Source: Olsenella sp. KGMB02461
Lineage (GTDB): Bacteria; Actinomycetota; Coriobacteriia; Coriobacteriales; Atopobiaceae
Assembly (NCBI RefSeq): GCF_012584445.1
Contig: NZ_JABAHI010000008.1
Location: forward strand, 1,426,001-1,490,000
DNA: 64,000 bases
Reading direction: 5' to 3'
In this document: positions 1-64,000 of the stretch, piece by piece
Position numbering within the stretch: position 1 is the stretch's first letter
Layout: every line of letters starts with the position of its first letter
Translations under genes and position numbers: made by a program
Notes under the pieces: generated by a model
What the model was told of the DNA's origin: nothing
What the model saw: only the letters and a program-made list of their open reading frames with translations
Database searches by the model: none

Positions 1-3000
1 GCCCACGGGCTCCATTGCCTCATGAGCGGCGGCCAGCGAGCGTTTGCGCAACCGTTTGAACACTGCGGCAGAGACCCACTGGCGAGGTTCTTCCAGCTCA
101 TCGATGCCAAAGTCGCCGCGCAGCAGGCGGTCTTGGGCGCTTAGGCGCTCCAGGGCATCGGCTACGGGCTCTGCGCCAAGTCCCAGCGACGCTGCGGCTG
201 CCTGGGTGCTAAAGGGCCCATGGCATCCGGCGTAGCGAGCCACCAGAGCGTCCAAGAAGCGGCCGGGTTTCTGAGCGGTCGCCGCAGAGGTAGACAGGCC
301 GGCTTGCGAGAGCAAGGGTTTCTCGGCAGGGTTGGCATCAAAGCTCGAGGCCGCAGGCGACAGCGGGAGCCCCACCAAAGCATCAAGCTCCTGAGCTGCG
401 GGTTTATCGGCAGCGAGGGCAGCCGGGGGTGCGGCAGGCGCCCAGGAAGGCACAGGAAGGCCCAGCACCTGGTGGAGGGCCTGGCCGTCGGTGGCGGCGA
501 TCCAGCAGGGTTGGCCGGCGACGGCGCCCTGGAAGACCTGCTTCTCCTGGGCCAGTTGGGCAAGCCAGGCGTCTGCTGCATTTGCAGGGTCGCAGCGCCG
601 GGCGATCTCATCGAGCCTGAGCGGTCCCAAGGCCCGCAGCAGGCGGGCGAGGCCGGTGGGGCTTGTGGCCTTATGTCCAGAGGCGAGCCACTGGAGCTGG
701 GCTTCCAGTTGGCGCAGGACGGCGGGGTCTATGAGGCTGGAAAGGTCGGGGGAGCCCAGAAGGTCGGCCAGCAGGGCAGGATCTATGGAGAGCAGGGCGG
801 CGGAGCGCTCGGCCTGGGGTTTGTCGGCATCGTAGAGGTGCTCCATGACGTAGCCAAAGAGCAGGTTTCCAGCGAAGGGCGACGGCGTGGTGGTGGCCAC
901 CTGGGTGATGGCCACCTGCTTGGAGCGCAGCTGGCCCATGAGGTGGGCCAGGCCGTCCAAATCGTAGACGTCCTGGAGGCACTCGCGCAGCGCCTCCAGC
1001 ACCATGGGAAAGCCCTCCAGCTGCCGCGCCTGCTCCAGGAGCTGGGAGGCTTGCAGCCGCTGAGCCCACAGCGGCGCCCGCTTGCCAAAGGCGCTGGGGC
1101 GCATGAGAAGGGCGCGGGCGGCGCATTCGCGAAAGCGTGCCGCAAAAAGCGAGGTAGAGGCCACTTTGCGCTGTACGGCCGCGCGCAGCTCCTCCTCTTC
1201 GAAGATGAAGGTCTCCGGTCCAGGCACCTCGCCCGCAGTGGGCGAAAGCCGCAGCAGAATGCCGTCGTCTGCGGCCATGGCCTCGGGGTCGTAGCCCCAA
1301 AGGCGCTCGATGCGATCGGCCACCGCCAGCGCCCAGGGAGCGTGGACCGCCCGGCCAAAGGGGGAGTGCAGCAGCAGCCGAGTGTCTCCCACCTCGTCTT
1401 CCACCAGCTCTATGACCAGCGACTGCCCGCTGGGAATCACGCCGGTGGCCGCCCGTTGGCGAGCCAGCACCTGCCCCAGGCTCCCAATGGCGTCGGCCTC
1501 CATCCCGCATTGGGCGAGGCGAGCCCTAAAACCCTCATCGAACTCCGCGCCCTCGAGCGCCGCTGACGCCGCCGCCAAGAACTCCCCCTTGCGCCGTCCG
1601 TCCTCGTAGGGCCTGCCAGGTCCTTCCCCATGCCAAAAGGGCAGCCGAGAAGCCCGTGCCTTTGCAGGCTTCACCAGCACGCGGTCGTTGGAAATCTCGG
1701 TAATGCGCCAGGTGGTGGTTCCAAGAGTGATGACGTCTCCCACCCGGCTCTCATGGACCATCTCCTCGTCCAGCTCGCCCACGCGCCGGCGCCCTTGGCG
1801 CCCCTGCGCCTCGTGGGTGAACACCGGGTAGAGGCCTCGATCCGGGATGGTGCCGGCGCTGGAGATGGCCATGCGTCCTGAGACCGGCAGGGGAGTGAGC
1901 AGGTCTTCTGCCTGGTCCCATACCAGCCGAGGGGCAAAGCTTTCCAGGTCGTCGGTGGCAAAGGCGCCCGCCAACATGGCCAGCACCCGGTCGAAGGCTT
2001 CGCGGGGCAGCTCCGAGAAGTTGGCTGCCCGTCGCACAGTCGAAAACCACTGAGAGGCGCGAAGGCCTTGAGGCGCTTGGGACACTGCAGCCACGGTCTG
2101 CTGTGCCAGCACGTCCAGAGGGTTCTTTACCAGCCGAGTGGCTTCGATGTCTCCTGCCAGCATGGCCTGAGCCATGACGGCACAGTCTATGAGCTCGAGT
2201 TTTGTGCGCGGATAGAGGATGGCCCGCGACCTGCCGCCCACCCTATGGTTGGCGCGGCCTATGCGCTGGAGCCCCGAGGCTACCGACAAGGGCGGAGCCA
2301 CCTGGCACACCAGATCCACCGAGCCCATATCGATGCCCAGCTCGAGACTGGATGTGGCTACCACGCAAGGCAGCGAGCCTGCCTTAAGCTCGCTCTCGAT
2401 GGCTAGCCTGCGCTCCTTGGACACCGACCCATGATGGGCGCGCGCGATGGCCTCGGCCCCTTCGGGCAGTGGCTCTGTGTGGGAATCGGGGGACCCGAGA
2501 GAGCCCCTGAAGGCCCCCTCGACTATCGGGGCGCCTGCCGGCCTGAGGCCGGCTTCTTGGGCGTGGCGCTCGTTGAGCCGGGCGGTAAGCCGTTCGCACA
2601 GCCCGCGGGAGTTCACAAAGACGAGCGTGGAGGTATGGCTTTCTACTTGGGAGAGCAGCTCGGCTTCCAGCGACGGCCAGATGGAGCGCGAACCCACTCG
2701 AGACTCCCGGGACACCTGGGGCGCCTTGGGCTGCGAAGCGCCGGAGGCTCCCGGGCCGGAGGGCGCGGGTTTCTCGGCAGCCTTGGCGCCCATGGCGGCT
2801 TTGAGGCTGCGGTCGGTCTTCCAGGCATCTTTGGCTGCAGGCGCGCGCGTGGGCTTAGGTGCGCCAGTGCCCAAAAACTCCGGCACGGCGTTGATGTTTG
2901 CCACCGGGATGCGCACGGCAAGGTCGATAGCCGGCGCGACAGCATCGCCCACCACTTCCACCGGATGGGCTCCTCCCAAAAAACGCGCCACTTCATTTAC

Positions 3001-3687
3001 CGGCTGCACGGTCGCCGAAAGCCCCACCCTCTGCGCCGGCCTCTCCAACAGCGCGTCCAGGCGCTCCAACGAAAGGGCCAGGTGGGCGCCTCGTTTGGAG
3101 TTGGCGATGGAGTGAATCTCGTCGACGATCACCGTCTCCACCCGCGACAGCACCGAGGCCGCCTGACTGGTGAGCATGAGATAGAGCGACTCGGGAGTGG
3201 TGATGAGGATCTGGGGCGGCTTGCTTTTGATGCGCGCCCGCTCCCGAGGCGGCGTGTCGCCGGTGCGCATGGCCACGCTGGGCAGCACTGCCGGCGCCCC
3301 GGCCGCGCCATCAGCGCCCAGGTCGACCGCCCCGGATGCCGCCAGCTCCCCCAGCTCAGCCAAAGGGCGGCGCAGGTTCTTCTCCACGTCGGCTGCCAGG
3401 GCCTTGAGTGGCGACACATAGAGCACCACCACGCCTTTGGCGGCAGGCGGGTCGCTCATAAGCCGATCGATGGCACACAGGAACGCCGCCAGCGTCTTGC
3501 CCGATCCCGTAGGCGCCACCGCCAGCACGTTCTTGCGGTCCAAGATGGCGTTCCAAGCCGCTTCCTGTACCTGCGTAGGGGCCTCGAAGCTCTGGGCGAA
3601 CCATTGGCGCACCAAGGGCGAGAGGCGCATGAGCGCACTAGGTTCTTGCCGAGAAGCGCTGCCCTGGGCAGCCGATGAAGTATCCAT
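1..3687 (-). CDS. lhr: Lhr-family ATP-dependent DEAD/DEAH helicase, 3' end missing
   Basis: An open frame reads from the ATG at 3687 to the left edge without a stop, giving about 1229 residues, so the gene is cut by the window. It carries a superfamily 2 helicase core: Walker A PTGSGKT with Lys near residue 64, the motif II DEIH at about 189-192, a GLSATV motif III, and motif VI QRIGRANHR near 474. A winged-helix-like and long Lhr C-terminal region follows. The family (known) comprises 3'-5' DNA/RNA helicases linked to repair. Two low-complexity linkers (about residues 303 and 1120) contain AEKP encoded by the dispersed 13-mer described elsewhere. The start is the first Met; an alternative is the later Met in ALMRLSP. 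Identification is firm, precise substrate unknown. Confidence 0.9.
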   Translation of the reverse strand, partial: MDTSSAAQGSASRQEPSALMRLSPLVRQWFAQSFEAPTQVQEAAWNAILDRKNVLAVAPTGSGKTLAAFLCAIDRLMSDPPAAKGVVVLYVSPLKALAADVEKNLRRPLAELGELAASGAVDLGADGAAGAPAVLPSVAMRTGDTPPRERARIKSKPPQILITTPESLYLMLTSQAASVLSRVETVIVDEIHSIANSKRGAHLALSLERLDALLERPAQRVGLSATVQPVNEVARFLGGAHPVEVVGDAVAPAIDLAVRIPVANINAVPEFLGTGAPKPTRAPAAKDAWKTDRSLKAAMGAKAAEKPAPSGPGASGASQPKAPQVSRESRVGSRSIWPSLEAELLSQVESHTSTLVFVNSRGLCERLTARLNERHAQEAGLRPAGAPIVEGAFRGSLGSPDSHTEPLPEGAEAIARAHHGSVSKERRLAIESELKAGSLPCVVATSSLELGIDMGSVDLVCQVAPPLSVASGLQRIGRANHRVGGRSRAILYPRTKLELIDCAVMAQAMLAGDIEATRLVKNPLDVLAQQTVAAVSQAPQGLRASQWFSTVRRAANFSELPREAFDRVLAMLAGAFATDDLESFAPRLVWDQAEDLLTPLPVSGRMAISSAGTIPDRGLYPVFTHEAQGRQGRRRVGELDEEMVHESRVGDVITLGTTTWRITEISNDRVLVKPAKARASRLPFWHGEGPGRPYEDGRRKGEFLAAASAALEGAEFDEGFRARLAQCGMEADAIGSLGQVLARQRAATGVIPSGQSLVIELVEDEVGDTRLLLHSPFGRAVHAPWALAVADRIERLWGYDPEAMAADDGILLRLSPTAGEVPGPETFIFEEEELRAAVQRKVASTSLFAARFRECAARALLMRPSAFGKRAPLWAQRLQASQLLEQARQLEGFPMVLEALRECLQDVYDLDGLAHLMGQLRSKQVAITQVATTTPSPFAGNLLFGYVMEHLYDADKPQAERSAALLSIDPALLADLLGSPDLSSLIDPAVLRQLEAQLQWLASGHKATSPTGLARLLRALGPLRLDEIARRCDPANAADAWLAQLAQEKQVFQGAVAGQPCWIAATDGQALHQVLGLPVPSWAPAAPPAALAADKPAAQELDALVGLPLSPAASSFDANPAEKPLLSQAGLSTSAATAQKPGRFLDALVARYAGCHGPFSTQAAAASLGLGAEPVADALERLSAQDRLLRGDFGIDELEEPRQWVSAAVFKRLRKRSLAAAHEAMEPVG
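316..328 (+). repeat. Exact copy of dispersed 13-mer GGGTTTCTCGGCA
   Basis: Lies inside lhr. On the coding (minus) strand it reads TGCCGAGAAACCC and encodes AEKP in a poorly structured linker. Confidence 0.7.
2767..2779 (+). repeat. Exact copy of dispersed 13-mer GGGTTTCTCGGCA
   Basis: Second copy inside lhr, again giving AEKP in an Ala/Pro-rich linker on the coding strand. Confidence 0.7.
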
Positions 3688-3765
3688 ACAACCAGACTAC
3701 CCCTGTGGTTGGGCCGCCAACAGACCGAAGGCGGTAACCGCTGGGCTACTAGGTTCCTATGGAGA

Positions 3766-3784
3766 CGTTATAACACGTTATACT
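3766..3784 (+). promoter_or_regulatory. Candidate autoregulatory operator/-10 of the TA pair
   Basis: CGTTATA occurs twice, 10 bp apart (3766-3772 and 3776-3782), and the two copies also form the dyad TATAAC-AC-GTTATA (3769-3782). It overlaps a -10-like TATACT (3779-3784) and sits about 20 bp before the antitoxin start. AbrB/MazE-type antitoxins commonly repress their own promoter through such dyads; binding here is inferred. Confidence 0.5.
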
Positions 3785-3804
3785 CTCTCTTGAAGGAGGT
3801 TCCC

Positions 3805-4107
3805 ATGATCGAGACCACGCTTTCCAAAGTGGGCAACAGCATGGCCGTGTTGCTGCCAAAAACCCTGCGCATCCAAGCCGCGTTCGAGCCAGGGGTGCCT
3901 CTTGCGGTGGAATCACCTCGAAAAGGGGTGGTGGTGATCACTGCCAAAGTCGAAAGCGATGAAGATAGGCTGGAGCGCTTGACGGGGGCAGAAGCTCGTA
4001 TTCAGGCGAGAAAAGCTCAGGTGGAACCCTGGCCTGAGGGACATTCTGCAGACGAGCTTTTGAAAGCCGGAAAGGACTCGCGTGCCCATGAGCTCTTTTC
4101 TATTTGA
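3805..4107 (+). CDS. AbrB/MazE-like antitoxin of a type II TA module
   Basis: A 100-residue protein. The N-terminal half (TLSKVGNSMAVLLPKTLR) is a typical swapped-hairpin AbrB/MazE DNA-binding segment, and the C-terminal half is charged and likely binds the toxin. The start is chosen at the ATG at 3805 because AAGGAGG lies just upstream; a longer in-frame reading to 3709 lacks a ribosome site and crosses the promoter. The stop overlaps the following PIN-domain gene by about 20 bp, the usual translational coupling of TA pairs. The role is inferred from fold and context: it should neutralise the downstream nuclease and repress the operon. Confidence 0.82.
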   Translation: MIETTLSKVGNSMAVLLPKTLRIQAAFEPGVPLAVESPRKGVVVITAKVESDEDRLERLTGAEARIQARKAQVEPWPEGHSADELLKAGKDSRAHELFSI

Positions 4108-4522
4108 CTCGAATGCCCTGGTCTATTGGGTGTATCCGGACTCGCCCTACCATGAAGAGGTGAGCTGTCTTTTGCACCATGTGCTTGCAGACAGAGGTGC
4201 GGTGTATGCACTGGCATCGTCGCTCAATGAGATCTACTACGCCTTGCATAGGCATTATATGAGCGAGGAGGATGCAAGGGCTTCCATAAGAGAGATTGCA
4301 GAGGTATTCGATCTAGTGGATCTCACTGGAACTCTTGTATACAGTGCGCTGGATTCTAACGAGCCAGACTATGAAGACGGGCTTATTCGAGCTGCGGCAG
4401 AGGCGCTTCAGGTAGACGCCATTGTGAGCTATGACAAAAAAGCGTTCAAAGGGTCTTACATTCCTCGCAAGACTGCCGCAGAAGTGCTGGCGAGGCAAAG
4501 TCTGGGAGCGCCAGACGAATAG
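4088..4522 (+). CDS. PIN-domain ribonuclease toxin (VapC-like)
   Basis: About 144 residues with the four acidic residues of the PIN nuclease active site visible: Asp7 (FDSNA), Glu48 (LNEIYY), Asp97 (EDGLIRAAAE) and Asp116 (SYDKKAF). Known PIN toxins are Mg-dependent RNases that cleave tRNA or mRNA. The start could be the ATG at 4088 or the GTG two codons earlier at 4082; both overlap the antitoxin stop. All catalytic positions appear intact, so the module is probably active. The RNA target cannot be told from sequence. Confidence 0.82.
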   Translation: MSSFLFDSNALVYWVYPDSPYHEEVSCLLHHVLADRGAVYALASSLNEIYYALHRHYMSEEDARASIREIAEVFDLVDLTGTLVYSALDSNEPDYEDGLIRAAAEALQVDAIVSYDKKAFKGSYIPRKTAAEVLARQSLGAPDE

Positions 4523-4761
4523 GTGCTGAGCAGCAACTGGCTGGGGCGAGGCGTAGGCATTGGGAACGGTGAACGTGCAGGTATTGCAAGGGTATAGCTG
4601 CACTGGAAAAACTCTCTGCATCAGCTACGTCTAGTGTAACTAATGTAGCTAGTTTTCAGAGGGACGCAGGAGCATGTTTGTAGGAGCCTGTTTCTGCCTG
4701 TACTTTGGCTGCATGGGCCCGTGTCTGCCTGCAGCCCGTTGCGTGAGAGTCACTTTGCACT

Positions 4762-4807
4762 AAAAAGGACCCCGCAGGGCCCTTAAAAACACCCCGCACG
4801 CTGCGGG
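4762..4807 (-). terminator. Tandem Rho-independent terminators after tRNA-Ser(CGA)
   Basis: Read on the minus strand there are two consecutive hairpins, each followed by five T: a CCCGCA/TGCGGG stem at 4793-4807 and a GC-rich stem at 4767-4782 with one G-U pair. They end the tRNA transcript. Confidence 0.75.
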
Positions 4808-4817
4808 TTTTATCTAC

Positions 4818-4908
4818 TGGCGGAGGAGGAGGGATTCGAACCCTCGTACGTGCGAAGCACGTAAACGGTTTTCGAGACCGCCGCATTCAACCACTCTGCC
4901 ACCCCTCC
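4818..4908 (-). tRNA. tRNA-Ser, anticodon CGA
   Basis: Folds as a type II (long variable arm) tRNA: acceptor GGAGGGG paired with CTCCTCC, T arm GAGGG-TTCGAAT-CCCTC, anticodon loop CTCGAAA (anticodon CGA, reads UCG), variable stem TACGTGC/GCACGTA, and an encoded CCA end. It follows the tRNA-Ser(GGA) gene by about 40 bp on the same strand. Confidence 0.95.
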
Positions 4909-4917
4909 ATAGGGTGA

Positions 4918-4937
4918 GCGGCACCCGTAGGTGCCGC
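4918..4937. terminator. Hairpin between the two tRNA-Ser genes
   Basis: Perfect 8-bp stem GCGGCACC/GGTGCCGC with loop CGTA in the 40-bp spacer. It has no good T-run on the minus strand, so it may be a processing signal or weak terminator. Confidence 0.4.
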
Positions 4938-4948
4938 CTTTAACATAC

Positions 4949-5039
4949 TGGCGGAGAGTCCGGGATTTGAACCCGGGAGACGGGGTTACCGCCTACACGA
5001 TTTCCAATCGTGCTCCTTCAGCCGCTCGGACAACTCTCC
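4949..5039 (-). tRNA. tRNA-Ser, anticodon GGA
   Basis: Type II tRNA with acceptor GGAGAGT/ACTCTCC, T arm CCGGG-TTCAAAT-CCCGG, anticodon stem CACGA/TCGTG with loop TTGGAAA (anticodon GGA, reads UCC/UCU), a long variable arm and an encoded CCA. Confidence 0.95.
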
Positions 5040-5255
5040 CTATGCAATTGCAACGGCTAGAATAACACATCGGCGCTCCAGTGTGTAGAAGAATAAAAGT
5101 GCCCGCTGCCCTCATCGCACCAACACATCATAATGGTGCATGGTGTACGCCCCATACCTGGCGCACCGCCCTGCCTTGCGCGCTGCTCTGCATGCGGCAC
5201 GCATACTCGCACGCAGACCGCACGCGCTACTGTCATCGATTTCGAGGAGAATCCC

Positions 5256-6299
5256 GTGGGCACCCTCTTCACGACGCTCAATCCTCAGTTCATCACCCTC
5301 ACCATGCCCGAGTGGATCGATATGGTCGCCGTGGTGGTAGGATCGGCCTTTGGCGGGCTCACGGCTTCAGAGCGCAAGCTGGACCTCTTTGGCGCCGCGG
5401 GCCTGGGCATGCTCTGCGGGCTTGGCGGCGGCCTTATCCGCGACATGATCATGCAGTGCGGCAGCGTCTACATGCTCTCCAACGACTGGGCCATTCCTAC
5501 GGCGGCGCTGGCCGGGACTGCGGTGTTTTTCTTCTCGGGGCTGTTCAAGTCGCTGGATAAGGCCACGGCCATCGTGGACATCCTGGCGGTGGGCATCTTC
5601 ACCGCCTCCGGCACCGACAAGGCCATCATCCACGAGCTCCCCGTCATGGCGGCCCTGCTCATGGGCGTGCTCACCGGCGTGGGCGGCGGCATGCTGCGCG
5701 ATATCTTCCTGGGTGACGTCCCCCAGATCTTTAGACCCGGAAACCTCTACGCCTCCTGCGCGCTTATATCGGCGGCGGTCTATTGCGCCCTGGTCTACGC
5801 CGGGCTTGTGAAAGGGTTTGCCGTGGTGGTCTGCGTGGCCGTCTGCTGCCTTTTGCGCTGGCTGTCGCTCAGGTTTGGCATCACCACGCCCAGCCCGGTG
5901 GACTATACGCCCCGGCTCATCGACTATACCCGCAGGCTCAAGCATCGCACGGTGAGCAATCCCTACATTCCCTATCGTGGCAGCCGAATGGGCCACAGCG
6001 TGCGCTGGGATTCCTCTACAGGCTCGTTCGCGCCGGCGCCCAGCAGCACCGACGCGGCCCAACAGGCTCGCGAGCAGCGCCGCGACCAGATGAAAGAAGA
6101 AATCAAGCAGGAACTTCGCGAGGAGCTGGGCGAAGAGCTGGAAGCCCGGGAGCGCGAAGCTGCAGAAGGGCAGGCCAAAGGCTCTGCCGAGGCCATCTTC
6201 GCCCCTCACGAACCTGCCGAGAAGACCCTCCTCATGCCCCGACCCTCTCCCAAAAAAGAGACTCCCGCAGATCCCGACGACCAGCTGCCCTACCGCTAG
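5256..6299 (+). CDS. TRIC-type (UPF0126/YadS) cation channel family membrane protein
   Basis: A 347-residue protein whose first ~210 residues form about seven hydrophobic segments with the duplicated family signature GLGGGLIRDMI and GVGGGMLRDIFLG, the hallmark of prokaryotic TRIC channels (trimeric monovalent cation channels; known family). A hydrophilic, Glu-rich C-terminal tail of about 130 residues is unusually long and probably cytoplasmic coiled coil. The GTG at 5256 is preferred because GAGGAGA lies 8 bp upstream; an ATG at 5133 has no membrane-like sequence and no ribosome site. The ORF stands alone after the tRNAs. Confidence 0.82.
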   Translation: MGTLFTTLNPQFITLTMPEWIDMVAVVVGSAFGGLTASERKLDLFGAAGLGMLCGLGGGLIRDMIMQCGSVYMLSNDWAIPTAALAGTAVFFFSGLFKSLDKATAIVDILAVGIFTASGTDKAIIHELPVMAALLMGVLTGVGGGMLRDIFLGDVPQIFRPGNLYASCALISAAVYCALVYAGLVKGFAVVVCVAVCCLLRWLSLRFGITTPSPVDYTPRLIDYTRRLKHRTVSNPYIPYRGSRMGHSVRWDSSTGSFAPAPSSTDAAQQAREQRRDQMKEEIKQELREELGEELEAREREAAEGQAKGSAEAIFAPHEPAEKTLLMPRPSPKKETPADPDDQLPYR

Positions 6300-6358
6300 G
6301 CCAGTGCCAACTGTCGGGCGGCAGGGGATTCGTAAAAGCTTGCACCCTGGAGGGCCAG

Positions 6359-6371
6359 GGGTTTCTCGGCA
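6359..6371 (+). repeat. Exact copy of dispersed 13-mer GGGTTTCTCGGCA
   Basis: Intergenic copy, 60 bp after the TRIC gene stop and before the next membrane-protein gene. Confidence 0.7.
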
Positions 6372-6437
6372 AAGGTGCGCTAGTATGAGTTCCACTACCA
6401 CACAATGGCACTGCCTCCTACATGAGAAGGGCCTCCC

Positions 6438-7529
6438 ATGGCAGACACGACGTTTGTGAACGGACACTACCTCTCCCGTGCCTGGCGCATGATGACGCAG
6501 GACAAAGGCTGGCTGGCCCCGATGTGCATCCTGGCGCTCAGCCTCTATGTGCCTATCTTTGGAGCGTTGGGGGTGGCAGGCTACGGGCTCTGCTGGGCTC
6601 GGCTCACTGCCTGGGGAGTGGACGCAGCTCCCAAGCAGCGCGGCGTGCGCGTGGGCGAGTGCATCGGCGCCGGATGGCGCGCCTTTGTGATCTCGTTGGG
6701 CTGGGGCCTCTTGGCAGGCATTGTGACCTTGGCGCTTACCTGGATGATGGATTTCGCGGGGACCGGTGGCAGCATCGTTTTGGGGATCCTTCTCGTGGGG
6801 CTGGATATCTTCGCAGGCTTGCTGGTGCTCGTGGCCAACCTGCGGGGCTGCATCTATCAAAAGATCGGCGCCGGGTTTGGCTTCTCGCAAGTCTGGACCA
6901 TGTTCTCCCATGATCTGGGCGGCCTCTTCCGCATCCTTGGCATTGCCATCTTGGGAGGCTTGGTCACCGCCATTCCCCTGGCGATCGCGGTCTTTTCCAT
7001 GATCCCGTCGGTTATGTCGCTCCTGTGGGCCGCCTATTACAGCTACGCCACCAACACCGCCGCCCTCATCATGACTTCGGTGGCAGGCCTCATCCAATCG
7101 GCCATGCTGCCCATGCTTTTGGCAAGCTACGTCGCCAATGTGATCAGCGTCGTCGCCATGCTTTTGGTCTATACCGCCGGCGGCCTCTGGATCCGCCAGT
7201 TCAATGTGCCTGCCTGGGGAAGCCCCTCCGATCCTGTGCCCCTGCCTTCTGGCCCCGATCCTGTGGCTGCGGGCTCCTACAACCCCTATCCGCAGCCTCA
7301 GCCAGCATCGCAGCCTCAACCGTCTCCCGCAGCTCAGGCTACTTTGCAGCCTCAGACGCCTGTCTCGACGGTCGCGCCTGGACAGCCTGCAGCTCCCGCA
7401 GAGCCCCAACCTCCCCTTGCCGAGAAACCCGCGCCCCAGCCGCCTGTGGCAGAAGAGCAGGCAGAGATAGTGACGCCCCTCATCGTGCACAAAGAGGATG
7501 AGGAGGAAGGCGGCGAGCCCGAGGAGTAG
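6438..7529 (+). CDS. Polytopic membrane protein, DUF4013-like, with Pro-rich tail
   Basis: A 363-residue protein. Residues about 20-250 contain five to six hydrophobic helices separated by short loops, with GAGFGFSQVWTMF resembling the DUF4013 family of unknown function. From about 260 on it is a Pro/Gln/Ala-rich, then acidic, cytoplasmic tail. The copy of the 13-mer motif at 7418 encodes LAEKPAP inside this tail. A purine-rich AGAAGGG precedes the ATG. No function is assigned to this family; the tail may be an interaction region. A terminator follows at 7601. Confidence 0.6.
   Translation: MADTTFVNGHYLSRAWRMMTQDKGWLAPMCILALSLYVPIFGALGVAGYGLCWARLTAWGVDAAPKQRGVRVGECIGAGWRAFVISLGWGLLAGIVTLALTWMMDFAGTGGSIVLGILLVGLDIFAGLLVLVANLRGCIYQKIGAGFGFSQVWTMFSHDLGGLFRILGIAILGGLVTAIPLAIAVFSMIPSVMSLLWAAYYSYATNTAALIMTSVAGLIQSAMLPMLLASYVANVISVVAMLLVYTAGGLWIRQFNVPAWGSPSDPVPLPSGPDPVAAGSYNPYPQPQPASQPQPSPAAQATLQPQTPVSTVAPGQPAAPAEPQPPLAEKPAPQPPVAEEQAEIVTPLIVHKEDEEEGGEPEE
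7418..7430 (-). repeat. Exact copy of dispersed 13-mer (TGCCGAGAAACCC on +)
   Basis: In frame in the disordered tail of the 6438-7529 gene, encoding AEKP. Confidence 0.7.
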
Positions 7530-7600
7530 CAAGGCTTCGGGGCTGCCAGCGCCTATAAGAGTATTAGTGCAGGCTGTCTTGTGTGCCAAAGAACTGTAGG

Positions 7601-7631
7601 GAAGGGCCGCTGCCAATGGCCCTTCTTTTTT
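7601..7631 (+). terminator. Rho-independent terminator
   Basis: GAAGGGCC/GGCCCTTC stem with a 9-nt loop followed by a run of T. It ends the 6438-7529 transcript. Confidence 0.85.
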
Positions 7632-7883
7632 ATGGATCCCGTGGAGCCTCATCTTGAATAACAGGAACTTCACAAGGCTTACCTGGGGTTTTGCCGGTTT
7701 GGTCAAAAAATGGCCAGCGGCGGGACAGAAATGTGACAAAAGCCGGTGAAAGCCTTGGAGCCAGCGGCTGCGAGCCTGAGGGTGGTTCTTCCCGGCAGGT
7801 ACTGTGTTGTGAGAATCATCCAATGATGTGTGTTAGCTGGGGAGACGGGTCTGCTGTGCTAATATCGAACACCGACCTTTCCT

Positions 7884-7914
7884 GCCTCGGGCGCAAACCT
7901 TCACGACCCGAGGC
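7884..7914 (+). promoter_or_regulatory. Leader hairpin of rpsF operon, candidate S6:S18 control element
   Basis: Perfect 8-bp stem GCCTCGGG/CCCGAGGC just before the ribosome site GGAGGAGG, preceded by ACACCGACC. Known S6:S18 leader RNAs use a hairpin with a CCG-containing element to bind the S6-S18 dimer and repress the operon. The match here is only by eye. Confidence 0.4.
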
Positions 7915-7939
7915 CATTTAGCCCGGAGGAGGTGAAATC

Positions 7940-8233
7940 ATGAAGGCCTATGAGATTCTGTTCATCGTCGACCCCACCATCAATGAGGAGACCCGCGCTG
8001 GCGCTCTGAAGCGCATCGATAGCGCGATCACCGAGAACGGTGGCACCATCGACAACGTCGACAACTGGGGCAAGCGCAAGCTCGCCTATGAGATCGACAA
8101 GCTCACCGAGGGCGATTACACCCTCATCAACTTCCACGCAGACCCCACTCAGATCGCCGAGCTCGACCGTGTGTGCCGCATCACCGATGCCATCAAGCGT
8201 CACATGATCGTCCGTCGTCCCGACCACGAGTAA
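7940..8233 (+). CDS. rpsF: 30S ribosomal protein S6
   Basis: A 97-residue protein of standard length with the S6 start MKAYEILFIVDP and the conserved WGKRKLAYEI segment. S6 binds 16S rRNA of the central platform as a heterodimer with S18, encoded two genes downstream. A strong GGAGGAGGTG ribosome site lies 6 bp before the ATG. It is the first gene of the rpsF-ssb-rpsR-DUF2232-rplI run, an arrangement conserved in many Gram-positive bacteria. Confidence 0.97.
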   Translation: MKAYEILFIVDPTINEETRAGALKRIDSAITENGGTIDNVDNWGKRKLAYEIDKLTEGDYTLINFHADPTQIAELDRVCRITDAIKRHMIVRRPDHE

Positions 8234-8280
8234 AGACTGCAAAGTGACCCATCCGGATCACTCAAGGAGGCTGTTTCACC

Positions 8281-8790
8281 ATGAGCATCAATCGAGTAAC
8301 CATCACCGGCAACCTCACCCGCGACCCTGAGCTTCGCGCCCTGCCTTCGGGGAGCAGCGTGTTGTCCTTTGGCGTGGCCGTGAATGATCGTTGGCGCAAT
8401 CCGCAAACCCAGCAGTGGGAGGATCGCCCCAACTACATCGACTGCGTGATGTTTGGCAACCGGGCTCAGTCGCTGGCGAACATCCTCCACAGGGGGATGA
8501 AAGTGGCTATCGAGGGCAAGCTGCGCTGGAGCCAATGGCAAGACCGCGAGTCCGGCAAGAACCGCTCGAAGATCGAGGTGGTTGTCGACGAGGTCGAGTT
8601 CATGAGCTCCCGCGACCAGCAAGGCCAGCAAGGTCAACCAGGAGGCTATCCTCAGCAGGGCGGTTATGCTCAGCAAGCCCCGCAAATGGGCGCCCCTCAA
8701 AACCAGAGCTTCACCGCTTCCACCCCCGCACCTGCCCCTGTCCAGACGCCGCCCGCTGGCGATGTCTACGACAAGGACATCCCGTTCTAA
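8281..8790 (+). CDS. ssb: Single-stranded DNA-binding protein
   Basis: A 169-residue protein. The OB-fold occupies about residues 1-110 (begins MSINRVTITGNLTRDPELR; W and F residues for ssDNA stacking are present). A Gln/Gly/Pro-rich flexible linker and the acidic tip DKDIPF follow; the tip is the conserved partner-binding tail that recruits replication and repair enzymes. AAGGAGG precedes the ATG. It lies between rpsF and rpsR as in most relatives. Tetrameric function in replication follows from the family. Confidence 0.97.
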   Translation: MSINRVTITGNLTRDPELRALPSGSSVLSFGVAVNDRWRNPQTQQWEDRPNYIDCVMFGNRAQSLANILHRGMKVAIEGKLRWSQWQDRESGKNRSKIEVVVDEVEFMSSRDQQGQQGQPGGYPQQGGYAQQAPQMGAPQNQSFTASTPAPAPVQTPPAGDVYDKDIPF

Positions 8791-8832
8791 TTATTCCGGC
8801 TCTCCGCCGGTATACGAAAGGTACTCAAAGAC

Positions 8833-9096
8833 ATGGCTACTGAATATCAGCGTCAGCCGCGTCGCAAGTATTGCCAGTTCTGCAAGGAGGATGTCGAGTT
8901 CATCGACTATAAGGACACCCAGCTCCTTCGCAAGTACATGACCGATCGCGGCAAGATCAAGCCCCGTCGCGTCACCGGCGCCTGCACGCAGCACCAGCAC
9001 GACATTGCCAACGCCATCAAGCGCGCCCGCGTGATGGCTCTTCTGCCCTACACGGTACCCGTGGTATCCAACCGCGGCGGCCGTCGTCGCGACTAG
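8833..9096 (+). CDS. rpsR: 30S ribosomal protein S18
   Basis: An 87-residue S18 with the conserved core [20 protein letters not shown] and [11 protein letters not shown]. The CQFC pair plus a later Cys/His suggests a zinc-binding (C+) form. It pairs with S6 on the 30S platform. Only 17 bp separate its stop from the next GTG start, so it is cotranscribed with the membrane protein downstream. Confidence 0.97.
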
Positions 9097-9113
9097 AGGC
9101 GCCAGGTCTCATC

Positions 9114-10136
9114 GTGGCCTTTAAAGATGACAAGAACTCTGACGCTCAAGAAGAGACCGGTCTGGTGCGCTACGGAGAAGAACCTCCCGCGCAGCCCAAA
9201 CCCTCTCAGCCACGCCCCTTTGTAAGCGCCCTTATCTGGTGCGGCTTTGGGGCGGTGGCCCTCACCAGCATTGCCGTCATTGGCGTCGCCATGGTGGCCT
9301 ACGGTATCTCGCGAGGGATATCCGCCAAGCTCTCCCGCTCCCATCTAGGAGCTCTGGCGTCTGCCTCTGTGGCAGGCCTCATCCTGGGATGGCTTTGGGT
9401 CCAGGGCAACTTGGGTGTGGTGCTTCAAGGCGGCGTGGATCTGTGTATTGCGCTTGTGGTGGGCGGCCTGGCGGCCAAAAAGCGTGCCAACCTCACGGTG
9501 GACTACGCAGCGGCCGCACTGGCAACCCTTGCCACCATTGGGCTCAACTGGTTGGTGATGTCTCTGGCCGGCGAAGACTTCTTTGCCGCCATCCGCAGCA
9601 TCATCGACACGCAAGTCCAGGCGATCTCCGAGGCTTCCGGCCTTGAGATGGCAGCGCAGATTCGCTCTGCGACCTGGGTTATCTACCTGCTTTGGCCCTT
9701 CGCCTACTTTGTGGCGGCTGGCTTGAGTGTGCTTGCAGCCCACTTTGCAGGCTGGGTGGCCCGCGAGACTCCGGGCACTCCTCCTACCTGGAGAGCCCAA
9801 GCAGCCGATGCTCCCACCTGGGCAATGGTGGTGCTTATCGGCAGCATTGCCCTCATGGCCTTCAACTTCTTGTTTGGGCCCTTGAGCCAGGCGGCCGCCA
9901 CCGTGGGCGCCAGCGCCCTTATGGCAGTGCGCTTCGTCTTCCTTTTGGAGGGCTACGGAGTCCTTATGTGGTGGCTTCAGAAGTATCAGGCCGGGTGCCT
10001 CATGAGGTTCCTGGTGATCCTTCTGGCACTGCAGCTAGAGGCATCGTTCTTTGTCGTCAGCATCCTGGGCGTCGTAGATTTCTTTGCGAACTTTCGCCAC
10101 CTCGACCGTGGCGAGCCAAAGGCATCTGCCGCCTGA
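9114..10136 (+). CDS. DUF2232-family (YybS-like) membrane protein
   Basis: A 340-residue protein with about eight hydrophobic helices starting near residue 40. Placement between rpsR and rplI and the overall pattern match the DUF2232/YybS family, whose members sit next to ribosomal protein genes in Gram-positive bacteria and have no settled function. The GTG start at 9114 follows the rpsR stop by 17 bp; the leading ~35 residues are hydrophilic and cytoplasmic. A substrate-carrier role resembling ECF S components has been suggested for related families; nothing in the sequence decides this. Confidence 0.75.
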   Translation: MAFKDDKNSDAQEETGLVRYGEEPPAQPKPSQPRPFVSALIWCGFGAVALTSIAVIGVAMVAYGISRGISAKLSRSHLGALASASVAGLILGWLWVQGNLGVVLQGGVDLCIALVVGGLAAKKRANLTVDYAAAALATLATIGLNWLVMSLAGEDFFAAIRSIIDTQVQAISEASGLEMAAQIRSATWVIYLLWPFAYFVAAGLSVLAAHFAGWVARETPGTPPTWRAQAADAPTWAMVVLIGSIALMAFNFLFGPLSQAAATVGASALMAVRFVFLLEGYGVLMWWLQKYQAGCLMRFLVILLALQLEASFFVVSILGVVDFFANFRHLDRGEPKASAA

Positions 10137-10193
10137 TGGATCACAAGAGTTTTCGCCGGCCGCTTTCGGCTGGCCGATCAAAGGAGTAGTCCC

Positions 10194-10742
10194 ATGAAAG
10201 TCATCCTTCTGGGTGAGCTCCGGGGCAAGGGCGGAGAGGGCGACATCATCGACGTCGCCCAGGGTTATGCGGAGAACTACCTGTTCCCCAACGGCATCGC
10301 CCAGCCCGCCACCCCGGGCAACATTAAGCAGCTCGAGCAGCGCCGCAACAATATTGCCCAGCGCGAGGCCAAGCGCATCGCCGATGCCGAGGCCCTCCGC
10401 GAGCAGATTGACGGCAAGGTTGTAGTCGTCGACGTCAAGGTGGGCGACGAGGGCCAGCTCTTTGGCTCTGTCACCAACGCCATGGTGGGCGCTGCCTTGA
10501 AAGAGCAGTATGGCATCGAGATCGACCGCAAGCGCATCGAGATCAAGAAGCCCATCAAGACCGCCGGCCTCCACGAGGTCATCGTCTCCATCTACCGCAA
10601 CATCTTCGCCACCCTGGGCGTCCAGGTGGGCCAGCCTGAGGATCTTCCCGCAGGCGACGAGGAGGTTGCCGAGTCTGAGGAGCTCGCCGTCGAAGGCGAG
10701 GCCTCTGAGGCTCCCGAGGCTGAGGCTCCCGCCGAGGCCTAG
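10194..10742 (+). CDS. rplI: 50S ribosomal protein L9
   Basis: A 182-residue protein. The N-terminal rRNA-binding domain (MKVILLGELRGKGGEGDIIDV, with the GYAENYLFPNGIA motif), a long connecting helix and a C-terminal domain ending near residue 150 are all present. The last ~35 residues are an added Glu/Ala-rich tail not found in the usual ~150-residue L9. AAGGAG precedes the ATG. It is the last gene of the ribosomal run. Confidence 0.96.
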   Translation: MKVILLGELRGKGGEGDIIDVAQGYAENYLFPNGIAQPATPGNIKQLEQRRNNIAQREAKRIADAEALREQIDGKVVVVDVKVGDEGQLFGSVTNAMVGAALKEQYGIEIDRKRIEIKKPIKTAGLHEVIVSIYRNIFATLGVQVGQPEDLPAGDEEVAESEELAVEGEASEAPEAEAPAEA

Positions 10743-10888
10743 TGCACCTTGCGTTTTTGTGAACGGCTTTCTTGGGACCTCCTCAGAGGGCTCCAAAGAA
10801 GGCTGCCGAGAAGCCCGGCCACAGTTTCAGGGGTCTTTCAAGGCTCTTGTGACTGTGAGCTGGGCTTTTGCTATAGATCGATCGCTAT

Positions 10889-10904
10889 AGGTTGTTAACA
10901 ACCT
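10889..10904. promoter_or_regulatory. Perfect 16-bp palindrome AGGTTGTTAACAACCT
   Basis: Perfect dyad in the rplI-dnaB spacer, in an AT-richer stretch beside GATCGATC. Likely a protein-binding site; the protein is unknown. Confidence 0.45.
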
Positions 10905-11110
10905 CCTATTTCGACAATCCCGGGTGAGGGGTTGCCTATTTGGCCCCTTCAAGTCAAGGGCTATTTTTATTTGTAAGGTGTGTTTCTTTTGGGCGCGGAC
11001 TCTCCCTCTGGCTGGGCTTTTGAAAATAACACAGCATCTACCTGGGGGTTTATGAAGGCGCGAAACAGCTTCAGGGTGAAATCCCAGGTATTTGGGGCAA
11101 CGGGGAAAGA

Positions 11111-11126
11111 GCGAACAATCGTTCGC
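11111..11126. promoter_or_regulatory. LexA (SOS)-box-like dyad GCGAACAATCGTTCGC
   Basis: Perfect inverted repeat containing CGAAC-N4-GTTCG, the LexA box form used in Bacillus and actinobacteria. It lies about 200 bp before dnaB. Regulation is inferred from the motif only. Confidence 0.45.
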
Positions 11127-11324
11127 AAAATGTTGAAAAGAATTTTTCTGTGAGGACTAATTCTTGTTGAAAACGTTGAAAACCCAGAAAGCGGCAGGAC
11201 AGAGCCTTACCTCTTAACAACATCGGCCTGTTGAGAGTGGAAAAGCAATCATATATGAAACCAACAGAGGACCTGGTTTCGGAGTACTATGCAGTCCGTG
11301 AACTCTGGCTCAAAGGAGCGTGCA

Positions 11325-12722
11325 ATGCCTTCAGCCTTAACCCCCGCCGGCTTCAGCGGCAGGGACGCTGCCCCCACAATGCCCCAGGATATCGAGGCAG
11401 AGCAGTCGGTGCTATCGGCCATGCTGCTTTCCCCTGATGTATTGCAAGAATGCCTGGTAGAGCTGCGTGACGAGGACTTTTTCATGCCTCGTCACCAAAC
11501 CATCTTCTCCACCTTGCGCGACATGTTTGACGCATCGCTGCCTGTCGATCCTGTGACGTTGGCAGACCGGCTCAAGTCTTCCAAGCAGCTGGAGGCCATC
11601 GGCGGCCCCCGCTATATCACGGAGATCACTTCCAACACCTTCGCGCTCTCCTCTTGGCGCCATTACATGGAGATGCTCAAGCGCGATTCCACCCTGCGCC
11701 AGCTCATCACCGCCACCGCTGAGATCTCCAGCTTGGCCTTCGACGCGCCAGAGGACACCAAAGAGGTCATCGACTCTGCAGAGCGCATGATCCTCTCTGT
11801 GACCGACCGCGACGTGCGCTCCAACTACATCACCATGCAAACGGCCATGCAGGATCTCTACCTGCAGCTTCAGGAGCAGGCGGCCGCCGGCGAGGATGCC
11901 TTGGGCGTCAAGACCGGCTTCCAGCAGCTGGACCACAAGCTGTTGGGCCTTCGCGAGGGCCAGATGGTGGTAGTGGGCGCCCGCCCTGGCGTGGGCAAGA
12001 CCTCTTTCGCCCTCAACCTGGCGGTCCAGGCGGCGGAGAACGGCGCCACGGTGGCCTTCTTCTCCCTGGAGATGAGCTCCACAGAGATCGCCCAGCGTCT
12101 GCTGGCCGCGCGCTCTGCGGTGGGCCTGCAAAAGATCCGCAGCGCCAACATCTCCGGCGAGGAGTGGCCGGCGCTGCTTCAAGCCTCAGAAGAGATCTCC
12201 AAGCTTGACATCCTTATCGACGACACCCCGGGCACCACCGTCACCGAGGTGCGCGCCAAGGCCCGCCGCATGCTCCACAACAAGGAGAAGGCAGTGGTCA
12301 TCCTGGACTACCTCCAGCTGGTGAGCCCGCCGCCCTCCAAACGCTCGGACTCCCGCGCCACCGAGGTCTCAGAGATGAGCCGCGGCATCAAGATCATGGC
12401 CAAAGACCTAGGGGTGCCCGTCATCGCCCTCTCGCAGCTCTCTCGTCAATCGGAAAACCGCACCGGCAAGCGCCCTCAGCTCTCCGACCTGCGTGAGTCC
12501 GGCGCCATCGAGCAGGATGCAGACATCGTCATCTTGCTGGACCGCTCCACCACTCCCGAAGAGGCCGAGCGCAAAGACCGCCCCGACGAGGGCATCACCG
12601 AGTTCATCGTCGCCAAGAACCGTTCCGGCCCCGTGGGCACCATCGAGATGGTCTTTCTCAAAGACCAAACCAAGTTCATGGAGCTGGACCGCACCCATGC
12701 CGACATGGCGCCTCCAGCCTAG
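11325..12722 (+). CDS. dnaB: Replicative DNA helicase DnaB
   Basis: A 465-residue protein of normal length with no intein. The N-terminal DnaB domain (PQDIEAEQSVLSAML...) is followed by the RecA-like motor with Walker A GARPGVGKTS, Walker B VVILDYLQL and the LSQLSRQSE and DLRESGAIEQDAD motifs. It unwinds the replication fork as a hexamer. The ATG at 11325 is chosen because AAAGGAG lies 6 bp upstream; an upstream in-frame ATG at 11289 has no ribosome site. Confidence 0.96.
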   Translation: MPSALTPAGFSGRDAAPTMPQDIEAEQSVLSAMLLSPDVLQECLVELRDEDFFMPRHQTIFSTLRDMFDASLPVDPVTLADRLKSSKQLEAIGGPRYITEITSNTFALSSWRHYMEMLKRDSTLRQLITATAEISSLAFDAPEDTKEVIDSAERMILSVTDRDVRSNYITMQTAMQDLYLQLQEQAAAGEDALGVKTGFQQLDHKLLGLREGQMVVVGARPGVGKTSFALNLAVQAAENGATVAFFSLEMSSTEIAQRLLAARSAVGLQKIRSANISGEEWPALLQASEEISKLDILIDDTPGTTVTEVRAKARRMLHNKEKAVVILDYLQLVSPPPSKRSDSRATEVSEMSRGIKIMAKDLGVPVIALSQLSRQSENRTGKRPQLSDLRESGAIEQDADIVILLDRSTTPEEAERKDRPDEGITEFIVAKNRSGPVGTIEMVFLKDQTKFMELDRTHADMAPPA

Positions 12723-12770
12723 CTTTTCTGACACCTTGCGTTGTGCTTTCAGAGCAGGGCGTCCCTCCAC

Positions 12771-12776
12771 TATACT
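12771..12776 (+). promoter_or_regulatory. Possible -10 element of purA
   Basis: TATACT in the 116-bp spacer between dnaB and purA, about 60 bp before the start. No clear -35 is seen. Confidence 0.3.
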
Positions 12777-12838
12777 GAGAAATGATGCTGCGCCGTCACG
12801 GAGGGCGGTGCTAAAGAGTTTGAGGGGGAAGAAAACCA

Positions 12839-14125
12839 ATGGCCTCGACGATTCTTGTGGGTACCCAGTGGGGCGATGAGGGCAAAGGCAAGGTCACAGA
12901 CCTCATCTCCGGCGAGTATGACGTAGTCTGCCGCTGCCAAGGCGGCGCCAACGCCGGCCATACCGTGGTAGCCAACGGTCATAAGTTCGGACTGCACCAG
13001 ATCCCTTCGGGCGTCATGTACGAGGGCGTCGTGCCTGTCATTGGCAACGGCTGCATCGTCGATCCCTCGGTGGTGCTCGAGGAATTCGCCACCCTCGACG
13101 AGCAGGGCGTCTCCTATCAAAACCTCAAGATCAGCGGCAACGCCCACATCGTGATGCCCTATCACAAGGATCTTGACGGGGCCAACGAGCGCCGCCTGGG
13201 CAAGAACCTCATCGGCACCACCCGCCGCGGCGTGGGTCCCTGCTATTCCGACAAGGTTTCCCGCATAGGCCTGCGCATGCAGGACATGCTGGATGAGAAG
13301 ATCTTCCGCGAGAAGCTGGAGACCGCCCTTGCCGAGAAGAACCCCATCCTCGAGAAGATCTATGGCTTGCCTGGCTACACGGTGGATCAGATCTGCGAGA
13401 CCTACCTGCCCTATGCCGAGCGCCTGCGCCCCTACATCATCGAGAGCTCTCGCTACTTGAACGAGGCCATCACTGAGGGCAAGAACATCTTGTTCGAGGG
13501 CTCCCAGGCCACCATGCTCGATATCGACTTTGGCACCTATCCCTTTGTGACCAGCTCCAACTGCACGGCTGGCGGCGCCATCACCGGTTCTGGCGTAGGT
13601 CCCAAGCACATCGACCGCGTGCTGGGCATCGCCAAGGCCTACCTCACCCGCGTAGGCTCCGGCCCGTTCCCCACCGAGCTCCCTCAGGGCGACGAGATCG
13701 GCGAGCTTTTATGCGAGGTGGGCCACGAGTACGGCGTGACCACCGGCCGCAAGCGCCGCTGCGGCTGGTACGACGCCGTGGTGGTCAACTATGCCGCCCG
13801 CGTCAACGGCCTCACCGATCTGGCGGTGACCAAGCTGGACGTCTTGAGCGTGCTGGACACCATCAAGGTGTGCATCGCCTACGACGTCGACGGCGTGCGC
13901 TACACCACTGTGCCCGAGCACCAGTCGCTCTTCTACAAGGCCAAGCCCGTCTATATCGAGCTGCCCGGCTGGAAGTGCGACATCTCAGGCGTGCGCAACT
14001 ACACCGATCTGCCCCGCGAGGCCAAAGACTACATCGACCTCATCGAGCGCCTCTCGGGCGTGCCGGTCTCCCTTATCGCGGTGGGCCCGGATCGCGAGCA
14101 AACCATCAATCGCCACTGGCGCTAA
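12839..14125 (+). CDS. purA: Adenylosuccinate synthetase
   Basis: A 428-residue protein of normal length. The GTP-binding N-terminus GTQWGDEGKGKV with catalytic Asp, the GGANAGHTV loop, the TTRRGVGPCYSDK segment and the TTGRKRRCGW IMP-binding motif are intact. It condenses IMP and aspartate with GTP, the first step to AMP. It opens a group with degV-like, purD and NUDIX genes; only 42 bp separate it from the next gene. Confidence 0.97.
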   Translation: MASTILVGTQWGDEGKGKVTDLISGEYDVVCRCQGGANAGHTVVANGHKFGLHQIPSGVMYEGVVPVIGNGCIVDPSVVLEEFATLDEQGVSYQNLKISGNAHIVMPYHKDLDGANERRLGKNLIGTTRRGVGPCYSDKVSRIGLRMQDMLDEKIFREKLETALAEKNPILEKIYGLPGYTVDQICETYLPYAERLRPYIIESSRYLNEAITEGKNILFEGSQATMLDIDFGTYPFVTSSNCTAGGAITGSGVGPKHIDRVLGIAKAYLTRVGSGPFPTELPQGDEIGELLCEVGHEYGVTTGRKRRCGWYDAVVVNYAARVNGLTDLAVTKLDVLSVLDTIKVCIAYDVDGVRYTTVPEHQSLFYKAKPVYIELPGWKCDISGVRNYTDLPREAKDYIDLIERLSGVPVSLIAVGPDREQTINRHWR

Positions 14126-14167
14126 GCCGCATCGCCTGCCCGCAGGATTCGCGAGAGGAGGGCCTCC

Positions 14168-15121
14168 GTGTTTCGCATCGTCTGTGATACGTTGTCAGAT
14201 CTTCCTAAGGAGTGGTGCGAAGCCCACGATGTCCACCTGGTAGCCATGCACCTGCGAGGCAAGCATAAGGATGAGCTCGATGTGCTGGGCGTCCACCCAG
14301 CCGACGTCTACGTAGATCTGGCAGCCAAGGGCATCTTGCGCCTGTCGCAGCCCTCGGCTGCCGAGTTCATGGAGGTCTTCTACCAGCTCATCGACCAAAG
14401 CGACGATCCCATCATCTGCATCACGGCCTCTTCTGCCCTGGTGCAGGTGTTTGACAATGCGGTGGCTGCCGCCCGAGAGGTAAAGAAGCGCTGCCAGGTG
14501 GCAGTGATCGACTCAAAGCTGGTCTCTGCCGGCGAAGCCATGGTGGTGGCAGACCTGGTCCATGCCCGTCAGGTGGGCCTGGGCTTCGAAGAGGCTATCG
14601 AGCATGTGCAACAGCTTATCCCTAGGGTCACCGTGCTGTTCATCACCCCGCCCGGGGCCGCGCTCTACGACCACACCCGCTCCAACCCCTTGAAGCGCCT
14701 GCGTACCATCGTGGATGGCTGGACGGGTTCCTACGGGTTCGTGGCCATGGACGGCCGCGGGCACCTCACTCGCGTGGGGCACCACGGCGACCAGCGGCTT
14801 TTGGCGGGACGCATTGCTCGGCTTATGAGCTTGGATGCCCAGAGAGAGGGGCCTCTGCGCTACATAGAGGTGTCGGTGGGCTTTCCCAGAAATTTGTCGA
14901 TCCTGGAAAAGCCGCTGGATACCAACGAGTTCATCTCCACGCGATCCACGGTGATAAACGCCTCGGGATCGGTGGCGGTGGCGCTGGGTTTGGGGGCCAT
15001 GGGCATTGCTTACGCGCCCGTGCGCTATCTGGTGCATGAGCCCTCAGAGACAGATCCCTTGAAGGATTTGGAGAGCTTGGAGAGAGAAGGGCTTGTCGCC
15101 TGCGAGGACGGCAGCCTTTAA
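14168..15121 (+). CDS. DegV-family (fatty-acid-binding) protein
   Basis: A 317-residue protein with the DegV opening IVCDTLSDLPKEW (DS/T-x-S-D-L motif) and the central SSALVQVFDNAVAAA segment. DegV proteins bind a fatty acid and, as FakB, present it to the FakA kinase. The substrate-binding loop is recognisable but several usual motifs are diverged (ITASSAL, VIDSKLVSAGEAM), so the ligand is uncertain. The GTG start at 14168 follows GAGAGGAGG. It is transcribed between purA and purD with 15 bp to the next start. Confidence 0.75.
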   Translation: MFRIVCDTLSDLPKEWCEAHDVHLVAMHLRGKHKDELDVLGVHPADVYVDLAAKGILRLSQPSAAEFMEVFYQLIDQSDDPIICITASSALVQVFDNAVAAAREVKKRCQVAVIDSKLVSAGEAMVVADLVHARQVGLGFEEAIEHVQQLIPRVTVLFITPPGAALYDHTRSNPLKRLRTIVDGWTGSYGFVAMDGRGHLTRVGHHGDQRLLAGRIARLMSLDAQREGPLRYIEVSVGFPRNLSILEKPLDTNEFISTRSTVINASGSVAVALGLGAMGIAYAPVRYLVHEPSETDPLKDLESLEREGLVACEDGSL

Positions 15122-15136
15122 GAGAGGAGAGTCGCT

Positions 15137-16423
15137 GTGGATGTTCTGCTTTTGGGTGCCGGTGGCCGAGAAGACGCCCTCTTGAGGGCAATGGCAGCTT
15201 CGCCTGTGGCTGGGCAGCTGTGGGTGGCCCCGGGAAACGGCGGCATGAACGAGATCGCCCAAGTGGCGCCCATCGATCCTGAAGATGGCGCCCAGGTAGC
15301 CCTCTTTGCGAAGGATCACGATATCGACCTGGTGGTCATTGGCCCCGAGGCTCCGCTGGTAGCTGGCGTGGCAGACGATCTGCGCGACGCCGGCATTGCG
15401 GTATTTGGCCCTAGCGGCGCTGCGGCCCAGATGGAGGGCTCCAAGAAGTTCGCTAAAGAGGTCATGGCAAAAGCCCATGTGCCTACGGCAGCCTATGAGG
15501 CCTTCGACAACGAGGCCGAGGCCCTGGCGTACCTGGAGAAGGTGGGCGCCCCAGCAGTGGTCAAGGCCGATGGCTTGGCTGCGGGCAAAGGCGTGGTAGT
15601 GGCGCAAACCCTGGAAGAAGCCCAGGACGCGGTGGCTTCGTGTTTCTCGGGAGCCTTTGGCGAGGCGGGATCCACCGTGGTCATCGAGGAGTTCCTTAAA
15701 GGACCGGAGGTCTCGCTGCTCTCGGTGACAGACGGCACCACCGTAGTGCCCTTGGCAACCGCCCAAGACCACAAGCGGGCGGGGGAGGGCGACACCGGCC
15801 CCAACACCGGCGGCATGGGCGTCTACTCTCCGGTGCCCTTTGTGACCCCGCAGGAGCAGGCGCAGATGGAGACCATCAACGAGAAGGTCGTCCGCACGCT
15901 GGCAGCCCAAGGCATCCCCTATCAAGGCGTGCTCTACGGCGGCTTCATGCTCACCGCCCAAGGCCCCAAGGTGCTGGAGTTCAACGCCCGCTTTGGCGAC
16001 CCGGAGACCCAGGTCATCGTGCCGCGCTTCAAAGGCGATTTCCTGCAGTTCCTCTATGGGGCCGCCACAGGCGTGCTGGATCAGGTGCCCATGGATTGGG
16101 ATGCCCGCTGGGCGGTTTCGGTGGTGCTTGTGAGTGAGGGTTATCCCGGCTCCTATGAGAAGGGCAAGGTCATCACCGGCATCGACGAGGCTGAGGCCCT
16201 CGACGGCGTCACGGTCTATCACGCAGGAACGGCCAAAAACGACCAAGGCGAGCTGGTGACCGCCGGTGGCCGCGTGCTGGACGTCACCGCCATGGCGCCC
16301 ACTTTTGAAGAGGCTCGGGCACTGGCCTATGAGGCGACCGAGAAGATCCAGTTTGAGGGAAAGACCCTTCGCCATGACATTGGGGCCCGTGCCGCCAAGG
16401 GGCGCGACGCCTGGGAGGTATAG
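15137..16423 (+). CDS. purD: Phosphoribosylamine-glycine ligase (GARS)
   Basis: A 428-residue protein with the GAGGREDAL phosphoribosylamine loop, the ATP-grasp segment ([16 protein letters not shown]), the [19 protein letters not shown] motif and the [13 protein letters not shown] metal-binding motif. It makes glycinamide ribonucleotide in purine synthesis. The GTG start at 15137 has AAGAGAGGAGAG upstream. It is tightly linked to the NUDIX gene (3 bp gap). Confidence 0.97.
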
Positions 16424-16426
16424 CCT

Positions 16427-17161
16427 ATGGGCAAAGAAGAGCTACAGGAGACCCAAGAAGTGGAAGCCTGCGTCGACGATGCTGCAGAGACTGCGGCGCC
16501 TGAGGTCGACGAGGCAGACTATCTGGCCGACGGCGACAGGGATGCGACGGGCGAGGGTCATCATTCCGGCATGCCTTGCCGCCGCCATTTTGTGCCCGGA
16601 GGCGACGATCCTCGCGATGCCGCCATCTCCGAGGCCATCTGCGGCGAGGAGCGCGCCTGGAACGGCAAGATCTTTGGGGTCGACGTGCTCAAGGTGGAGC
16701 TTCCTGACGGCCGCCCAGCCCGTCGCGATGTGGTGCGCCATCCAGGCGCGGTGGCCATTGTGGCGCTTACCGACGATGGCCGCATCTGTTTGGTGCGCCA
16801 ATTTCGCACCGCGCTTGACCGCGTCACCGTGGAGGTGCCGGCCGGCAAGCTGGACCCCGGCGAGGACCCTCTGGCCTGCGCCCATCGAGAGCTGTTAGAG
16901 GAGACCGGTTTCAGGGCACAAAACATGGGTTACTTGACGTCCATCGTGACCTCGGCGGGTTTCTCGGATGAGATCATCCACATCTATATGGCCACCGGGC
17001 TTGCCTTTGCCGCTTCAGATCCTGATGCCGACGAGTTCTTGAATGTCGACCTAGTAGATACCGGCGAGTTCATCGACGCGGTGCTCGACGGCAAGGTAGA
17101 AGATGCAAAAACTGTGGTGGGGGCTCTGGCGGTGGACGCCATCAGCCGCAGACTTGAGTAG
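16427..17161 (+). CDS. NUDIX hydrolase, ADP-ribose pyrophosphatase-like
   Basis: A 244-residue protein. The complete Nudix box is present (GKLDPGEDPLACAHRELLEE then TGF, fitting GX5EX7REUXEEXGU). The flanking VRQFRTALDRVTVEVPAG and the SAGFSDEIIHIYMA segment after the box match the ADP-ribose/NudF group, which splits ADP-ribose to AMP and ribose-5-phosphate. The first ~70 residues are an acidic extension not needed for catalysis. It is cotranscribed after purD. Confidence 0.85.
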   Translation: MGKEELQETQEVEACVDDAAETAAPEVDEADYLADGDRDATGEGHHSGMPCRRHFVPGGDDPRDAAISEAICGEERAWNGKIFGVDVLKVELPDGRPARRDVVRHPGAVAIVALTDDGRICLVRQFRTALDRVTVEVPAGKLDPGEDPLACAHRELLEETGFRAQNMGYLTSIVTSAGFSDEIIHIYMATGLAFAASDPDADEFLNVDLVDTGEFIDAVLDGKVEDAKTVVGALAVDAISRRLE

Positions 17162-17203
17162 TGAGCTGTCGAGAAGGCTTCAGATCTCTAGGGTTTAAAC
17201 AAG

Positions 17204-18388
17204 TTAATGCTCACAGGGAAGGGTGAGAACGCAGAGCGCACCGTGGGGTGCGCTCTTTAGAGTAAGAGTACCGCCTAGGAGGCGTGTGTATTCTAGGGCC
17301 AAAGCAAGGCCTAGGCCACTTTGACCGGAGGGACCCCGATAAAAGCGGTCAAAGGCGTGAGAGAGTTCTGTTTCGTCGGGGCTTTCTCCGTCGTTCGACA
17401 CCGTGATTACCACGGTGTCGCTGTACAGGGCTCCGTGGATTTTCACAAAGCTTTGGGCATGGCGAACGGCATTGGATCCCATGTTCGACAGGATGGAATA
17501 GAGCATTCGACAATCGGAAACCACGTATAGTTCCTGGGGGAGTTCGGGGATGAGGCGGATGCCTTTTTCGTCAGCCGTGGGTGCGAGGTCTGTGAGGGTG
17601 TCGTAGGCAATCTCTCGTACGTCCGTTGGTGCAAGGATGGGTGTTGCGGCCATAGAGTCGACGCGCGAGAGTTCGAGTATTTCGTCAACCATCCCCTTCA
17701 TTCTCAAGACTTCTCGTTCGATAACAGGGCATCCTTCGTTGAGGCTCACGAAGCCGTTTTGTAGCTGCGCGTTGTATCCTTCGATGGCCATTAAGGGGGT
17801 CTTAAGCTCATGGGATGCATTGGCAAAAAAGTCACGAGATCCCTTTTCGGCATTGGCAATTTGATTCCTCACAAATCGGCCGCCCACGATCAGGATGGTC
17901 GCGGTTATGAGGCAAAGGCCGAGCATCACCATGGTACTTTGATTGAGAACTCCGTAGAGCGCTGTGGCATCAAACGCGTAAAGTGTAGTGGTGTGGTCAC
18001 TGGGGAGGTGCTCTCGGCTTGTTCCCGGGGCCACCCAAAAGCTGCAGTCATGGCTTTGTATCAAGCGCATCTCTCCAGCTTTCCATTGGAAAGCCTCTTC
18101 TGTATAGGCTCGGGCGATATCCCATTGTATTTGGTTTGCGGTGTCAAGAGAGGGAAGCGCGGTCACGGCCAGCACATCACTGTCTTTGGCTTTTACCCAG
18201 AGGATCGTTGCTGGAGCCGTGGTGGTTTGGCCTGAGGAGGCTCCTGCGGCTGCCTCTATGGATAAACGAGCCTCACTTATGATGTTGATGTTTTGAGCCA
18301 CGTAGAGTGTCAGTACCAGCAAAAGCGAGGCTAAGGCGCCGCAGACAGTGAAGGTTGTAAGGTGGGCGTTAGGGGTGTGGGCGCTCAC
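17204..18388 (-). CDS. Sensor histidine kinase (two-component)
   Basis: About 394 residues. A transmembrane helix near residues 12-33, an extracytoplasmic sensor loop of ~120 residues and a second helix near 150-170 are followed by HisKA (ASHELKTPLMAIEGY, phospho-acceptor His) and a HATPase_c domain (SNMGSNAVRHA N box, GQSGLGLALALEYT G2 box). The GTG start at 18388 is preferred: it overlaps the response-regulator stop as GTGA. The longer in-frame start at 18427 lies inside the regulator gene. The ligand is unknown; the lipoprotein upstream may take part in sensing. Confidence 0.88.
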   Translation of the reverse strand: MSAHTPNAHLTTFTVCGALASLLLVLTLYVAQNINIISEARLSIEAAAGASSGQTTTAPATILWVKAKDSDVLAVTALPSLDTANQIQWDIARAYTEEAFQWKAGEMRLIQSHDCSFWVAPGTSREHLPSDHTTTLYAFDATALYGVLNQSTMVMLGLCLITATILIVGGRFVRNQIANAEKGSRDFFANASHELKTPLMAIEGYNAQLQNGFVSLNEGCPVIEREVLRMKGMVDEILELSRVDSMAATPILAPTDVREIAYDTLTDLAPTADEKGIRLIPELPQELYVVSDCRMLYSILSNMGSNAVRHAQSFVKIHGALYSDTVVITVSNDGESPDETELSHAFDRFYRGPSGQSGLGLALALEYTRLLGGTLTLKSAPHGALCVLTLPCEH

Positions 18389-19068
18389 GGCATATCCCTT
18401 TTGCTCAGGCGGTAGCCGTAGCCCCATACCGTTTGGTTTATGACATTGGCGTGGGCCTTTAGCAGCTTCTCTCTAAGATGACGATTGGCTTCGTCGGCTG
18501 CACGCGATTGGGTCGTATCTGAATAACCCCACACCTCTTTGAGAAGTTCTTGACGCGTGATAGCTCGGTTCTTGTGCTTGAGGAAGTACGCAAGCAGACG
18601 AAACTCCGTTGGCGTGAGATGGAGCGGGGCTTGTTCCACGAGAACCTTTTGGGTTTGCTCATCGAGAGCGATGTTGCCAAAGTACAGCCGCCGCGCCGGC
18701 GTATGCATAGGCTCCCGGCGTAGCATGGCTCGGATTTTTGCCATGAGAAGCTGAGGCTTGAAAGGCTTAGTTATATAGTCGTCGGCGCCTCTGTCGAGAC
18801 CCTGGCAAAACTGGGCATCGCTGTCGCAGGCGGTGAGAAGGATGATGGGGACGGAGGAGACCTCCCTCAGACGATCGAGGACGGAGATCCCATCGATCCC
18901 TGGCATCATTATGTCAAGGATCACAAGATCACAAGGTTTTTCTTGAAAGGCATGCAAAAGCTGTTCTCCGCAGGAGAACCCTTGGCATTCGTAACCTTCC
19001 TGCCTAAGAAAAGAACTTAGTGTTTTGCGTACGGCCTTTTCGTCGTCGGCGTAATAAATGAGATTCAC
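18385..19068 (-). CDS. OmpR-family response regulator
   Basis: A 227-residue protein with a receiver domain (YYADDE acidic pair, phospho-acceptor in VILDIMMPGIDG, LLTACDSDAQ, ITKPF lysine) and a C-terminal winged helix (LTPTEFRLLAYF, GYGYRLS). It is the partner of the kinase that overlaps its stop codon. The GTG start at 19068 shares one base with the stop of the lipoprotein gene upstream, so the three genes form one operon. Confidence 0.92.
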   Translation of the reverse strand: MNLIYYADDEKAVRKTLSSFLRQEGYECQGFSCGEQLLHAFQEKPCDLVILDIMMPGIDGISVLDRLREVSSVPIILLTACDSDAQFCQGLDRGADDYITKPFKPQLLMAKIRAMLRREPMHTPARRLYFGNIALDEQTQKVLVEQAPLHLTPTEFRLLAYFLKHKNRAITRQELLKEVWGYSDTTQSRAADEANRHLREKLLKAHANVINQTVWGYGYRLSKRDMP

Positions 19069-19577
19069 TATGAGGCCTGATGGTCGTTAACGAGGCACAC
19101 CTTGGTAGCGCTGTGAAGAGCTTCCTCGTGCTTGTAAGTGGGATCCCCAAAATCAAAAGGGCCTATCCAATGCACAAGGACCTCTGCACCAGGCTCTATG
19201 TCGTACACATTGATCGCTTGTCCGTCCTCTGTGGTGGCAGGGGTGTCCCCTGAGATCTCAAAAATGGAAAAATCGGGATCGCTGGCAGGGCCACTTTGAT
19301 AGACGTAGACGTTGGGGTTCGAAGAGATGCGATCGTCATTGATAAGCGCCGTGCTTTTTACCACGAGGCGTTGCGGAGTCCGAGCCAAGACCGTTCCACG
19401 AAGGACGCATTCGGCGTTTTCATCGTAATCCGTGCGGGCATCTCCACTTGGTCGCGCGGTTTGAGCATGGTCTGCAGCAGGGGTGACATTGGCTTTAGGT
19501 GAGAGAGGCGCTGAGCAGCCACAAAGCGCCATAAGGAACGAGGCGGCAACCAACGGGATAAGATGCTTGCTGCGCAT
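19068..19577 (-). CDS. Predicted lipoprotein, first gene of a two-component operon
   Basis: A 169-residue protein with a lipoprotein signal peptide: MRSKH, a hydrophobic stretch, and the lipobox LCGC (Cys20). The mature part is about 150 residues with a probable small beta domain (VLRGTVLARTPQRLVV) and no family I recognise. AAAGGAC precedes the ATG. It overlaps the response-regulator start by one base, which suggests a sensory or effector role tied to the kinase; that link is inference. Confidence 0.7.
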   Translation of the reverse strand: MRSKHLIPLVAASFLMALCGCSAPLSPKANVTPAADHAQTARPSGDARTDYDENAECVLRGTVLARTPQRLVVKSTALINDDRISSNPNVYVYQSGPASDPDFSIFEISGDTPATTEDGQAINVYDIEPGAEVLVHWIGPFDFGDPTYKHEEALHSATKVCLVNDHQAS

Positions 19578-19611
19578 AAGATGTCCTTTTGATCGGTAAC
19601 CAACGGGATAA
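19548..19611. repeat. Local direct repeat AACCAACGGGATAA, 50 bp apart
   Basis: Copies at 19548-19561 (inside the signal peptide codons of the lipoprotein) and 19598-19611 (its 5' untranslated region). Either a recent short duplication or a repeated binding site in the promoter. Confidence 0.6.
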
Positions 19612-19836
19612 AGAAGACTGCATCACGAGGTAGTCCGGATCCTCATAAATAAGAGTACATAAATATGTTTTCAGGCATGAGAATAAAAATACTTGAAATT
19701 GCAACGGTTTTTCATTTGTAACCATGGATGCATGAAGTCTCATGCTGCAAAGAACTCATATACCCTGCATAAAGAGAATTCAGAGGTCAGTGGGGTACAG
19801 TCATATAAGTAATGCCGTGTTTGGAAGGGATACCCT

Positions 19837-21621
19837 GTGTCTAAGGACAACCCCTCGCTCTTCAAGTCGTTTCTATCCTACTACCATCCTTGGCGAGGGC
19901 TCTTTTGGGCCGACACTGTCTGCGCCATCCTTCAAGCAGCGGTAGACCTGGCATTTCCCATCATCTTGCGCTACCTCACCAACGGGCTGTTCAGCGAGGG
20001 GTCGGCAGCGATTCTGGCCAACCTGGCTTGGATTGCCGCAGGGCTCATCTGCCTCTACGCCTTGCGCTACGGGTGCCGCTACTTCGTCTCCTGCTGGGGC
20101 CACATCATGGGCGCGCGCATGGAAAGCGCCATGCGCCAAGACCTCTTTGACCAGTACGAGCGCTTCTCGTTCTCCTACTTTGACAAGCACGACACCGGCG
20201 ACCTTATGAGCCGCCTGGTGAGCGACCTCTTTGACATCGCCGAGGCCGCCCATCACCTGCCTGAGGCCATCATCGTCTGCGCCATCGAGGTCGTGGGCGC
20301 CTTTTGCATCATGTTCTCCATCAATTGGCAGCTGGCGCTGGCCATGGCGGCCATCACAGCGGTGCTAGGCGCCTACAACCTCTATATCAACAGGCGCATG
20401 AAGCGCATCTTCACCCAAAACCGCGAGCGCATCTCAGACGTGAACACCCAGCTGGAAGACTCGCTCTCGGGCATGCGGGTGGTGAAGTCCTTTGCCAACG
20501 AAGGCCTGGAGCGTGCCAAGTTTGGCACTGCCAACGACGCCTACCTCTCCTCCAAAGAGGGCATGTACCGTGCCATGGGGTCCTATCAGGCGGCTGCGGC
20601 GCTGCTTACCGGCGCCCTCTACACCACCATCATCGTCTACGGCGGCTACTTGGTGGCGTGCCAGGCCATGACCGTGGTGGACCTGGCCACCTACGCCCTC
20701 TATGTGAGCCTTTTCACCACGCCGCTTCAGACCCTCATCGACTTCACCGAGATGTTCCAGAAGGCCTCTGCGGGCTTCCGCCGCTTCCAAGAGGTGGTCC
20801 ACACCGACCCCGACATCCAGGATGCCCCTGGCGCCAAGCCTCTGCAGGTCACCCAAGGCCACGTGGTCTACCACAACGTGTGGTTCGATTACGACAACGA
20901 AGGAATTGCCGATAAGAACGAACTCCGTCACCGGGCGGTGCTCAAGGGCTTCGATCTAGACATCGCTCCCGGCAAAACCTATGCCCTGGTAGGGCCTTCT
21001 GGCGGCGGCAAGTCCACCACCTGTGCTCTCTTGCCCCGTTTCTACGATGTGGATGCCGGCTCCATCGCCATCGACGGCCAGGATGTGCGAGACGTCACCT
21101 TGGACAGCCTGCACCAGGCCATTGGCATCGTGCAGCAAGACGTCTATCTGTTCAACGGCACTATCGCCGACAACATTGCGTACGGGAGGCCCGGGGCTTC
21201 TCGGCAGGAAATCGTCGAAGCTGCCAAGCTGGCCAACATCCACGAGTTTGTAAAAACTTTGCCTGAGGGCTACGACACGCCGGTGGGGGAGCGGGGCGGC
21301 AGGCTCTCGGGAGGGCAAAAGCAACGCATTGCCATTGCCCGCGTCTTCCTCAAAGATCCTGCGCTGTTGGTGTTGGACGAGGCCACCAGCGCCTTGGACA
21401 ACGAGAGCGAGCACGCGGTGCAAGAGTCGCTCACTCGGCTGGCTCGGGGCAGAACCACGCTGGTAATTGCCCATCGACTGTCTACTATTAAAGACGCCGA
21501 TGTGATCGTGACGGTGTCTGATGGCTCAGTGGCCGAGGTAGGCACCCATGAGGAGCTGCTGGCTCGCCAAGGGACCTACGCGCATTACTACGAGATGCAG
21601 CTTGGCCATCAGAGGCCTTGA
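19837..21621 (+). CDS. ABC exporter, fused membrane and ATPase domains
   Basis: A 594-residue half-transporter. The N-terminal exporter fold has six membrane helices (about residues 20-310). The ATPase has Walker A GPSGGGKST, Q-loop IVQQDVYLFNGT, signature LSGGQKQR, Walker B LLVLDEATSALD and the H-loop VIAHRL. It is a lipid/drug-exporter (MsbA/LmrA-like) type and should work as a homodimer since no partner gene is adjacent. The GTG at 19837 follows AAGGGA. The substrate is unknown. Confidence 0.9.
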   Translation: MSKDNPSLFKSFLSYYHPWRGLFWADTVCAILQAAVDLAFPIILRYLTNGLFSEGSAAILANLAWIAAGLICLYALRYGCRYFVSCWGHIMGARMESAMRQDLFDQYERFSFSYFDKHDTGDLMSRLVSDLFDIAEAAHHLPEAIIVCAIEVVGAFCIMFSINWQLALAMAAITAVLGAYNLYINRRMKRIFTQNRERISDVNTQLEDSLSGMRVVKSFANEGLERAKFGTANDAYLSSKEGMYRAMGSYQAAAALLTGALYTTIIVYGGYLVACQAMTVVDLATYALYVSLFTTPLQTLIDFTEMFQKASAGFRRFQEVVHTDPDIQDAPGAKPLQVTQGHVVYHNVWFDYDNEGIADKNELRHRAVLKGFDLDIAPGKTYALVGPSGGGKSTTCALLPRFYDVDAGSIAIDGQDVRDVTLDSLHQAIGIVQQDVYLFNGTIADNIAYGRPGASRQEIVEAAKLANIHEFVKTLPEGYDTPVGERGGRLSGGQKQRIAIARVFLKDPALLVLDEATSALDNESEHAVQESLTRLARGRTTLVIAHRLSTIKDADVIVTVSDGSVAEVGTHEELLARQGTYAHYYEMQLGHQRP

Positions 21622-21661
21622 GTCCTCAGCAGGACTTAGGGCATGGAGCCCAGGGAAGAAG

Positions 21662-22351
21662 GTGGCGCACGTGGTTTCTGAGTTGTGGATCCTCAGATGC
21701 CTTGGCGGCATAGCCATAGGCTATCTGTGCGGGCTGTTTTTGACGGCAGACCTGGTGAGCCGCGCAGTGCTGCACAAAAGCGCCTTCGAGGCCGGCGACG
21801 GCAATCCCGGCATGGCCAATTTGGGCCATGAGCTGGGGCCAAAATATGCGGCCCTCATTCTTGTGGGTGACTGCGGCAAAGTGGTCGTCGCTGCCGTTCT
21901 GACCGCCTATCTCACTCAATCCACCTGGTCCACCTCCACCATTTGGGCGGGCATCGGCGCCACGTTGGGCCACAACTATCCCATTTGGCACAAGTTCCGC
22001 GGCGGCAAGGGGGTGGCCACCACCTGCGCCACCTTCATTTTGGCCTGGCCGTTCGCGGGCACCCTTTCGTGTCTGGCGGGGCTTGCGGTGGTGATCTTCT
22101 CGGGCTATCTGTGCTGGGGAGCGGTGGCTATCCCTGTGGCCTATGGGGTGTGCTCTGTGGGTTTTTTGGCCTACCTTGTCTCCCAAGGCTCTGCTTTGGG
22201 CCCCACTTCCATCATGATCGTGCAAGTCATCGGCGCCGTCATTTTGCTAGCGCTCATGGTTCTGGCGCACTGTTCGGCCATCAAGGGCATCAAGGAAGGC
22301 ACTACCCCGGTGGCAACCCTGGCCAAACGGCTGCGTGCCAAGCACAGGTAG
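21662..22351 (+). CDS. plsY: Glycerol-3-phosphate acyltransferase PlsY
   Basis: About 229 residues with five to six membrane helices and the three PlsY motifs in diverged but recognisable form: GDGNPGMANLGHELG, GHNYPIWHKFRGGKGVATT and the GIKEGTTP end. It transfers acyl from acyl-phosphate to glycerol-3-phosphate to start phospholipid synthesis. GTG at 21662 follows AGGGAAGAA; GTG at 21671 is an alternative. A longer frame into the ABC gene has no support. The first motif differs from the usual GSxNxGxTN, which may deserve checking. Confidence 0.85.
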   Translation: MAHVVSELWILRCLGGIAIGYLCGLFLTADLVSRAVLHKSAFEAGDGNPGMANLGHELGPKYAALILVGDCGKVVVAAVLTAYLTQSTWSTSTIWAGIGATLGHNYPIWHKFRGGKGVATTCATFILAWPFAGTLSCLAGLAVVIFSGYLCWGAVAIPVAYGVCSVGFLAYLVSQGSALGPTSIMIVQVIGAVILLALMVLAHCSAIKGIKEGTTPVATLAKRLRAKHR

Positions 22352-22620
22352 CAGGGCACGGGCGCAGGCGGCGCGAGGGGAGTTGGTGCAAAGAGCTGCG
22401 GCAAGGCGGGCCCCAAGCCGCACGCCCAAGGTCCCTTGAGAGCCTATGCGCTTTAGCGGGAGTCTTGGCGGCGGCCCTCAAGCAGGGCCCCGGTGCTTTT
22501 ACAATGACTTTCGCGAGGGCCAACGGCCCCAGTTTTTAAGAGGGCGCCCATCTGCCCTCCTCATCCGTTGGCAGAGTTTCAAGGCGCCATGAGGGCGCAA
22601 CCCGGCTACGAGGGGTCTTG

Positions 22621-23595
22621 ATGGCAAAGAAGAAGCGGAGCAAGTATTTAAGCACCCCCGAGGTAGAGGCGCTGTTTGCTACCGTCGACGAGACCGGTCA
22701 CTCCAACGCCAACACCGCAGAGGCCGAGCGCGGCCGCCGCGCCCGCGAAGGCGTGGGTTTGCGCATCGACCCGCTCTCTGGCAAGGATCCTTCGGGCTCC
22801 AACGTAGGCAACGTTATCGCCCGCATCTCGGTGCTCTTCGTGCTCATCATCTTCGCGGTGGTGGTGGGCTCCCAGATCTTCTTCTCCATCACCCGCCGCG
22901 TCACCACCACGGCGCTGGCAAACCATGTAGACATCCAGTCGGTGAACTCCGCGCTGCGAAACGGCGTGGAGTGGGGCGACGGCTTCACCGGCTTCCCGGA
23001 GCACTATACCGTGCAGGAGGCCAGCGAAGAGACCGGCCGCGTTGAGGTCACCGTCATAGACATCACCAGCGAGACAGCCATGTCGGCCCTCTCCACCGGC
23101 TATATCCAGGCCACCGCCTTTGCTACAAACGCGCTGCTCAACCCCAATATCTCCACCGTCATCTACCACATAGACATCCATGAGGAAGACGGCAAGATCC
23201 AAACTACCCGGTTCTTTGGCTTGCTGGAGCCCACGGGTCCCCAGCGCAACTTCCTCACCTTTGTCTTCACCAAGGTGGCCTCGGCCGACGGCGGCATCAA
23301 CTTCTTCTGCTCCATCTCCGGCCTGGACGACAAGACCGCTGAGGCCCTGCGCGCCAAGGTGGGCAACACCACCCTTGAGGGGCTCTTGGCCGCTCCAGAA
23401 GACAGCTCCACCCCGGCCAACAGCGCTGCCAAGGATGTGGGGGCTTCTGGCCAAGAGGGCGCCGCCGGCCAGGATGCCGCCGCTTCTGGCTCGCAGGGCG
23501 CTGCCGCTGCCGAGAAAACCGACCCCTCTGCCAGCGCTTCGGGTGAGGCGGGGACAGGCGTCTCACAAGGAAGCGCCGCCACCGCAACGCAGTGA
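22621..23595 (+). CDS. Single-pass membrane protein of unknown function
   Basis: About 324 residues: a basic, hydrophilic N-terminus of ~70, one membrane helix near 72-92 (ISVLFVLIIFAVVVGSQIFF), an outside domain of ~170 residues with alternating beta-like segments, and an Ala/Ser/Gly-rich tail of ~75. The 13-mer core TGCCGAGAAA lies in the tail (23508). No known domain is recognised. The ATG at 22621 is preferred over the adjacent TTG. It follows a 270-bp gap, so it is probably transcribed on its own. Confidence 0.6.
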   Translation: MAKKKRSKYLSTPEVEALFATVDETGHSNANTAEAERGRRAREGVGLRIDPLSGKDPSGSNVGNVIARISVLFVLIIFAVVVGSQIFFSITRRVTTTALANHVDIQSVNSALRNGVEWGDGFTGFPEHYTVQEASEETGRVEVTVIDITSETAMSALSTGYIQATAFATNALLNPNISTVIYHIDIHEEDGKIQTTRFFGLLEPTGPQRNFLTFVFTKVASADGGINFFCSISGLDDKTAEALRAKVGNTTLEGLLAAPEDSSTPANSAAKDVGASGQEGAAGQDAAASGSQGAAAAEKTDPSASASGEAGTGVSQGSAATATQ

Positions 23596-23679
23596 CGGCG
23601 CTGAAGAGCGCAGGTCAAAAGAGGCTGCGGGCCGGGGCAAGGTTGCGGTCTCTGGTGAAACCGGCTTATGCCCTGGGCC

Positions 23680-24561
23680 CTAATCCAGCAAGCGGGCTAT
23701 CTCTCCCAACTTGGACTCAAAGCTCACGCCGCGCATCTTGTACTGGGGCTGGTCCTTGGTCACCAGCATGGCGTCGTGCACGAAGCGGCTGGCAAACTCG
23801 GTGGCGGCACCCAGGGATCGGCCGCACATGATGGCAGCCAAAAGGCTCGAGGCAAAGAGGTCGCCGGTGCCATGGAGCTGGAAGGGCAGCATCTCGCCGG
23901 TGACTTCCAAGGTCTCAAGGCCGGCGCCGGCCACATAGTTGCGCACCTGGCCGTCGCCATGGGAGACGCCCTTGAGCACCACGGTCTTGGCGCCCAGATC
24001 CACCAGCGCGTCGATGTTCTCCTTCACAAAGGCCTCGTCCACGTCATGGCCGCGGTACTCGATGCCCGTCAAAATGGAGGCCTCGGTGAGGTTGGGGGTC
24101 AGCACGTCGGCACCTTCCACCAGTCCCTTCATGGCATCGCAGAGCTCAGGGGTGTAGGTGGGGTAGATCTTTCCGGCATCGCCCATGACCGGGTCCACTA
24201 TGCGCAGCGCGTCCGGATGCTCCTCATAGAGACGCTGGATAGAGGCTACCTGCTCAGGGGCTCCCAAAAAGCCGGAATAGACGGCATCCAGCTCCACCTC
24301 TTCTGCCTGCCAGGCATCCAGGTAGGGCTTGAGCATGTCGGTGGTGTCCAGCATATAAAACTCGGGGTAGAGGGTGTGAGCGCTAAAGAGCGAGGTAGGC
24401 ACTGGGCACACATCGCAGCCAGCAGCCGAGAGCACGGGGATCGCCACCCCCAGCGAGCACTTGCCGTAACCGCACAGATCATGGACGGCTCCCACGCGGG
24501 GGATGTAGGCTCCTTCTCGGTCGTAAAGGTAGAGATCTGCCGGAGATGCGTTCAAAGTCAT
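23680..24561 (-). CDS. Pyridoxal/pyridoxamine kinase family protein
   Basis: About 293 residues of the ribokinase fold as in PdxK/PdxY: VGAVHDLCGYGKCSL near the start, the IVDPVMGD metal/ATP segment, TPNLTEASILTG and the anion hole/catalytic LHGTGDLFASSL. It phosphorylates vitamin B6 vitamers. The ATG at 24561 is chosen because AGAGGAACC precedes it; the upstream in-frame start at 24609 adds a non-conserved segment. It is a lone gene facing purE. Confidence 0.85.
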   Translation of the reverse strand: MTLNASPADLYLYDREGAYIPRVGAVHDLCGYGKCSLGVAIPVLSAAGCDVCPVPTSLFSAHTLYPEFYMLDTTDMLKPYLDAWQAEEVELDAVYSGFLGAPEQVASIQRLYEEHPDALRIVDPVMGDAGKIYPTYTPELCDAMKGLVEGADVLTPNLTEASILTGIEYRGHDVDEAFVKENIDALVDLGAKTVVLKGVSHGDGQVRNYVAGAGLETLEVTGEMLPFQLHGTGDLFASSLLAAIMCGRSLGAATEFASRFVHDAMLVTKDQPQYKMRGVSFESKLGEIARLLD

Positions 24562-24812
24562 GGTTCCTCTTTTCTGACGTGGACTTATGGACCAACGCAC
24601 GCATGCCATCCTAGACCAATCTGCCTGGGGGCGTGCGTCAGAATGGCGAGACTGCCAGGAGCTTAAGAGAGCTTGTGGGCATCTCTAGGCCTTGTCAAGA
24701 AACACTGTCATTTTTTGGCCCTCACTCTGGGCGGTCCCATTTATCCACGTCATTTCATGGGATACACTGAAAAGCGGAGACAGGAACTAAAGAGCGTTTT
24801 CAGGGAGGCGTC

Positions 24813-25268
24813 ATGGCCCAGCCGCTGGTTGGAATTATCATGGGATCTAAGAGCGACATGCCGGTGATGGAGGCCTGTTGCGATCAGCTTGAGGAGCTGG
24901 GCGTGCCCTTTGAGCTGGTGGTGGCCAGCGCTCATCGCAACCCGGCCAAAGTCCATGAGTGGGCAGAGTCGGCGGCCGATCGCGGCCTTAAAGTCATCAT
25001 CGCTGCGGCGGGCAAAGCGGCCCATCTGGGCGGCGTGGTGGCAGCCTTCACCCCGCTGCCGGTCATTGGGGTGCCCATCCGCACCAGCGATCTGGGCGGC
25101 CTGGACTCGCTGCTCTCCATGGTGCAAATGCCCAGCGGCGTGCCAGTGGCCTGTGTGGCCATCAACGGCGCTAAAAATGCCGGCATCTATGCCGCTCAAA
25201 TCCTGGGAGCCACCATGCCCCAGTATCGCGAGGCCATCTGCGCCCTCAAGGAATCCATGGCCCAGTAG
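24813..25268 (+). CDS. purE: N5-carboxyaminoimidazole ribonucleotide mutase (class I PurE)
   Basis: A 151-residue protein with the PurE signature [13 protein letters not shown], the ASAHRNP active-site segment and the [13 protein letters not shown] loop. It converts N5-CAIR to CAIR; purK is not in the window. GGGAGG lies upstream of the ATG. It opens the purE-yqeY-srtB-purF run. Confidence 0.96.
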
Positions 25269-25298
25269 GGCTCACACAACAACATTCAGGAGATGTCT

Positions 25299-25745
25299 GT
25301 GGACAAGACAGAGCTGTTAGACCAGATCAAAGACGCCATGCGCGCCAAGGATAAGAACCGCCTTTCCATCCTGCGCCAGGTGAACCAGGCCATCAAGCAG
25401 ATCGAGGTAGACGAGCGCCGCGAAGTGACTGAGGCAGACATTGTCGCCGCGGTAAAGCGCCTCCAAAAGGTGACTCGCGAGGAAGAAGAGGCTCTGGAGA
25501 AGGCCGGCGCCGCCCACGAAGACCGCATCGCCATGCTCAAGGAGCAGTCCCAGGTGCTGGCCTCCCTGTTGCCCGCCCAGCTGGAAGGCAATGCCCTGGA
25601 GGCGCGCATCGACGCCATCATCGCCGAGCAACATCTGGAGACCCGCCGCGACATGGGCAAGCTTATGGCCGCGCTCAACCAAGAGACCAACGGCAACTTC
25701 GACAAGCGCGCCGCCGCGCAGATGGCCGGCGCCAAGCTGGGCTAA
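25299..25745 (+). CDS. yqeY: GatB/YqeY domain protein
   Basis: About 148 residues, the usual length for stand-alone YqeY proteins. The pattern AMRAKDKNRLSILRQVNQAIKQIE followed by basic and acidic helices and DMGKLMAALNQE matches the family, a relative of the tail domain of the GatB amidotransferase that touches tRNA. The function in bacteria is unsettled. The GTG at 25299 lies 6 bp after CAGGAG; the ATG at 25293 is too close. It abuts srtB with a 2-bp gap. Confidence 0.82.
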   Translation: MDKTELLDQIKDAMRAKDKNRLSILRQVNQAIKQIEVDERREVTEADIVAAVKRLQKVTREEEEALEKAGAAHEDRIAMLKEQSQVLASLLPAQLEGNALEARIDAIIAEQHLETRRDMGKLMAALNQETNGNFDKRAAAQMAGAKLG

Positions 25746-25747
25746 CC

Positions 25748-26551
25748 ATGGAGGCCGCGCATAAAAAAGAAAAGAAACCCTGGAGCACCAAGCGCAAGGT
25801 GCTCTTTGTGCTGCTCATCGTCATCGACATCGCCCTCATTGGCGCCGCCTTTTGGCTCTGGTATGACAAGCAGCAGGAATACGACCATGTGGCAGCCCAG
25901 GTAGAGGTGGCTCAGCAGTCGGTGCAGCCGGGTACCCAAGATGAGCCGCCAGTAGTGGATTGGGCAGCCCTCAAGGCCCAAAACTCCGACGTGCGCGCCT
26001 GGGTGCAGATCCCTGACACGCCGGTGAACTTCCCGGTCTACCAGGGGGCCACCAACGACACCTACCTGCGCACCGGCGCAGACGGCAACTACTCGCTGGG
26101 AGGCCTGGTCTTCATCGACTCCCAAAACACCGGGCCCAACCTGGAAGACATGCAAACCATGGTCTACGGCCATCACTTGCAAGACGGCTCCATGTTTGCC
26201 TGGATCGACACCATGAACCAGCAACAGGTCTTCGACGAGCACCCTCGCATTTGGTGGGTCACCGAGCAGGCCAACTATGCGCTCACCCCGCTCTTCACCT
26301 ATGTGCTTCCGGAGTCCGGCGACCTTACGGTGCAGCTGCAATGGCCCGATCTGGCCGCCTTCCGCGCGCACCTCGCCCAGCGTTTGGGCCAGGCCAATGC
26401 CTGCCGCCCGGATGCCGCAGAGATCATCTCTCGCACCGATCACGTGCTTACCCTCGTCACCTGCAACTACGACAATGGCCGAGGCCGCACGCTCGTGGTA
26501 TGCGTGCCTCAAAGCGTGGCCGATGGCACCACTGCCACCGCCGCCTCTTAA
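25748..26551 (+). CDS. Class B sortase
   Basis: A 267-residue protein with a basic N-terminus, one membrane helix near 18-38 and an extracellular sortase domain. Catalytic residues are visible: His in YGHH (about 142), Cys239 in LTLVTCNY and Arg245/247 in NGRGRT. The sortase joins surface proteins or pilins to peptidoglycan. No substrate with a sorting signal lies next to it. It sits 2 bp after yqeY and 17 bp before purF, so its expression is probably tied to purine genes. The class B assignment rests on domain pattern. Confidence 0.85.
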   Translation: MEAAHKKEKKPWSTKRKVLFVLLIVIDIALIGAAFWLWYDKQQEYDHVAAQVEVAQQSVQPGTQDEPPVVDWAALKAQNSDVRAWVQIPDTPVNFPVYQGATNDTYLRTGADGNYSLGGLVFIDSQNTGPNLEDMQTMVYGHHLQDGSMFAWIDTMNQQQVFDEHPRIWWVTEQANYALTPLFTYVLPESGDLTVQLQWPDLAAFRAHLAQRLGQANACRPDAAEIISRTDHVLTLVTCNYDNGRGRTLVVCVPQSVADGTTATAAS

Positions 26552-26568
26552 CCTTTGCAAGGAGATCT

Positions 26569-28146
<1,578 letters not shown>

Positions 28147-28153
28147 ATCACAT

Positions 28154-28188
28154 CGGGCGCCACCAGGAAGTATGATCTGGGGCGCCCG
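28154..28188. terminator. Hairpin after purF
   Basis: CGGGCGCC/GGCGCCCG stem with an inner CCAG/CTGG pair, 8 bp after the purF stop. Only two T follow, so it may be an attenuator or processing hairpin before purM. Confidence 0.45.
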
Positions 28189-28300
28189 TTGCATCCAGGA
28201 CTCGGATTCATTGCAGCGGCTCCGGAGAGCGTCTCGTTGTCCTGCAGTCAACCTCTAGCCATCACCTAGTTGCCACCCAAGGATTCAAGGAGAGAGAAGC

Positions 28301-29368
28301 ATGACCACACACATGTCCTATGCCGATGCCGGCGTCGACGTCTCTGAGGGCGCTCGCGCCGTAGACGCCATCAAAGAGGCGTGCGCCGCCACCAATCGCC
28401 CCGGCGTCATGGAGGGGCTGGGCGGCTTTGGCTGCCTCTTTGACGTGTCAGCTCTCAAGTCCATGGAGCAGCCGGTGCTGGTCAGCGGCACCGACGGCGT
28501 GGGCACCAAGCTGGCCTTGGCCCAACGCTTGGGGCGCCATGAGACGGTGGGCATCGACCTGGTGGCCATGTGTGCCGACGACGTGGTGGTCACCGGCGCC
28601 GAACCCCTCTTCTTCCTGGACTACGTGGCGGTGGGCAAACTCGCCGCCGAGTCCATGGCCCAGATCGTAGGGGGCATTGCAGAGGGCTGCCGCCAGGCAG
28701 GCTGCGCGCTTATCGGCGGAGAGATGGCCGAGCACCCTGGCGTCATGGCCAAAGACGACTACGACCTGGCCGGCTTTTGCGTAGGGGCGGTGGACAAACC
28801 CGCCATGCTGGGTCCGGATCGCGTGTGCGAAGGCGACGTCATCGTGGGGCTGCCCTCCAGCGGCATCCATTCCAACGGCTACTCGCTGGTGCGAGCCGCC
28901 CTCACCGACAAGCTGAGCGACAAGGAGCTCTGCGCCCCCCAGGAGTCGCTGGGTGGTCAGTCTATCGCAGACGCCCTGTTGGCGCCCACTAAAATTTATG
29001 CGGGCGATATCGTGCGTGCCCTGGCTGCGGGCGTGCCCCTCCATGCCATGGCCCACATCACCGGCGGCGGCATCACCGAGAACCTCAACCGCGCCATGCC
29101 GGATCACTTGGATGCCCAGGTAACCCTGGCCTCCGACGGCACGTGCCCGTGGCCCGTGCCGCCCATCATCGGCCTGGTGAGCGACGCCGCTGGCCTTACT
29201 CCCGAGGAAGCGCTGGTCACTTTCAACATGGGCGTAGGCATGGCGCTCATCTGCGCTCCTGAGGATGTAGACCAGGTGGCGTCCGCCTTCACTGCCGAGA
29301 ATTGCGCGCCCTTTGTCGTGGGAGAGGTGGTTCCAGGCACTGGTAAGGTGACCTATATATCTAAGTAA
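28301..29368 (+). CDS. purM: Phosphoribosylformylglycinamidine cyclo-ligase (AIR synthetase)
   Basis: A 355-residue protein of normal length with SGTDGVGTKLALAQ (ATP-binding), VAMCADDVVVTGAEPLFFLDY and LIGGEMAEHPGVM motifs. It closes the imidazole ring of AIR. AAGGAGAGAG precedes the ATG. The pur genes on this side end here; purN is found 12 kb away on the other strand. Confidence 0.97.
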   Translation: MTTHMSYADAGVDVSEGARAVDAIKEACAATNRPGVMEGLGGFGCLFDVSALKSMEQPVLVSGTDGVGTKLALAQRLGRHETVGIDLVAMCADDVVVTGAEPLFFLDYVAVGKLAAESMAQIVGGIAEGCRQAGCALIGGEMAEHPGVMAKDDYDLAGFCVGAVDKPAMLGPDRVCEGDVIVGLPSSGIHSNGYSLVRAALTDKLSDKELCAPQESLGGQSIADALLAPTKIYAGDIVRALAAGVPLHAMAHITGGGITENLNRAMPDHLDAQVTLASDGTCPWPVPPIIGLVSDAAGLTPEEALVTFNMGVGMALICAPEDVDQVASAFTAENCAPFVVGEVVPGTGKVTYISK

Positions 29369-29472
29369 AATCTCACCGCTTACCGAGGGTTCGCAGGGTA
29401 GTCCGTAGACTCGATGCAATAACTTTCTCTATAATTATGAGACTGTAATCCTTAAAGAATCGAGGTGGGGCT

Positions 29473-29895
29473 ATGGGAGCGCGAAGTCTATGGCGGCAGG
29501 CAGTTCCCGGCATTTGCCTGGCTTTGGCGGGAGCCTTCTGCCTTTGGTGGTATGGCCAGCAAGTGATGATGCATATTACCGCAACTTCAGGCGACACCCT
29601 TTGGCGCGGCCTGGTCGCCTGGCTGGGAAACCTTACCTGGCTGGGCTTGGGCATCGCGGCGGCGGCCTTGGTGCCTGCAGGCTCTAAGACTCACCGGCGT
29701 TGGGGTGTCGTCCTGATAATAGTCAGCGCGATGTTCATTGGACTCACCGTGGCCCTGCGGCTGTGGGCTGAGTTTTCAGAGCCCATAGGAGCCTTCATTT
29801 GGGCCTTTACCTGGGGATGGCCTCTAGAGATCATCTATCTCGCCATGGGAGCGCTCTTGGGCTATGGCATCAAGCTGGCGTCTGCGCGAGCCTAG
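29473..29895 (+). CDS. Small polytopic membrane protein, unknown
   Basis: A 140-residue protein with four hydrophobic helices (about residues 10-28, 42-66, 76-96, 106-134). No family is recognised. GAGGTGGGG precedes the ATG. It follows purM by 104 bp and has its own terminator at 29987-30026. Confidence 0.5.
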   Translation: MGARSLWRQAVPGICLALAGAFCLWWYGQQVMMHITATSGDTLWRGLVAWLGNLTWLGLGIAAAALVPAGSKTHRRWGVVLIIVSAMFIGLTVALRLWAEFSEPIGAFIWAFTWGWPLEIIYLAMGALLGYGIKLASARA

Positions 29896-29986
29896 GGGCC
29901 AGAGCAGCGGTGGTTTGAGGCGCTTCTCGGTATCTAGGGTGTTGAGAGAAGCGCTGTGTGCTCTAGCGATAGGGATCCACCAATAG

Positions 29987-30026
29987 GCAGCGTGAAAAAT
30001 CCTGCAAGGGTTCTCACGCTGCTTTT
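29987..30026 (+). terminator. Rho-independent terminator
   Basis: GCAGCGTGA/TCACGCTGC stem with an 18-nt loop followed by TTTT. Confidence 0.7.
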
Positions 30027-30047
30027 GCGCTCCCTGTGAGTAGAAAT

Positions 30048-30132
30048 TTGTGTTTTCGGGCCTACGTCGCCCTCGGCAAATGCAAACGCCCACTGCGACG
30101 AAGCAGTGAAAACACAAAAGGCAAGCTGCAAG
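30048..30132 (+). repeat. 85-bp hairpin repeat, copy 1 (left bracket)
   Basis: Same length and orientation as 41051-41135 with about 85% identity by eye. It begins TTGTGTTTTCGGG and ends GAAAACACAAAAGGCAAGC; the outer arms and an inner CGTCGC/GCGACG arm can pair. It looks like a REP/MITE-type intergenic element. Confidence 0.75.
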
Positions 30133-30216
30133 CCCTCTGTGTTTCTCCATACCCTCGCAGTGCTAAAAGCACCTTCCTGCAGGCAACATCGCCCATGGCA
30201 GCGTCCCTCGCCGCCG

Positions 30217-31050
30217 CTACCATACGATGTCGATGTTGCCCAGAGTCGCGTCAAAAAGGCGCGCATAGGCCACTTGTATCTGATCGAAGAGGTATTCCAT
30301 GCCATAGGTGGCATAGAGCATATGCTTGGGTGACTGGCGATGGATGTACGGCTTTATGGCGAGCACCTGGTCGTAGCCGTCGTAAAGGCCGCCTTCGCCG
30401 GTGCGTGCGCCCTCTGCGGCGGTGATAAATACCTTTTTGGCGCCCGAGGCCTCTATCTGCTCATGCTGCGCCTGGGCAAACGACCCTGAGGCCGATACCA
30501 CCACCAACAGATCCTCGGAGGTCAGGCTGCGCACGGTTTGGGTGGTGGGGGCAGACTCTGTGACCATCTGCACCAGCCGCTTGAGCATGGCCATGGCGCG
30601 CTGGAAGTTGATCAGCGAGGCAGATGAGGAGTCCGAGGTCAAAAGCACCACATGACGCGCTTCATGGAAGTCGTTGCAGAGCCCCTGGGTCACTGCCGGA
30701 GTCATCAGGCGGTCGATGTCGCTGAAGATCTGCGAGAGATCCTCGCGCAGATGCAGCTTCACGTCGCTGTAGAGCAGGCTGTAGGACAGGTAGTACTGGC
30801 GAAACATCTCCCACTCCACAAAGGCATCGCGCACCTCGGAGAAGTTGCCAAAGCCAATGGACTGGCAAAACCTGCGCACGCCGGAGCGGGACACGAAGGC
30901 CGCATCCATCAAGTCGTTCACTGTGAGCTGGTCCAGCCTGTCAAAGTTCTCCAACAGGTACTTGGCCAGAAGATGCGAGGTCTCGTCGCACTCGTTGTCG
31001 TTGTAGACCGAGAACAACGAAGGCAACAGATTGAGCCTACCTTCACGCAT
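30217..31050 (-). CDS. RpiR-family regulator with SIS domain (copy 1)
   Basis: About 278 residues. The N-terminal HTH (LTVNDLMDAAFVSRSGVRRF) and the C-terminal SIS sugar-phosphate-binding domain (VVLLTSDSSSASLI, DLLVVVSASGSF) fit RpiR. It is clearly related to the gene at 39149 (shared FVSRSGVRRFCQSIG and the SASGSF/SSSGSF loop). The ATG at 31050 follows GGAGGGGAAA; the longer frame to 31227 is not used. It is divergent from the HAD gene and likely controls the sugar locus in response to a sugar phosphate. Confidence 0.82.
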   Translation of the reverse strand: MREGRLNLLPSLFSVYNDNECDETSHLLAKYLLENFDRLDQLTVNDLMDAAFVSRSGVRRFCQSIGFGNFSEVRDAFVEWEMFRQYYLSYSLLYSDVKLHLREDLSQIFSDIDRLMTPAVTQGLCNDFHEARHVVLLTSDSSSASLINFQRAMAMLKRLVQMVTESAPTTQTVRSLTSEDLLVVVSASGSFAQAQHEQIEASGAKKVFITAAEGARTGEGGLYDGYDQVLAIKPYIHRQSPKHMLYATYGMEYLFDQIQVAYARLFDATLGNIDIVW

Positions 31051-31139
31051 TTTCCCCTCCGTACCATCCCAGCCAACAGGGTTACCTACAATGCTAGGAT
31101 GCTGGATGGTCTTTTGGCACTCTAGCTTGGATAAGCGCT

Positions 31140-31156
31140 GGTTCAGAATATGAACC
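31140..31156. promoter_or_regulatory. Dyad GGTTC-N7-GAACC between rpiR copy 1 and the HAD gene
   Basis: Perfect 5-bp arms in the divergent spacer. Together with a similar dyad at 32252 it is a candidate RpiR operator. Confidence 0.4.
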
Positions 31157-31183
31157 ATGGAAGTAATGCGAACGGGAGGCCCC

Positions 31184-32017
31184 ATGGCGTGGGACGTGTG
31201 CTTGGCAGTCTCGGACATAGATGACACGTTGATCCCGCGGGGGACTCATGGTTTGCCGAGAAGAACCGCCGTCGCCATTGAGCGCTTTGTGGCCTCGGGA
31301 CGTCACTTCGCTCCCATTACGGGCCGTAGCAGGGACGATGCGCTCAAGATGTTTGGCGACTGTGCGGCGGGCTGCGCAACTGGGGCGTTTGTGAACGGAC
31401 AAGTGGTCTACGTGGACGGCCGACTGGTGCGCAGCGAACTGCTGCCTTCGGCCCGGCTCCAAGAGGTTGCAGACTATCTGGATCGTTGCACGCCGGCAGC
31501 TAACATCCTGCTCTACCGGGGCGCTTCCATTCACGCGCTCACCAAAAAACCCTGGCGCCTTAATGACTATCCCTCTCAGGAAAACGGCCGCCGTGACGGC
31601 TGCATCCAAGCTATCGAAGAGCCTTGGGTAGAGAAGGCCAACATCCAATGCGCTTGCGACCCCCAAGAGGTGCCGGCTTTGGCGGCACGCCTTTCTCGGC
31701 AATTCGAAGATTTGGACTTTGTGCAGCCAGGGGATGTGTCGGAGATCGATGTGGCTCCCAAGGGCTGGAGCAAGGCCCGCGGGGTGCAGGTGCTGGCACA
31801 GGCGCTGGGCGTGGAGCTCGCGCAGATCGTGGCAGTGGGAGATTCGGACAACGATGTGGCTCTGCTGGAGTACGTGCCAAATTCTTATGCGCTGGCCTCG
31901 GGGACGGCTACCGCTCGCCGGGCGGCTGCCCATCAGTTGCCACCGGTGGACCAGGAGCCGGTGGCTCAGGTGCTAGAGGCTATTTTAGCTGGGGAAACGC
32001 AGCCATTTTGCTCCTAA
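31184..32017 (+). CDS. HAD-superfamily (Cof-type) phosphatase
   Basis: About 277 residues. HAD motif I SDIDDTLIP with the nucleophilic Asp, a ThrGly motif II (ITGRSRDD), Lys in the APKGWSKARGV segment and motif IV GDSDNDVALLE are all present, with a C2 cap between II and III. Cof-type enzymes remove phosphate from sugar phosphates or cofactors. The ATG at 31184 follows GGGAGG. It is the first of two HAD genes in the sugar locus, with modest similarity to the second. Confidence 0.82.
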   Translation: MAWDVCLAVSDIDDTLIPRGTHGLPRRTAVAIERFVASGRHFAPITGRSRDDALKMFGDCAAGCATGAFVNGQVVYVDGRLVRSELLPSARLQEVADYLDRCTPAANILLYRGASIHALTKKPWRLNDYPSQENGRRDGCIQAIEEPWVEKANIQCACDPQEVPALAARLSRQFEDLDFVQPGDVSEIDVAPKGWSKARGVQVLAQALGVELAQIVAVGDSDNDVALLEYVPNSYALASGTATARRAAAHQLPPVDQEPVAQVLEAILAGETQPFCS

Positions 32018-32251
32018 ATGGCGATGCTTAGCAATCGATGTACATAAGTCAATGCTTTGAATGGTTCGTTTTGCTGCCCATGGAGAGAGGAAGCATTAGG
32101 CGGAGGGCTTCCTGGCACAAAGAGGGGGTTAAGGGAGCGTTAAGCTTGGCCGATGGAAGGCACTGGCGCTGGATACAAATCAAAATAAAAAGTAAATAAC
32201 CACTGTTCATCTTTTGGCTCACCAAAACTCTAGAAGGCGAACGGTTCTGGC

Positions 32252-32265
32252 GGTTCCATAGAACC
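32252..32265. promoter_or_regulatory. Dyad GGTTC-CATA-GAACC upstream of the PTS operon
   Basis: Lies about 40 bp before the EIIA start, beside another GGTTC at 32243. Arms equal those at 31140-31156 although spacing differs; candidate operator. Confidence 0.4.
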
Positions 32266-32303
32266 ATCAAAGGGTTTGGTCCACGTTCAGAAATGGAAGC
32301 GCC

Positions 32304-32783
32304 ATGAGTGATCAAGAGTTGTTCAGTCCCGATTTGGTGTTCTTCGATCTGGAAGCCGCAGGTCGCCAGGAGTTCTTCGAGAAGCTGGCAGGGCGGCTGG
32401 CTGAGCGCGAGCTCATCCAGGACAGCTGGCTTGAGGCCATCTGCGAGCGCGAGAAGAGCTACGCCACAGGGCTTTCGTTTCCCTCTGTGCAGGTGGCGAT
32501 CCCCCACGTGGACCCCGAGCACATCAAGCGCCCCTACATCGCGGTGATCAAACCCAAGACCCCGATAGTCTTCGAGGCCATGGCGGGCATGGGCGACGAT
32601 GTTCCCGCCCAGCTCATCGTGAATCTGGGCGTCATGCGCGACGGCGGCCAGGTGGCCGTGCTCCAGAAGCTCATGAACATCTTCATGAATGAAGACTACG
32701 CCGCCGAGCTCATCGGCATCACCGACGCCCAAGGGATGGTGGATGCCTTCGGACGGCTCTTCGAAGAGGTCTCGGCGGAGTAA
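32304..32783 (+). CDS. gatA: PTS EIIA component, fructose/galactitol type
   Basis: A 159-residue protein of the PTS_EIIA_2 fold. The phospho-accepting His is in VAIPHVDPEH, preceded by the YATGLSFPS segment. It takes phosphate from HPr and hands it to the EIIB encoded next. The ATG follows GGAAGCGCC, a weak ribosome site. It opens the PTS operon; the gat symbol reflects family similarity only, the sugar is unknown. Confidence 0.85.
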   Translation: MSDQELFSPDLVFFDLEAAGRQEFFEKLAGRLAERELIQDSWLEAICEREKSYATGLSFPSVQVAIPHVDPEHIKRPYIAVIKPKTPIVFEAMAGMGDDVPAQLIVNLGVMRDGGQVAVLQKLMNIFMNEDYAAELIGITDAQGMVDAFGRLFEEVSAE

Positions 32784-32981
32784 TCCGCCTGGCGGCATGC
32801 GGTTCCGGGCGGAGGCGGCTCAGTGGCCATTGCCTGTCGGCAACGAGGAGCTGGCAGGCCCAGGCTGCCGAGAACCCCTTGCCTCCTGGGCCCGGAACCC
32901 TCCGTGCATCCTGCAGTCTACAAGGCTGTGCGCTGACGCACAGCAGAGATACGAGGGAGTCCCCTCAAGAAAGGAACGGCT
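32784..32981. other. Structured EIIA-EIIB spacer
   Basis: A 198-bp spacer that can fold into a long hairpin: GGTTCCGGG near 32800 pairs with CCCGGAACC near 32890. A one-off copy of the dispersed motif (TGCCGAGAACCCC) sits at 32866. Likely an mRNA stability/processing element that sets the ratio of PTS proteins. Confidence 0.5.
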
Positions 32982-33260
32982 ATGAAACGTGTAATCGTGG
33001 CTTGTGGCTCTGGTGTCGCCACCTCTCAGGCGGTGGCCTCCAAAGTGCAGCGCATCTTGAAGCAGCGCGGCGTCGAGGCAGATGTCGAGGCCGTGGACAT
33101 CAAGTCGCTGGATCACTACATCAACGACGCTGATGCCTACATTTCCATCGTCAAGAGCGATGACGACTACGACATCCCCACCTTCAACGGCATCGCCTTC
33201 TTGACCGGCATGGGTGCAGACGCCGAGGCCGACCGCCTGGTCGAGCTGCTCGAGTCCTAA
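32982..33260 (+). CDS. gatB: PTS EIIB component, galactitol type
   Basis: A 92-residue protein with the active-site Cys8 in VACGSGVATSQ, the standard P-loop-like motif of GatB/SgcB. It passes phosphate from EIIA to the sugar bound in EIIC. AAAGGAAC precedes the ATG. Its stop abuts the next ATG directly, so translation is coupled to the small membrane protein. Confidence 0.88.
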   Translation: MKRVIVACGSGVATSQAVASKVQRILKQRGVEADVEAVDIKSLDHYINDADAYISIVKSDDDYDIPTFNGIAFLTGMGADAEADRLVELLES

Positions 33261-33647
33261 ATGAGCAAGAAGAAGGCCGCTCAGGCGCCGGCCCCAGACC
33301 CCAAGCCCCTGGGGCTTGGCCGCCCAGCTTGGATCTTTCTCACCCTGATCGATCTCTTCCTCTTTGTGGTGGGGGTTCTGAGCGGCAGGATCGATCTTTC
33401 TCTGGGGGCTTTGGTGCTCATCTTCATCATCGAGCGCTACGCCCACGACCTGCTGGTGGCCCCCTATGAGAGGCGCCAGGAGCGCCTGCGGGCCCAGTAT
33501 GGCATTCAAGGGCAGCTCACCCCTGAGCAAAGCAGGGAAGTGCTTAAAGAAATTAGGCGTGAGCGCCAGGAGCGCAAAGCTCAGAGGAAGGCGCTCAAGA
33601 AGCAGGCGCACACAGCGGCGCTTCCGGGAGACAGAGCCGCTGAGTAG
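33261..33647 (+). CDS. Small two-helix membrane protein in the PTS operon, unknown
   Basis: A 128-residue protein with a hydrophilic start of ~25, two membrane helices (about 26-46 and 50-68) and a long basic, Arg/Gln/Lys-rich C-terminal helix. No family is recognised. It begins immediately after the EIIB stop, and lies between EIIB and the aldolase, so it probably serves the transporter or the enzyme complex. This placement is unusual for gat-type operons. Confidence 0.6.
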   Translation: MSKKKAAQAPAPDPKPLGLGRPAWIFLTLIDLFLFVVGVLSGRIDLSLGALVLIFIIERYAHDLLVAPYERRQERLRAQYGIQGQLTPEQSREVLKEIRRERQERKAQRKALKKQAHTAALPGDRAAE

Positions 33648-33712
33648 TGAGGGGCCCTTCGCAGCTGGAGGGCAAGATTGGCAGCCATCGGGGGAGATGG
33701 GGCCACGGAGTG

Positions 33713-33725
33713 GGGTTTCTCGGCA
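33713..33725 (+). repeat. Exact copy of dispersed 13-mer GGGTTTCTCGGCA
   Basis: Intergenic copy 30 bp before the aldolase start. Confidence 0.7.
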
Positions 33726-33754
33726 AGAGAGAGCCCAAAGAGAGGTGATTTTTC

Positions 33755-34564
33755 ATGGACTGGAAAGAGATCGCGGCCGTCAAAGAGGTAAAAGAGCTCA
33801 CCTACCTCATGTGGGACAAGGGTTGGGACGAGGCCAACGGCGGCAACATCTCCTATATCCTCACCGACGAGGAAGTGGCGGCGCTGGGGTACACCCCGGG
33901 TTCTGGCCGTCAGGTGGAGTTGGCCGACATCCCCGCTGCCATGCGCGGCCGCTTTGTGCTCACCACCGCCACGGGCTCCTACTTCCGCGAGGTGCGCGAC
34001 GACGTGGACTCGCTTCTGGGCATCATCTACCTGCCTCAGGAAGGCGACTACTACGAGATCGCCTATGGCTTGGAGGGCAACAAGCCCAGCTCGGAGTTCC
34101 CCAGCCATCTGGCCGCTCAGGCCGTGCGTCTGGCCGCCGATCCCGAGCAGCGCGTGGTCATGCATAACCACGCCTCCAACGTGCTGGCCATGACCCATGT
34201 GGGCCCCACTAACGCCCGCGACTTCACCCGCGCGCTCTGGCGCATCATCACCGAGGCTATGTATCTGTTCCCGGACGGCGTGGGCTTTGTGCCCTGGTGC
34301 GTCTGCGGCGGCCAGGAGATCGCCGACAAGACCAACGAGCAGATGAAGGACTGCCGCATCGTCATCTGGCAGTACCACGGCGTCTTCACGGCGGGCCGCT
34401 CGCTCCATGACGCCTTTGGCCTGCTGGAGACCGTGGAGAAGTGCTGCGCCGCCTGGATGGCTGCCGAGGCCTGCGGCCACCGCAACCCGGGCATCTCCGA
34501 CGAGCAGCTCAAAGACCTGTGTCGCGCCTTTGGCCTGACTCCGCACCCCGGCTATCTGGACTAA
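33755..34564 (+). CDS. Class II aldolase, rhamnulose-1-phosphate aldolase (RhaD)-like
   Basis: A 269-residue protein close in length to RhaD (274). The ELTYLMWDKGWDEANGGNIS opening is typical. Zn ligands His137 and His139 (VVMHNHAS) and His208 (WQYHGVF) and Glu114 (SSEFPSH) fall at the spacing of RhaD H141, H143, H212 and E117. It should cleave a ketose-1-phosphate to dihydroxyacetone phosphate and an aldehyde. The true sugar is not fixed by sequence: no rhamnose isomerase or rhamnulokinase is near, and the sugar arrives already phosphorylated by the PTS. AGAGAGGTG precedes the ATG. Confidence 0.85.
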   Translation: MDWKEIAAVKEVKELTYLMWDKGWDEANGGNISYILTDEEVAALGYTPGSGRQVELADIPAAMRGRFVLTTATGSYFREVRDDVDSLLGIIYLPQEGDYYEIAYGLEGNKPSSEFPSHLAAQAVRLAADPEQRVVMHNHASNVLAMTHVGPTNARDFTRALWRIITEAMYLFPDGVGFVPWCVCGGQEIADKTNEQMKDCRIVIWQYHGVFTAGRSLHDAFGLLETVEKCCAAWMAAEACGHRNPGISDEQLKDLCRAFGLTPHPGYLD

Positions 34565-34573
34565 CGGCTCTGC

Positions 34574-34622
34574 CTGTCCATCAGGACAGAGAAGGGCAGG
34601 CCGCAGGAGAGAGCGGCCTGCC
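34574..34622 (+). promoter_or_regulatory. Two intercistronic hairpins before EIIC
   Basis: CTGTCC/GGACAG (34574-34589) and the perfect GGCAGGCCGC/GCGGCCTGCC (34595-34622). No T-run follows, so they are likely mRNA processing or stability hairpins. Confidence 0.5.
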
Positions 34623-34690
34623 TCAAGAGAGAGGTCCTACTCGCAACGGAGGGCGTGACAGGAGACCCTCCGCTCAAAGAGAGGTACAAC

Positions 34691-36079
34691 ATGGACGTAT
34701 TGCTAAATATTGTTAACTATATCCTGGGCTTCGGGGCCGCCGTCTTCGTGCCCCTGATCATGCTCGTCATCGGCCTCATCGTGAAGATGAGCTTCAAAGA
34801 CGCCTTCTTCGCAGCTTTGACCTTGGGCATCGCCTTCACCGGCATGAACGTGCTCATCAACTTCATGACCGGCGCCATCACCCCGGCAGCCCAAGGCCTG
34901 GCAGAGGCTACGGGCATCTCGCTGCCTGCGGTGGACGTGGGCTGGCCGGCGCTCTCGGCCATCGCTTGGGCCTGGCCGCTGGGCGTGCTCTGCTTCCCGC
35001 TGCTTATGGTCATCAACCTGGTCATGTTGCTGCTCAAGCTCACCGACACGCTCAACGTGGACTTCTGGAACTGCTGGACCAAGCTGCTCACCACCGTGCT
35101 CACCTACTATCTGTGCGCTGCTGCCGGCATGCCTGAGGGCGTGGCCATCGCCATGGGCTTTCTGGCCGCCTCGGTCCAGATCATCCTGGAGCTCAAGATC
35201 GGCGACGCCTTCCAGCCCACTATCGAGCGCATCACCGGCATCCCTGGCGTCACCGTTCCTCATGCCATGATGCTCACCGCCACCGTCGCCTATCCCATCG
35301 AGCGCCTGCTGGAGAAGATCCCCGCCATCGAGAATAACAACGCCGACGCCAAGTGGCTGCGCAAGAAGATCGGCATCTTTGGCGAGAACGCCGTCATGGG
35401 CTTCATCATTGGCACCGCCATGGGCGCCATCGCCTACCGCGACCTGCAACAGGCTTTGACCCTGGGTGTCCAGGCTGCCACCGCCCTGCAGCTGTTCCCC
35501 ATGGTCTCCAAGCTCTTCATGCAGGCCCTGTCCCCCATCTCCGACGCCGTGGGCGACTTCATGAAGGCCCGTTTCAAGGGCCGCGAGCTCATCATTGGTC
35601 TGGACTGGCCCATCCTGGCCGGCTCCAACGAGCTCTGGGTCACCTGCATCCTGCTCATCCCCTTCGAGCTCATCCTGGCCTTTGTGCTGGCTCCCGTGGG
35701 GAACATCGTGCTCCCCTTCGCCGGCATCGTGAATATCTGCCTGGTGCCTGGCTTGCTTATGGTCTCCAACGGCAACATCATCAAGATGCTCATCGAAGGC
35801 ATCATCATCACCCCTATCTATCTGCTGGTGTCTTCTTCGTTCGCCCCTTGGGTGACCCAGCTGGCGCTCACCTATTCGCCTGACTCTCTGGCCAATGTGG
35901 GCGGCGACGCGCTTATCAGCTGGTCTACCTTGGAGTGCCCGGACTTCCGTTGGGCCATTGCCAATGCCTTCTCTGGCAATGTGGCGGGCATCGCCGTGCT
36001 CGTAGGGTGGCTCGCCCTGTTCGTGTGGATGCTGCGCGGCTTCAAAAAGCGTAACGAGGCCCTGAAGGCTTCGGAGTAG
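34691..36079 (+). CDS. gatC: PTS EIIC component, galactitol type
   Basis: About 462 residues with some ten hydrophobic segments and the EIIC_GAT pattern (VNYILGFGAAVFVPLIML, GMPEGVAIAMGFL, DAVGDFMKARFKGRELIIGLD). It forms the membrane channel and binds the sugar that is phosphorylated on entry. The ATG at 34691 follows AGAGAGGT. It is followed by a strong terminator, though a further gene for DAK lies just beyond. Confidence 0.88.
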   Translation: MDVLLNIVNYILGFGAAVFVPLIMLVIGLIVKMSFKDAFFAALTLGIAFTGMNVLINFMTGAITPAAQGLAEATGISLPAVDVGWPALSAIAWAWPLGVLCFPLLMVINLVMLLLKLTDTLNVDFWNCWTKLLTTVLTYYLCAAAGMPEGVAIAMGFLAASVQIILELKIGDAFQPTIERITGIPGVTVPHAMMLTATVAYPIERLLEKIPAIENNNADAKWLRKKIGIFGENAVMGFIIGTAMGAIAYRDLQQALTLGVQAATALQLFPMVSKLFMQALSPISDAVGDFMKARFKGRELIIGLDWPILAGSNELWVTCILLIPFELILAFVLAPVGNIVLPFAGIVNICLVPGLLMVSNGNIIKMLIEGIIITPIYLLVSSSFAPWVTQLALTYSPDSLANVGGDALISWSTLECPDFRWAIANAFSGNVAGIAVLVGWLALFVWMLRGFKKRNEALKASE

Positions 36080-36124
36080 TCCTGTGGCTCGGCTTTTGCA
36101 CAGTTGATTTTCGGTCCCTCCGGA

Positions 36125-36162
36125 CCCCACGCCAAAGTCCTCCTACTTTGGCGTGGGGCTTT
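36125..36162 (+). terminator. Strong terminator after gatC
   Basis: Perfect 14-bp stem CCCCACGCCAAAGT/ACTTTGGCGTGGGG, 6-nt loop, then CTTTTA. It lies 46 bp after gatC and 20 bp before the dhaK-dhaL start, so read-through or a new promoter is needed for that gene. Confidence 0.85.
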
Positions 36163-36183
36163 TATCTAGGTAAGGAGCAGCCA

Positions 36184-37908
36184 ATGTTATGTAACGACCC
36201 CGCGCTCTTTCGCGACGAGATGCTCAAAGGCTATGTGGCAGCCTATCCAAGCTACGTGATGGAGGCGCCCGGCGGCGTGGTGAGCGCCCGAGAAACCCCC
36301 GCCTCCAAAGTGGCCGTCATGAACGGCGGCGGATCTGGCCATTACCCGGCCTTCTGCGGCATCGTGGGCGACGGCCTTATGGATGGCTGCGTGGTGGGAA
36401 ACGTCTTCACCTCGCCCTCCTGCGAGGACGTGTTGGGAGTCGCTGGCGCGCTTCGCACTCAGGCAGGCCTCATGATCCTGGGCGGCAACTACGCCGGCGA
36501 CAAGATGAACTTCGATATGGCCCGCGACCGCCTTCGAGCTCAAGGCATAGACGCCCGCACCTTCTATATCACCGACGACGTCTCGGCCGCCCCACCCGAG
36601 CAGGCTCCCCTTCGCCGAGGCAACGTAGGCACCTTCCTGGTCTTCAAGGCCGCAGGGGCCGCCGCGGCTGCTGGCCTCTCCTTAGACGAGGTGGAGCGCG
36701 TAGCCATCAAAGCCAACGACCGCACCCGCACCATGTCCATCGGCCTTCGCGGCTGCACGCTGCCCGGCCACACCAAACCTCTCTTCGAGGTGCCTTCCTG
36801 CCTCATGGAAGTGGGCCAGGGCATCCATGGCGAGTCTGGCGTTGCCGAGAAACCCGTGGCTTCCGCTCAAGAGATCGCCTCGCTCTTGGTGGAGCGTGTG
36901 CTGTCCGAGGCTCCCGGCGACGCCCGCCGTGTGGCTGTGGTGCTGGACGGCTTGGGCTCCACCAAGTACGAGGAGCTCTTTGTGGTCTGGGGCACGGTGA
37001 GCCAGCTTTTGGCCAAGGCGGGCTATGAGCTGGTGGAGCCCGTGGTGGGCGAAGTGGTCACCAGCCTTGACATGGAAGGCATCGCCCTGGCGGTGCAGTA
37101 TCTGGATGAGGAGCTGGAACGTCTTTGGTGCGCTCCCTGTGCGAGCCCTGGCTTTAGCCGAGGGCCTCAGACGGCTCCCGCCAAGTTGCGCGAGAGGAGC
37201 CAGGCGGCGCACTCCAGCGACGGCGCCGAGCGAATTTGGGCTCCTGCAGGGCCTGCCGCTCAAGCTCAAGGCCGTGTGGCTGCCCGTGCACTGGCCGCAA
37301 TGGCTGCCTGCATGGCCGATCAAGAGGAGATGCTGGCCCAGATCGACTCGGTGTGCGGCGATGGCGACCACGGCCGCGGCATGGTGAAGGGCTCGAAGGC
37401 TGCCGCAGCTGTCGCCCAGGATGCCGTGGAAGCCCAGGCAGGAGTGGGTTCGGTGCTCCGAGCAGCCGGCGACAGCTGGCGGGCCGCTGCCGGAGGCACC
37501 TCCGGCGTCCTTTGGGGCAGCGCCCTGTGGACGTTGGGCGAGACATTGGGAGACGAACAGGAGGTCATCGATGCTGCACTGATGGCGCAGGCGACAGATG
37601 CTGCCTGCGCCAAGCTCATGGAGCTGGGCGGCGCCCAGGTGGGTGACAAGACCATGGTGGATGCCCTGGCGCCCTTTGCCGAGGCTCTAGGCCAGGGGGC
37701 CGAGGCCGGCCTGAGCCTGAGCGAAGCCTGGGGCAAAGCTGTCGCAGTGGCTCATGAGGCCGCCCGCAACACCGCCAACCTCACCGCTAAGATCGGCCGA
37801 GCTCGCCCTCAAGCCTCCCGCAGCCTGGGCACCCCCGATGCCGGCGCCATCTCTCTGGCCCTCTGCCTCGAGGCCTGCGGCCTAGGCTGTCCCCAGAAGG
37901 CGCAGTGA
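36184..37908 (+). CDS. Fused DhaK-DhaL ATP-dependent dihydroxyacetone/triose kinase
   Basis: About 574 residues in one chain. The DhaK half (1 to ~330) has GGGSGHYPAF and the covalent substrate-binding His215 in QGIHGESG. The DhaL half (about 375-570) has the metal-binding CGDGDHGRGM and a GGTSGVLWG loop. The fused layout is that of the ATP-dependent family (Citrobacter DHA kinase, animal triokinase, erythrulose kinases), not of the PTS-dependent DhaK/DhaL/DhaM set. It could phosphorylate DHA or glyceraldehyde made by the aldolase route. TAAGGAG precedes the ATG. A copy of the 13-mer gives VAEKPV at 36843. Confidence 0.88.
   Translation: MLCNDPALFRDEMLKGYVAAYPSYVMEAPGGVVSARETPASKVAVMNGGGSGHYPAFCGIVGDGLMDGCVVGNVFTSPSCEDVLGVAGALRTQAGLMILGGNYAGDKMNFDMARDRLRAQGIDARTFYITDDVSAAPPEQAPLRRGNVGTFLVFKAAGAAAAAGLSLDEVERVAIKANDRTRTMSIGLRGCTLPGHTKPLFEVPSCLMEVGQGIHGESGVAEKPVASAQEIASLLVERVLSEAPGDARRVAVVLDGLGSTKYEELFVVWGTVSQLLAKAGYELVEPVVGEVVTSLDMEGIALAVQYLDEELERLWCAPCASPGFSRGPQTAPAKLRERSQAAHSSDGAERIWAPAGPAAQAQGRVAARALAAMAACMADQEEMLAQIDSVCGDGDHGRGMVKGSKAAAAVAQDAVEAQAGVGSVLRAAGDSWRAAAGGTSGVLWGSALWTLGETLGDEQEVIDAALMAQATDAACAKLMELGGAQVGDKTMVDALAPFAEALGQGAEAGLSLSEAWGKAVAVAHEAARNTANLTAKIGRARPQASRSLGTPDAGAISLALCLEACGLGCPQKAQ
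36843..36855 (-). repeat. Exact copy of dispersed 13-mer (TGCCGAGAAACCC on +)
   Basis: In frame within dhaK-dhaL, encoding AEKP just after the active-site His segment. Confidence 0.7.
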
Positions 37909-37911
37909 GCC

Positions 37912-38814
37912 ATGGGACGCTTGCAGACACGCCGCCGCAGCCAGCCGCTCGTGCTCACTCCACAGCCCAAGGTGTCCCAAAGGGCCCCCAAGATCGTCTT
38001 CTCCGATCTGGACGGGTCCTTTCTTACCTCTGCTAAAACGGTGCACCCTGTCAATCAGGAAGCCCTGCGCCGGCTGGCCTTGGCACAGATCCCCTTTGTG
38101 GCCTGCAGCGGCCGTCCGCTCTCCAGTCTTCAGGACCAGGTAAGCCAGCTGGGCTGCCGCTACCTCATCGCCTCCAATGGTGCAAATATCTATGACTGCC
38201 AGGAGGGAAGGACGCTGTTCTCGGCAGGGGTGGATCCTGCGGCTGCCCTCGCCCTTATGGATGCCGTGAGCGACATGGATGTAGTGGTCGATTTGGTGGT
38301 GGACGGATGCCTCTATAGCCAGCGAGGCTCGCTGGGGCGTTATGAGGGCCTGGGAGTAGGCCCCGAATCGCTGGCCACTCATCTCAAGCTGGTGCATCCT
38401 GTGGACGAGCCGCTGCGCCGGCTGGCGAGCGCCGGCGGCGCCATCGACCGCATGGGCGTCTGGTATGGGCCGCGAAGCGATTTCGAGGCCATCTGCGCCC
38501 AGGTAGACGCCCTCGACGGACTTCGCTGGATCGACTCCGAGGAACACGTCGTCGAGATGGTGGCTGCAGGCGTCTCCAAGGGGGCGGCGCTCATGTGGCT
38601 CTGCGAGCACCTGGGTGTTGACCGGGCGCGCTCGGTGGCCTTTGGCAACGGCGGCAACGACATCGAGATGCTCGAGGCCGCCGGCGACGGAGTGGCCCTC
38701 TGCAACTCGCAGCCGCAGGTGCCGTCTCACGCAAACCACCTCACGGCCCGGGACAACGACCAGGGAGGCTGCGGCCTCTACCTGCTGGATCTTCTGGAGC
38801 GCACCACGCTTTAA
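37912..38814 (+). CDS. HAD-superfamily (Cof-type) phosphatase, second copy
   Basis: A 300-residue protein with motif I FSDLDGSFLT, motif II ACSGRPLSS, a C2 cap, GVSKGAALMWL and motif IV FGNGGNDIEMLEAAG. It begins 3 bp after the kinase stop, so it is cotranslated. It is the last gene before the hairpin at 38881. The substrate is presumably a sugar phosphate of the same route. Confidence 0.84.
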   Translation: MGRLQTRRRSQPLVLTPQPKVSQRAPKIVFSDLDGSFLTSAKTVHPVNQEALRRLALAQIPFVACSGRPLSSLQDQVSQLGCRYLIASNGANIYDCQEGRTLFSAGVDPAAALALMDAVSDMDVVVDLVVDGCLYSQRGSLGRYEGLGVGPESLATHLKLVHPVDEPLRRLASAGGAIDRMGVWYGPRSDFEAICAQVDALDGLRWIDSEEHVVEMVAAGVSKGAALMWLCEHLGVDRARSVAFGNGGNDIEMLEAAGDGVALCNSQPQVPSHANHLTARDNDQGGCGLYLLDLLERTTL

Positions 38815-39148
38815 CGTTACACGCTAACCTTGCGGCGCATCCCGATGCAGTGCAGCCATAATCTATAGTGCATAAAATGAGGGGTCCTTATCGGTAATGC
38901 CGAGAAGGACCCCCATTGCATGACGGGGCTGCGCCGGTGGCGGGGAAAGGCGAGCGGTAGGCCCGGGGCAAGGTGAGTGGCAGAGCTGCTCTGGGGTATT
39001 CAGGGCGACGGGCTTTTTAGGTACTCTTAGCTAATCTTGTGAATCTGAGTGCCCTCAAGATGGCCAGGCATGAGCGGGGGTTTTGATCTGGGACCCTCGC
39101 GAGCCTTGACAGCGCCTAGGGGCGAGCTATCCCGAGAGGAGGGAAGCC
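38815..39148. other. Intergenic region before RpiR copy 2
   Basis: 334 bp without a gene. It holds the hairpin 38881-38914 and then a GC-rich stretch with no feature I can name; the rpiR promoter presumably lies near 39020-39110. Confidence 0.4.
38881..38914. terminator. Terminator-like hairpin carrying the motif core
   Basis: GGGGTCCTT/AAGGACCCC outer stem with an inner TCGG/CCGA. The 3' arm contains TGCCGAGAAG. On the minus strand it is followed by TCATTTTAT; on plus there is little T-run. Confidence 0.55.
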
Positions 39149-39931
39149 ATGGAAGACGGACGCATTCACGTGCTCATGTCGCTGTTTGACATCTATAACG
39201 AGAATGAGCCTGACCAGCTTTCCCACACCATCGCTGAGTATCTTTTGACTCACTTTGAGTCCATCGGCTCCATGACGCTCCAAGAGGTGATGGATGCGGG
39301 GTTTGTGTCGCGGTCGGGAGTCAGGCGGTTTTGCCAATCCATTGGGATGGAAAACTTCTCAGCCCTGCGCAACCAGGCAGGGGAGTGGGAGGAGTTTCGC
39401 CACTACTATCTGGCAGCGGCGTCACGGCCTGCAGACTACAAGATGTCCGCGCGCCAGGCCATGGTGGAGATCTTCGATTCTGTCGACCGGTTGCAGGAGG
39501 ACGGCATTTTGCAGCGTTTGAGCCAGAGGGTGAGCGCCAGCTCCAAGGTGGTGCTCTTCTCGGCAGAGTCTTCTGCGGGCGCGGTGACCGACTTCCAATA
39601 CGCCATGCTGGTCTCGGGCAAGCTGGTGCAGCTGGTGACCGAGTGCAAGCCCTCTGTGGAGGCGGTGCGCAACTTAGGGCCTCAGGACCTGCTGCTGGTG
39701 GTGTCTTCCTCGGGATCCTTCGCGCTGCGGCAACAGGCCCAGGTGGAGAGCTCGGGGGCTGCCAAGGTGCTCATCACTGCCAACGACGACCCGGAGCTTC
39801 ACGGACTCTACGACGAGGTGGTCCTTATGGGGCCGCCTCTGGCCGAGCACGTGGCGCCTCACCGCGTCTACGCGCTTTTTGGCACAGCCTACCTGTTGAA
39901 CCGGCTGCTGGAGGACTACGTCTCCGAGTAG
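39149..39931 (+). CDS. RpiR-family regulator with SIS domain (copy 2)
   Basis: A 260-residue paralogue of the 30217-31050 gene: the same VMDAGFVSRSGVRRFCQSIG HTH and an SIS domain (KVVLFSAESSAGAV, DLLLVVSSSGSF). Downstream parts diverge, so the ligands may differ. GAGGAGGGAAG precedes the ATG. The two copies flank the PTS/aldolase/kinase genes. Confidence 0.83.
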   Translation: MEDGRIHVLMSLFDIYNENEPDQLSHTIAEYLLTHFESIGSMTLQEVMDAGFVSRSGVRRFCQSIGMENFSALRNQAGEWEEFRHYYLAAASRPADYKMSARQAMVEIFDSVDRLQEDGILQRLSQRVSASSKVVLFSAESSAGAVTDFQYAMLVSGKLVQLVTECKPSVEAVRNLGPQDLLLVVSSSGSFALRQQAQVESSGAAKVLITANDDPELHGLYDEVVLMGPPLAEHVAPHRVYALFGTAYLLNRLLEDYVSE

Positions 39932-40083
39932 ATGCGCGGGGCTGGAGCGTTTCTGTCGGGCGTAACGAGTTTGCGGCGATGCATGTGCTGATAACGTAGT
40001 GATAAAAATATGGCAAAAAGTATCGTTAAAAATCCTGCGATTGCGCTAATGATACTTTCTTGGCGTTAGAATGGCATTACTGA

Positions 40084-40121
40084 TTTTAACGCTAGAAAAT
40101 CGTCAAAAAATAGCGTTAAAA
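40084..40121. promoter_or_regulatory. 11-bp perfect inverted repeat in AT-rich DNA before fic
   Basis: TTTTAACGCTA (40084-40094) and TAGCGTTAAAA (40111-40121). Related GCGTTA words recur nearby (40024, 40065). Possibly an operator left from a lost upstream gene, or an element end. Confidence 0.45.
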
Positions 40122-41022
40122 AGGAAATGATGATATTCTTGATCCGCAAAACAAATATGCACAAGAAGAAGTGGCAGATGTAGTGCGTTATGTAGACGCC
40201 ACTGATTATGCCGTCGAGGCGATGGGTTCCCTTCCGATCTCTAAACGCTTGCTCAAAGAAGTCCATTCAAGACTTTTGCATAACGTAAGAGGTGCAGATA
40301 AAGACCCTGGCGAGCTTCGGCATTCGCAAAACTGGGTGGGTCCAGGCGGATCTACTATTGCCAATGCGCCCTATATCCCGCCTAATCCAGAAGATATGAT
40401 GAATGCGCTTACGGATTTAGGGCTTTTTATTAACTCTGAGGCGCCTGTCGATCCGGTAATTAAAGCAGCGCTAGTGCATTATCAATTTGAAACTATCCAT
40501 CCATTTCTTGATGGCAATGGGCGATTGGGCAGGTTGCTCATCACGCTCTGCCTCATGGAGTGGAATGTGCTCTCCAGGCCGGTGTTTTATCCTTCCTACC
40601 ATCTCAAGCTGAGGTGTAGCGAATACTACGAGCGCTTGATGGACGTACGCTTACATGGCAATTATGAGGGATGGATAGACTTCTTCTGCAAAGCAATGAA
40701 CGATGCTGCAGTGGATGCAAAAGCCTCTATGGATCGACTTGTGAAGCTGCATAATCAGGATTCTCAATTGATCGACGACACCCCGGGTATTGGCTCTGCG
40801 AATGCCCATCGCATGTTAGAGCTATTAGAAGGCCATCCTATCGTGGCGGTGGGAATGGCAGGCGAGCAGCTGGGGGTAAGCCGTGCCACTGCAGGCAAGC
40901 TCGTAGATCGTTTTTGCGATTTGGGCATTCTGAAGCAGACTGACGAGTCTAGGCAACGCCACCGTTCTTTCGTCTATGAGAACTATTTGGCGATTCTCCG
41001 AGAAGGTGGAGAGCCGCTTTAG
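40120..41022 (+). pseudogene. 5'-truncated Fic-family AMP-transferase gene
   Basis: The frame runs from the stop at 40117-40119 with no ATG near; the first GTG is at 40171. The intact part has the FIC core with HPFLDGNGRLGR (about 40498), the active-site motif, and a C-terminal winged helix (LGVSRATAGKLVDRFCDLGIL). Homology-like sequence (DILDPQNKYAQEEVADVVR) continues upstream of 40171 into the frame, but the Fic_N domain with the inhibitory SSxIEGT motif of full-length members (~370 residues) is missing. The gene is AT-rich against its neighbours, which suggests transfer. It is either a remnant or a product started at GTG. Confidence 0.7.
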
Positions 41023-41050
41023 CGGCAATTCGCATCGATGACTATCCAAC

Positions 41051-41135
41051 TTGTGTTTTCGGGACTTCGTCGCCCTCGGCAAACGTAAACGCCCAGAGCG
41101 ACGAAGCAGCGAAAACACAAAAAGCAAGCTGCAAG
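41051..41135 (+). repeat. 85-bp hairpin repeat, copy 2 (right bracket)
   Basis: Direct copy of 30048-30132, better paired here: TTGTGTTTTCG with CGAAAACACAA, and TTCGTCGC with GCGACGAA. It lies 28 bp after the fic stop. Confidence 0.75.
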
Positions 41136-41199
41136 TTCCTGTACACCTGAAGAGCTAGCAGCTCAGAATGTTCCGTTGGGATCCTTGTCTGTGCCGGTC

Positions 41200-41814
41200 C
41201 TACCCCTCCAGCACATGGATGCGGCCCAGCTCGTCCATCTTCACCCGGTCGGCGGCAAGCCAGCGCAGCACCTCGGGGTAAAGCTCGTGCTCCACCTCAT
41301 GGATGGCGGCCTCCAGCTGGTCGCGGTCCCAGCCCTCCTCCACGGCCACCGGACGCTGGGCGATGATGGGGCCGCGGTCGTACTCGGCGTTGGCCAGATG
41401 CACCGTGACGCCGGTGACCTTGACGCCGTAGTCAAAAGCCTCGTTGATGGCGTGGGCCCCCGGGAAGCTGGGCAGCAGCGCAGGATGCAGGTTGAGCACC
41501 GCGTTGGGGAAGGTCAGAAGGATCGCTGGCCCCACCTTGCGCATGTAGCCCGCCATGACCACGTAGTCCACCTCATGTTGGCGCAGCGTGGAGGCGATGA
41601 CCTCGTCGGCGGTCTCGGGGCTGGCGTAGACCTCCTTTGAGAGCGCCATCGTGGGGATGCCAGCCTCGGCTGCGCGCTTCAAGCCCTTGGCAGAAGGCCG
41701 AGAAGAGATCACCACCTCGATAGTGGCATCCAGGGAGCCCTCGGCGATGGCGTCGATGATGGCTTGCAGGTTGGTGCCGCTTCCGCTGATAAGCGCGCCA
41801 AGCTTGATGGTCAC
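41200..41814 (-). CDS. purN: Phosphoribosylglycinamide formyltransferase
   Basis: A 204-residue protein with LGALISGSGTNLQAI, the catalytic NLHPALLPSFPG segment (Asn, His) and the GVTVHLANAEYDRGPII loop with the catalytic Asp. It transfers formyl from 10-formyl-THF to GAR. The GTG start at 41814 has AAGGAGCCCC upstream. It is on the opposite strand from the other pur genes and separated from purM by the 11-kb block. Confidence 0.96.
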   Translation of the reverse strand: MTIKLGALISGSGTNLQAIIDAIAEGSLDATIEVVISSRPSAKGLKRAAEAGIPTMALSKEVYASPETADEVIASTLRQHEVDYVVMAGYMRKVGPAILLTFPNAVLNLHPALLPSFPGAHAINEAFDYGVKVTGVTVHLANAEYDRGPIIAQRPVAVEEGWDRDQLEAAIHEVEHELYPEVLRWLAADRVKMDELGRIHVLEG

Positions 41815-42016
41815 AGGGGCTCCTTGGATCGATGGCGATATCTAGGTGAATCGCGCTGAGTTGCGGGACAAACCAATTCGCAGCCGCCCCGCGAGAGCGT
41901 GGCTCTAAGTATAAGGCGCTGCAGGTTCCCAGTATAAGGGGACATCGGGCCCGCTGCATGGGTGAGGGGTGTGGCGCCGGGCCCTAAAGGGCTGGGCGGC
42001 CCTTGCATCACACCTT

Positions 42017-42853
42017 CTAGGGGGCCCAGAAGAGCGTTTTAAGCTCGGCACGGTTGCCCACATCGCACTTGTGCACGATGTTGTAGACGTGGGTCTTGAC
42101 AGTGCCCACCGACACCACCAGAGTATCGGCGATCTGCTGGTTGGTGCGCCCGGCCAACACCAGCGCCAACACTTCCTCTTCGCGAGGCGTGAGGCCGTGG
42201 TCGGCGCCAAAGCGGGGCATCAATTCATCTACGTGTGCCGAGAAGGTCGCGTCTCCTGCGGCCTGGGCGCCCTCGGCGGTCCCGGCGCCGGTGGTGGTTC
42301 CGGTGGGGGTGGCGGGGTTTGTCGGCAAGGAAGTGGGCGCGGGACTAGGTTGCCGGTGAGCCTGGGGTTGGGAGCGCATCCTAAAGGAGAGCTCGCGCCA
42401 GGCGATCCTTCCGGTGAAGAAGGCAAAGACGACGACCATGGCGTTCTCGCAGAAGTTGCGCTCGGAGAGGTAGGGAGTGATGCCCAGCTCTTTGGCGGGT
42501 GGCAACACCAGGATGACAAGGGCGTCTTCCAGACACACCAGCACCACTTCTACCAGCAGCACCCACATAAGCCAGCGGTGGCGGCCCAGCCATTGGCGCT
42601 CTTGGCTGGTGGGGGCGCGGCGCAGGGTGGAAAGGCTGTAGAGGGCCATGAAAAGGCAGAAGACCTGTCGGCAGGTGTAGTAGCAAAACTGGCGCAAGGC
42701 CCCGTAGGGCATGAAGAGCAGGCAGGCGCCTTGGGCCAAGAAGAAAAGGGCAGCGGGAATGGCCAATCGCCTGAGAGAAAACCGCTCAACGGCTAAAAGC
42801 ACATAGGCCCATAGGGATCCCCAGAGCACGCAGGCGATGAGGGTGCGGGTCAA
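42017..42853 (-). CDS. Membrane-bound LuxR-family regulator, AguR-like (3' part)
   Basis: The open frame gives a multi-helix membrane N-terminus, a Pro/Thr-rich linker, and a LuxR HTH at the end (LTPREEEVLALVLAGRTNQQIADTLVVSVGTVKTHV). Such one-component regulators include AguR, the agmatine-sensing activator of the agmatine operon in lactic bacteria (known). Protein-like coding continues upstream of the TTG at 42853 in this frame to about 42922 (FLDEFLHQNIAFP, then IDSYYAVTYPL), where it meets another frame; see the 5' fragment. Its position next to aguA supports control of that pathway. Confidence 0.75.
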   Translation of the reverse strand: MTRTLIACVLWGSLWAYVLLAVERFSLRRLAIPAALFFLAQGACLLFMPYGALRQFCYYTCRQVFCLFMALYSLSTLRRAPTSQERQWLGRHRWLMWVLLVEVVLVCLEDALVILVLPPAKELGITPYLSERNFCENAMVVVFAFFTGRIAWRELSFRMRSQPQAHRQPSPAPTSLPTNPATPTGTTTGAGTAEGAQAAGDATFSAHVDELMPRFGADHGLTPREEEVLALVLAGRTNQQIADTLVVSVGTVKTHVYNIVHKCDVGNRAELKTLFWAP

Positions 42854-42915
42854 AGGGTAGGTGACGGCGTAGTAGGAATCTATAGGAAACGCTATGTTTT
42901 GATGTAGAAACTCAT

Positions 42916-43077
42916 CTAAGAATTGACGCCCAGCTCTACGAAGTATGTGAGGAAGAAGAGGCCCGCGGCGGCAAAAGGCTTGCGTTTCGTGGCGTCAAAG
43001 GCGATCCATTGGTAGACGGAGGACATGAGGCAGAGCGCTAGGATTGCCATGGTGTAGCCAAAGAAAAAAGCATCCAC
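42916..43077 (-). pseudogene. 5' fragment of the LuxR-type regulator in a different frame
   Basis: A 53-codon ORF from GTG at 43077, with a strong GGGGGAGG ribosome site, encodes a hydrophobic N-terminus (MAILALCLMSSVYQWIAF, then LFFLTYFVELGV) and ends at a TAG at 42916-42918. The downstream membrane sequence continues in the -1 frame from about 42922. Joined, the product would be about 350 residues. No slippery heptamer is visible. So the gene is either frameshifted in this strain or the base call is wrong. Confidence 0.6.
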
Positions 43078-43450
43078 AGGAAAACCTCCCCCACGGAGTT
43101 TCGCATCTTAGGGCCGTGCATTATGCCCCCTAGAGTACCACGGGTGCTGCTCCATGGTTGAAAAAATTAGGGGAGCTTAGATGGAAGCGCATATATGTGA
43201 AGGAAGGGCTCAACCTCTTTGTACCAGGGGTTTATTTAGGGTTGATTTCTCCTAGCGGTCTCTCAACCTCAAATCGTCTTGTGTTCTTAGGGCGGTGGGC
43301 CGATATTCAAGACAGTTTCAGTCACAGCGGCCTATGAGAGGGCAAGGCGCCGTAGAGTCATGCCGCTTTCACAGAAGAGCCGCTCGTCCCAGGGCCCAGA
43401 GATTTCCCGGTGATCGTCTGGCGTCCCCAACCCCTAAGGAGGCTCTTGTC
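43078..43450. other. Regulatory region between the LuxR regulator and aguA
   Basis: 373 bp without a gene. It holds the divergent promoters and the shared leader element at 43229-43275. Confidence 0.5.
43229..43275 (+). promoter_or_regulatory. Shared agmatine-locus leader element, copy 1
   Basis: GGGTTTATTTAGGGTTGA, then TTTCTCC, a variable part, then CTCAACCTCAAAT. It matches 46969-47015 at most positions. The GGTTGA/TCAACC arms form a dyad. It is upstream of aguA by about 175 bp and is a candidate operator or leader RNA. Confidence 0.6.
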
Positions 43451-44653
43451 ATGCGCACTATCCCTGAGTCAGAGTCCACCCCCAAGGCCGACGGCTTTTA
43501 TATGCCGGCAGAGTTCGCACCTCAGAAGCGCGTGTGGATGGGCTGGCCTCATCGCACCGACACCTGGTCCTTTGGCGCCAAGCCTGCCCAGGAGCAGTAT
43601 GCAAACATCGCCCGCGCCATCTCTGAGTTCACCCCGGTGGTCATGTGCGCCAACGAGGCAGATTACGCCAACTGCAAGCGCGTCTTCGAAGAGGACGAGC
43701 GCGTCACCGTCATCGAGATGACCACCGACGACGCTTGGTTCCGCGACACCGGCGCCACTTTCGTGGTCAACGGCGAGGGCGAGTTGCGCGCCAACAACTG
43801 GCACTTCAACGCCTACGGCGGCCTGGTGGACGGCCTCTACTTCCCCTGGCGTGCCGACGACGAGATCGCCACCAAGATGGCCGAGCTGGCCGGCGCTCGC
43901 ACCTATCGTCCCGACGATATGATCCTCGAGGGCGGCTCCATCACCGTGGACGGTGAGGGCACCGTCATCGTCACCGACCAGTGCCTGCTCTCCCCCGGCC
44001 GCACCGCCTCCGCCGTGCGCGTAGACGAGCCCGACGCGGGCATTTGGCCCACCTTTGCCCTCAAGTTCGAGCCCTGGAGCGAGCCGCTGCGCGCCTACAT
44101 GGACGAGCACCTCAAGGAGTACCTGGGCGTCGAGAAGGTCATCTGGGTCAAGGAGGGCATTGACCCCGAGGAGACCAACGGCCACATCGACGACGTCGCC
44201 ACCTTCATCGCCCCTGGCGTTGTGGCCGTCATCTGGACCGACGACCCTGACTACCCCTTCTACAGCCAGTGCCACGACGCCTACGAGACCCTCTCCAATG
44301 CCACTGACGCCAAGGGCCGCCAGCTCAAGGTCTACAAGCTCCCCATGCCGGTGAACCCCCTGTACATGACCCAGGAGGCCTGCGACTCCATCGACGTGGA
44401 CGAGAATGCCGAGCCCCGTGTCCCCGATGAGCCCCTCATCGCCTCCTACATGAACTACCTGGTCACCAACCACGGCGTTATCGTGCCTCAGTACGGCGAC
44501 GTGAACGACCAGCTGGCTGTTGACACTCTCCAGAAGATCTACGACGAGACCTGGGGCGAGGGCGTCTATAAGTGCGTGGGCGTCAAGAGCGAGCAGGTAG
44601 TCTACGGCGGCGGCAACATCCACTGCATCACCCAGCAGGAGCCTCTTGCCTAA
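43451..44653 (+). CDS. aguA: Agmatine deiminase
   Basis: A 400-residue protein, the size of bacterial agmatine deiminases. The MGWPHRTDTW opening, TTDDAWFRDTGATFVVN, the ILEGGSITVDGEG segment, NGHIDDVATFI and the catalytic Cys in GGGNIHCITQQ are all present. It converts agmatine to N-carbamoylputrescine and ammonia. The ATG at 43451 follows TAAGGAGG; the longer frame from 43295 is not used. It has its own terminator at 44772, so it is a single-gene transcript here. Confidence 0.95.
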   Translation: MRTIPESESTPKADGFYMPAEFAPQKRVWMGWPHRTDTWSFGAKPAQEQYANIARAISEFTPVVMCANEADYANCKRVFEEDERVTVIEMTTDDAWFRDTGATFVVNGEGELRANNWHFNAYGGLVDGLYFPWRADDEIATKMAELAGARTYRPDDMILEGGSITVDGEGTVIVTDQCLLSPGRTASAVRVDEPDAGIWPTFALKFEPWSEPLRAYMDEHLKEYLGVEKVIWVKEGIDPEETNGHIDDVATFIAPGVVAVIWTDDPDYPFYSQCHDAYETLSNATDAKGRQLKVYKLPMPVNPLYMTQEACDSIDVDENAEPRVPDEPLIASYMNYLVTNHGVIVPQYGDVNDQLAVDTLQKIYDETWGEGVYKCVGVKSEQVVYGGGNIHCITQQEPLA

Positions 44654-44771
44654 AAGTGTGCTTCGCCTCCAACCTTAGGCACACTCCCTAGGCACAAGCC
44701 CCTGTACCCTCCCGTGCGCCCTTGTGGAGTGCCGGCTCCTCAAGGCGCCCTCAAAGACCGATGTCTTTCCC

Positions 44772-44808
44772 AAGACCTCGCAGGACCATAGAGCCTGCGG
44801 GGTCTTTT
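44772..44808 (+). terminator. Terminator after aguA
   Basis: AAGACC(T)CGCAGG/CCTGCGGGGTCTT stem with one wobble pair, followed by TTTT. Confidence 0.75.
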
Positions 44809-44901
44809 GGGGTGGGGCGGCTTAAATCAGGCGATAGCAAATTGAGGCGCCTATTAGCCGGTGCACTTACTAAGTGCTTAGCCAATGCGTCCTTGGTAGG
44901 T

Positions 44902-45017
44902 GCGCCTACTAAGTACTTTTTTAGGCTTTCGCGCGGCTTGGAAAGGAAAAAAGTACTTAGTAGCCGATAAAAATGCAGGTCAAGCAGATTGCCTACTAAG
45001 CATATGTACTTAGTAGG
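44902..45017. repeat. Composite CTACTAAGTACTT repeat, left copy
   Basis: First hairpin: CCTACTAAGTACTTTTTT (44905-44922) and AAAAAAGTACTTAGTAG (44947-44963) around a loop with TCGCGCGGCT. Second: a nearly perfect palindrome at 44992-45017. The whole unit is a direct repeat of 46592-46708. A degenerate extra word lies at about 44867-44883. Confidence 0.85.
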
Positions 45018-45093
45018 TGAGAGGCGTGGTAGGTATGAGAAGCGTCAGGTATGAGAAGTGGCAGGCGCGAAGAGTGGTGGCAGTGAGGAGCGA

Positions 45094-45129
45094 CAGGCAT
45101 GGAGGAGAGCGAGCATACCTCCATGCCTG
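45094..45129 (-). terminator. Terminator of the nuclease-like gene
   Basis: Perfect 12-bp stem CAGGCATGGAGG/CCTCCATGCCTG just after the minus-strand stop at 45144. Confidence 0.6.
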
Positions 45130-45143
45130 ATGACGTAAGGGGA

Positions 45144-46154
45144 TTACCAAAAATCATGTGGGCCCAATACGGTTTGCCGGAGTTCAGCCTGTTTTGACTC
45201 CACTGGTGTCTGAAGAGGTACACCTAACTTTCGAGAGATTATCTCGGCAACGCGTTTTAAAGCGGATTCGCTATAAAGGGTCTGTGGGGTTATGGGGAGC
45301 ACTTCGATATCCATAGCCATAAGGGCGGCTATTCGCTGTCGGTCGTGAGTGTTGAGGGATTGGCTGTGGTACTCATCGCTGTCATACTCGACGTCGAGGG
45401 CGGCTTCGGGCCAGAAAAGGTCAGGTTTCACAGTCTTTTGGGCAGGCAGTAGCTGACGCGCGGATTCATTGAGCGCAATGCTAGGGTTTGCCTTGGGTTT
45501 TGGCAAGCCGTAGCCACCCAGTCGAGCGGGGCAGGTGAGCAGCAGGAGGAGTGCTGCCTCTGCGGGAGAAGCTAGGTTATTGATAAGGCAAGCGGCGGTG
45601 GACTGTGCTTTTTTCCGGCACCGCAACAGGGGGTTCATAGCTAAATAGTGCTGTATTGATTCGGCAGAGCAGAGGGGTGGGGCGCCGATAAAACCGCTGG
45701 TAAGATCCGGACGAGGCCGATACTGCCCGCATAACCAAGAGCCCAGGAGGAGCAGCTGGCTAGAGGTGAGTCTGCCGGCTGACTGGCGAAAATGCTCCAT
45801 CGGGGCAGTGAGATAGATGGCGCTTTCACAATCTTTAGGAAGAGAGGCCGGCCATAGCCGTACCAATGCTCCCGGCGGGAGGTCGGCTGTGCATACAGTT
45901 ACTGTGCAATTCTTGAGTCTGTGAGCCTTCGTTGGATCGTTCACCAGGAGGCTTGCAGTAGTGTCGCATGGACTCAGCGCCTGACGAATGTCATGGCTGT
46001 TTCTGTAGAGCCTTGATCTTTCGAGTAGGCCTATGGCCAATCTGTTTGCTTGGCTGTCGGCGAGAGCCATTCTTTGCTTCTCGGGGGTACATAGAAACTG
46101 GGATATCCCAGATATCAGGGCTAGATGAGCCGATATGCCACAAAGGATTAACAC
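45144..46154 (-). CDS. DUF559/Vsr-like PD-(D/E)XK nuclease-type protein, repeat-flanked
   Basis: A 336-residue protein. The C-terminal ~140 residues carry a Vsr/DUF559-like pattern: Glu199 (SPAEAALLLLL), Asp245 (VKPDLFW), Glu256 (LDVEYDSDEYH), an Arg pair (HDRQRIAAL) and IEVLPIT. The N-terminal ~190 residues resemble no family I can name, though such fusions recall AbiEi-like antitoxins. The GTG at 46154 follows GGAGGG; Met29 (46070) is an alternative. AT-richer than its neighbours and flanked by two composite repeats. Related endonucleases nick or cut DNA; function here is unknown. Confidence 0.6.
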   Translation of the reverse strand: MLILCGISAHLALISGISQFLCTPEKQRMALADSQANRLAIGLLERSRLYRNSHDIRQALSPCDTTASLLVNDPTKAHRLKNCTVTVCTADLPPGALVRLWPASLPKDCESAIYLTAPMEHFRQSAGRLTSSQLLLLGSWLCGQYRPRPDLTSGFIGAPPLCSAESIQHYLAMNPLLRCRKKAQSTAACLINNLASPAEAALLLLLTCPARLGGYGLPKPKANPSIALNESARQLLPAQKTVKPDLFWPEAALDVEYDSDEYHSQSLNTHDRQRIAALMAMDIEVLPITPQTLYSESALKRVAEIISRKLGVPLQTPVESKQAELRQTVLGPHDFW

Positions 46155-46591
46155 CGTACCCTCCGCCTATCAATATCAAAATAAAAATTTATCCGGAGGC
46201 TTGGCGGGCGACCGTTGCTTTTGGTAGCACTGCTTTTTGACGGCTGCCAAGGGGCGGCGTTTGCTTTCGCTGCGCTTTTGCTGCCACTTTGGCCTTGCGC
46301 CGTTTGGGGGAGAGCATTTTAGGTGTGCTGAATATCAGACATTCAACACGACAAGCTCCATGACAACGGAGCGCCCCTCCCGAGCCTCAAAACCCGGAGT
46401 TTTCATCACCAGGTTTCTCGAGCTTACTCTTTTGTGGGACATCCTTATGGGTAAAGGGGATGTCCACTATATTTCAATACCTTCATCCGTGCCTGGCCGT
46501 GGGTGCCCACATGTGCGCGGCCAAGCGATCCGGCGCGGTGGTCATCGGTGGGGCCCGCAGCCGGGGGCCACAGTTGGGTGACTCTGATCAA

Positions 46592-46708
46592 GCGCCTACT
46601 AAGCACTTTTTTGGGTCCTCGCGCGGCTCAAGAAAGAAAAAAAGTACTTAGTAGGTGATAAAATCGCAGCTCATCAGATGCGCCTACTAAGTACTTGTAC
46701 TTAGTAGG
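46592..46708. repeat. Composite CTACTAAGTACTT repeat, right copy
   Basis: First hairpin: CCTACTAAGCACTTTTTT (46595-46612) with AAAAAAGTACTTAGTAGG (ending 46655), loop again with TCGCGCGGCT. Second: a perfect palindrome of 14-bp arms around TT (46681-46710). Direct repeat of 44902-45017, 1690 bp away. Confidence 0.85.
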
Positions 46709-46968
46709 CGCTGCAGCGCTGCAGGATGCTTAGCCGGCACTTTAGGATGTTTGGCACTCTCGGCGCGATACTCAGCGGACGCGGCCAGGCGCTGCGGGTC
46801 ACTCAGCAGGGTGCTTGGCGGTAGGATGGCCGCCCGCACAGCAGCCTTTTGTCGCTTCTTGCCCTCGGCATAATGCTGTTGCCCCCCCGTTCTGGCGGAC
46901 AGCCCTGCCCGACAGAACAATCTCCGCTCGATCCAGCTCGGCGAGGGCTCCAATAGCCGGTCTAGCAA

Positions 46969-47015
46969 GGGTTTATCTAGGGTTGATTTCTCCCAGTGGC
47001 ACCTCAACCCTAAAT
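46969..47015 (+). promoter_or_regulatory. Shared agmatine-locus leader element, copy 2
   Basis: Same as 43229-43275: GGGTTTATCTAGGGTTGA, TTTCTCC, then CCTCAACCCTAAAT. The arms TAGGGTTGA/TCAACCCTA pair perfectly here. It lies about 115 bp before ptcA. Confidence 0.6.
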
Positions 47016-47129
47016 AACCTTGCCCTTCGAAATCCATCGATAAATATTGGACTCGTAGATCAGGCGGAGCCCATCCGCCCCAGGGAGAAGGGCCTTAAAA
47101 CCTAAGGCTTTCGGAGAAAGGACATCGCT

Positions 47130-48197
47130 ATGGCTCAGGGATTCCCCAAGGATTTCATCGACACCAACGATCTCACCAAAGAGCAGATCCTCCAGATCAT
47201 CGACCTCTCCATCGCTCTTAAGAAGTGCATCAAGAACGGCTACTATCCCCACCTGCTCCAGGACAAGACCCTGGGCATGATCTTCCAGCAGGTCTCCACC
47301 CGCACCCGCATCTCCTTCGAGACCGCAATGACCGACCTGGGCGGCCACGCCGAGTTCTTTGGCCCTGGCTCCATCCAGCTGGGCGGCCATGAGTCCATCG
47401 AGGACACCGCCCGCGTCATGGGTTCGCTGCTGGACGTCATCATGGCCCGCGTCGACCGCCACAAGGACGTTGCCAACCTGGCCAAGTACTCCCCCGCCCC
47501 CGTGCTCAACGGCATGAGCGAGTTCAATCATCCCACCCAGGAGATCGGCGACCTCATGACCATGATGGAGAACCTGCCTGAGGGCAAGAAGATCGAGGAC
47601 TGCAAGCTGGCATTTATCGGCGACGCCACCCAGGTGTGCGTCTCCCTCATGTTCATCTGCTCCAAGATGGGCATGGACTTCGTGCAGTTTGGCCCCAAGG
47701 GCCACCAGATCACCGACGGCGGCCTGCAGGTAGACTCCGACATCGACCTGCTGGCCATCGGCGAGGCCAACTGCAAGGTCTCCGGCGGCACCATCACCAT
47801 TTCCGATGACCCCGACAGCATCAAGGGCGCCGACTTTGTCTACACCGACGTGTGGTACGGCCTCTACGACGCCCAGGTGGACGGCGCCTCCTACATGGAC
47901 GTCTTCTATCCCAAGTACCAGGTGACCATGGACCTCATGAACCTGGCGGGCCCCAACTCCAAGTTCATGCACTGCCTGCCCGCCACCCGTGGCGAGGAGG
48001 TCGTCGACGAGGTCATGGACGATCCCGAGCGCTCCCTCTGCTGGGTGGAGGCCGAGAACCGCAAGCACTCCATCCGCGGCCTGCTCGCTACCTTCTGCCC
48101 CTGGAACGTGGTGACCGACGAGGTCAACGGCGCCAAGCAGGAGCTGGTGGCCGCCCTTCAGGCCATGAAGCTCCCCACCTCGGAGCTGGACAACTAA
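47130..48197 (+). CDS. ptcA: Putrescine carbamoyltransferase
   Basis: A 355-residue protein of the aspartate/ornithine carbamoyltransferase fold. The carbamoyl-phosphate motif [18 protein letters not shown] and the [11 protein letters not shown] segment are intact. [12 protein letters not shown] and [14 protein letters not shown] with the [11 protein letters not shown] lead are typical of the putrescine type rather than the ornithine type. It converts N-carbamoylputrescine and phosphate to putrescine and carbamoyl phosphate. AAAGGAC precedes the ATG. It is followed 93 bp later by the antiporter gene. Confidence 0.92.
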
Positions 48198-48290
48198 TAC
48201 CTGACCCCTACTCGTCATGGAAGGCCGCCTGGGCGCGATCTCTGGCAACGTGCCGGCAGGCGGCCTTCTGGCACAACGAAAGGAGTAGTT

Positions 48291-49718
48291 GTGGCCGGTA
48301 AGAAGTTTTCGTTTATAGACGTCATCCTGTCGGTGATCTGCGTGGTGTTCGTGGCCGAGGCTGCCGCACCCGCCGCCGCCATTGGCAACGCCCAATTCTT
48401 CTGGTGGATCTTTTTGATCATCACCTTCCTTCTGCCTTACGGCATGGTGGTGGCCGAGCTTGGCACCACCTACGACTCAGACGGCGGCCTCTATGACTGG
48501 GTCCGCGACGCGTTGGGCGACAAGTGGGGCTCCCGCGTGGCCTGGTATTACTGGATCAACTTCCCGCTTTGGATCGCCTCCTGCGCCACCCTGTTCCCCG
48601 ACATCATCGGCTTTGTGACCGGCATGGAGTTCACCATCTGGGGCACTCTGGCCATCGAGCTGGCCTTCGTGTGGATCGTGGTGCTCATGGCCACTTCCAA
48701 GGTGTCCGACTCCGCCTGGGTGCTCAACGGCGGCGCCATCCTCAAAGTGGCCATCGCGGTGGTCGTAGGCTGCCTGGGCATTTGGTACGCCACTGCCAAC
48801 GGCTTTGCCAACGACATGAGCCCGGCCACCTTCCTGCCGGACCTCACCAACGTGAGCGCCCTCACCTTCCTGTCCATCATCCTCTTCAACTTCATGGGCT
48901 TCGAGGTGGTCACCACCTTCGCCGACTCCATGGCCAACCCACGCCGCGACATCCCTATCGCCATCGTGGCAGGCGGCATCACCATCGCTGCGGTCTACAT
49001 CCTCTGCGGCATCGGCATCGGCGCCGCGGTCCCCACCGAGTCTTTGAACCTGGACTCCGGCATCGTGGACGCGGTGGTGGCCATGGTGGGGGAGGGCTCG
49101 CCGCTGGTGAGCCTGGTGGGCGCGGCGTTCTTGGTGACCTTGTTCGCCAACATGGTGAGCTGGTCTTTTGGCATCAACTCTGTAGCTTGCAAGGCTGCCG
49201 AGGAAGGCAACATGCCTCGTCCCTTCGCCCTGCGGTCGCGCGCCAACTCCATGCCCAACGGCAGCGCCCTCATGACCGGCATCGTGGCGAGCCTGGTATT
49301 GCTGCTGCAGGTGCCTCTGGGCGAAGACTCCGAGGTCTTCTGGATCTTCTTCTCCATGAACGTGGTCTTCTTGCTCCTGAGCTACCTGCCCATGTTCCCC
49401 GCGTTCGCCCGCCTGCGCGCCACCGACTCTCGCGAGCGCGTCTTCCGCGCCCCCTTCAAGGGCAAGCTTTTAGCCGTGATGCTGGCGCTGCCTGTGGCAG
49501 AGATCGTGCTGGCCGCCGCAGCCACCGCCGTGCCTCTCAACGACACCCCCGACGAGCTGGCCAAACTGCCTCTTTTGGCAGGCGTGCTCATCCTGCTGGC
49601 CGCGGGAGAGGCCCAGCGCCTCTTGAGCCGCAAGCGCCAGCTGGCGCGCAGGCAGGCTGCATCCGCAGATCCCGCCCCCGACGACCCCGACTCAGGCCCC
49701 ATGGCCTTCTCCCAGTGA
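48291..49718 (+). CDS. aguD: Agmatine/putrescine antiporter (APC family)
   Basis: A 475-residue protein with 12 hydrophobic segments and the APC opening (GTTYDSDGGLYDWVRDALG). Adjacent to ptcA, so it most likely exchanges agmatine for putrescine. The GTG at 48291 follows AAAGGAG. It is separated from aguA by the nuclease-like cassette. The specific substrate is inferred from context. Confidence 0.85.
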   Translation: MAGKKFSFIDVILSVICVVFVAEAAAPAAAIGNAQFFWWIFLIITFLLPYGMVVAELGTTYDSDGGLYDWVRDALGDKWGSRVAWYYWINFPLWIASCATLFPDIIGFVTGMEFTIWGTLAIELAFVWIVVLMATSKVSDSAWVLNGGAILKVAIAVVVGCLGIWYATANGFANDMSPATFLPDLTNVSALTFLSIILFNFMGFEVVTTFADSMANPRRDIPIAIVAGGITIAAVYILCGIGIGAAVPTESLNLDSGIVDAVVAMVGEGSPLVSLVGAAFLVTLFANMVSWSFGINSVACKAAEEGNMPRPFALRSRANSMPNGSALMTGIVASLVLLLQVPLGEDSEVFWIFFSMNVVFLLLSYLPMFPAFARLRATDSRERVFRAPFKGKLLAVMLALPVAEIVLAAAATAVPLNDTPDELAKLPLLAGVLILLAAGEAQRLLSRKRQLARRQAASADPAPDDPDSGPMAFSQ

Positions 49719-49764
49719 GCTTTGCAGCCAACAGCTGCGACCAAAAAGCCCGAGCGCTTCTCCT

Positions 49765-49777
49765 TGCCGAGAAACCC
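49765..49777 (-). repeat. Exact copy of dispersed 13-mer (TGCCGAGAAACCC on +)
   Basis: Left arm of the 49761-49818 hairpin. Confidence 0.75.
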
Positions 49778-49801
49778 TTGCCCTCTCTGCCTGGGATGGA
49801 A

Positions 49802-49814
49802 GGGTTTCTCGGCA
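49802..49814 (+). repeat. Exact copy of dispersed 13-mer GGGTTTCTCGGCA
   Basis: Right arm of the 49761-49818 hairpin. Confidence 0.75.
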
Positions 49815-49875
49815 AGGCTTGAGGGCTCCGGCGAACCTGCGAGCTTGGGACGCAATCCCTTGCCTAGAAAAGCGC

Positions 49876-49908
49876 TGCACCTGGAAGCCTTTGGGGCTAC
49901 CAGGTGCA
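49876..49908 (+). terminator. Hairpin terminator
   Basis: TGCACCTGG/CCAGGTGCA stem followed by TTTCATGTTTGT. Confidence 0.6.
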
Positions 49909-50368
49909 TTTCATGTTTGTGGCCTGGAGGAGCGCCATTAGCCATGCCCACTACCGTTGGCGGACGTTATGATGGGGCTTACAAATATATTTATCGCACG
50001 GGGTTTGGGGCTGTGGGGGAGGTGCACGCGTGCGAGTCTGGAGGGCGGTCTGCGGCTGCCTTGGGTTTGTCCTGCGATAAGCCCTTGAGAGCAGAGGGTG
50101 TCCTGCGAAGGCAAGGCGCTCAGAAGAAACCTGAATCCAGCGGCGTTCAGCTATGCCCCTGAGCTGAAAATGAGCGATAATCATAAGGCGATAGTGCGCC
50201 CATTCTGGCTGGAGGCCGCGTGCATGGCAGCCCGCAAGGGTCGCTTCGGGCGAAGGCCTGAAGGCTTAAGCGAGCGGCGCACCGTCCTTAGAACAGGGCT
50301 TTTGCTGGGGATTTCCCAGTGCAGAATCACCCTTTGAGGGTGGGTCGTTAGGCTTTGAAGGAGAGGAT

Positions 50369-53300
50369 ATGGCAAGAAAATTCAAGTCAATGGATGGCAA
50401 CGAGGCCGCAGCCTGGGTCTCTTATGCCTTCACCGAGGTGGCGAGCATCTATCCCATCACGCCGTCCAGCCCCATGGCCGACCATGTGGATCAGTGGGCT
50501 GCCCAGGGTCTCAAGAACATCTTTGGCACCCCGGTGAAAATCCAGGAGATGGAGTCTGAGGCTGGCGCTGCCGGCGCTGTCCACGGCTCTTTGGGCGCTG
50601 GCGCCCTCACCACCAGCTACACGGCCTCCCAGGGTCTGCTGCTGATGATCCCCAACATGTACAAGATGGCCGGCGAGGGCCTGCCCAACGTGCTGCACGT
50701 AAGCGCCCGCACCGTGGCCACCCAGGCCCTCAACATCTTTGGCGACCACTCCGACGTCATGGCCTGCCGCCAGACCGGCTACGCCATGCTGGCTGAGGGC
50801 AACGTCCAGGAGGTCATGGACCTGGCTCCTGTGGCTCACCTGGCCGCCATCGAGGGCAGCGTGCCCTTCCTCAACTTCTTCGACGGCTTCCGCACCTCTC
50901 ACGAGATCCAGAAGGTGGCCACCTGGGACTTTGAGGACCTTGGCGACATGGTCGACATGGACGCCGTCCAGGCCTTCCGCGACCACGCCCTGAACCCCGA
51001 GCACCCCACCGCCCGCGGCTCCCACGAGAACGGCGACATCTTCTTCCAGCACCGCGAGGCCTGCAACGGCGCCTATGACGCGCTGCCTCAGATCGTCCAG
51101 AGCTACATGGACAAGATCAACGAGAAGCTGGGCACCAGCTATCACCTGTTCGATTACTATGGCGCCCCCGATGCCGACCGCGTAGTGGTCTGCATGGGCT
51201 CCTTCTGCGACACCCTGGAAGAGGTCATCGACTACCTCAACGCCCATGGCGAGAAGGTGGGCCTGGTCAAGGTGCGCCTCTATCGCCCCTGGTCTGTAGA
51301 GGACTTCGCCGCCGCCCTGCCCAAGACCGTCAAGAAGATCGCCGTGCTCGACCGCACCAAGGAGCCCGGCTCCATTGGCGAGCCTCTCTACCAGGACGTC
51401 GTCACCTCCCTGGTGGAGGCCGGCATCACCGAGATCCCCGTCATCGGCGGCCGCTACGGCCTGGGCTCCAAGGACGAGCCCCCCGCAGCCGCCTTCGCCG
51501 TCTACGAGGAGCTCAAGTCCGATGAGCCCAAGCGCGAGTTCACCATTGGCATCGAGGACGACGTCACCTTCCTCTCCCTGCCTATGGACCCGGATGCCCC
51601 CAACACCGCTGCCCCTGGCACCATCGAGTGCAAGTTCTGGGGTCTGGGCGGCGACGGCACCGTGGGCGCCAACAAGAACTCCATCAAGATCATCGGCGAC
51701 CACACCGACAAGTACGTGCAGGCCTACTTCCAGTACGACTCCAAGAAGACCGGCGGCGTGACCGTAAGCCACCTGCGCTTTGGCGATTCGCCCATCCGCG
51801 CTCCTTACTACGTCACCAAGGCCGACTTCGTGGCCTGCCACAACCCCAGCTACATCATCAAGGGCTTCAAGATGGTCCGCGACGTCAAGCCGGGCGGCAT
51901 CTTCCTGGTGAACTCCCAATGGTCCGACGAGGAGTTCGCTGAGCACCTGCCTGCCGAGGCCAAGCGCTACATCGCCGAGAACAACGTCAACGTCTACCTC
52001 ATCGACGCCATCGACTTGGCCCAGAAGGTGGGCATGGGCAAGCGCACCAACACCGTGCTGCAGTCCGCCTTCTTTGCCCTGGCAGACATCCTGCCTGCCG
52101 AGGAGGCCCTCCAGTACATGAAGGACGCCGCCACCAAGTCTTACTCCAAGAAGGGCGACGCCGTGGTGGCCGCCAACCACAAGGCCATCGACGCCGGCGC
52201 CACCGCCTTCCACAAGTTCGAGGTGCCTGCCGACTGGGCCAACGCCACCGAGGTTGTCGAGGACGAGACCCTGCGCGGCCGCGACGCCATCGTCGAGCAG
52301 GTCCAAAAGATCATGAACCCCATCAACCGCATGGACGGCGACAGCCTGCCCGTGAGCGTCTTCGTGAAGAACGCCGACGGCGCCTGGGAGCTTGGCGCTT
52401 CCGCCTACGAGAAGCGCGGCACTGCCGTTATGGTTCCCCGCTGGGATCCCGAGAAGTGCATCCAGTGCAACAACTGCGCCTACGTGTGCCCCCACGCCGC
52501 CATTCGCCCGGTCGTCATGGACGCCGAGGAGCAGGCCAACGCCCCTGAGGCCATGAAGACCCTGGAGCTCAAGGTCCCCAAGAACACCGGCTACACCTTC
52601 ACGGTCGCCGTGTCCCCGCTGGACTGCATGGGCTGCTACAACTGCCTTTCCGCGTGCCCCAAGTCCACTCAGGAGGACGGCGGCGCCCTCACCATGGTGC
52701 CTCAGGCCGAGGAAGCCGACCAGATTCCCGTCTGGGATTACGCGGTCAACGACGTCACCGAGAAGCGCGAGCTCTTTAGCGACAAGAACACCCGCGGCAG
52801 CCAGTTCTCCATGCCCATGCTGGAGTTCTCCGGCTCCTGCGCCGGCTGCGCCGAAACCAGCTATGCCCGCCTCATCACCCAGCTCTTTGGCGACCGCATG
52901 TTCATCTCCAACGCCACTGGTTGCTCCTCCATCTGGGGCAATCCTGCGGCCACCTCTCCCTTCACCTGCAACGCTGCCGGCCACGGCCCTGCCTGGAACA
53001 ACTCCCTGTTCGAGGACAACGCCGAGCATGGCCTGGGCCTGCTCATCGGCTACAAGGCCGAGCAGAACCGCCTGGCCGCTCAGACCGAGAAGCTGCTGGA
53101 GGTCGAGGGCCTGCCCGAGGGCCTCAAAGAGGCTGCTGCCGCATGGCTCGAGAACAAGGACACCACCGGCATCTCCCAGCAGGTCTCCGCTGACTATGCC
53201 TCTGCCTTGGTAAAGAGCGACAACCCCGTAGCCGAGGACATTGCCGCCAACAAGTCCTACCTGTCCAAGAAGTCCTTCTGGATCTTCGGCGGCGACGGCT

Positions 53301-53944
53301 GGGCTTACGACATCGGCTTTGGCGGCCTCGACCACGTGCTGGCCTCCGGCGAGAACGTGAACGTCTTCGTCTTCGACACCGAGGTCTACTCCAACACCGG
53401 CGGCCAGGCCTCCAAGGCCTCCAACCTGGGCCAGGTAGCCCAGTTCGCCGCCTCCGGCAAGTCCATCAAGAAGAAGCCGCTGGCTGAGATGATGATGAGC
53501 TACGGCTACGTCTATGTGGCTCAGGTGGCCATGGGCGCCAATCCCTCCCAGCTGCTCAAGGCCCTTGCTGAGGCCGAGGCCTATGACGGCCCCTCCCTCA
53601 TCATCGGCTACAGCCCCTGCGAGATGCACTCCATCAAGAAGGGCGGCATGCTGCACTGCCAGGAGGAGCAGAAGCGCGCGGTGGATTGCGGCTACTGGAA
53701 CCTGTTCCGCTTCAACCCCGCCGCTCCCGCTGGCAAGCGTTTCGTCCTGGATTCCAAGGCCCCCAAGGGTGGCTACCAGGAGTTCCTGGAGAACGAGAAC
53801 CGCTATGCCTCGCTGCGCCGCTTCTTCCCGGACCGCGCTTCCGAGCTGTTCGCCGAGAACGAGCAGGCTGCCATGGATCGCTACGAGCACCTGCTCAAGC
53901 TGCAGTCCATGTACGATCAGGCAGACGAGCCTGCCGAGAAGTAA
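50369..53944 (+). CDS. nifJ: Pyruvate:ferredoxin (flavodoxin) oxidoreductase, single chain
   Basis: A 1191-residue homodimer-type PFOR. Domains in order: pyrimidine-binding region (YAFTEVASIYPITPSSPMAD), domain II, gamma region, two 4Fe-4S clusters (CIQCNNCAYVCP and CMGCYNCLSACP), and the TPP domain with a further cluster Cys (CAGCAETSYA) and NTGGQASKAS. It oxidises pyruvate with CoA to acetyl-CoA, CO2 and reduced ferredoxin, marking an anaerobe. GAAGGAGAGG precedes the ATG. It has its own terminator at 54014. The C-terminus PAEK carries the motif core at 53932. Confidence 0.97.
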   Translation: MARKFKSMDGNEAAAWVSYAFTEVASIYPITPSSPMADHVDQWAAQGLKNIFGTPVKIQEMESEAGAAGAVHGSLGAGALTTSYTASQGLLLMIPNMYKMAGEGLPNVLHVSARTVATQALNIFGDHSDVMACRQTGYAMLAEGNVQEVMDLAPVAHLAAIEGSVPFLNFFDGFRTSHEIQKVATWDFEDLGDMVDMDAVQAFRDHALNPEHPTARGSHENGDIFFQHREACNGAYDALPQIVQSYMDKINEKLGTSYHLFDYYGAPDADRVVVCMGSFCDTLEEVIDYLNAHGEKVGLVKVRLYRPWSVEDFAAALPKTVKKIAVLDRTKEPGSIGEPLYQDVVTSLVEAGITEIPVIGGRYGLGSKDEPPAAAFAVYEELKSDEPKREFTIGIEDDVTFLSLPMDPDAPNTAAPGTIECKFWGLGGDGTVGANKNSIKIIGDHTDKYVQAYFQYDSKKTGGVTVSHLRFGDSPIRAPYYVTKADFVACHNPSYIIKGFKMVRDVKPGGIFLVNSQWSDEEFAEHLPAEAKRYIAENNVNVYLIDAIDLAQKVGMGKRTNTVLQSAFFALADILPAEEALQYMKDAATKSYSKKGDAVVAANHKAIDAGATAFHKFEVPADWANATEVVEDETLRGRDAIVEQVQKIMNPINRMDGDSLPVSVFVKNADGAWELGASAYEKRGTAVMVPRWDPEKCIQCNNCAYVCPHAAIRPVVMDAEEQANAPEAMKTLELKVPKNTGYTFTVAVSPLDCMGCYNCLSACPKSTQEDGGALTMVPQAEEADQIPVWDYAVNDVTEKRELFSDKNTRGSQFSMPMLEFSGSCAGCAETSYARLITQLFGDRMFISNATGCSSIWGNPAATSPFTCNAAGHGPAWNNSLFEDNAEHGLGLLIGYKAEQNRLAAQTEKLLEVEGLPEGLKEAAAAWLENKDTTGISQQVSADYASALVKSDNPVAEDIAANKSYLSKKSFWIFGGDGWAYDIGFGGLDHVLASGENVNVFVFDTEVYSNTGGQASKASNLGQVAQFAASGKSIKKKPLAEMMMSYGYVYVAQVAMGANPSQLLKALAEAEAYDGPSLIIGYSPCEMHSIKKGGMLHCQEEQKRAVDCGYWNLFRFNPAAPAGKRFVLDSKAPKGGYQEFLENENRYASLRRFFPDRASELFAENEQAAMDRYEHLLKLQSMYDQADEPAEK

Positions 53945-54013
53945 TTTCTCCCTGACTCGCACCCTGTGAGTCGCTCGTGAGCTACTTCTGAGTCGCTCGC
54001 ATTGCTTGCAAGA

Positions 54014-54046
54014 GACCGCATTCCCCTTTGGGAGTGCGGTCCCTTT
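54014..54046 (+). terminator. Terminator of the PFOR gene
   Basis: GACCGCATTCCC/GGGAGTGCGGTC stem with 4-nt loop followed by CCTTTTT. Confidence 0.8.
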
Positions 54047-54140
54047 TTGCGCTGGTAGCTCTTCTTGGCAGGCGCCGACTTGCAACTTAGGCCTTCATGG
54101 CAAGTATTGTGGCGCCGCGCGCGTTATGAGGCGGGTCTGG

Positions 54141-54216
54141 GCACTGGGGTTTTGTAAAACCCCAGTGCTTGCTAGCCTTGTGAGCAAAGCTTTTTGGAAA
54201 AACGCTTGCTCACAAG
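54141..54216. repeat. Pair of near-perfect hairpins
   Basis: GCACTGGGGTTTT/AAAACCCCAGTGC (54141-54168, 13 bp) and CTTGTGAGCAA/TTGCTCACAAG (54177-54216). Not placed as simple terminators of any gene. Confidence 0.6.
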
Positions 54217-54277
54217 CCCTCATGGCAAGTGTGCCAAATCCTCCAGCCCTTTCCAGATCGCTTAGATGTAAAGCAAC

Positions 54278-54315
54278 AAATAAGGAGCGTTGACCTGGGT
54301 CAACGCTCCTTATTT
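54278..54315 (-). terminator. Strong 18-bp hairpin terminating the small acidic gene
   Basis: Perfect arms AAATAAGGAGCGTTGACC and GGTCAACGCTCCTTATTT with a 2-nt loop, 59 bp past the minus-strand stop at 54374. Confidence 0.75.
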
Positions 54316-54373
54316 GCGCACGCTCTTTGTCCGCATGGCCACGGTGGTTGTGGCCCGTGGCTGCTTTGAGGAG

Positions 54374-54553
54374 TTAGTCCTCCAGCTTGATGTCGCGTTC
54401 TTCCACAACGCCTTCGACGTCGTCGGGATCAGTGGTCAGAGGGACGTCTACGCCCTCGGTCTCCTGCTCCACAGAGTTGGCGCCTTCTACCATCATGGGG
54501 TCGGCTTCGCTGGCTTTCACTTCGTCCATTTTTTTCTGGGTGTCGCTGCACAT
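54374..54553 (-). CDS. Small acidic protein, 59 residues, unknown
   Basis: An ATG at 54553 with a canonical GGAGGAACC just upstream opens a 59-codon frame, strongly acidic (many Asp and Glu), ending at TAA 54374. Near the start it has CSDTQKKMDEVKASEADP; the rest is Val/Glu/Asp-rich and probably unstructured. No family is recognised. The strong ribosome site and a dedicated 18-bp terminator support a real gene despite its small size. It is on the same strand as the YitT gene, which has its own terminator in between. Confidence 0.65.
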   Translation of the reverse strand: MCSDTQKKMDEVKASEADPMMVEGANSVEQETEGVDVPLTTDPDDVEGVVEERDIKLED

Positions 54554-54669
54554 GGTTCCTCCGGTAGGTGTAAGGGTTTTGCTTCATGCAAAACGCTGCT
54601 AGAGAAGGGTTTACCCGGCAATGGAGGCGACTATGTCCAAACAGCTATTCAGGGGGGTTCATCAACAAA

Positions 54670-54704
54670 GAAGCCATAGCAGCTCTTGCGGCAGCTATGG
54701 CTTC
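54670..54704 (-). terminator. Terminator of the YitT gene
   Basis: GAAGCCATAGC/GCTATGGCTTC stem; on the minus strand it is followed by TTTGTTG. Confidence 0.75.
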
Positions 54705-54735
54705 AGCGTAGGAGTGGTGGGGGAGCGAGGCGGCA

Positions 54736-54748
54736 GGGTTTCTCGGCA
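54736..54748 (+). repeat. Exact copy of dispersed 13-mer GGGTTTCTCGGCA
   Basis: Directly past the stop of the minus-strand YitT gene. Confidence 0.7.
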
Positions 54749-54749
54749 G

Positions 54750-55679
54750 CTAGATGGAGCGAAAGCCTCGACCGATGATCTCAGAGCTGCTCACCATGGT
54801 CATGAAGCTTTGGGGCTCCTGCTCGGCGAGGAAGGCGCGGAAGCGGACGGCCTCGGGTCGAGAGAGCACCACGGTGATTTGGGTCATGGGCTTGCCGGAG
54901 AACGCGCCTTGGACTTGGGTGAGGGTAGCGGTGCGATAGAGCTCGTTGACCAAAAAGTCGATGGCGGCGGCAGGGTCGGGGCAGAGCACGGTGCAGACCT
55001 TGGATTGGTTGAAGCCCTCGATGGCGTTGTCCACGATGAGGGTTTTGGCGAGAAGGCCCAGGATGCAGAGGAGGCCCGTCTCGGCGCCGTAAAGAAAGAC
55101 GGCGACAGCGACGATGGCGCCGTCGGTGGCAAGGAGCGCTTGGCCCACGCGCAAGTGGGTGCGACGTTTGAGGATGAGGGCAAGGATGTCGGTGCCGCCG
55201 GTGGATGCTCCCACATTGAAGACCAGCGCGCTGCCCATAGCCGGCAACATCACGGCGAAGCAGAGCTCGAGCAGGGGGTTGGAGGTGAGCGGGGTGACTC
55301 GGGGCCAGATGATTTCGATGAGCGAGACGTAGAAGGAGAGGGCGAAGGAGGCGAAGACGGTCCAGCCCATGGTGCGAAGATCCAGCAGGATGAGGCCGGC
55401 GACCACCAGGATCAGGTTGAGCATCCACATGAAGTCGCCCACGTCGAACTGGGGCAGCAGCGTGGAGAGGATGATGGAGAGGCCCGAGGTGCCGCCCAAG
55501 GCGAAATGGTTGGGCGCCTTGAAGATGACGATGCCTATGGCGGTGAGCAACAGTCCCACGTTCACAAAGAAGAAGGTGCGCCTAAAGCTGGGGAGCTCTC
55601 GGCGGCGGCGCATGCGCTCGCCGTTGGCTTTGTCTTCGGGGGTAGCGTGAATTCCTGGAGGCACCAGGGGCATGTCCAT
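54750..55679 (-). CDS. YitT-family membrane protein (DUF161 plus DUF2179)
   Basis: A 309-residue protein: a cytoplasmic start of ~35 residues, five to six membrane helices (FFVNVGLLLTAIGIVIFKAPNHFALGGTSG, GSALVFNVGASTGGTDILALILKR), then a C-terminal DUF2179 domain (about residues 220-300). The YitT group is widespread in Gram-positives; its transport role is not settled. It is transcribed alone and ends at the hairpin 54670-54704. Confidence 0.85.
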   Translation of the reverse strand: MDMPLVPPGIHATPEDKANGERMRRRRELPSFRRTFFFVNVGLLLTAIGIVIFKAPNHFALGGTSGLSIILSTLLPQFDVGDFMWMLNLILVVAGLILLDLRTMGWTVFASFALSFYVSLIEIIWPRVTPLTSNPLLELCFAVMLPAMGSALVFNVGASTGGTDILALILKRRTHLRVGQALLATDGAIVAVAVFLYGAETGLLCILGLLAKTLIVDNAIEGFNQSKVCTVLCPDPAAAIDFLVNELYRTATLTQVQGAFSGKPMTQITVVLSRPEAVRFRAFLAEQEPQSFMTMVSSSEIIGRGFRSI

Positions 55680-55797
55680 AGCGGCCAGAGCTCTTTTCGA
55701 CGGATAGGAAGGATCGAGGGATAGAACGGGCGCCTGGCAAAAGCGCGCGGGGCCCAGGCGGTGCGATGCGCGCTTTTGCCAGGCGAGGCAGTGCGGA

Positions 55798-57369
55798 TTA
55801 GCGGTCGCTCATATTGAAGCGGTCGCGCATGTTCACGCTAGTGGTAAAGAGCACCGCTGCCAAGACGTCATCGGTGGCTTTTTGGATAAGGTCGCAAGTT
55901 TTTTGGTTAGCGGCTTCTAGCGCTTGGGCGAGCCGGGCGCCGTCTAGCTGGGCGCAAGCGGCGTCGGTGGCTTCTACCTGGGCATGGCCTTGGCCTAGGG
56001 TGGCGTCTTGGTAGGCAGTAACGGTATTCCAGTTGCTGCCAAACTGGGCGTCGGCCAGGGCGGCGAGGATGCGGTTCTCCCAGTAGAAGGTCTCGGTGGT
56101 GGTGCGAGAGGCCACGTCCAGGTAGGCCGGGATGGAGTGGACGTTGGTGTAGAGCGGGATGAAGGTGGAGTAGGTCATGTCGCCCATGGCGGTCCATTGG
56201 ATCGCCTTCAAGCCCTCGGGCGCATAGGGGCGGATCTGGATCAAGGCGCACTCGTTGTTGCGGTTGATGCCTATGGTGCGATAGTACTTGCGGGTGAGCT
56301 CGTTGCCGCGGGTGCCGTAAGGGTCGTAGGGCGTGTCCTGATAGTGGCTGGAGAGCACCTGCTTGACGTCTTCCACGGTGACCTTGTGCTCGGGCACGCG
56401 GCACCAGGGCAGATCGTCGCTCTCTGGCTGGTACTGGGCGTCGGGACCGTCGTAGGTGTCCGAGGGGTTCAGGCAGCGCTGCATATACCAGGCGCGGGGA
56501 GTGTTGTAGATGTGGTCGGTGTAATCGTGGCTGCCAAAGAGGATGCGGGGGTTCACGATGCGGGGCAGCCCGCGGAGGCGGTCCTTGTCGGCACTCATGG
56601 CGTTCACTGCAGAGGCCAACGCGCTTTTGGCGAGGGACTGAGGCATGGCCAGGTTGAGCTTGTGGTCGATGATGAAGTCGATGATGTCGGCGCTGGCAAG
56701 ATACTCGCTGCCGTCGCCGGTGGCGTCCAAAAGGTCGAGGCGATCGATGCCCAGCTGGTTGGGCTGGGTGACGTAGGCGTTGTCGGGCACGCGGCGGGCG
56801 ATCCAATGGTGGCCGCCGATGGTCTCTAGGTACCAGACCTCGTTTTCATCGGAGAAGGCGATGCCGTTGGACTCATAGGTGCCATAGCGCTCCAGCAGCC
56901 GTCCCAGGCGAAGGACGCCTTCGCGGGCGCAGGTGATGTAGGGGAGCACCAAGGTGACCAGGTCTTCCTCGCCAATGCCGCCCGGCTTCTCGGGGAGGTG
57001 GCCTGGCTGGCCTTGGACGCCTTGGGCGGGCTGGTAGGCCACCAGGGGGTCTGCGCCTAAGACGCGGGGATTGGTGGTGATGGTCTCAGTGGCGCTCATG
57101 CCCACATTGGAGTCGTTGACGCCGGCTTCTGCCCAAATGCCCTCTTTGGGATCCACGTTGGGCATGGCGGTATAGCGCTGAGGGGTCTCTGTCAGCTCGA
57201 TATCCAGATGAGAGATGGCGCAGTGGTAGTGGCGGGGCTGATCGGCAGGCTCGACCACCACCATTTTCTTGGGGCAAAAGGCACCGTCGCCGTCGTCCTC
57301 GTCGCGGGCGATCATGGTGGAGCCGTCGTAGGTGGCGCCCTTGCCTACCAACAATGTTGTGCAAGCCAT
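55798..57369 (-). CDS. pepD: C69-family dipeptidase (intracellular)
   Basis: About 523 residues. The start MACTTLLVGKGATYDGS places the nucleophile Cys at position 3; C69 enzymes are Ntn hydrolases whose N-terminal Cys is exposed by processing. The motif TMIARDEDD and the central GTYESNGIAFSDENEVWYLET pattern fit dipeptidase A. No signal peptide. The ATG at 57369 follows AGAGAGGA; the longer frame to 57399 is rejected. It faces away from a secreted paralogue at 57894. Confidence 0.9.
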   Translation of the reverse strand: MACTTLLVGKGATYDGSTMIARDEDDGDGAFCPKKMVVVEPADQPRHYHCAISHLDIELTETPQRYTAMPNVDPKEGIWAEAGVNDSNVGMSATETITTNPRVLGADPLVAYQPAQGVQGQPGHLPEKPGGIGEEDLVTLVLPYITCAREGVLRLGRLLERYGTYESNGIAFSDENEVWYLETIGGHHWIARRVPDNAYVTQPNQLGIDRLDLLDATGDGSEYLASADIIDFIIDHKLNLAMPQSLAKSALASAVNAMSADKDRLRGLPRIVNPRILFGSHDYTDHIYNTPRAWYMQRCLNPSDTYDGPDAQYQPESDDLPWCRVPEHKVTVEDVKQVLSSHYQDTPYDPYGTRGNELTRKYYRTIGINRNNECALIQIRPYAPEGLKAIQWTAMGDMTYSTFIPLYTNVHSIPAYLDVASRTTTETFYWENRILAALADAQFGSNWNTVTAYQDATLGQGHAQVEATDAACAQLDGARLAQALEAANQKTCDLIQKATDDVLAAVLFTTSVNMRDRFNMSDR

Positions 57370-57893
57370 AGCATTCCTCTCTGGTCGGTGAGCAGCCATT
57401 TTATTTTAAGACTCTGTCCCATAACTCTGGAACAAGGGGTAAAAAGCGGGAAAAACGGCCTGGAAAAATTGCCATAAATATAGATAAATACGCATTGATA
57501 TGCATATTTTAGTATTTAGCGCATAGTGCATAAATAAAAGACCGTGCAATTAAGAAACTGCGCTCTAATGTGTTAAAGAGCACGTTAACCCTGTGTAGTG
57601 TCTTGTTAGGCACCCTATAGAAACGAATGAAAATCAACCGTTACCGCATAAAAACCCACCGCTCGTCGGTGAATAAGCACCCTTGGAAGTTTCAGTGACA
57701 TATCGACAAAGAAGGGAGTATCCTAATAGTTGCTGAAAGGGAGCTAAAGCTTCGCGGGCCCATAGAGAGTAACCGGTCGCGAAGGGGGAGCGGCTCCGTG
57801 GAGCTGTTGGGGTTTGAGGCTTTTGAGCCTTTCCCAACACGTCTGTTGGCAGAGAGAGGGACTCAATCCGGAGTCCCCGAGAAAGGGATGCCT
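57370..57893. other. Divergent promoter region and structured leader of the secreted C69 gene
   Basis: 524 bp, AT-rich for the first 200 bp. From about 57750 the leader folds: CTTCGCG (near 57749) with CGCGAAG (near 57777), GGAGC/GCTCC, and GTTGGG with CCCAAC before the start. It may be a riboswitch or attenuator; it does not match a class I can name. Confidence 0.4.
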
Positions 57894-60866
57894 ATGAAGA
57901 CTCGATGGTTCAACAAGGCGATGACCGGCTTGGCACTGGGTGCCGCAGCCATCATGGCCCTCCCGGTAAACGCGCTGGCGTGCACTCAGGTGTGGATGCC
58001 CGACACGTATACCAAGGAGGCCAATACCTGGTATGCCGGCCGTGCCGAGGACACCGCCGCCCGCCAAGCAAAGATCTTTGGCGTGGAGCCCGCCCATGAG
58101 GCTGGCTTCGTCTATCAGTCAAACGAGAACGGCGACTTTGCCGAGGGCGACAACTTCCAGTGGACCTCTGACACGCCCACCTATCGCTATACCTATGTGC
58201 GCGACCACGGCGACAATGGCTGGGAAGGCGCTAAGAACGCCTATTCCGCCGCCGGCATCAACGAATGGGGCGTGTCTTGCTCGGCCACGCTGTCCACCTA
58301 TCCCAGCTCCGAGATCAGGGCACTTGACCCCGCGGTAGACAGCGGCGTGGGCGAGTTCAACTACGTGGCCTTGGCACTGGGCCAGAACAAGACCGCCAAA
58401 GACGCCGTGGCGTTCCTAGGCTCCTTGGTCGATAAGTACGGCTCTTGCTCCTCTGACCAGCTCATCATTAGCGACGCTCACGAGTCCTGGATGTTCTCCG
58501 TGGTTTCCGGCCACCAGTGGCTGGGCTTCCAGCTGCCTGAGGACAAGGCCTCTGTGAACCCCAACATGGGTTCGCTCACCTATCCTGAGGACTTGGACCT
58601 CTCTGACGCCGCCAAATGCCTCCACTCCAAGGACCTGGTGGAGATGCCCAAAAAGGCTGGTGTGCTCAAGTACTTCGAGGGCGCTGATGGCAAGCCCGAC
58701 GAGACCAAGCCTGACATCGCCAGCACCTATGCCCGTGCCGACGAGGGCGCGGGCCAGTTCTCCCGCTTTGTCATTGGCCGCGCCTACTTCGACGGTCTTG
58801 ACGGCGTGGATTACTACGTGAGCGGCGGCCGCATTCTTGATGTGACCGATGGCCGCACCTTGTTCTTCACCCCTGGCAAGGGCGACTGGACCACTACGGA
58901 CATGATCCGCTCGCTGGCCGCTCGCGCCGACACTGTCACCGGCCTCAAGAAAGGCGTCGCCAATACTGTTACCGGCGTTGGCCGCCAGGACTCCCTCGAG
59001 AGCCACATGTTCGAGATCAATCGTGTGGCGAGCGCTGACGCCTCCAAGGACGATACCGCAGAGGCCACCGTTGAGTGGCTTGCCCTCAATCGTGATGACT
59101 TCTCCCTGGCAGTACCTTCCTTTGGCGGCTTGATGACCGAGGTCAATCCTCGCTATGGCACCCAGGATCTCGACCTTGCCCACCAGGGTGGCAGCGGCTA
59201 TCGCGACAACCTTGACGAGGCTCTTAAGGCCGGTCCCTGGGACTACTACATGCCCTACGTGATGATGGACGTGAACACCATCTGCAACGCTGACCGCGCT
59301 GAAGTAGGCGAGACGGTCCACGCCTATATCCGTGCCCTCCAGGACAACTTCGTGACCCAGAACGAGGCCGTCAAGACTCACATCAGGGCTCTCTCTGGCG
59401 ATGCGCAGATTGCTGCCGCCAATCTTGCCAGCAGCGTGGCCACCGAGCAGGCTCATGCCAAGTACATGACCCTTCTCACTGAGCTTCGCACCTGGCACAA
59501 CGGCGACCATAAGACCCCCTTTGTTCCCAGCGACTATGACGCTGAGAGCGATTCTGTTAAGACACCTATGACCTACGCTGACGAGGTCACCGATCCTTAT
59601 GTCCTCAAGGATGACGTGGTCTCCGATGGCTCGGGCGCCAAGCCTGCCGACCAGTGGGTCATCATGGATGGCAAGCAGGTCCACGTGGACGCCGACGGCA
59701 AGATCCAGACCGGCCTTCAAAAGATCGACGGCATCGACTTTGTCATGGGCGAAGACGGCACTGTACAGACCGGCTTTGTCAAGGTGGGCGACAAGACCTA
59801 CTATGCCGCTCCCGAGGCCAAGACCGGTTGGCAGACCATCGACGGCAAGGATTACTACTTTGGCACCGATGGCGTAATGGTCACCGGCAAGCAGACCATC
59901 GACGGCAAGAACTATCTCTTCGATGCCAACGGCGTCTCTCAAACTGGGTGGCAAAAGGATGGCGACAAGACCTCCTATTACAGCCCTGACATGGCCACTG
60001 GTTGGAAAGAGATCGACGGCAAGACCTACTACTTTGGCGACGACGGCGCCATGAAGACCGGCATCACCAAGGTGGGCGACAAGACCTACAACCTGGGCGA
60101 CGACGGCGCCATGAAGACCGGTGTCTACACCGTAGACGGCAAGCTCATGGCCTTTGGCGAGGACGGCGCTCAGGCGACCGGTTGGGTCACCGTGGACGAG
60201 ACCCCGTACTACCTGCCTGAGGATGGCTCCAAGGTCGATCCCGGCTGGCAGAAGATGGACGGCACCTGGTATCTCTTCGGCGAGAATAACGCTGCCAAGA
60301 CCGATTGGCAGGCAGTGGGCGGCAAGTGGTACCTCATGGACGAGGACGGCTCCATGCTCTCCGGCTGGCAGAAGGACGGCGACACCTGGTACCTGCTGGG
60401 CGGCCCCGAGGACGGCGCCATGAAGACCGGCTGGCAGAAGGTCGGCGGCACCTGGTACCTGCTCGACGGCTCTGGCGCCATGAAGACCGGCTGGCAGGCA
60501 GCCAATGGCAAGTGGTACTTGCTGGGCGGCGCTGACGACGGCGCCATGAAGTCCGGTTGGCAGAAGGTCGGTGGCACCTGGTACTTGCTGGGCGGCGCTG
60601 ACGACGGCGCCATGAAGTCCGGTTGGCAGCTGGTGAACGGCAAGTGGTACTACCTTGGCGGCTCCAACGACGGCGCCATGAAGACCGGCTGGCAGGCAGT
60701 CAACGGTTCCTGGTACCTGCTGGGCGGCGCTGACGATGGCGCTATGAAGACCGGTTGGCAGATCGACAACGGCAAGCTCTACCTGCTGCGCTCCGACGGT
60801 TCCATGGTAAGCAACACCCGCATAGGCGGCTTCACCATCGGTGCAGACGGCGCTGTGAGGTTCTAA
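57894..60866 (+). CDS. Secreted C69-family peptidase with cell-wall-binding repeats
   Basis: About 990 residues. A Sec signal peptide (MKTRWFNKAM then a hydrophobic core to NALA) ends immediately before Cys30 (ACTQVWMPDT), so signal peptidase would expose the catalytic Cys. The C69 domain covers about 30-560 (GRAEDTAAR, GINEWGVSCSATLS). From about 587 to the end come some 18 cell-wall/choline-binding-type repeats, each with GWQ...GKWYYL-like cores and DDGAMKTGWQ. It most likely attaches to the wall and degrades peptides. The ATG at 57894 follows AAAGGG; the longer frame from 57798 is in the leader. Confidence 0.9.
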   Translation: MKTRWFNKAMTGLALGAAAIMALPVNALACTQVWMPDTYTKEANTWYAGRAEDTAARQAKIFGVEPAHEAGFVYQSNENGDFAEGDNFQWTSDTPTYRYTYVRDHGDNGWEGAKNAYSAAGINEWGVSCSATLSTYPSSEIRALDPAVDSGVGEFNYVALALGQNKTAKDAVAFLGSLVDKYGSCSSDQLIISDAHESWMFSVVSGHQWLGFQLPEDKASVNPNMGSLTYPEDLDLSDAAKCLHSKDLVEMPKKAGVLKYFEGADGKPDETKPDIASTYARADEGAGQFSRFVIGRAYFDGLDGVDYYVSGGRILDVTDGRTLFFTPGKGDWTTTDMIRSLAARADTVTGLKKGVANTVTGVGRQDSLESHMFEINRVASADASKDDTAEATVEWLALNRDDFSLAVPSFGGLMTEVNPRYGTQDLDLAHQGGSGYRDNLDEALKAGPWDYYMPYVMMDVNTICNADRAEVGETVHAYIRALQDNFVTQNEAVKTHIRALSGDAQIAAANLASSVATEQAHAKYMTLLTELRTWHNGDHKTPFVPSDYDAESDSVKTPMTYADEVTDPYVLKDDVVSDGSGAKPADQWVIMDGKQVHVDADGKIQTGLQKIDGIDFVMGEDGTVQTGFVKVGDKTYYAAPEAKTGWQTIDGKDYYFGTDGVMVTGKQTIDGKNYLFDANGVSQTGWQKDGDKTSYYSPDMATGWKEIDGKTYYFGDDGAMKTGITKVGDKTYNLGDDGAMKTGVYTVDGKLMAFGEDGAQATGWVTVDETPYYLPEDGSKVDPGWQKMDGTWYLFGENNAAKTDWQAVGGKWYLMDEDGSMLSGWQKDGDTWYLLGGPEDGAMKTGWQKVGGTWYLLDGSGAMKTGWQAANGKWYLLGGADDGAMKSGWQKVGGTWYLLGGADDGAMKSGWQLVNGKWYYLGGSNDGAMKTGWQAVNGSWYLLGGADDGAMKTGWQIDNGKLYLLRSDGSMVSNTRIGGFTIGADGAVRF

Positions 60867-60898
60867 GCTTTCCTCTCGCCTCGACCACGCCCTACCCC

Positions 60899-60937
60899 AA
60901 AGCCTCCCCATCGCTCTCTTGCGGCGGGGAGGCTTTT
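60899..60937 (+). terminator. Terminator after the secreted peptidase
   Basis: AAGCCTCCCC/GGGGAGGCTT stem followed by TTCTC; a variant motif core (TTTTCTCGGTA) overlaps the 3' side. Confidence 0.75.
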
Positions 60938-61137
60938 CTCGGTAAGAAAGAAAACGTTGATGCAAAGGGCGCAGGCTTTCGCCACAGGTGCCCGAGCTGT
61001 CGGGTAGTATGGAACACGGGTGTGCTGCCGAGAAGATCGGCCCTCATAGCCGGGGCGGTTCGTTTGGCTGCATCATTCTTTTAGGTGTGAGAGGCGTCTC
61101 TTTGGGCCGCGGCGGCGCGGCTGCAGGAAGGATGTTC

Positions 61138-61749
61138 ATGGCCAACCGAGCTCCACTGTCTGCGGGCCGTATGACCCGCATCGCGATGATCGCTGCGCTC
61201 TATGGAGCGGCCACGTTGGTGACCATGCTCTTTTTGGGCGGATTGGCCTGGGGCCCGGTGCAATTTCGCATCTCCGAGGCGCTCTGCGTGCTTGCCTTGT
61301 TCACGCCGGACGCCATCGGCGGCTTGGCCTTGGGATGCGCGGTGGCCAACACCTGCAACATAGTGCTGGGGGGCACCGGCACGCTGGGGCTTCTGGACGT
61401 GGCCTTTGGCACTTTAGCTACAGCGCTGGGAGCTTGGTTTACCTGGCACTTCAGGGCAAAGCCGGCGCTGGCCGTAGCAGGCCCGGTGATCTTCAACGCC
61501 CTCATCGTGCCGGCCTATTTGCCGCTCATGCTAATGGGCTTGGGGTTTTACACCATTCCCTTCACCTCCATCTCGCTGGACGGGGCCTGGGGCGCCATGT
61601 ACCTCTTTGGCGTGGCCGCCACGGCTCTGGGCGAAGGGGTCACCATGTACTGTCTGGGCTTGCCGCTGGCGCGTGCCCTCAAACGCACGCCCTTGCCCGG
61701 CCTTCTCGCGTCTGACGGCGCCGTTCCGGCTCAAGGGGGCCGTTCATGA
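61138..61749 (+). CDS. queT: QueT-family (queuosine precursor) transporter
   Basis: About 203 residues with five to six helices. The hallmark block GPVQFRISEALCVLALFTPDAIGGLALGC and the DVAFGTLATALGA segment match QueT, the substrate component of an ECF-type transporter for preQ0/preQ1. The ATG at 61138 follows AGGAAGG; an upstream in-frame Met at 61132 is too close. The leader (60960-61130) is GC-rich and structured, but I could not match a preQ1 riboswitch class. Its stop overlaps the next start (ATGA). Confidence 0.85.
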   Translation: MANRAPLSAGRMTRIAMIAALYGAATLVTMLFLGGLAWGPVQFRISEALCVLALFTPDAIGGLALGCAVANTCNIVLGGTGTLGLLDVAFGTLATALGAWFTWHFRAKPALAVAGPVIFNALIVPAYLPLMLMGLGFYTIPFTSISLDGAWGAMYLFGVAATALGEGVTMYCLGLPLARALKRTPLPGLLASDGAVPAQGGRS

Positions 61750-63164
61750 ATCCTGTCATCGTCATCCCGTCCTATTGGGCCTCCACCGAGGAGCGTGTGG
61801 GCGGCTACGACCACGCTACTCCGGTAGGTACTCCCAATCCGGAGCTGGCCCGTTGCCTGGAGTCCTTGGAGCAGGTGCGCGGCGTGGTGCGCACCATCAT
61901 CTTGCTGGTGGCCTCCCCTGAGTCCGAGCGGCGAGCCCGCGCCCAGGTGGACGCCATCTGCGCCGAGCACCCCAACCTCTCGCCCCTGGTCGTCGGCGAG
62001 GCCGAGGGCCGCGTGCTCCAAAACTGCGTGGTGGAGATCGCCCCGCGGCTCACCGGCGAGTGCGTGAGCCTGCGCGGCTACGGCGCCATTCGCAACATGG
62101 GACTGGTGGCCGCGGCAGTCTTTGGCCACGACGTGGTGGTTTTCTTGGACGACGACGAGGTGGTGCTCTCGCCCTCCTTCTTGGCAGAGGCTGTCTATGG
62201 CTTAGGCCAGCGCACCCGTCAAAACCTGCCGGTGCTGGTGAAGAGCGGCTACTTCATCGACGAGGACGAGTCCTGCCTGGCCAGCGAGGATCTTGCCTGG
62301 TATGACAGCGACTGGGACAAGAACCTGCAGTTCAACCGCTGGATGCGCGAAGCCCAGGCAGGCCCGCGCATCTCCAGGTCCAGCTTCATGTGCGGCGGCT
62401 GCATGGCCATCTGCGCCGAGGCCTACTCCCGCGTGGCCTTCGACCCCTTCATCACCCGCGGCGAGGACATGGACTACCTGTTCAACCTGCGCCTCTATGG
62501 CTTGGACGTGTGGTTCGACAACCAATGGCGCGTCATGCACCTGCCGCCCTCCACGCCGCGGCCGGCCAACCGCTTCCGCCAAAACGTCTTTCGATGGGTC
62601 TACGAGCGGGCCAAGCTCGCCCGAGCTGCCACCAAGATCGACCTCAACCAGGTGACGCCGGAATCCCTGATGCCCTACCCGGGCCCCTGGATCTCCGACG
62701 ACCTGGACCGCCGCATCGCCTCCACCGCGCTGCGCCGGGCCCTGGGCACCCCCGACCACGCCGAGTATCTGGCCATCTGGCGCTCCGGGCTCAAAGAGGC
62801 GGCCGCCAATGCCGAGAACCACGTGCTCTCCTACCTGAGCTTCATGAGTTGGTGGCCCTCTATCATCAGCCGGCTGTGGTCCGAGCGCCAGGTGGCCGCC
62901 TGGCTCTTCGACCATGGGACCCCTCCGGGAATCCCTGCTCAGAACCCCTACCTGGCGCCGGCTTCCACCGCTGATTCCACCATGGCGGCTGCTCAAGCGC
63001 AGTCGGGAGTCACTGGCTCCATGGACGAAGCCTGGGAAGACGCTCAGGAGGCGGTGGAGGTTGCCCAGGAGCAGGAGGAGTCCTTCTCGGCAGCTAAGGA
63101 TGCCCTAGAGGCGTCCGAGCAGGATGCCGTCGGCGAGCCGGACGGTGCCCATGGCGCGCGATAG
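61746..63164 (+). CDS. Glycosyltransferase family 2-like protein
   Basis: A 472-residue protein. The first ~250 residues look like a GT-A fold: VIVIPSYWAS start, LDDDEVVLSPSF (DxD-type metal site), and GGCMAICAEAYSRVAFDPFITRGEDMDYLFNLR (ED acceptor end). The C-terminal ~130 residues are helical then Ala/Glu-rich without clear motifs. It overlaps queT by 4 bp (ATGA) and the LytS gene start by 14 bp. The sugar and acceptor are not determined; surface-polymer work is likely. Confidence 0.8.
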   Translation: MNPVIVIPSYWASTEERVGGYDHATPVGTPNPELARCLESLEQVRGVVRTIILLVASPESERRARAQVDAICAEHPNLSPLVVGEAEGRVLQNCVVEIAPRLTGECVSLRGYGAIRNMGLVAAAVFGHDVVVFLDDDEVVLSPSFLAEAVYGLGQRTRQNLPVLVKSGYFIDEDESCLASEDLAWYDSDWDKNLQFNRWMREAQAGPRISRSSFMCGGCMAICAEAYSRVAFDPFITRGEDMDYLFNLRLYGLDVWFDNQWRVMHLPPSTPRPANRFRQNVFRWVYERAKLARAATKIDLNQVTPESLMPYPGPWISDDLDRRIASTALRRALGTPDHAEYLAIWRSGLKEAAANAENHVLSYLSFMSWWPSIISRLWSERQVAAWLFDHGTPPGIPAQNPYLAPASTADSTMAAAQAQSGVTGSMDEAWEDAQEAVEVAQEQEESFSAAKDALEASEQDAVGEPDGAHGAR

Positions 63165-64000
63165 GAAAGACAACTACATCAACAACTTCATCACCGCCAT
63201 CCTGTGCCTGTGCATCTTCACCATGGCGATCCTGCTTATTTGGGGCGTTGCCCAGGGCGAGACCATGGTGTGGGTCATCGCGGCCATAGGCATCGGCGTG
63301 GTGATAGTGGTGGGCGCGGGGGCCTCGGGCGCTCCGGACTCCGTGCGCTCCCAAGCCACTGAGCGTACGCTGCGCACCGCCTCGCTCACTCTGGAGCATC
63401 TGCGGGGCGGCCTCACTTTCGAGGGATGCCGCGCCGTGTGCCAGTCGCTGCTGCCCGAGACGGTGGCCATCGCCGTGGCTATCACCGACCACGAGAAGGT
63501 CATCGCCTACGTGGGCGAGTCCGAGGAGAGCTACCCTCCCGGCCGCCCCATCTCCACCCAAGCCACTCGCGAGGCCCTGGACAGCGGGCGCACCCAGACC
63601 TTCTCCCTCATGAAGCGCCTGGACAACGACGCCATGGCCAACATGGACGCCCAGAGCCGCCTCAAGCTCATGAGCTTCGTGCCGGCGGGCATCGTGGTGC
63701 CTTTGGTGGTGCGCGACCACACCATAGGCACGCTCAAGTTCTTCTATCGCAGCTATAAGGAGATCGACAACACCCAGCACGCCGTGGCCGAGGGCTTTGG
63801 CGAGCTGCTCTCCACCCAGCTCTCCCTCTACGAGCTGGAGCGCCAGGCGCAACTCACCGCCCAAGCCGAGGTCAAGGCTCTCCAGGCGCAGATCAACCCC
63901 CACTTCCTCTTCAACACCTTGAACACCATCGCGGCCTTCACGCGCACCGACCCCATGCGCGCCCGCGCCCTGCTGCGCGAGTTTGCCACCTTCTACCGCC
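63151..64000 (+). CDS. LytS-type sensor histidine kinase, 3' end missing
   Basis: Open from the ATG at 63151 to the right edge (about 283 residues). Two N-terminal membrane helices (about 15-35 and 43-60), a GAF-like region (about 90-235) and the start of the LytS phospho-acceptor domain (ALQAQINPHFLFNTLNTIAA) are visible. LytS kinases pair with LytTR regulators in wall and autolysin control. It overlaps the glycosyltransferase stop by 14 bp; GTG at 63145 is an alternative start. The gene is cut by the window. Confidence 0.85.
   Translation, partial: MARDRKDNYINNFITAILCLCIFTMAILLIWGVAQGETMVWVIAAIGIGVVIVVGAGASGAPDSVRSQATERTLRTASLTLEHLRGGLTFEGCRAVCQSLLPETVAIAVAITDHEKVIAYVGESEESYPPGRPISTQATREALDSGRTQTFSLMKRLDNDAMANMDAQSRLKLMSFVPAGIVVPLVVRDHTIGTLKFFYRSYKEIDNTQHAVAEGFGELLSTQLSLYELERQAQLTAQAEVKALQAQINPHFLFNTLNTIAAFTRTDPMRARALLREFATFYR

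Follow-up and report, generated by a model that had tools for sequence, protein, structure and literature searches.

Palindromic repeat units paired with a PD-(D/E)XK nuclease family in Atopobiaceae: a candidate two-part system resembling REPIN-RAYT

The agmatine locus of Olsenella sp. KGMB02461 contains a nuclease-like gene enclosed by two copies of a palindromic repeat, which raises the question of what the gene and the repeats are to each other. Here we present an analysis of this cassette, both in the window (the whole 64,000-nucleotide stretch of DNA that was analysed) and across the nuclease family. The explanation that we propose, and judge moderately probable, is a two-part system that works like the REPIN-RAYT systems, in which an unrelated PD-(D/E)XK nuclease is paired with cognate palindromic units. 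The proposal builds on features established by sequence comparison, namely the flanking units, their dispersal, the co-diversification of gene and unit, the invariance of the catalytic residues, the purifying selection on the genes, and the existence of sites that lack the cassette or a unit.

The nuclease gene (45144-46154, minus strand, 336 aa) is enclosed by agmatine-locus genes. The preliminary description had placed a minus-strand gene between direct repeats of two stem-loops each, as is indeed found, with the difference that the units measure 118 nt (44902-45019) and 122 nt (46591-46712) rather than 116. The right unit is oriented like the left, both being read on the plus strand, and their aligned segments are 80, 86 and 89% identical. 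In each unit the two stem-loops are built from CCTACTAAGTACTT half-sites: a half-site, a loop and the reverse half-site form stem-loop 1, which is followed by a core and then by a second palindrome of the same half-site (CCTACTAAGTAC / GTACTTAGTAGG), so that the outer half-sites are inverted. The left unit has stem-loop 1 at 44903-44966 (20-nt arms, 95% complementary; inverted-repeat pair I2), the conserved core GCAGGTC, a motif enriched in flanks across the family, at 44975-44981, and stem-loop 2, a near-perfect palindrome, at 44991-45018. The corresponding parts of the right unit are stem-loop 1 at 46595-46655 (18-nt arms; pair I4), the core variant GCAGCTC at 46666-46672 and stem-loop 2, GCGCCTACTAAGTAC / GTACTTAGTAGGCGC, at 46680-46711 (pair I7). 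An isolated degenerate half-site, CTTACTAAGTGCTT, with 2 mismatches, adjoins the left unit at 44866-44879 on the plus strand.

Folded as single-stranded DNA, both units were far more stable than their dinucleotide shuffles (z -4.6 and -7.5; 0 of 200 shuffles). The similarity between upstream and downstream flanks scored 31 for the cassette and at most 15 for 27 further genes with long ORFs in the window. The insert is also AT-richer than its surroundings, as had been noted (its G+C is 53.5%, that of the window 61.1% and that of the adjacent genes 62-63%). The loop TCGCGCGGCT, described earlier as conserved, is shared by both window copies; in the sister genome one copy has TCTCGCGGCT instead, and in units that stand alone the loop is unrelated. 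It was consequently rejected as a family-wide feature. A known RNA family for the units was rejected too: no described structured RNA in Rfam matched them, and the search returned only raiA, a neighbour at the locus L132.

Searches of Pfam and NCBIfam gave no model for the window protein. Among 26 relatives, however, eight matched MTES_1575 and five DUF559, with a best E of about 1e-5 and, in the displayed case, a score below the curated cut-off; these matches are weak. The earlier reading of the gene as a nuclease is supported. The proposed PD-(D/E)XK pattern is borne out by an alignment of 26 homologues in which E199, D245, E256 and R274 are invariant, the first three being conserved acidic residues on a common fold, as in the PD-(D/E)XK superfamily. 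The full-length AF2 model has a pLDDT of 90.8, and the C-terminal domain modelled alone (about residues 186-336; 45147-45599, minus strand) has one of 92.3. A PDB fold search with the model of the window protein gave no match at E <= 0.001. Profile comparison of the C-terminal domain matched I-Bth0305I (3r3p, E 0.011) and PvuRts1I (E 0.05), and Foldseek returned the same two, weakly. From sequence and model, we read the protein as a Vsr/DUF559-like PD-(D/E)XK nuclease that carries a further domain at its N terminus. Its C-terminal domain has a weak but consistent similarity, in profile and in fold, to I-Bth0305I (Vsr-like / EDxHD homing) and to DUF559 / MTES_1575. It differs from these in its free-standing intergenic genes, with no intron or intein location seen, in having repeats of its own, and in the additional N-terminal domain, which is about 190 residues long and gave no significant match in PDB. 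Since orthologue pairs have dN/dS values of 0.08-0.31 (0.21 for the window gene and its sister-genome orthologue), the nuclease genes are under purifying selection. The suggestion of a defence function found no backing in PADLOC, which gave no usable defence-system match and only a weak one to DpdF (E 0.034) in one relative.

The nuclease family was found in 131 of 140 Atopobiaceae genomes, its hosts being gut and oral bacteria, with up to 15 copies per genome, nearly all of them divergent. The window genome (G000) has seven; the sister genome (G028) is the only other carrier of the window gene among the 140. Paralogues within a genome are at most 57% identical, with a median of about 25% (nine genomes compared, a near-identical pair in G111 being set aside as a duplicate), a divergence unlike that of an amplified insertion sequence. 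Most family copies are orthologous and conserved between the window and sister genomes. L009 / L104 (G000:C12:960180 and G028:C1:1621728), the paralogue most similar to the window gene (55% identity), carries palindromes of its own, CTACGTGAATTCACGTAG, and these lie on just one side. Phage cargo was rejected, as neither 50,697 phage records nor one degenerate-pattern scan of viral contigs yielded a family match. A plasmid search gave one weak match, on a 900-kb record of Collinsella aerofaciens (NZ_OY725717.1:290055-290777, 27% identity): a distant relative, annotated as a hypothetical protein, which takes the family beyond Atopobiaceae.

Using 116 non-redundant copies, we compared the 500 bp upstream of each gene with the 500 bp downstream. 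At a threshold score of at least 20, a repeat is shared by the two flanks of 61 of the 116 copies, compared with 0.29% of 1,382 mismatched pairs. When 500-bp segments lying 1 kb apart are paired at random, in a set that includes the cassette-holding contigs, 2.2% reach a score of 20. The remaining copies, about half, score below 20, and some of these perhaps have old or degenerate repeats. Chance palindromes were rejected by the mismatched-flank, shuffle and control-gene tests. The sequence of the repeat is specific to the gene, and the pairs are mostly direct and inverted in about a third. Many different units nevertheless follow one plan, in which inverted half-sites surround a GCAGGTAGA-like core. 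Because the core was first noticed in these same flanks, its enrichment is descriptive: CGCAGGTA stands near 23 genes, against 2.6 in shuffled sequence and 5 in far flanks; the CGCAGGTAGA(T) core is enriched near family genes across repeat families; and an inverted repeat scoring at least 10 spans 44% of GCAGGTA occurrences near family genes, against 0-18% for eight control 7-mers. A second motif common to the family flanks is GCCGAGAAGAAC.

Furthermore, gene and repeat change together. Repeated 9-mers are shared by 100% of pairs with at least 70% protein identity, by 32% at 50-70% and by 18% at 40-50%; below 40% identity the figure is about 4%, which is background. The association of 9-mer sharing with protein identity was reached by 0 of 1000 permutations. 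Since the ten protein pairs above 70% identity are mostly syntenic orthologues, the informative pairs are those at 40-75% identity whose outer flanks do not align. Motifs are shared at such non-aligning loci by, for example, L053/L056/L060/L064/L067 (AAGTGCGTAACT), and also by the groups L049/L051/L052/L057, L079/L132 and L106/L109. The compared loci, non-syntenic ones included, demonstrate that the repeat motif tracks the protein lineage.

Units also stand alone: of the roughly 14 occurrences of the window motif in its own genome, only one accompanies the gene. With up to one mismatch allowed, it is multicopy only in the window and sister genomes and occurs 0-1 times per strand in the 138 others, a restriction to carriers of the window-type gene that is based on two genomes of one genus. 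The preliminary description had expected, were its reading wrong, to find the repeat widely without the gene and the gene widely without the repeat. Taken literally, half of this is seen, in that solo repeats occur in the same genome and paralogues do without the window repeat; in its meaning it does not hold, the repeat being multicopy only in carriers of the gene and roughly half of the family's other copies having their own, different pair.

The solo copies of the window motif are either single units of about 118 bp or arrays of about 210 bp inside repeats of about 700 bp, which probably are decayed insertion sequences, to judge from their resemblance to these. The dispersed ~700-bp repeats with CTACTAAGTAC arrays (L176-L187 and L163-L174, in G000 and G028) have outer ends that vary from copy to copy and contain a short reading frame (MKKAICGVCGAKMQK...) like the start of a transposase. 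Near position 308000, in L177 (G000:C10:305800-309900), a half-site unit of 29 bp, GTACTTAGTAGGCGCATGCCGGAGGAGAT, forms tandem repeats whose number varies between copies of the array.

A different unit, of the L132 type, is dispersed in Thermophilibacter as an element of about 118 bp with 24-bp arms and a conserved interior. Among 18 such units, 9 of the 24 arm pairs have changed on both sides (0 of 500 shuffles). An inner hairpin is hinted at within this unit: from TACC to the core GGTA, four more pairs are kept, one of them with changes on both sides. G086 and G098 have a unit downstream of raiA that six relatives lack, and its half-sites differ on both arms between the two genomes. The raiA structured RNA itself (Rfam RF03072, 138 bits; L132 589-843, minus strand, in G086) adjoins both a solo unit and a gene cassette. 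In alignment A2 (L132, L259-L271), columns 69-72 with 92-95 are TACC/GGTA, with one double change in two sequences.

Under the proposed explanation, a single-copy, vertically maintained PD-(D/E)XK nuclease gene would serve a small population of cognate units of about 115-150 bp, two flanking the gene and the others standing alone in the genome. The nuclease would recognise the half-sites or their hairpins, probably when the DNA is single-stranded, and would nick or cut at the recognised units; subsequent repair or joining would copy or excise them. The sequence of the unit and the specificity of the nuclease would change together, as in REPIN-RAYT. Binding, cleavage and unit spreading by this nuclease, and not by another enzyme, are what we infer from the sequences.

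In the REPIN-RAYT systems two palindromic repeats flank the gene and the repeat type is gene-specific; the repeats are also dispersed, form hairpins of inverted pairs of about 100 bp and are abundant where the gene is present; and gene and repeat coevolve, the gene being single-copy per type and vertically inherited (PMC2817692, PMC3116915, PMC8049555). The Atopobiaceae genes resemble them in most respects, having a flanking pair of gene-specific repeats, dispersed cognate hairpin units that are abundant where the nuclease gene is present, and a coevolving nuclease gene that is single-copy per type and vertical. The differences are that the enzyme here is a PD-(D/E)XK nuclease whereas RAYT is a Y1/HUH tyrosine transposase, that the flanking units occur in both relative orientations and not always inverted, that the units have a GCAGGTAGA-like core in common, and that they number tens rather than hundreds. 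Because the enzyme is different and the window genome has no Y1_Tnp match, the system, judged by its sequences, is REPIN-RAYT-like in its working and not REPIN-RAYT itself. The earlier statements that the cassette is REPIN-like and belongs to no known transposon class hold.

Sites that lack the cassette or a unit bear on two other explanations. In the first, which we consider unlikely, unit-gene-unit jumps as a whole, the nuclease is its transposase and the solo units are MITEs. The solo units are of MITE-like size, and, as with MITEs and their parent insertion sequences, a full version that encodes an enzyme is accompanied by small, scattered non-coding units bounded by terminal inverted repeats. 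The outer half-sites of the cassette are mutually inverted, as this explanation would have it, and are so because each unit has half-sites at both ends. The L106 cassette of the sister genome is missing from the orthologous site of the window genome, where no unit is left; since 134 unrelated, unmatched bases lie there, loss is as likely as insertion. A 245-bp solo piece of the window genome is absent from the sister genome, where its flanks are contiguous; both junctions have short similarity (microhomology), and this junction, the only clean one, shows no duplication of the target. The array in this piece is also found within the IS-like ~700-bp repeats, which could have carried it. Unlike MITEs and insertion sequences, the family matches no known transposase, and the gene is not amplified: recent gene duplicates are missing from the compared genomes, paralogues are so divergent, and most copies are conserved orthologues in the two sister genomes.

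The second, homing, was raised in the preliminary description; it is a possible reading that we consider quite unlikely. Here the nuclease would cut a gene-less solo unit and repair off a unit-gene-unit copy would add the gene, turning one unit into two. The nuclease has the homing enzyme I-Bth0305I among its nearest solved relatives, and the variable outer ends of the solo pieces resemble variable conversion tracts. Moreover, as had been anticipated, empty and single-unit sites exist: besides the L106 site, the sister genome has the same flanks as the L014 cassette of the window genome with exactly one unit between them, whose stem has changed from TGCGCTGGGG/CCCCAGCGCA to TGCACTGGGG/CCCCAGTGCA. 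Such a site can be a product of recombination loss or a pre-insertion state. The sister genome, which has no L014 gene, carries about ten diverged L014-type solo units (among them those at G028:C1: 115303, 143076, 326672, 613624, 1482886, 1634973 and 1760301), apparently orphaned after gene loss, and their persistence favours loss of the gene at the single-unit site. Homing is further opposed by the survival of uncut solo units in a genome that also has the gene, by the inverted units at about a third of the repeat-bearing copies, which the model does not readily give, and by the lack of gene amplification.

A third explanation, that the protein is a host regulator whose binding sites are the units (acting as operators, terminators or chromosome sites) while insertion sequences or recombination spread them, appears very unlikely. 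It would suit the purifying selection on the gene, its vertical maintenance and the location of some arrays inside IS-like repeats; it sits poorly with units on both sides of the gene in either orientation, with invariant catalytic residues, and with a paralogue-specific half-site whose two arms change together, which is unusual for IS-spread operators. That the nuclease is a bystander and a RAYT (Y1/HUH) transposase moves the units, which would then be REPs, is extremely improbable, for all that their plan closely resembles REPINs (PMC3116915) and that Y1 proteins are present in some genomes of the same taxonomic family, since the repeat motif tracks the nuclease lineage and Y1_Tnp (PF01797) had no match in G000, G028, G087, G035 or G020 with control genomes positive, which led us to reject RAYT-driven REPs in the window genome as assembled.

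A search of the open-access literature found no precedent for the pairing of such a nuclease with repeats. HEARO/IscB and IS200/IS605 elements have a nuclease gene adjoining a structured nucleic-acid element, as here, and differ in that no HNH/RuvC or Y1 domain was seen in the present family, which has units on both sides and no Rfam match for them. The novelty thus lies in the pairing of a nuclease family with its own repeats, and would be less if the mechanism were ordinary transposition. We hold tentatively, at a little short of an even chance, the broader claim that this is a second, independent invention of the REPIN-RAYT type, in which the nuclease acts in trans and spreads its own units, with many separate recognition pairs of paralogue and unit across Atopobiaceae and perhaps other Coriobacteriales.

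Repeat populations that a domesticated enzyme maintains have their standard example in REPINs and RAYTs, and why such pairs persist is still an open question. If the proposed explanation is true, finding this anatomy with an unrelated enzyme would mean that the arrangement arose more than once, and would supply another test case. The family, whose distinct copies number up to 15 in a genome, would also offer many natural combinations of nuclease and recognition site in which to study how specificity changes, and the system would account for a set of multicopy genes without annotation, and of repeats between genes, in common bacteria associated with animals.
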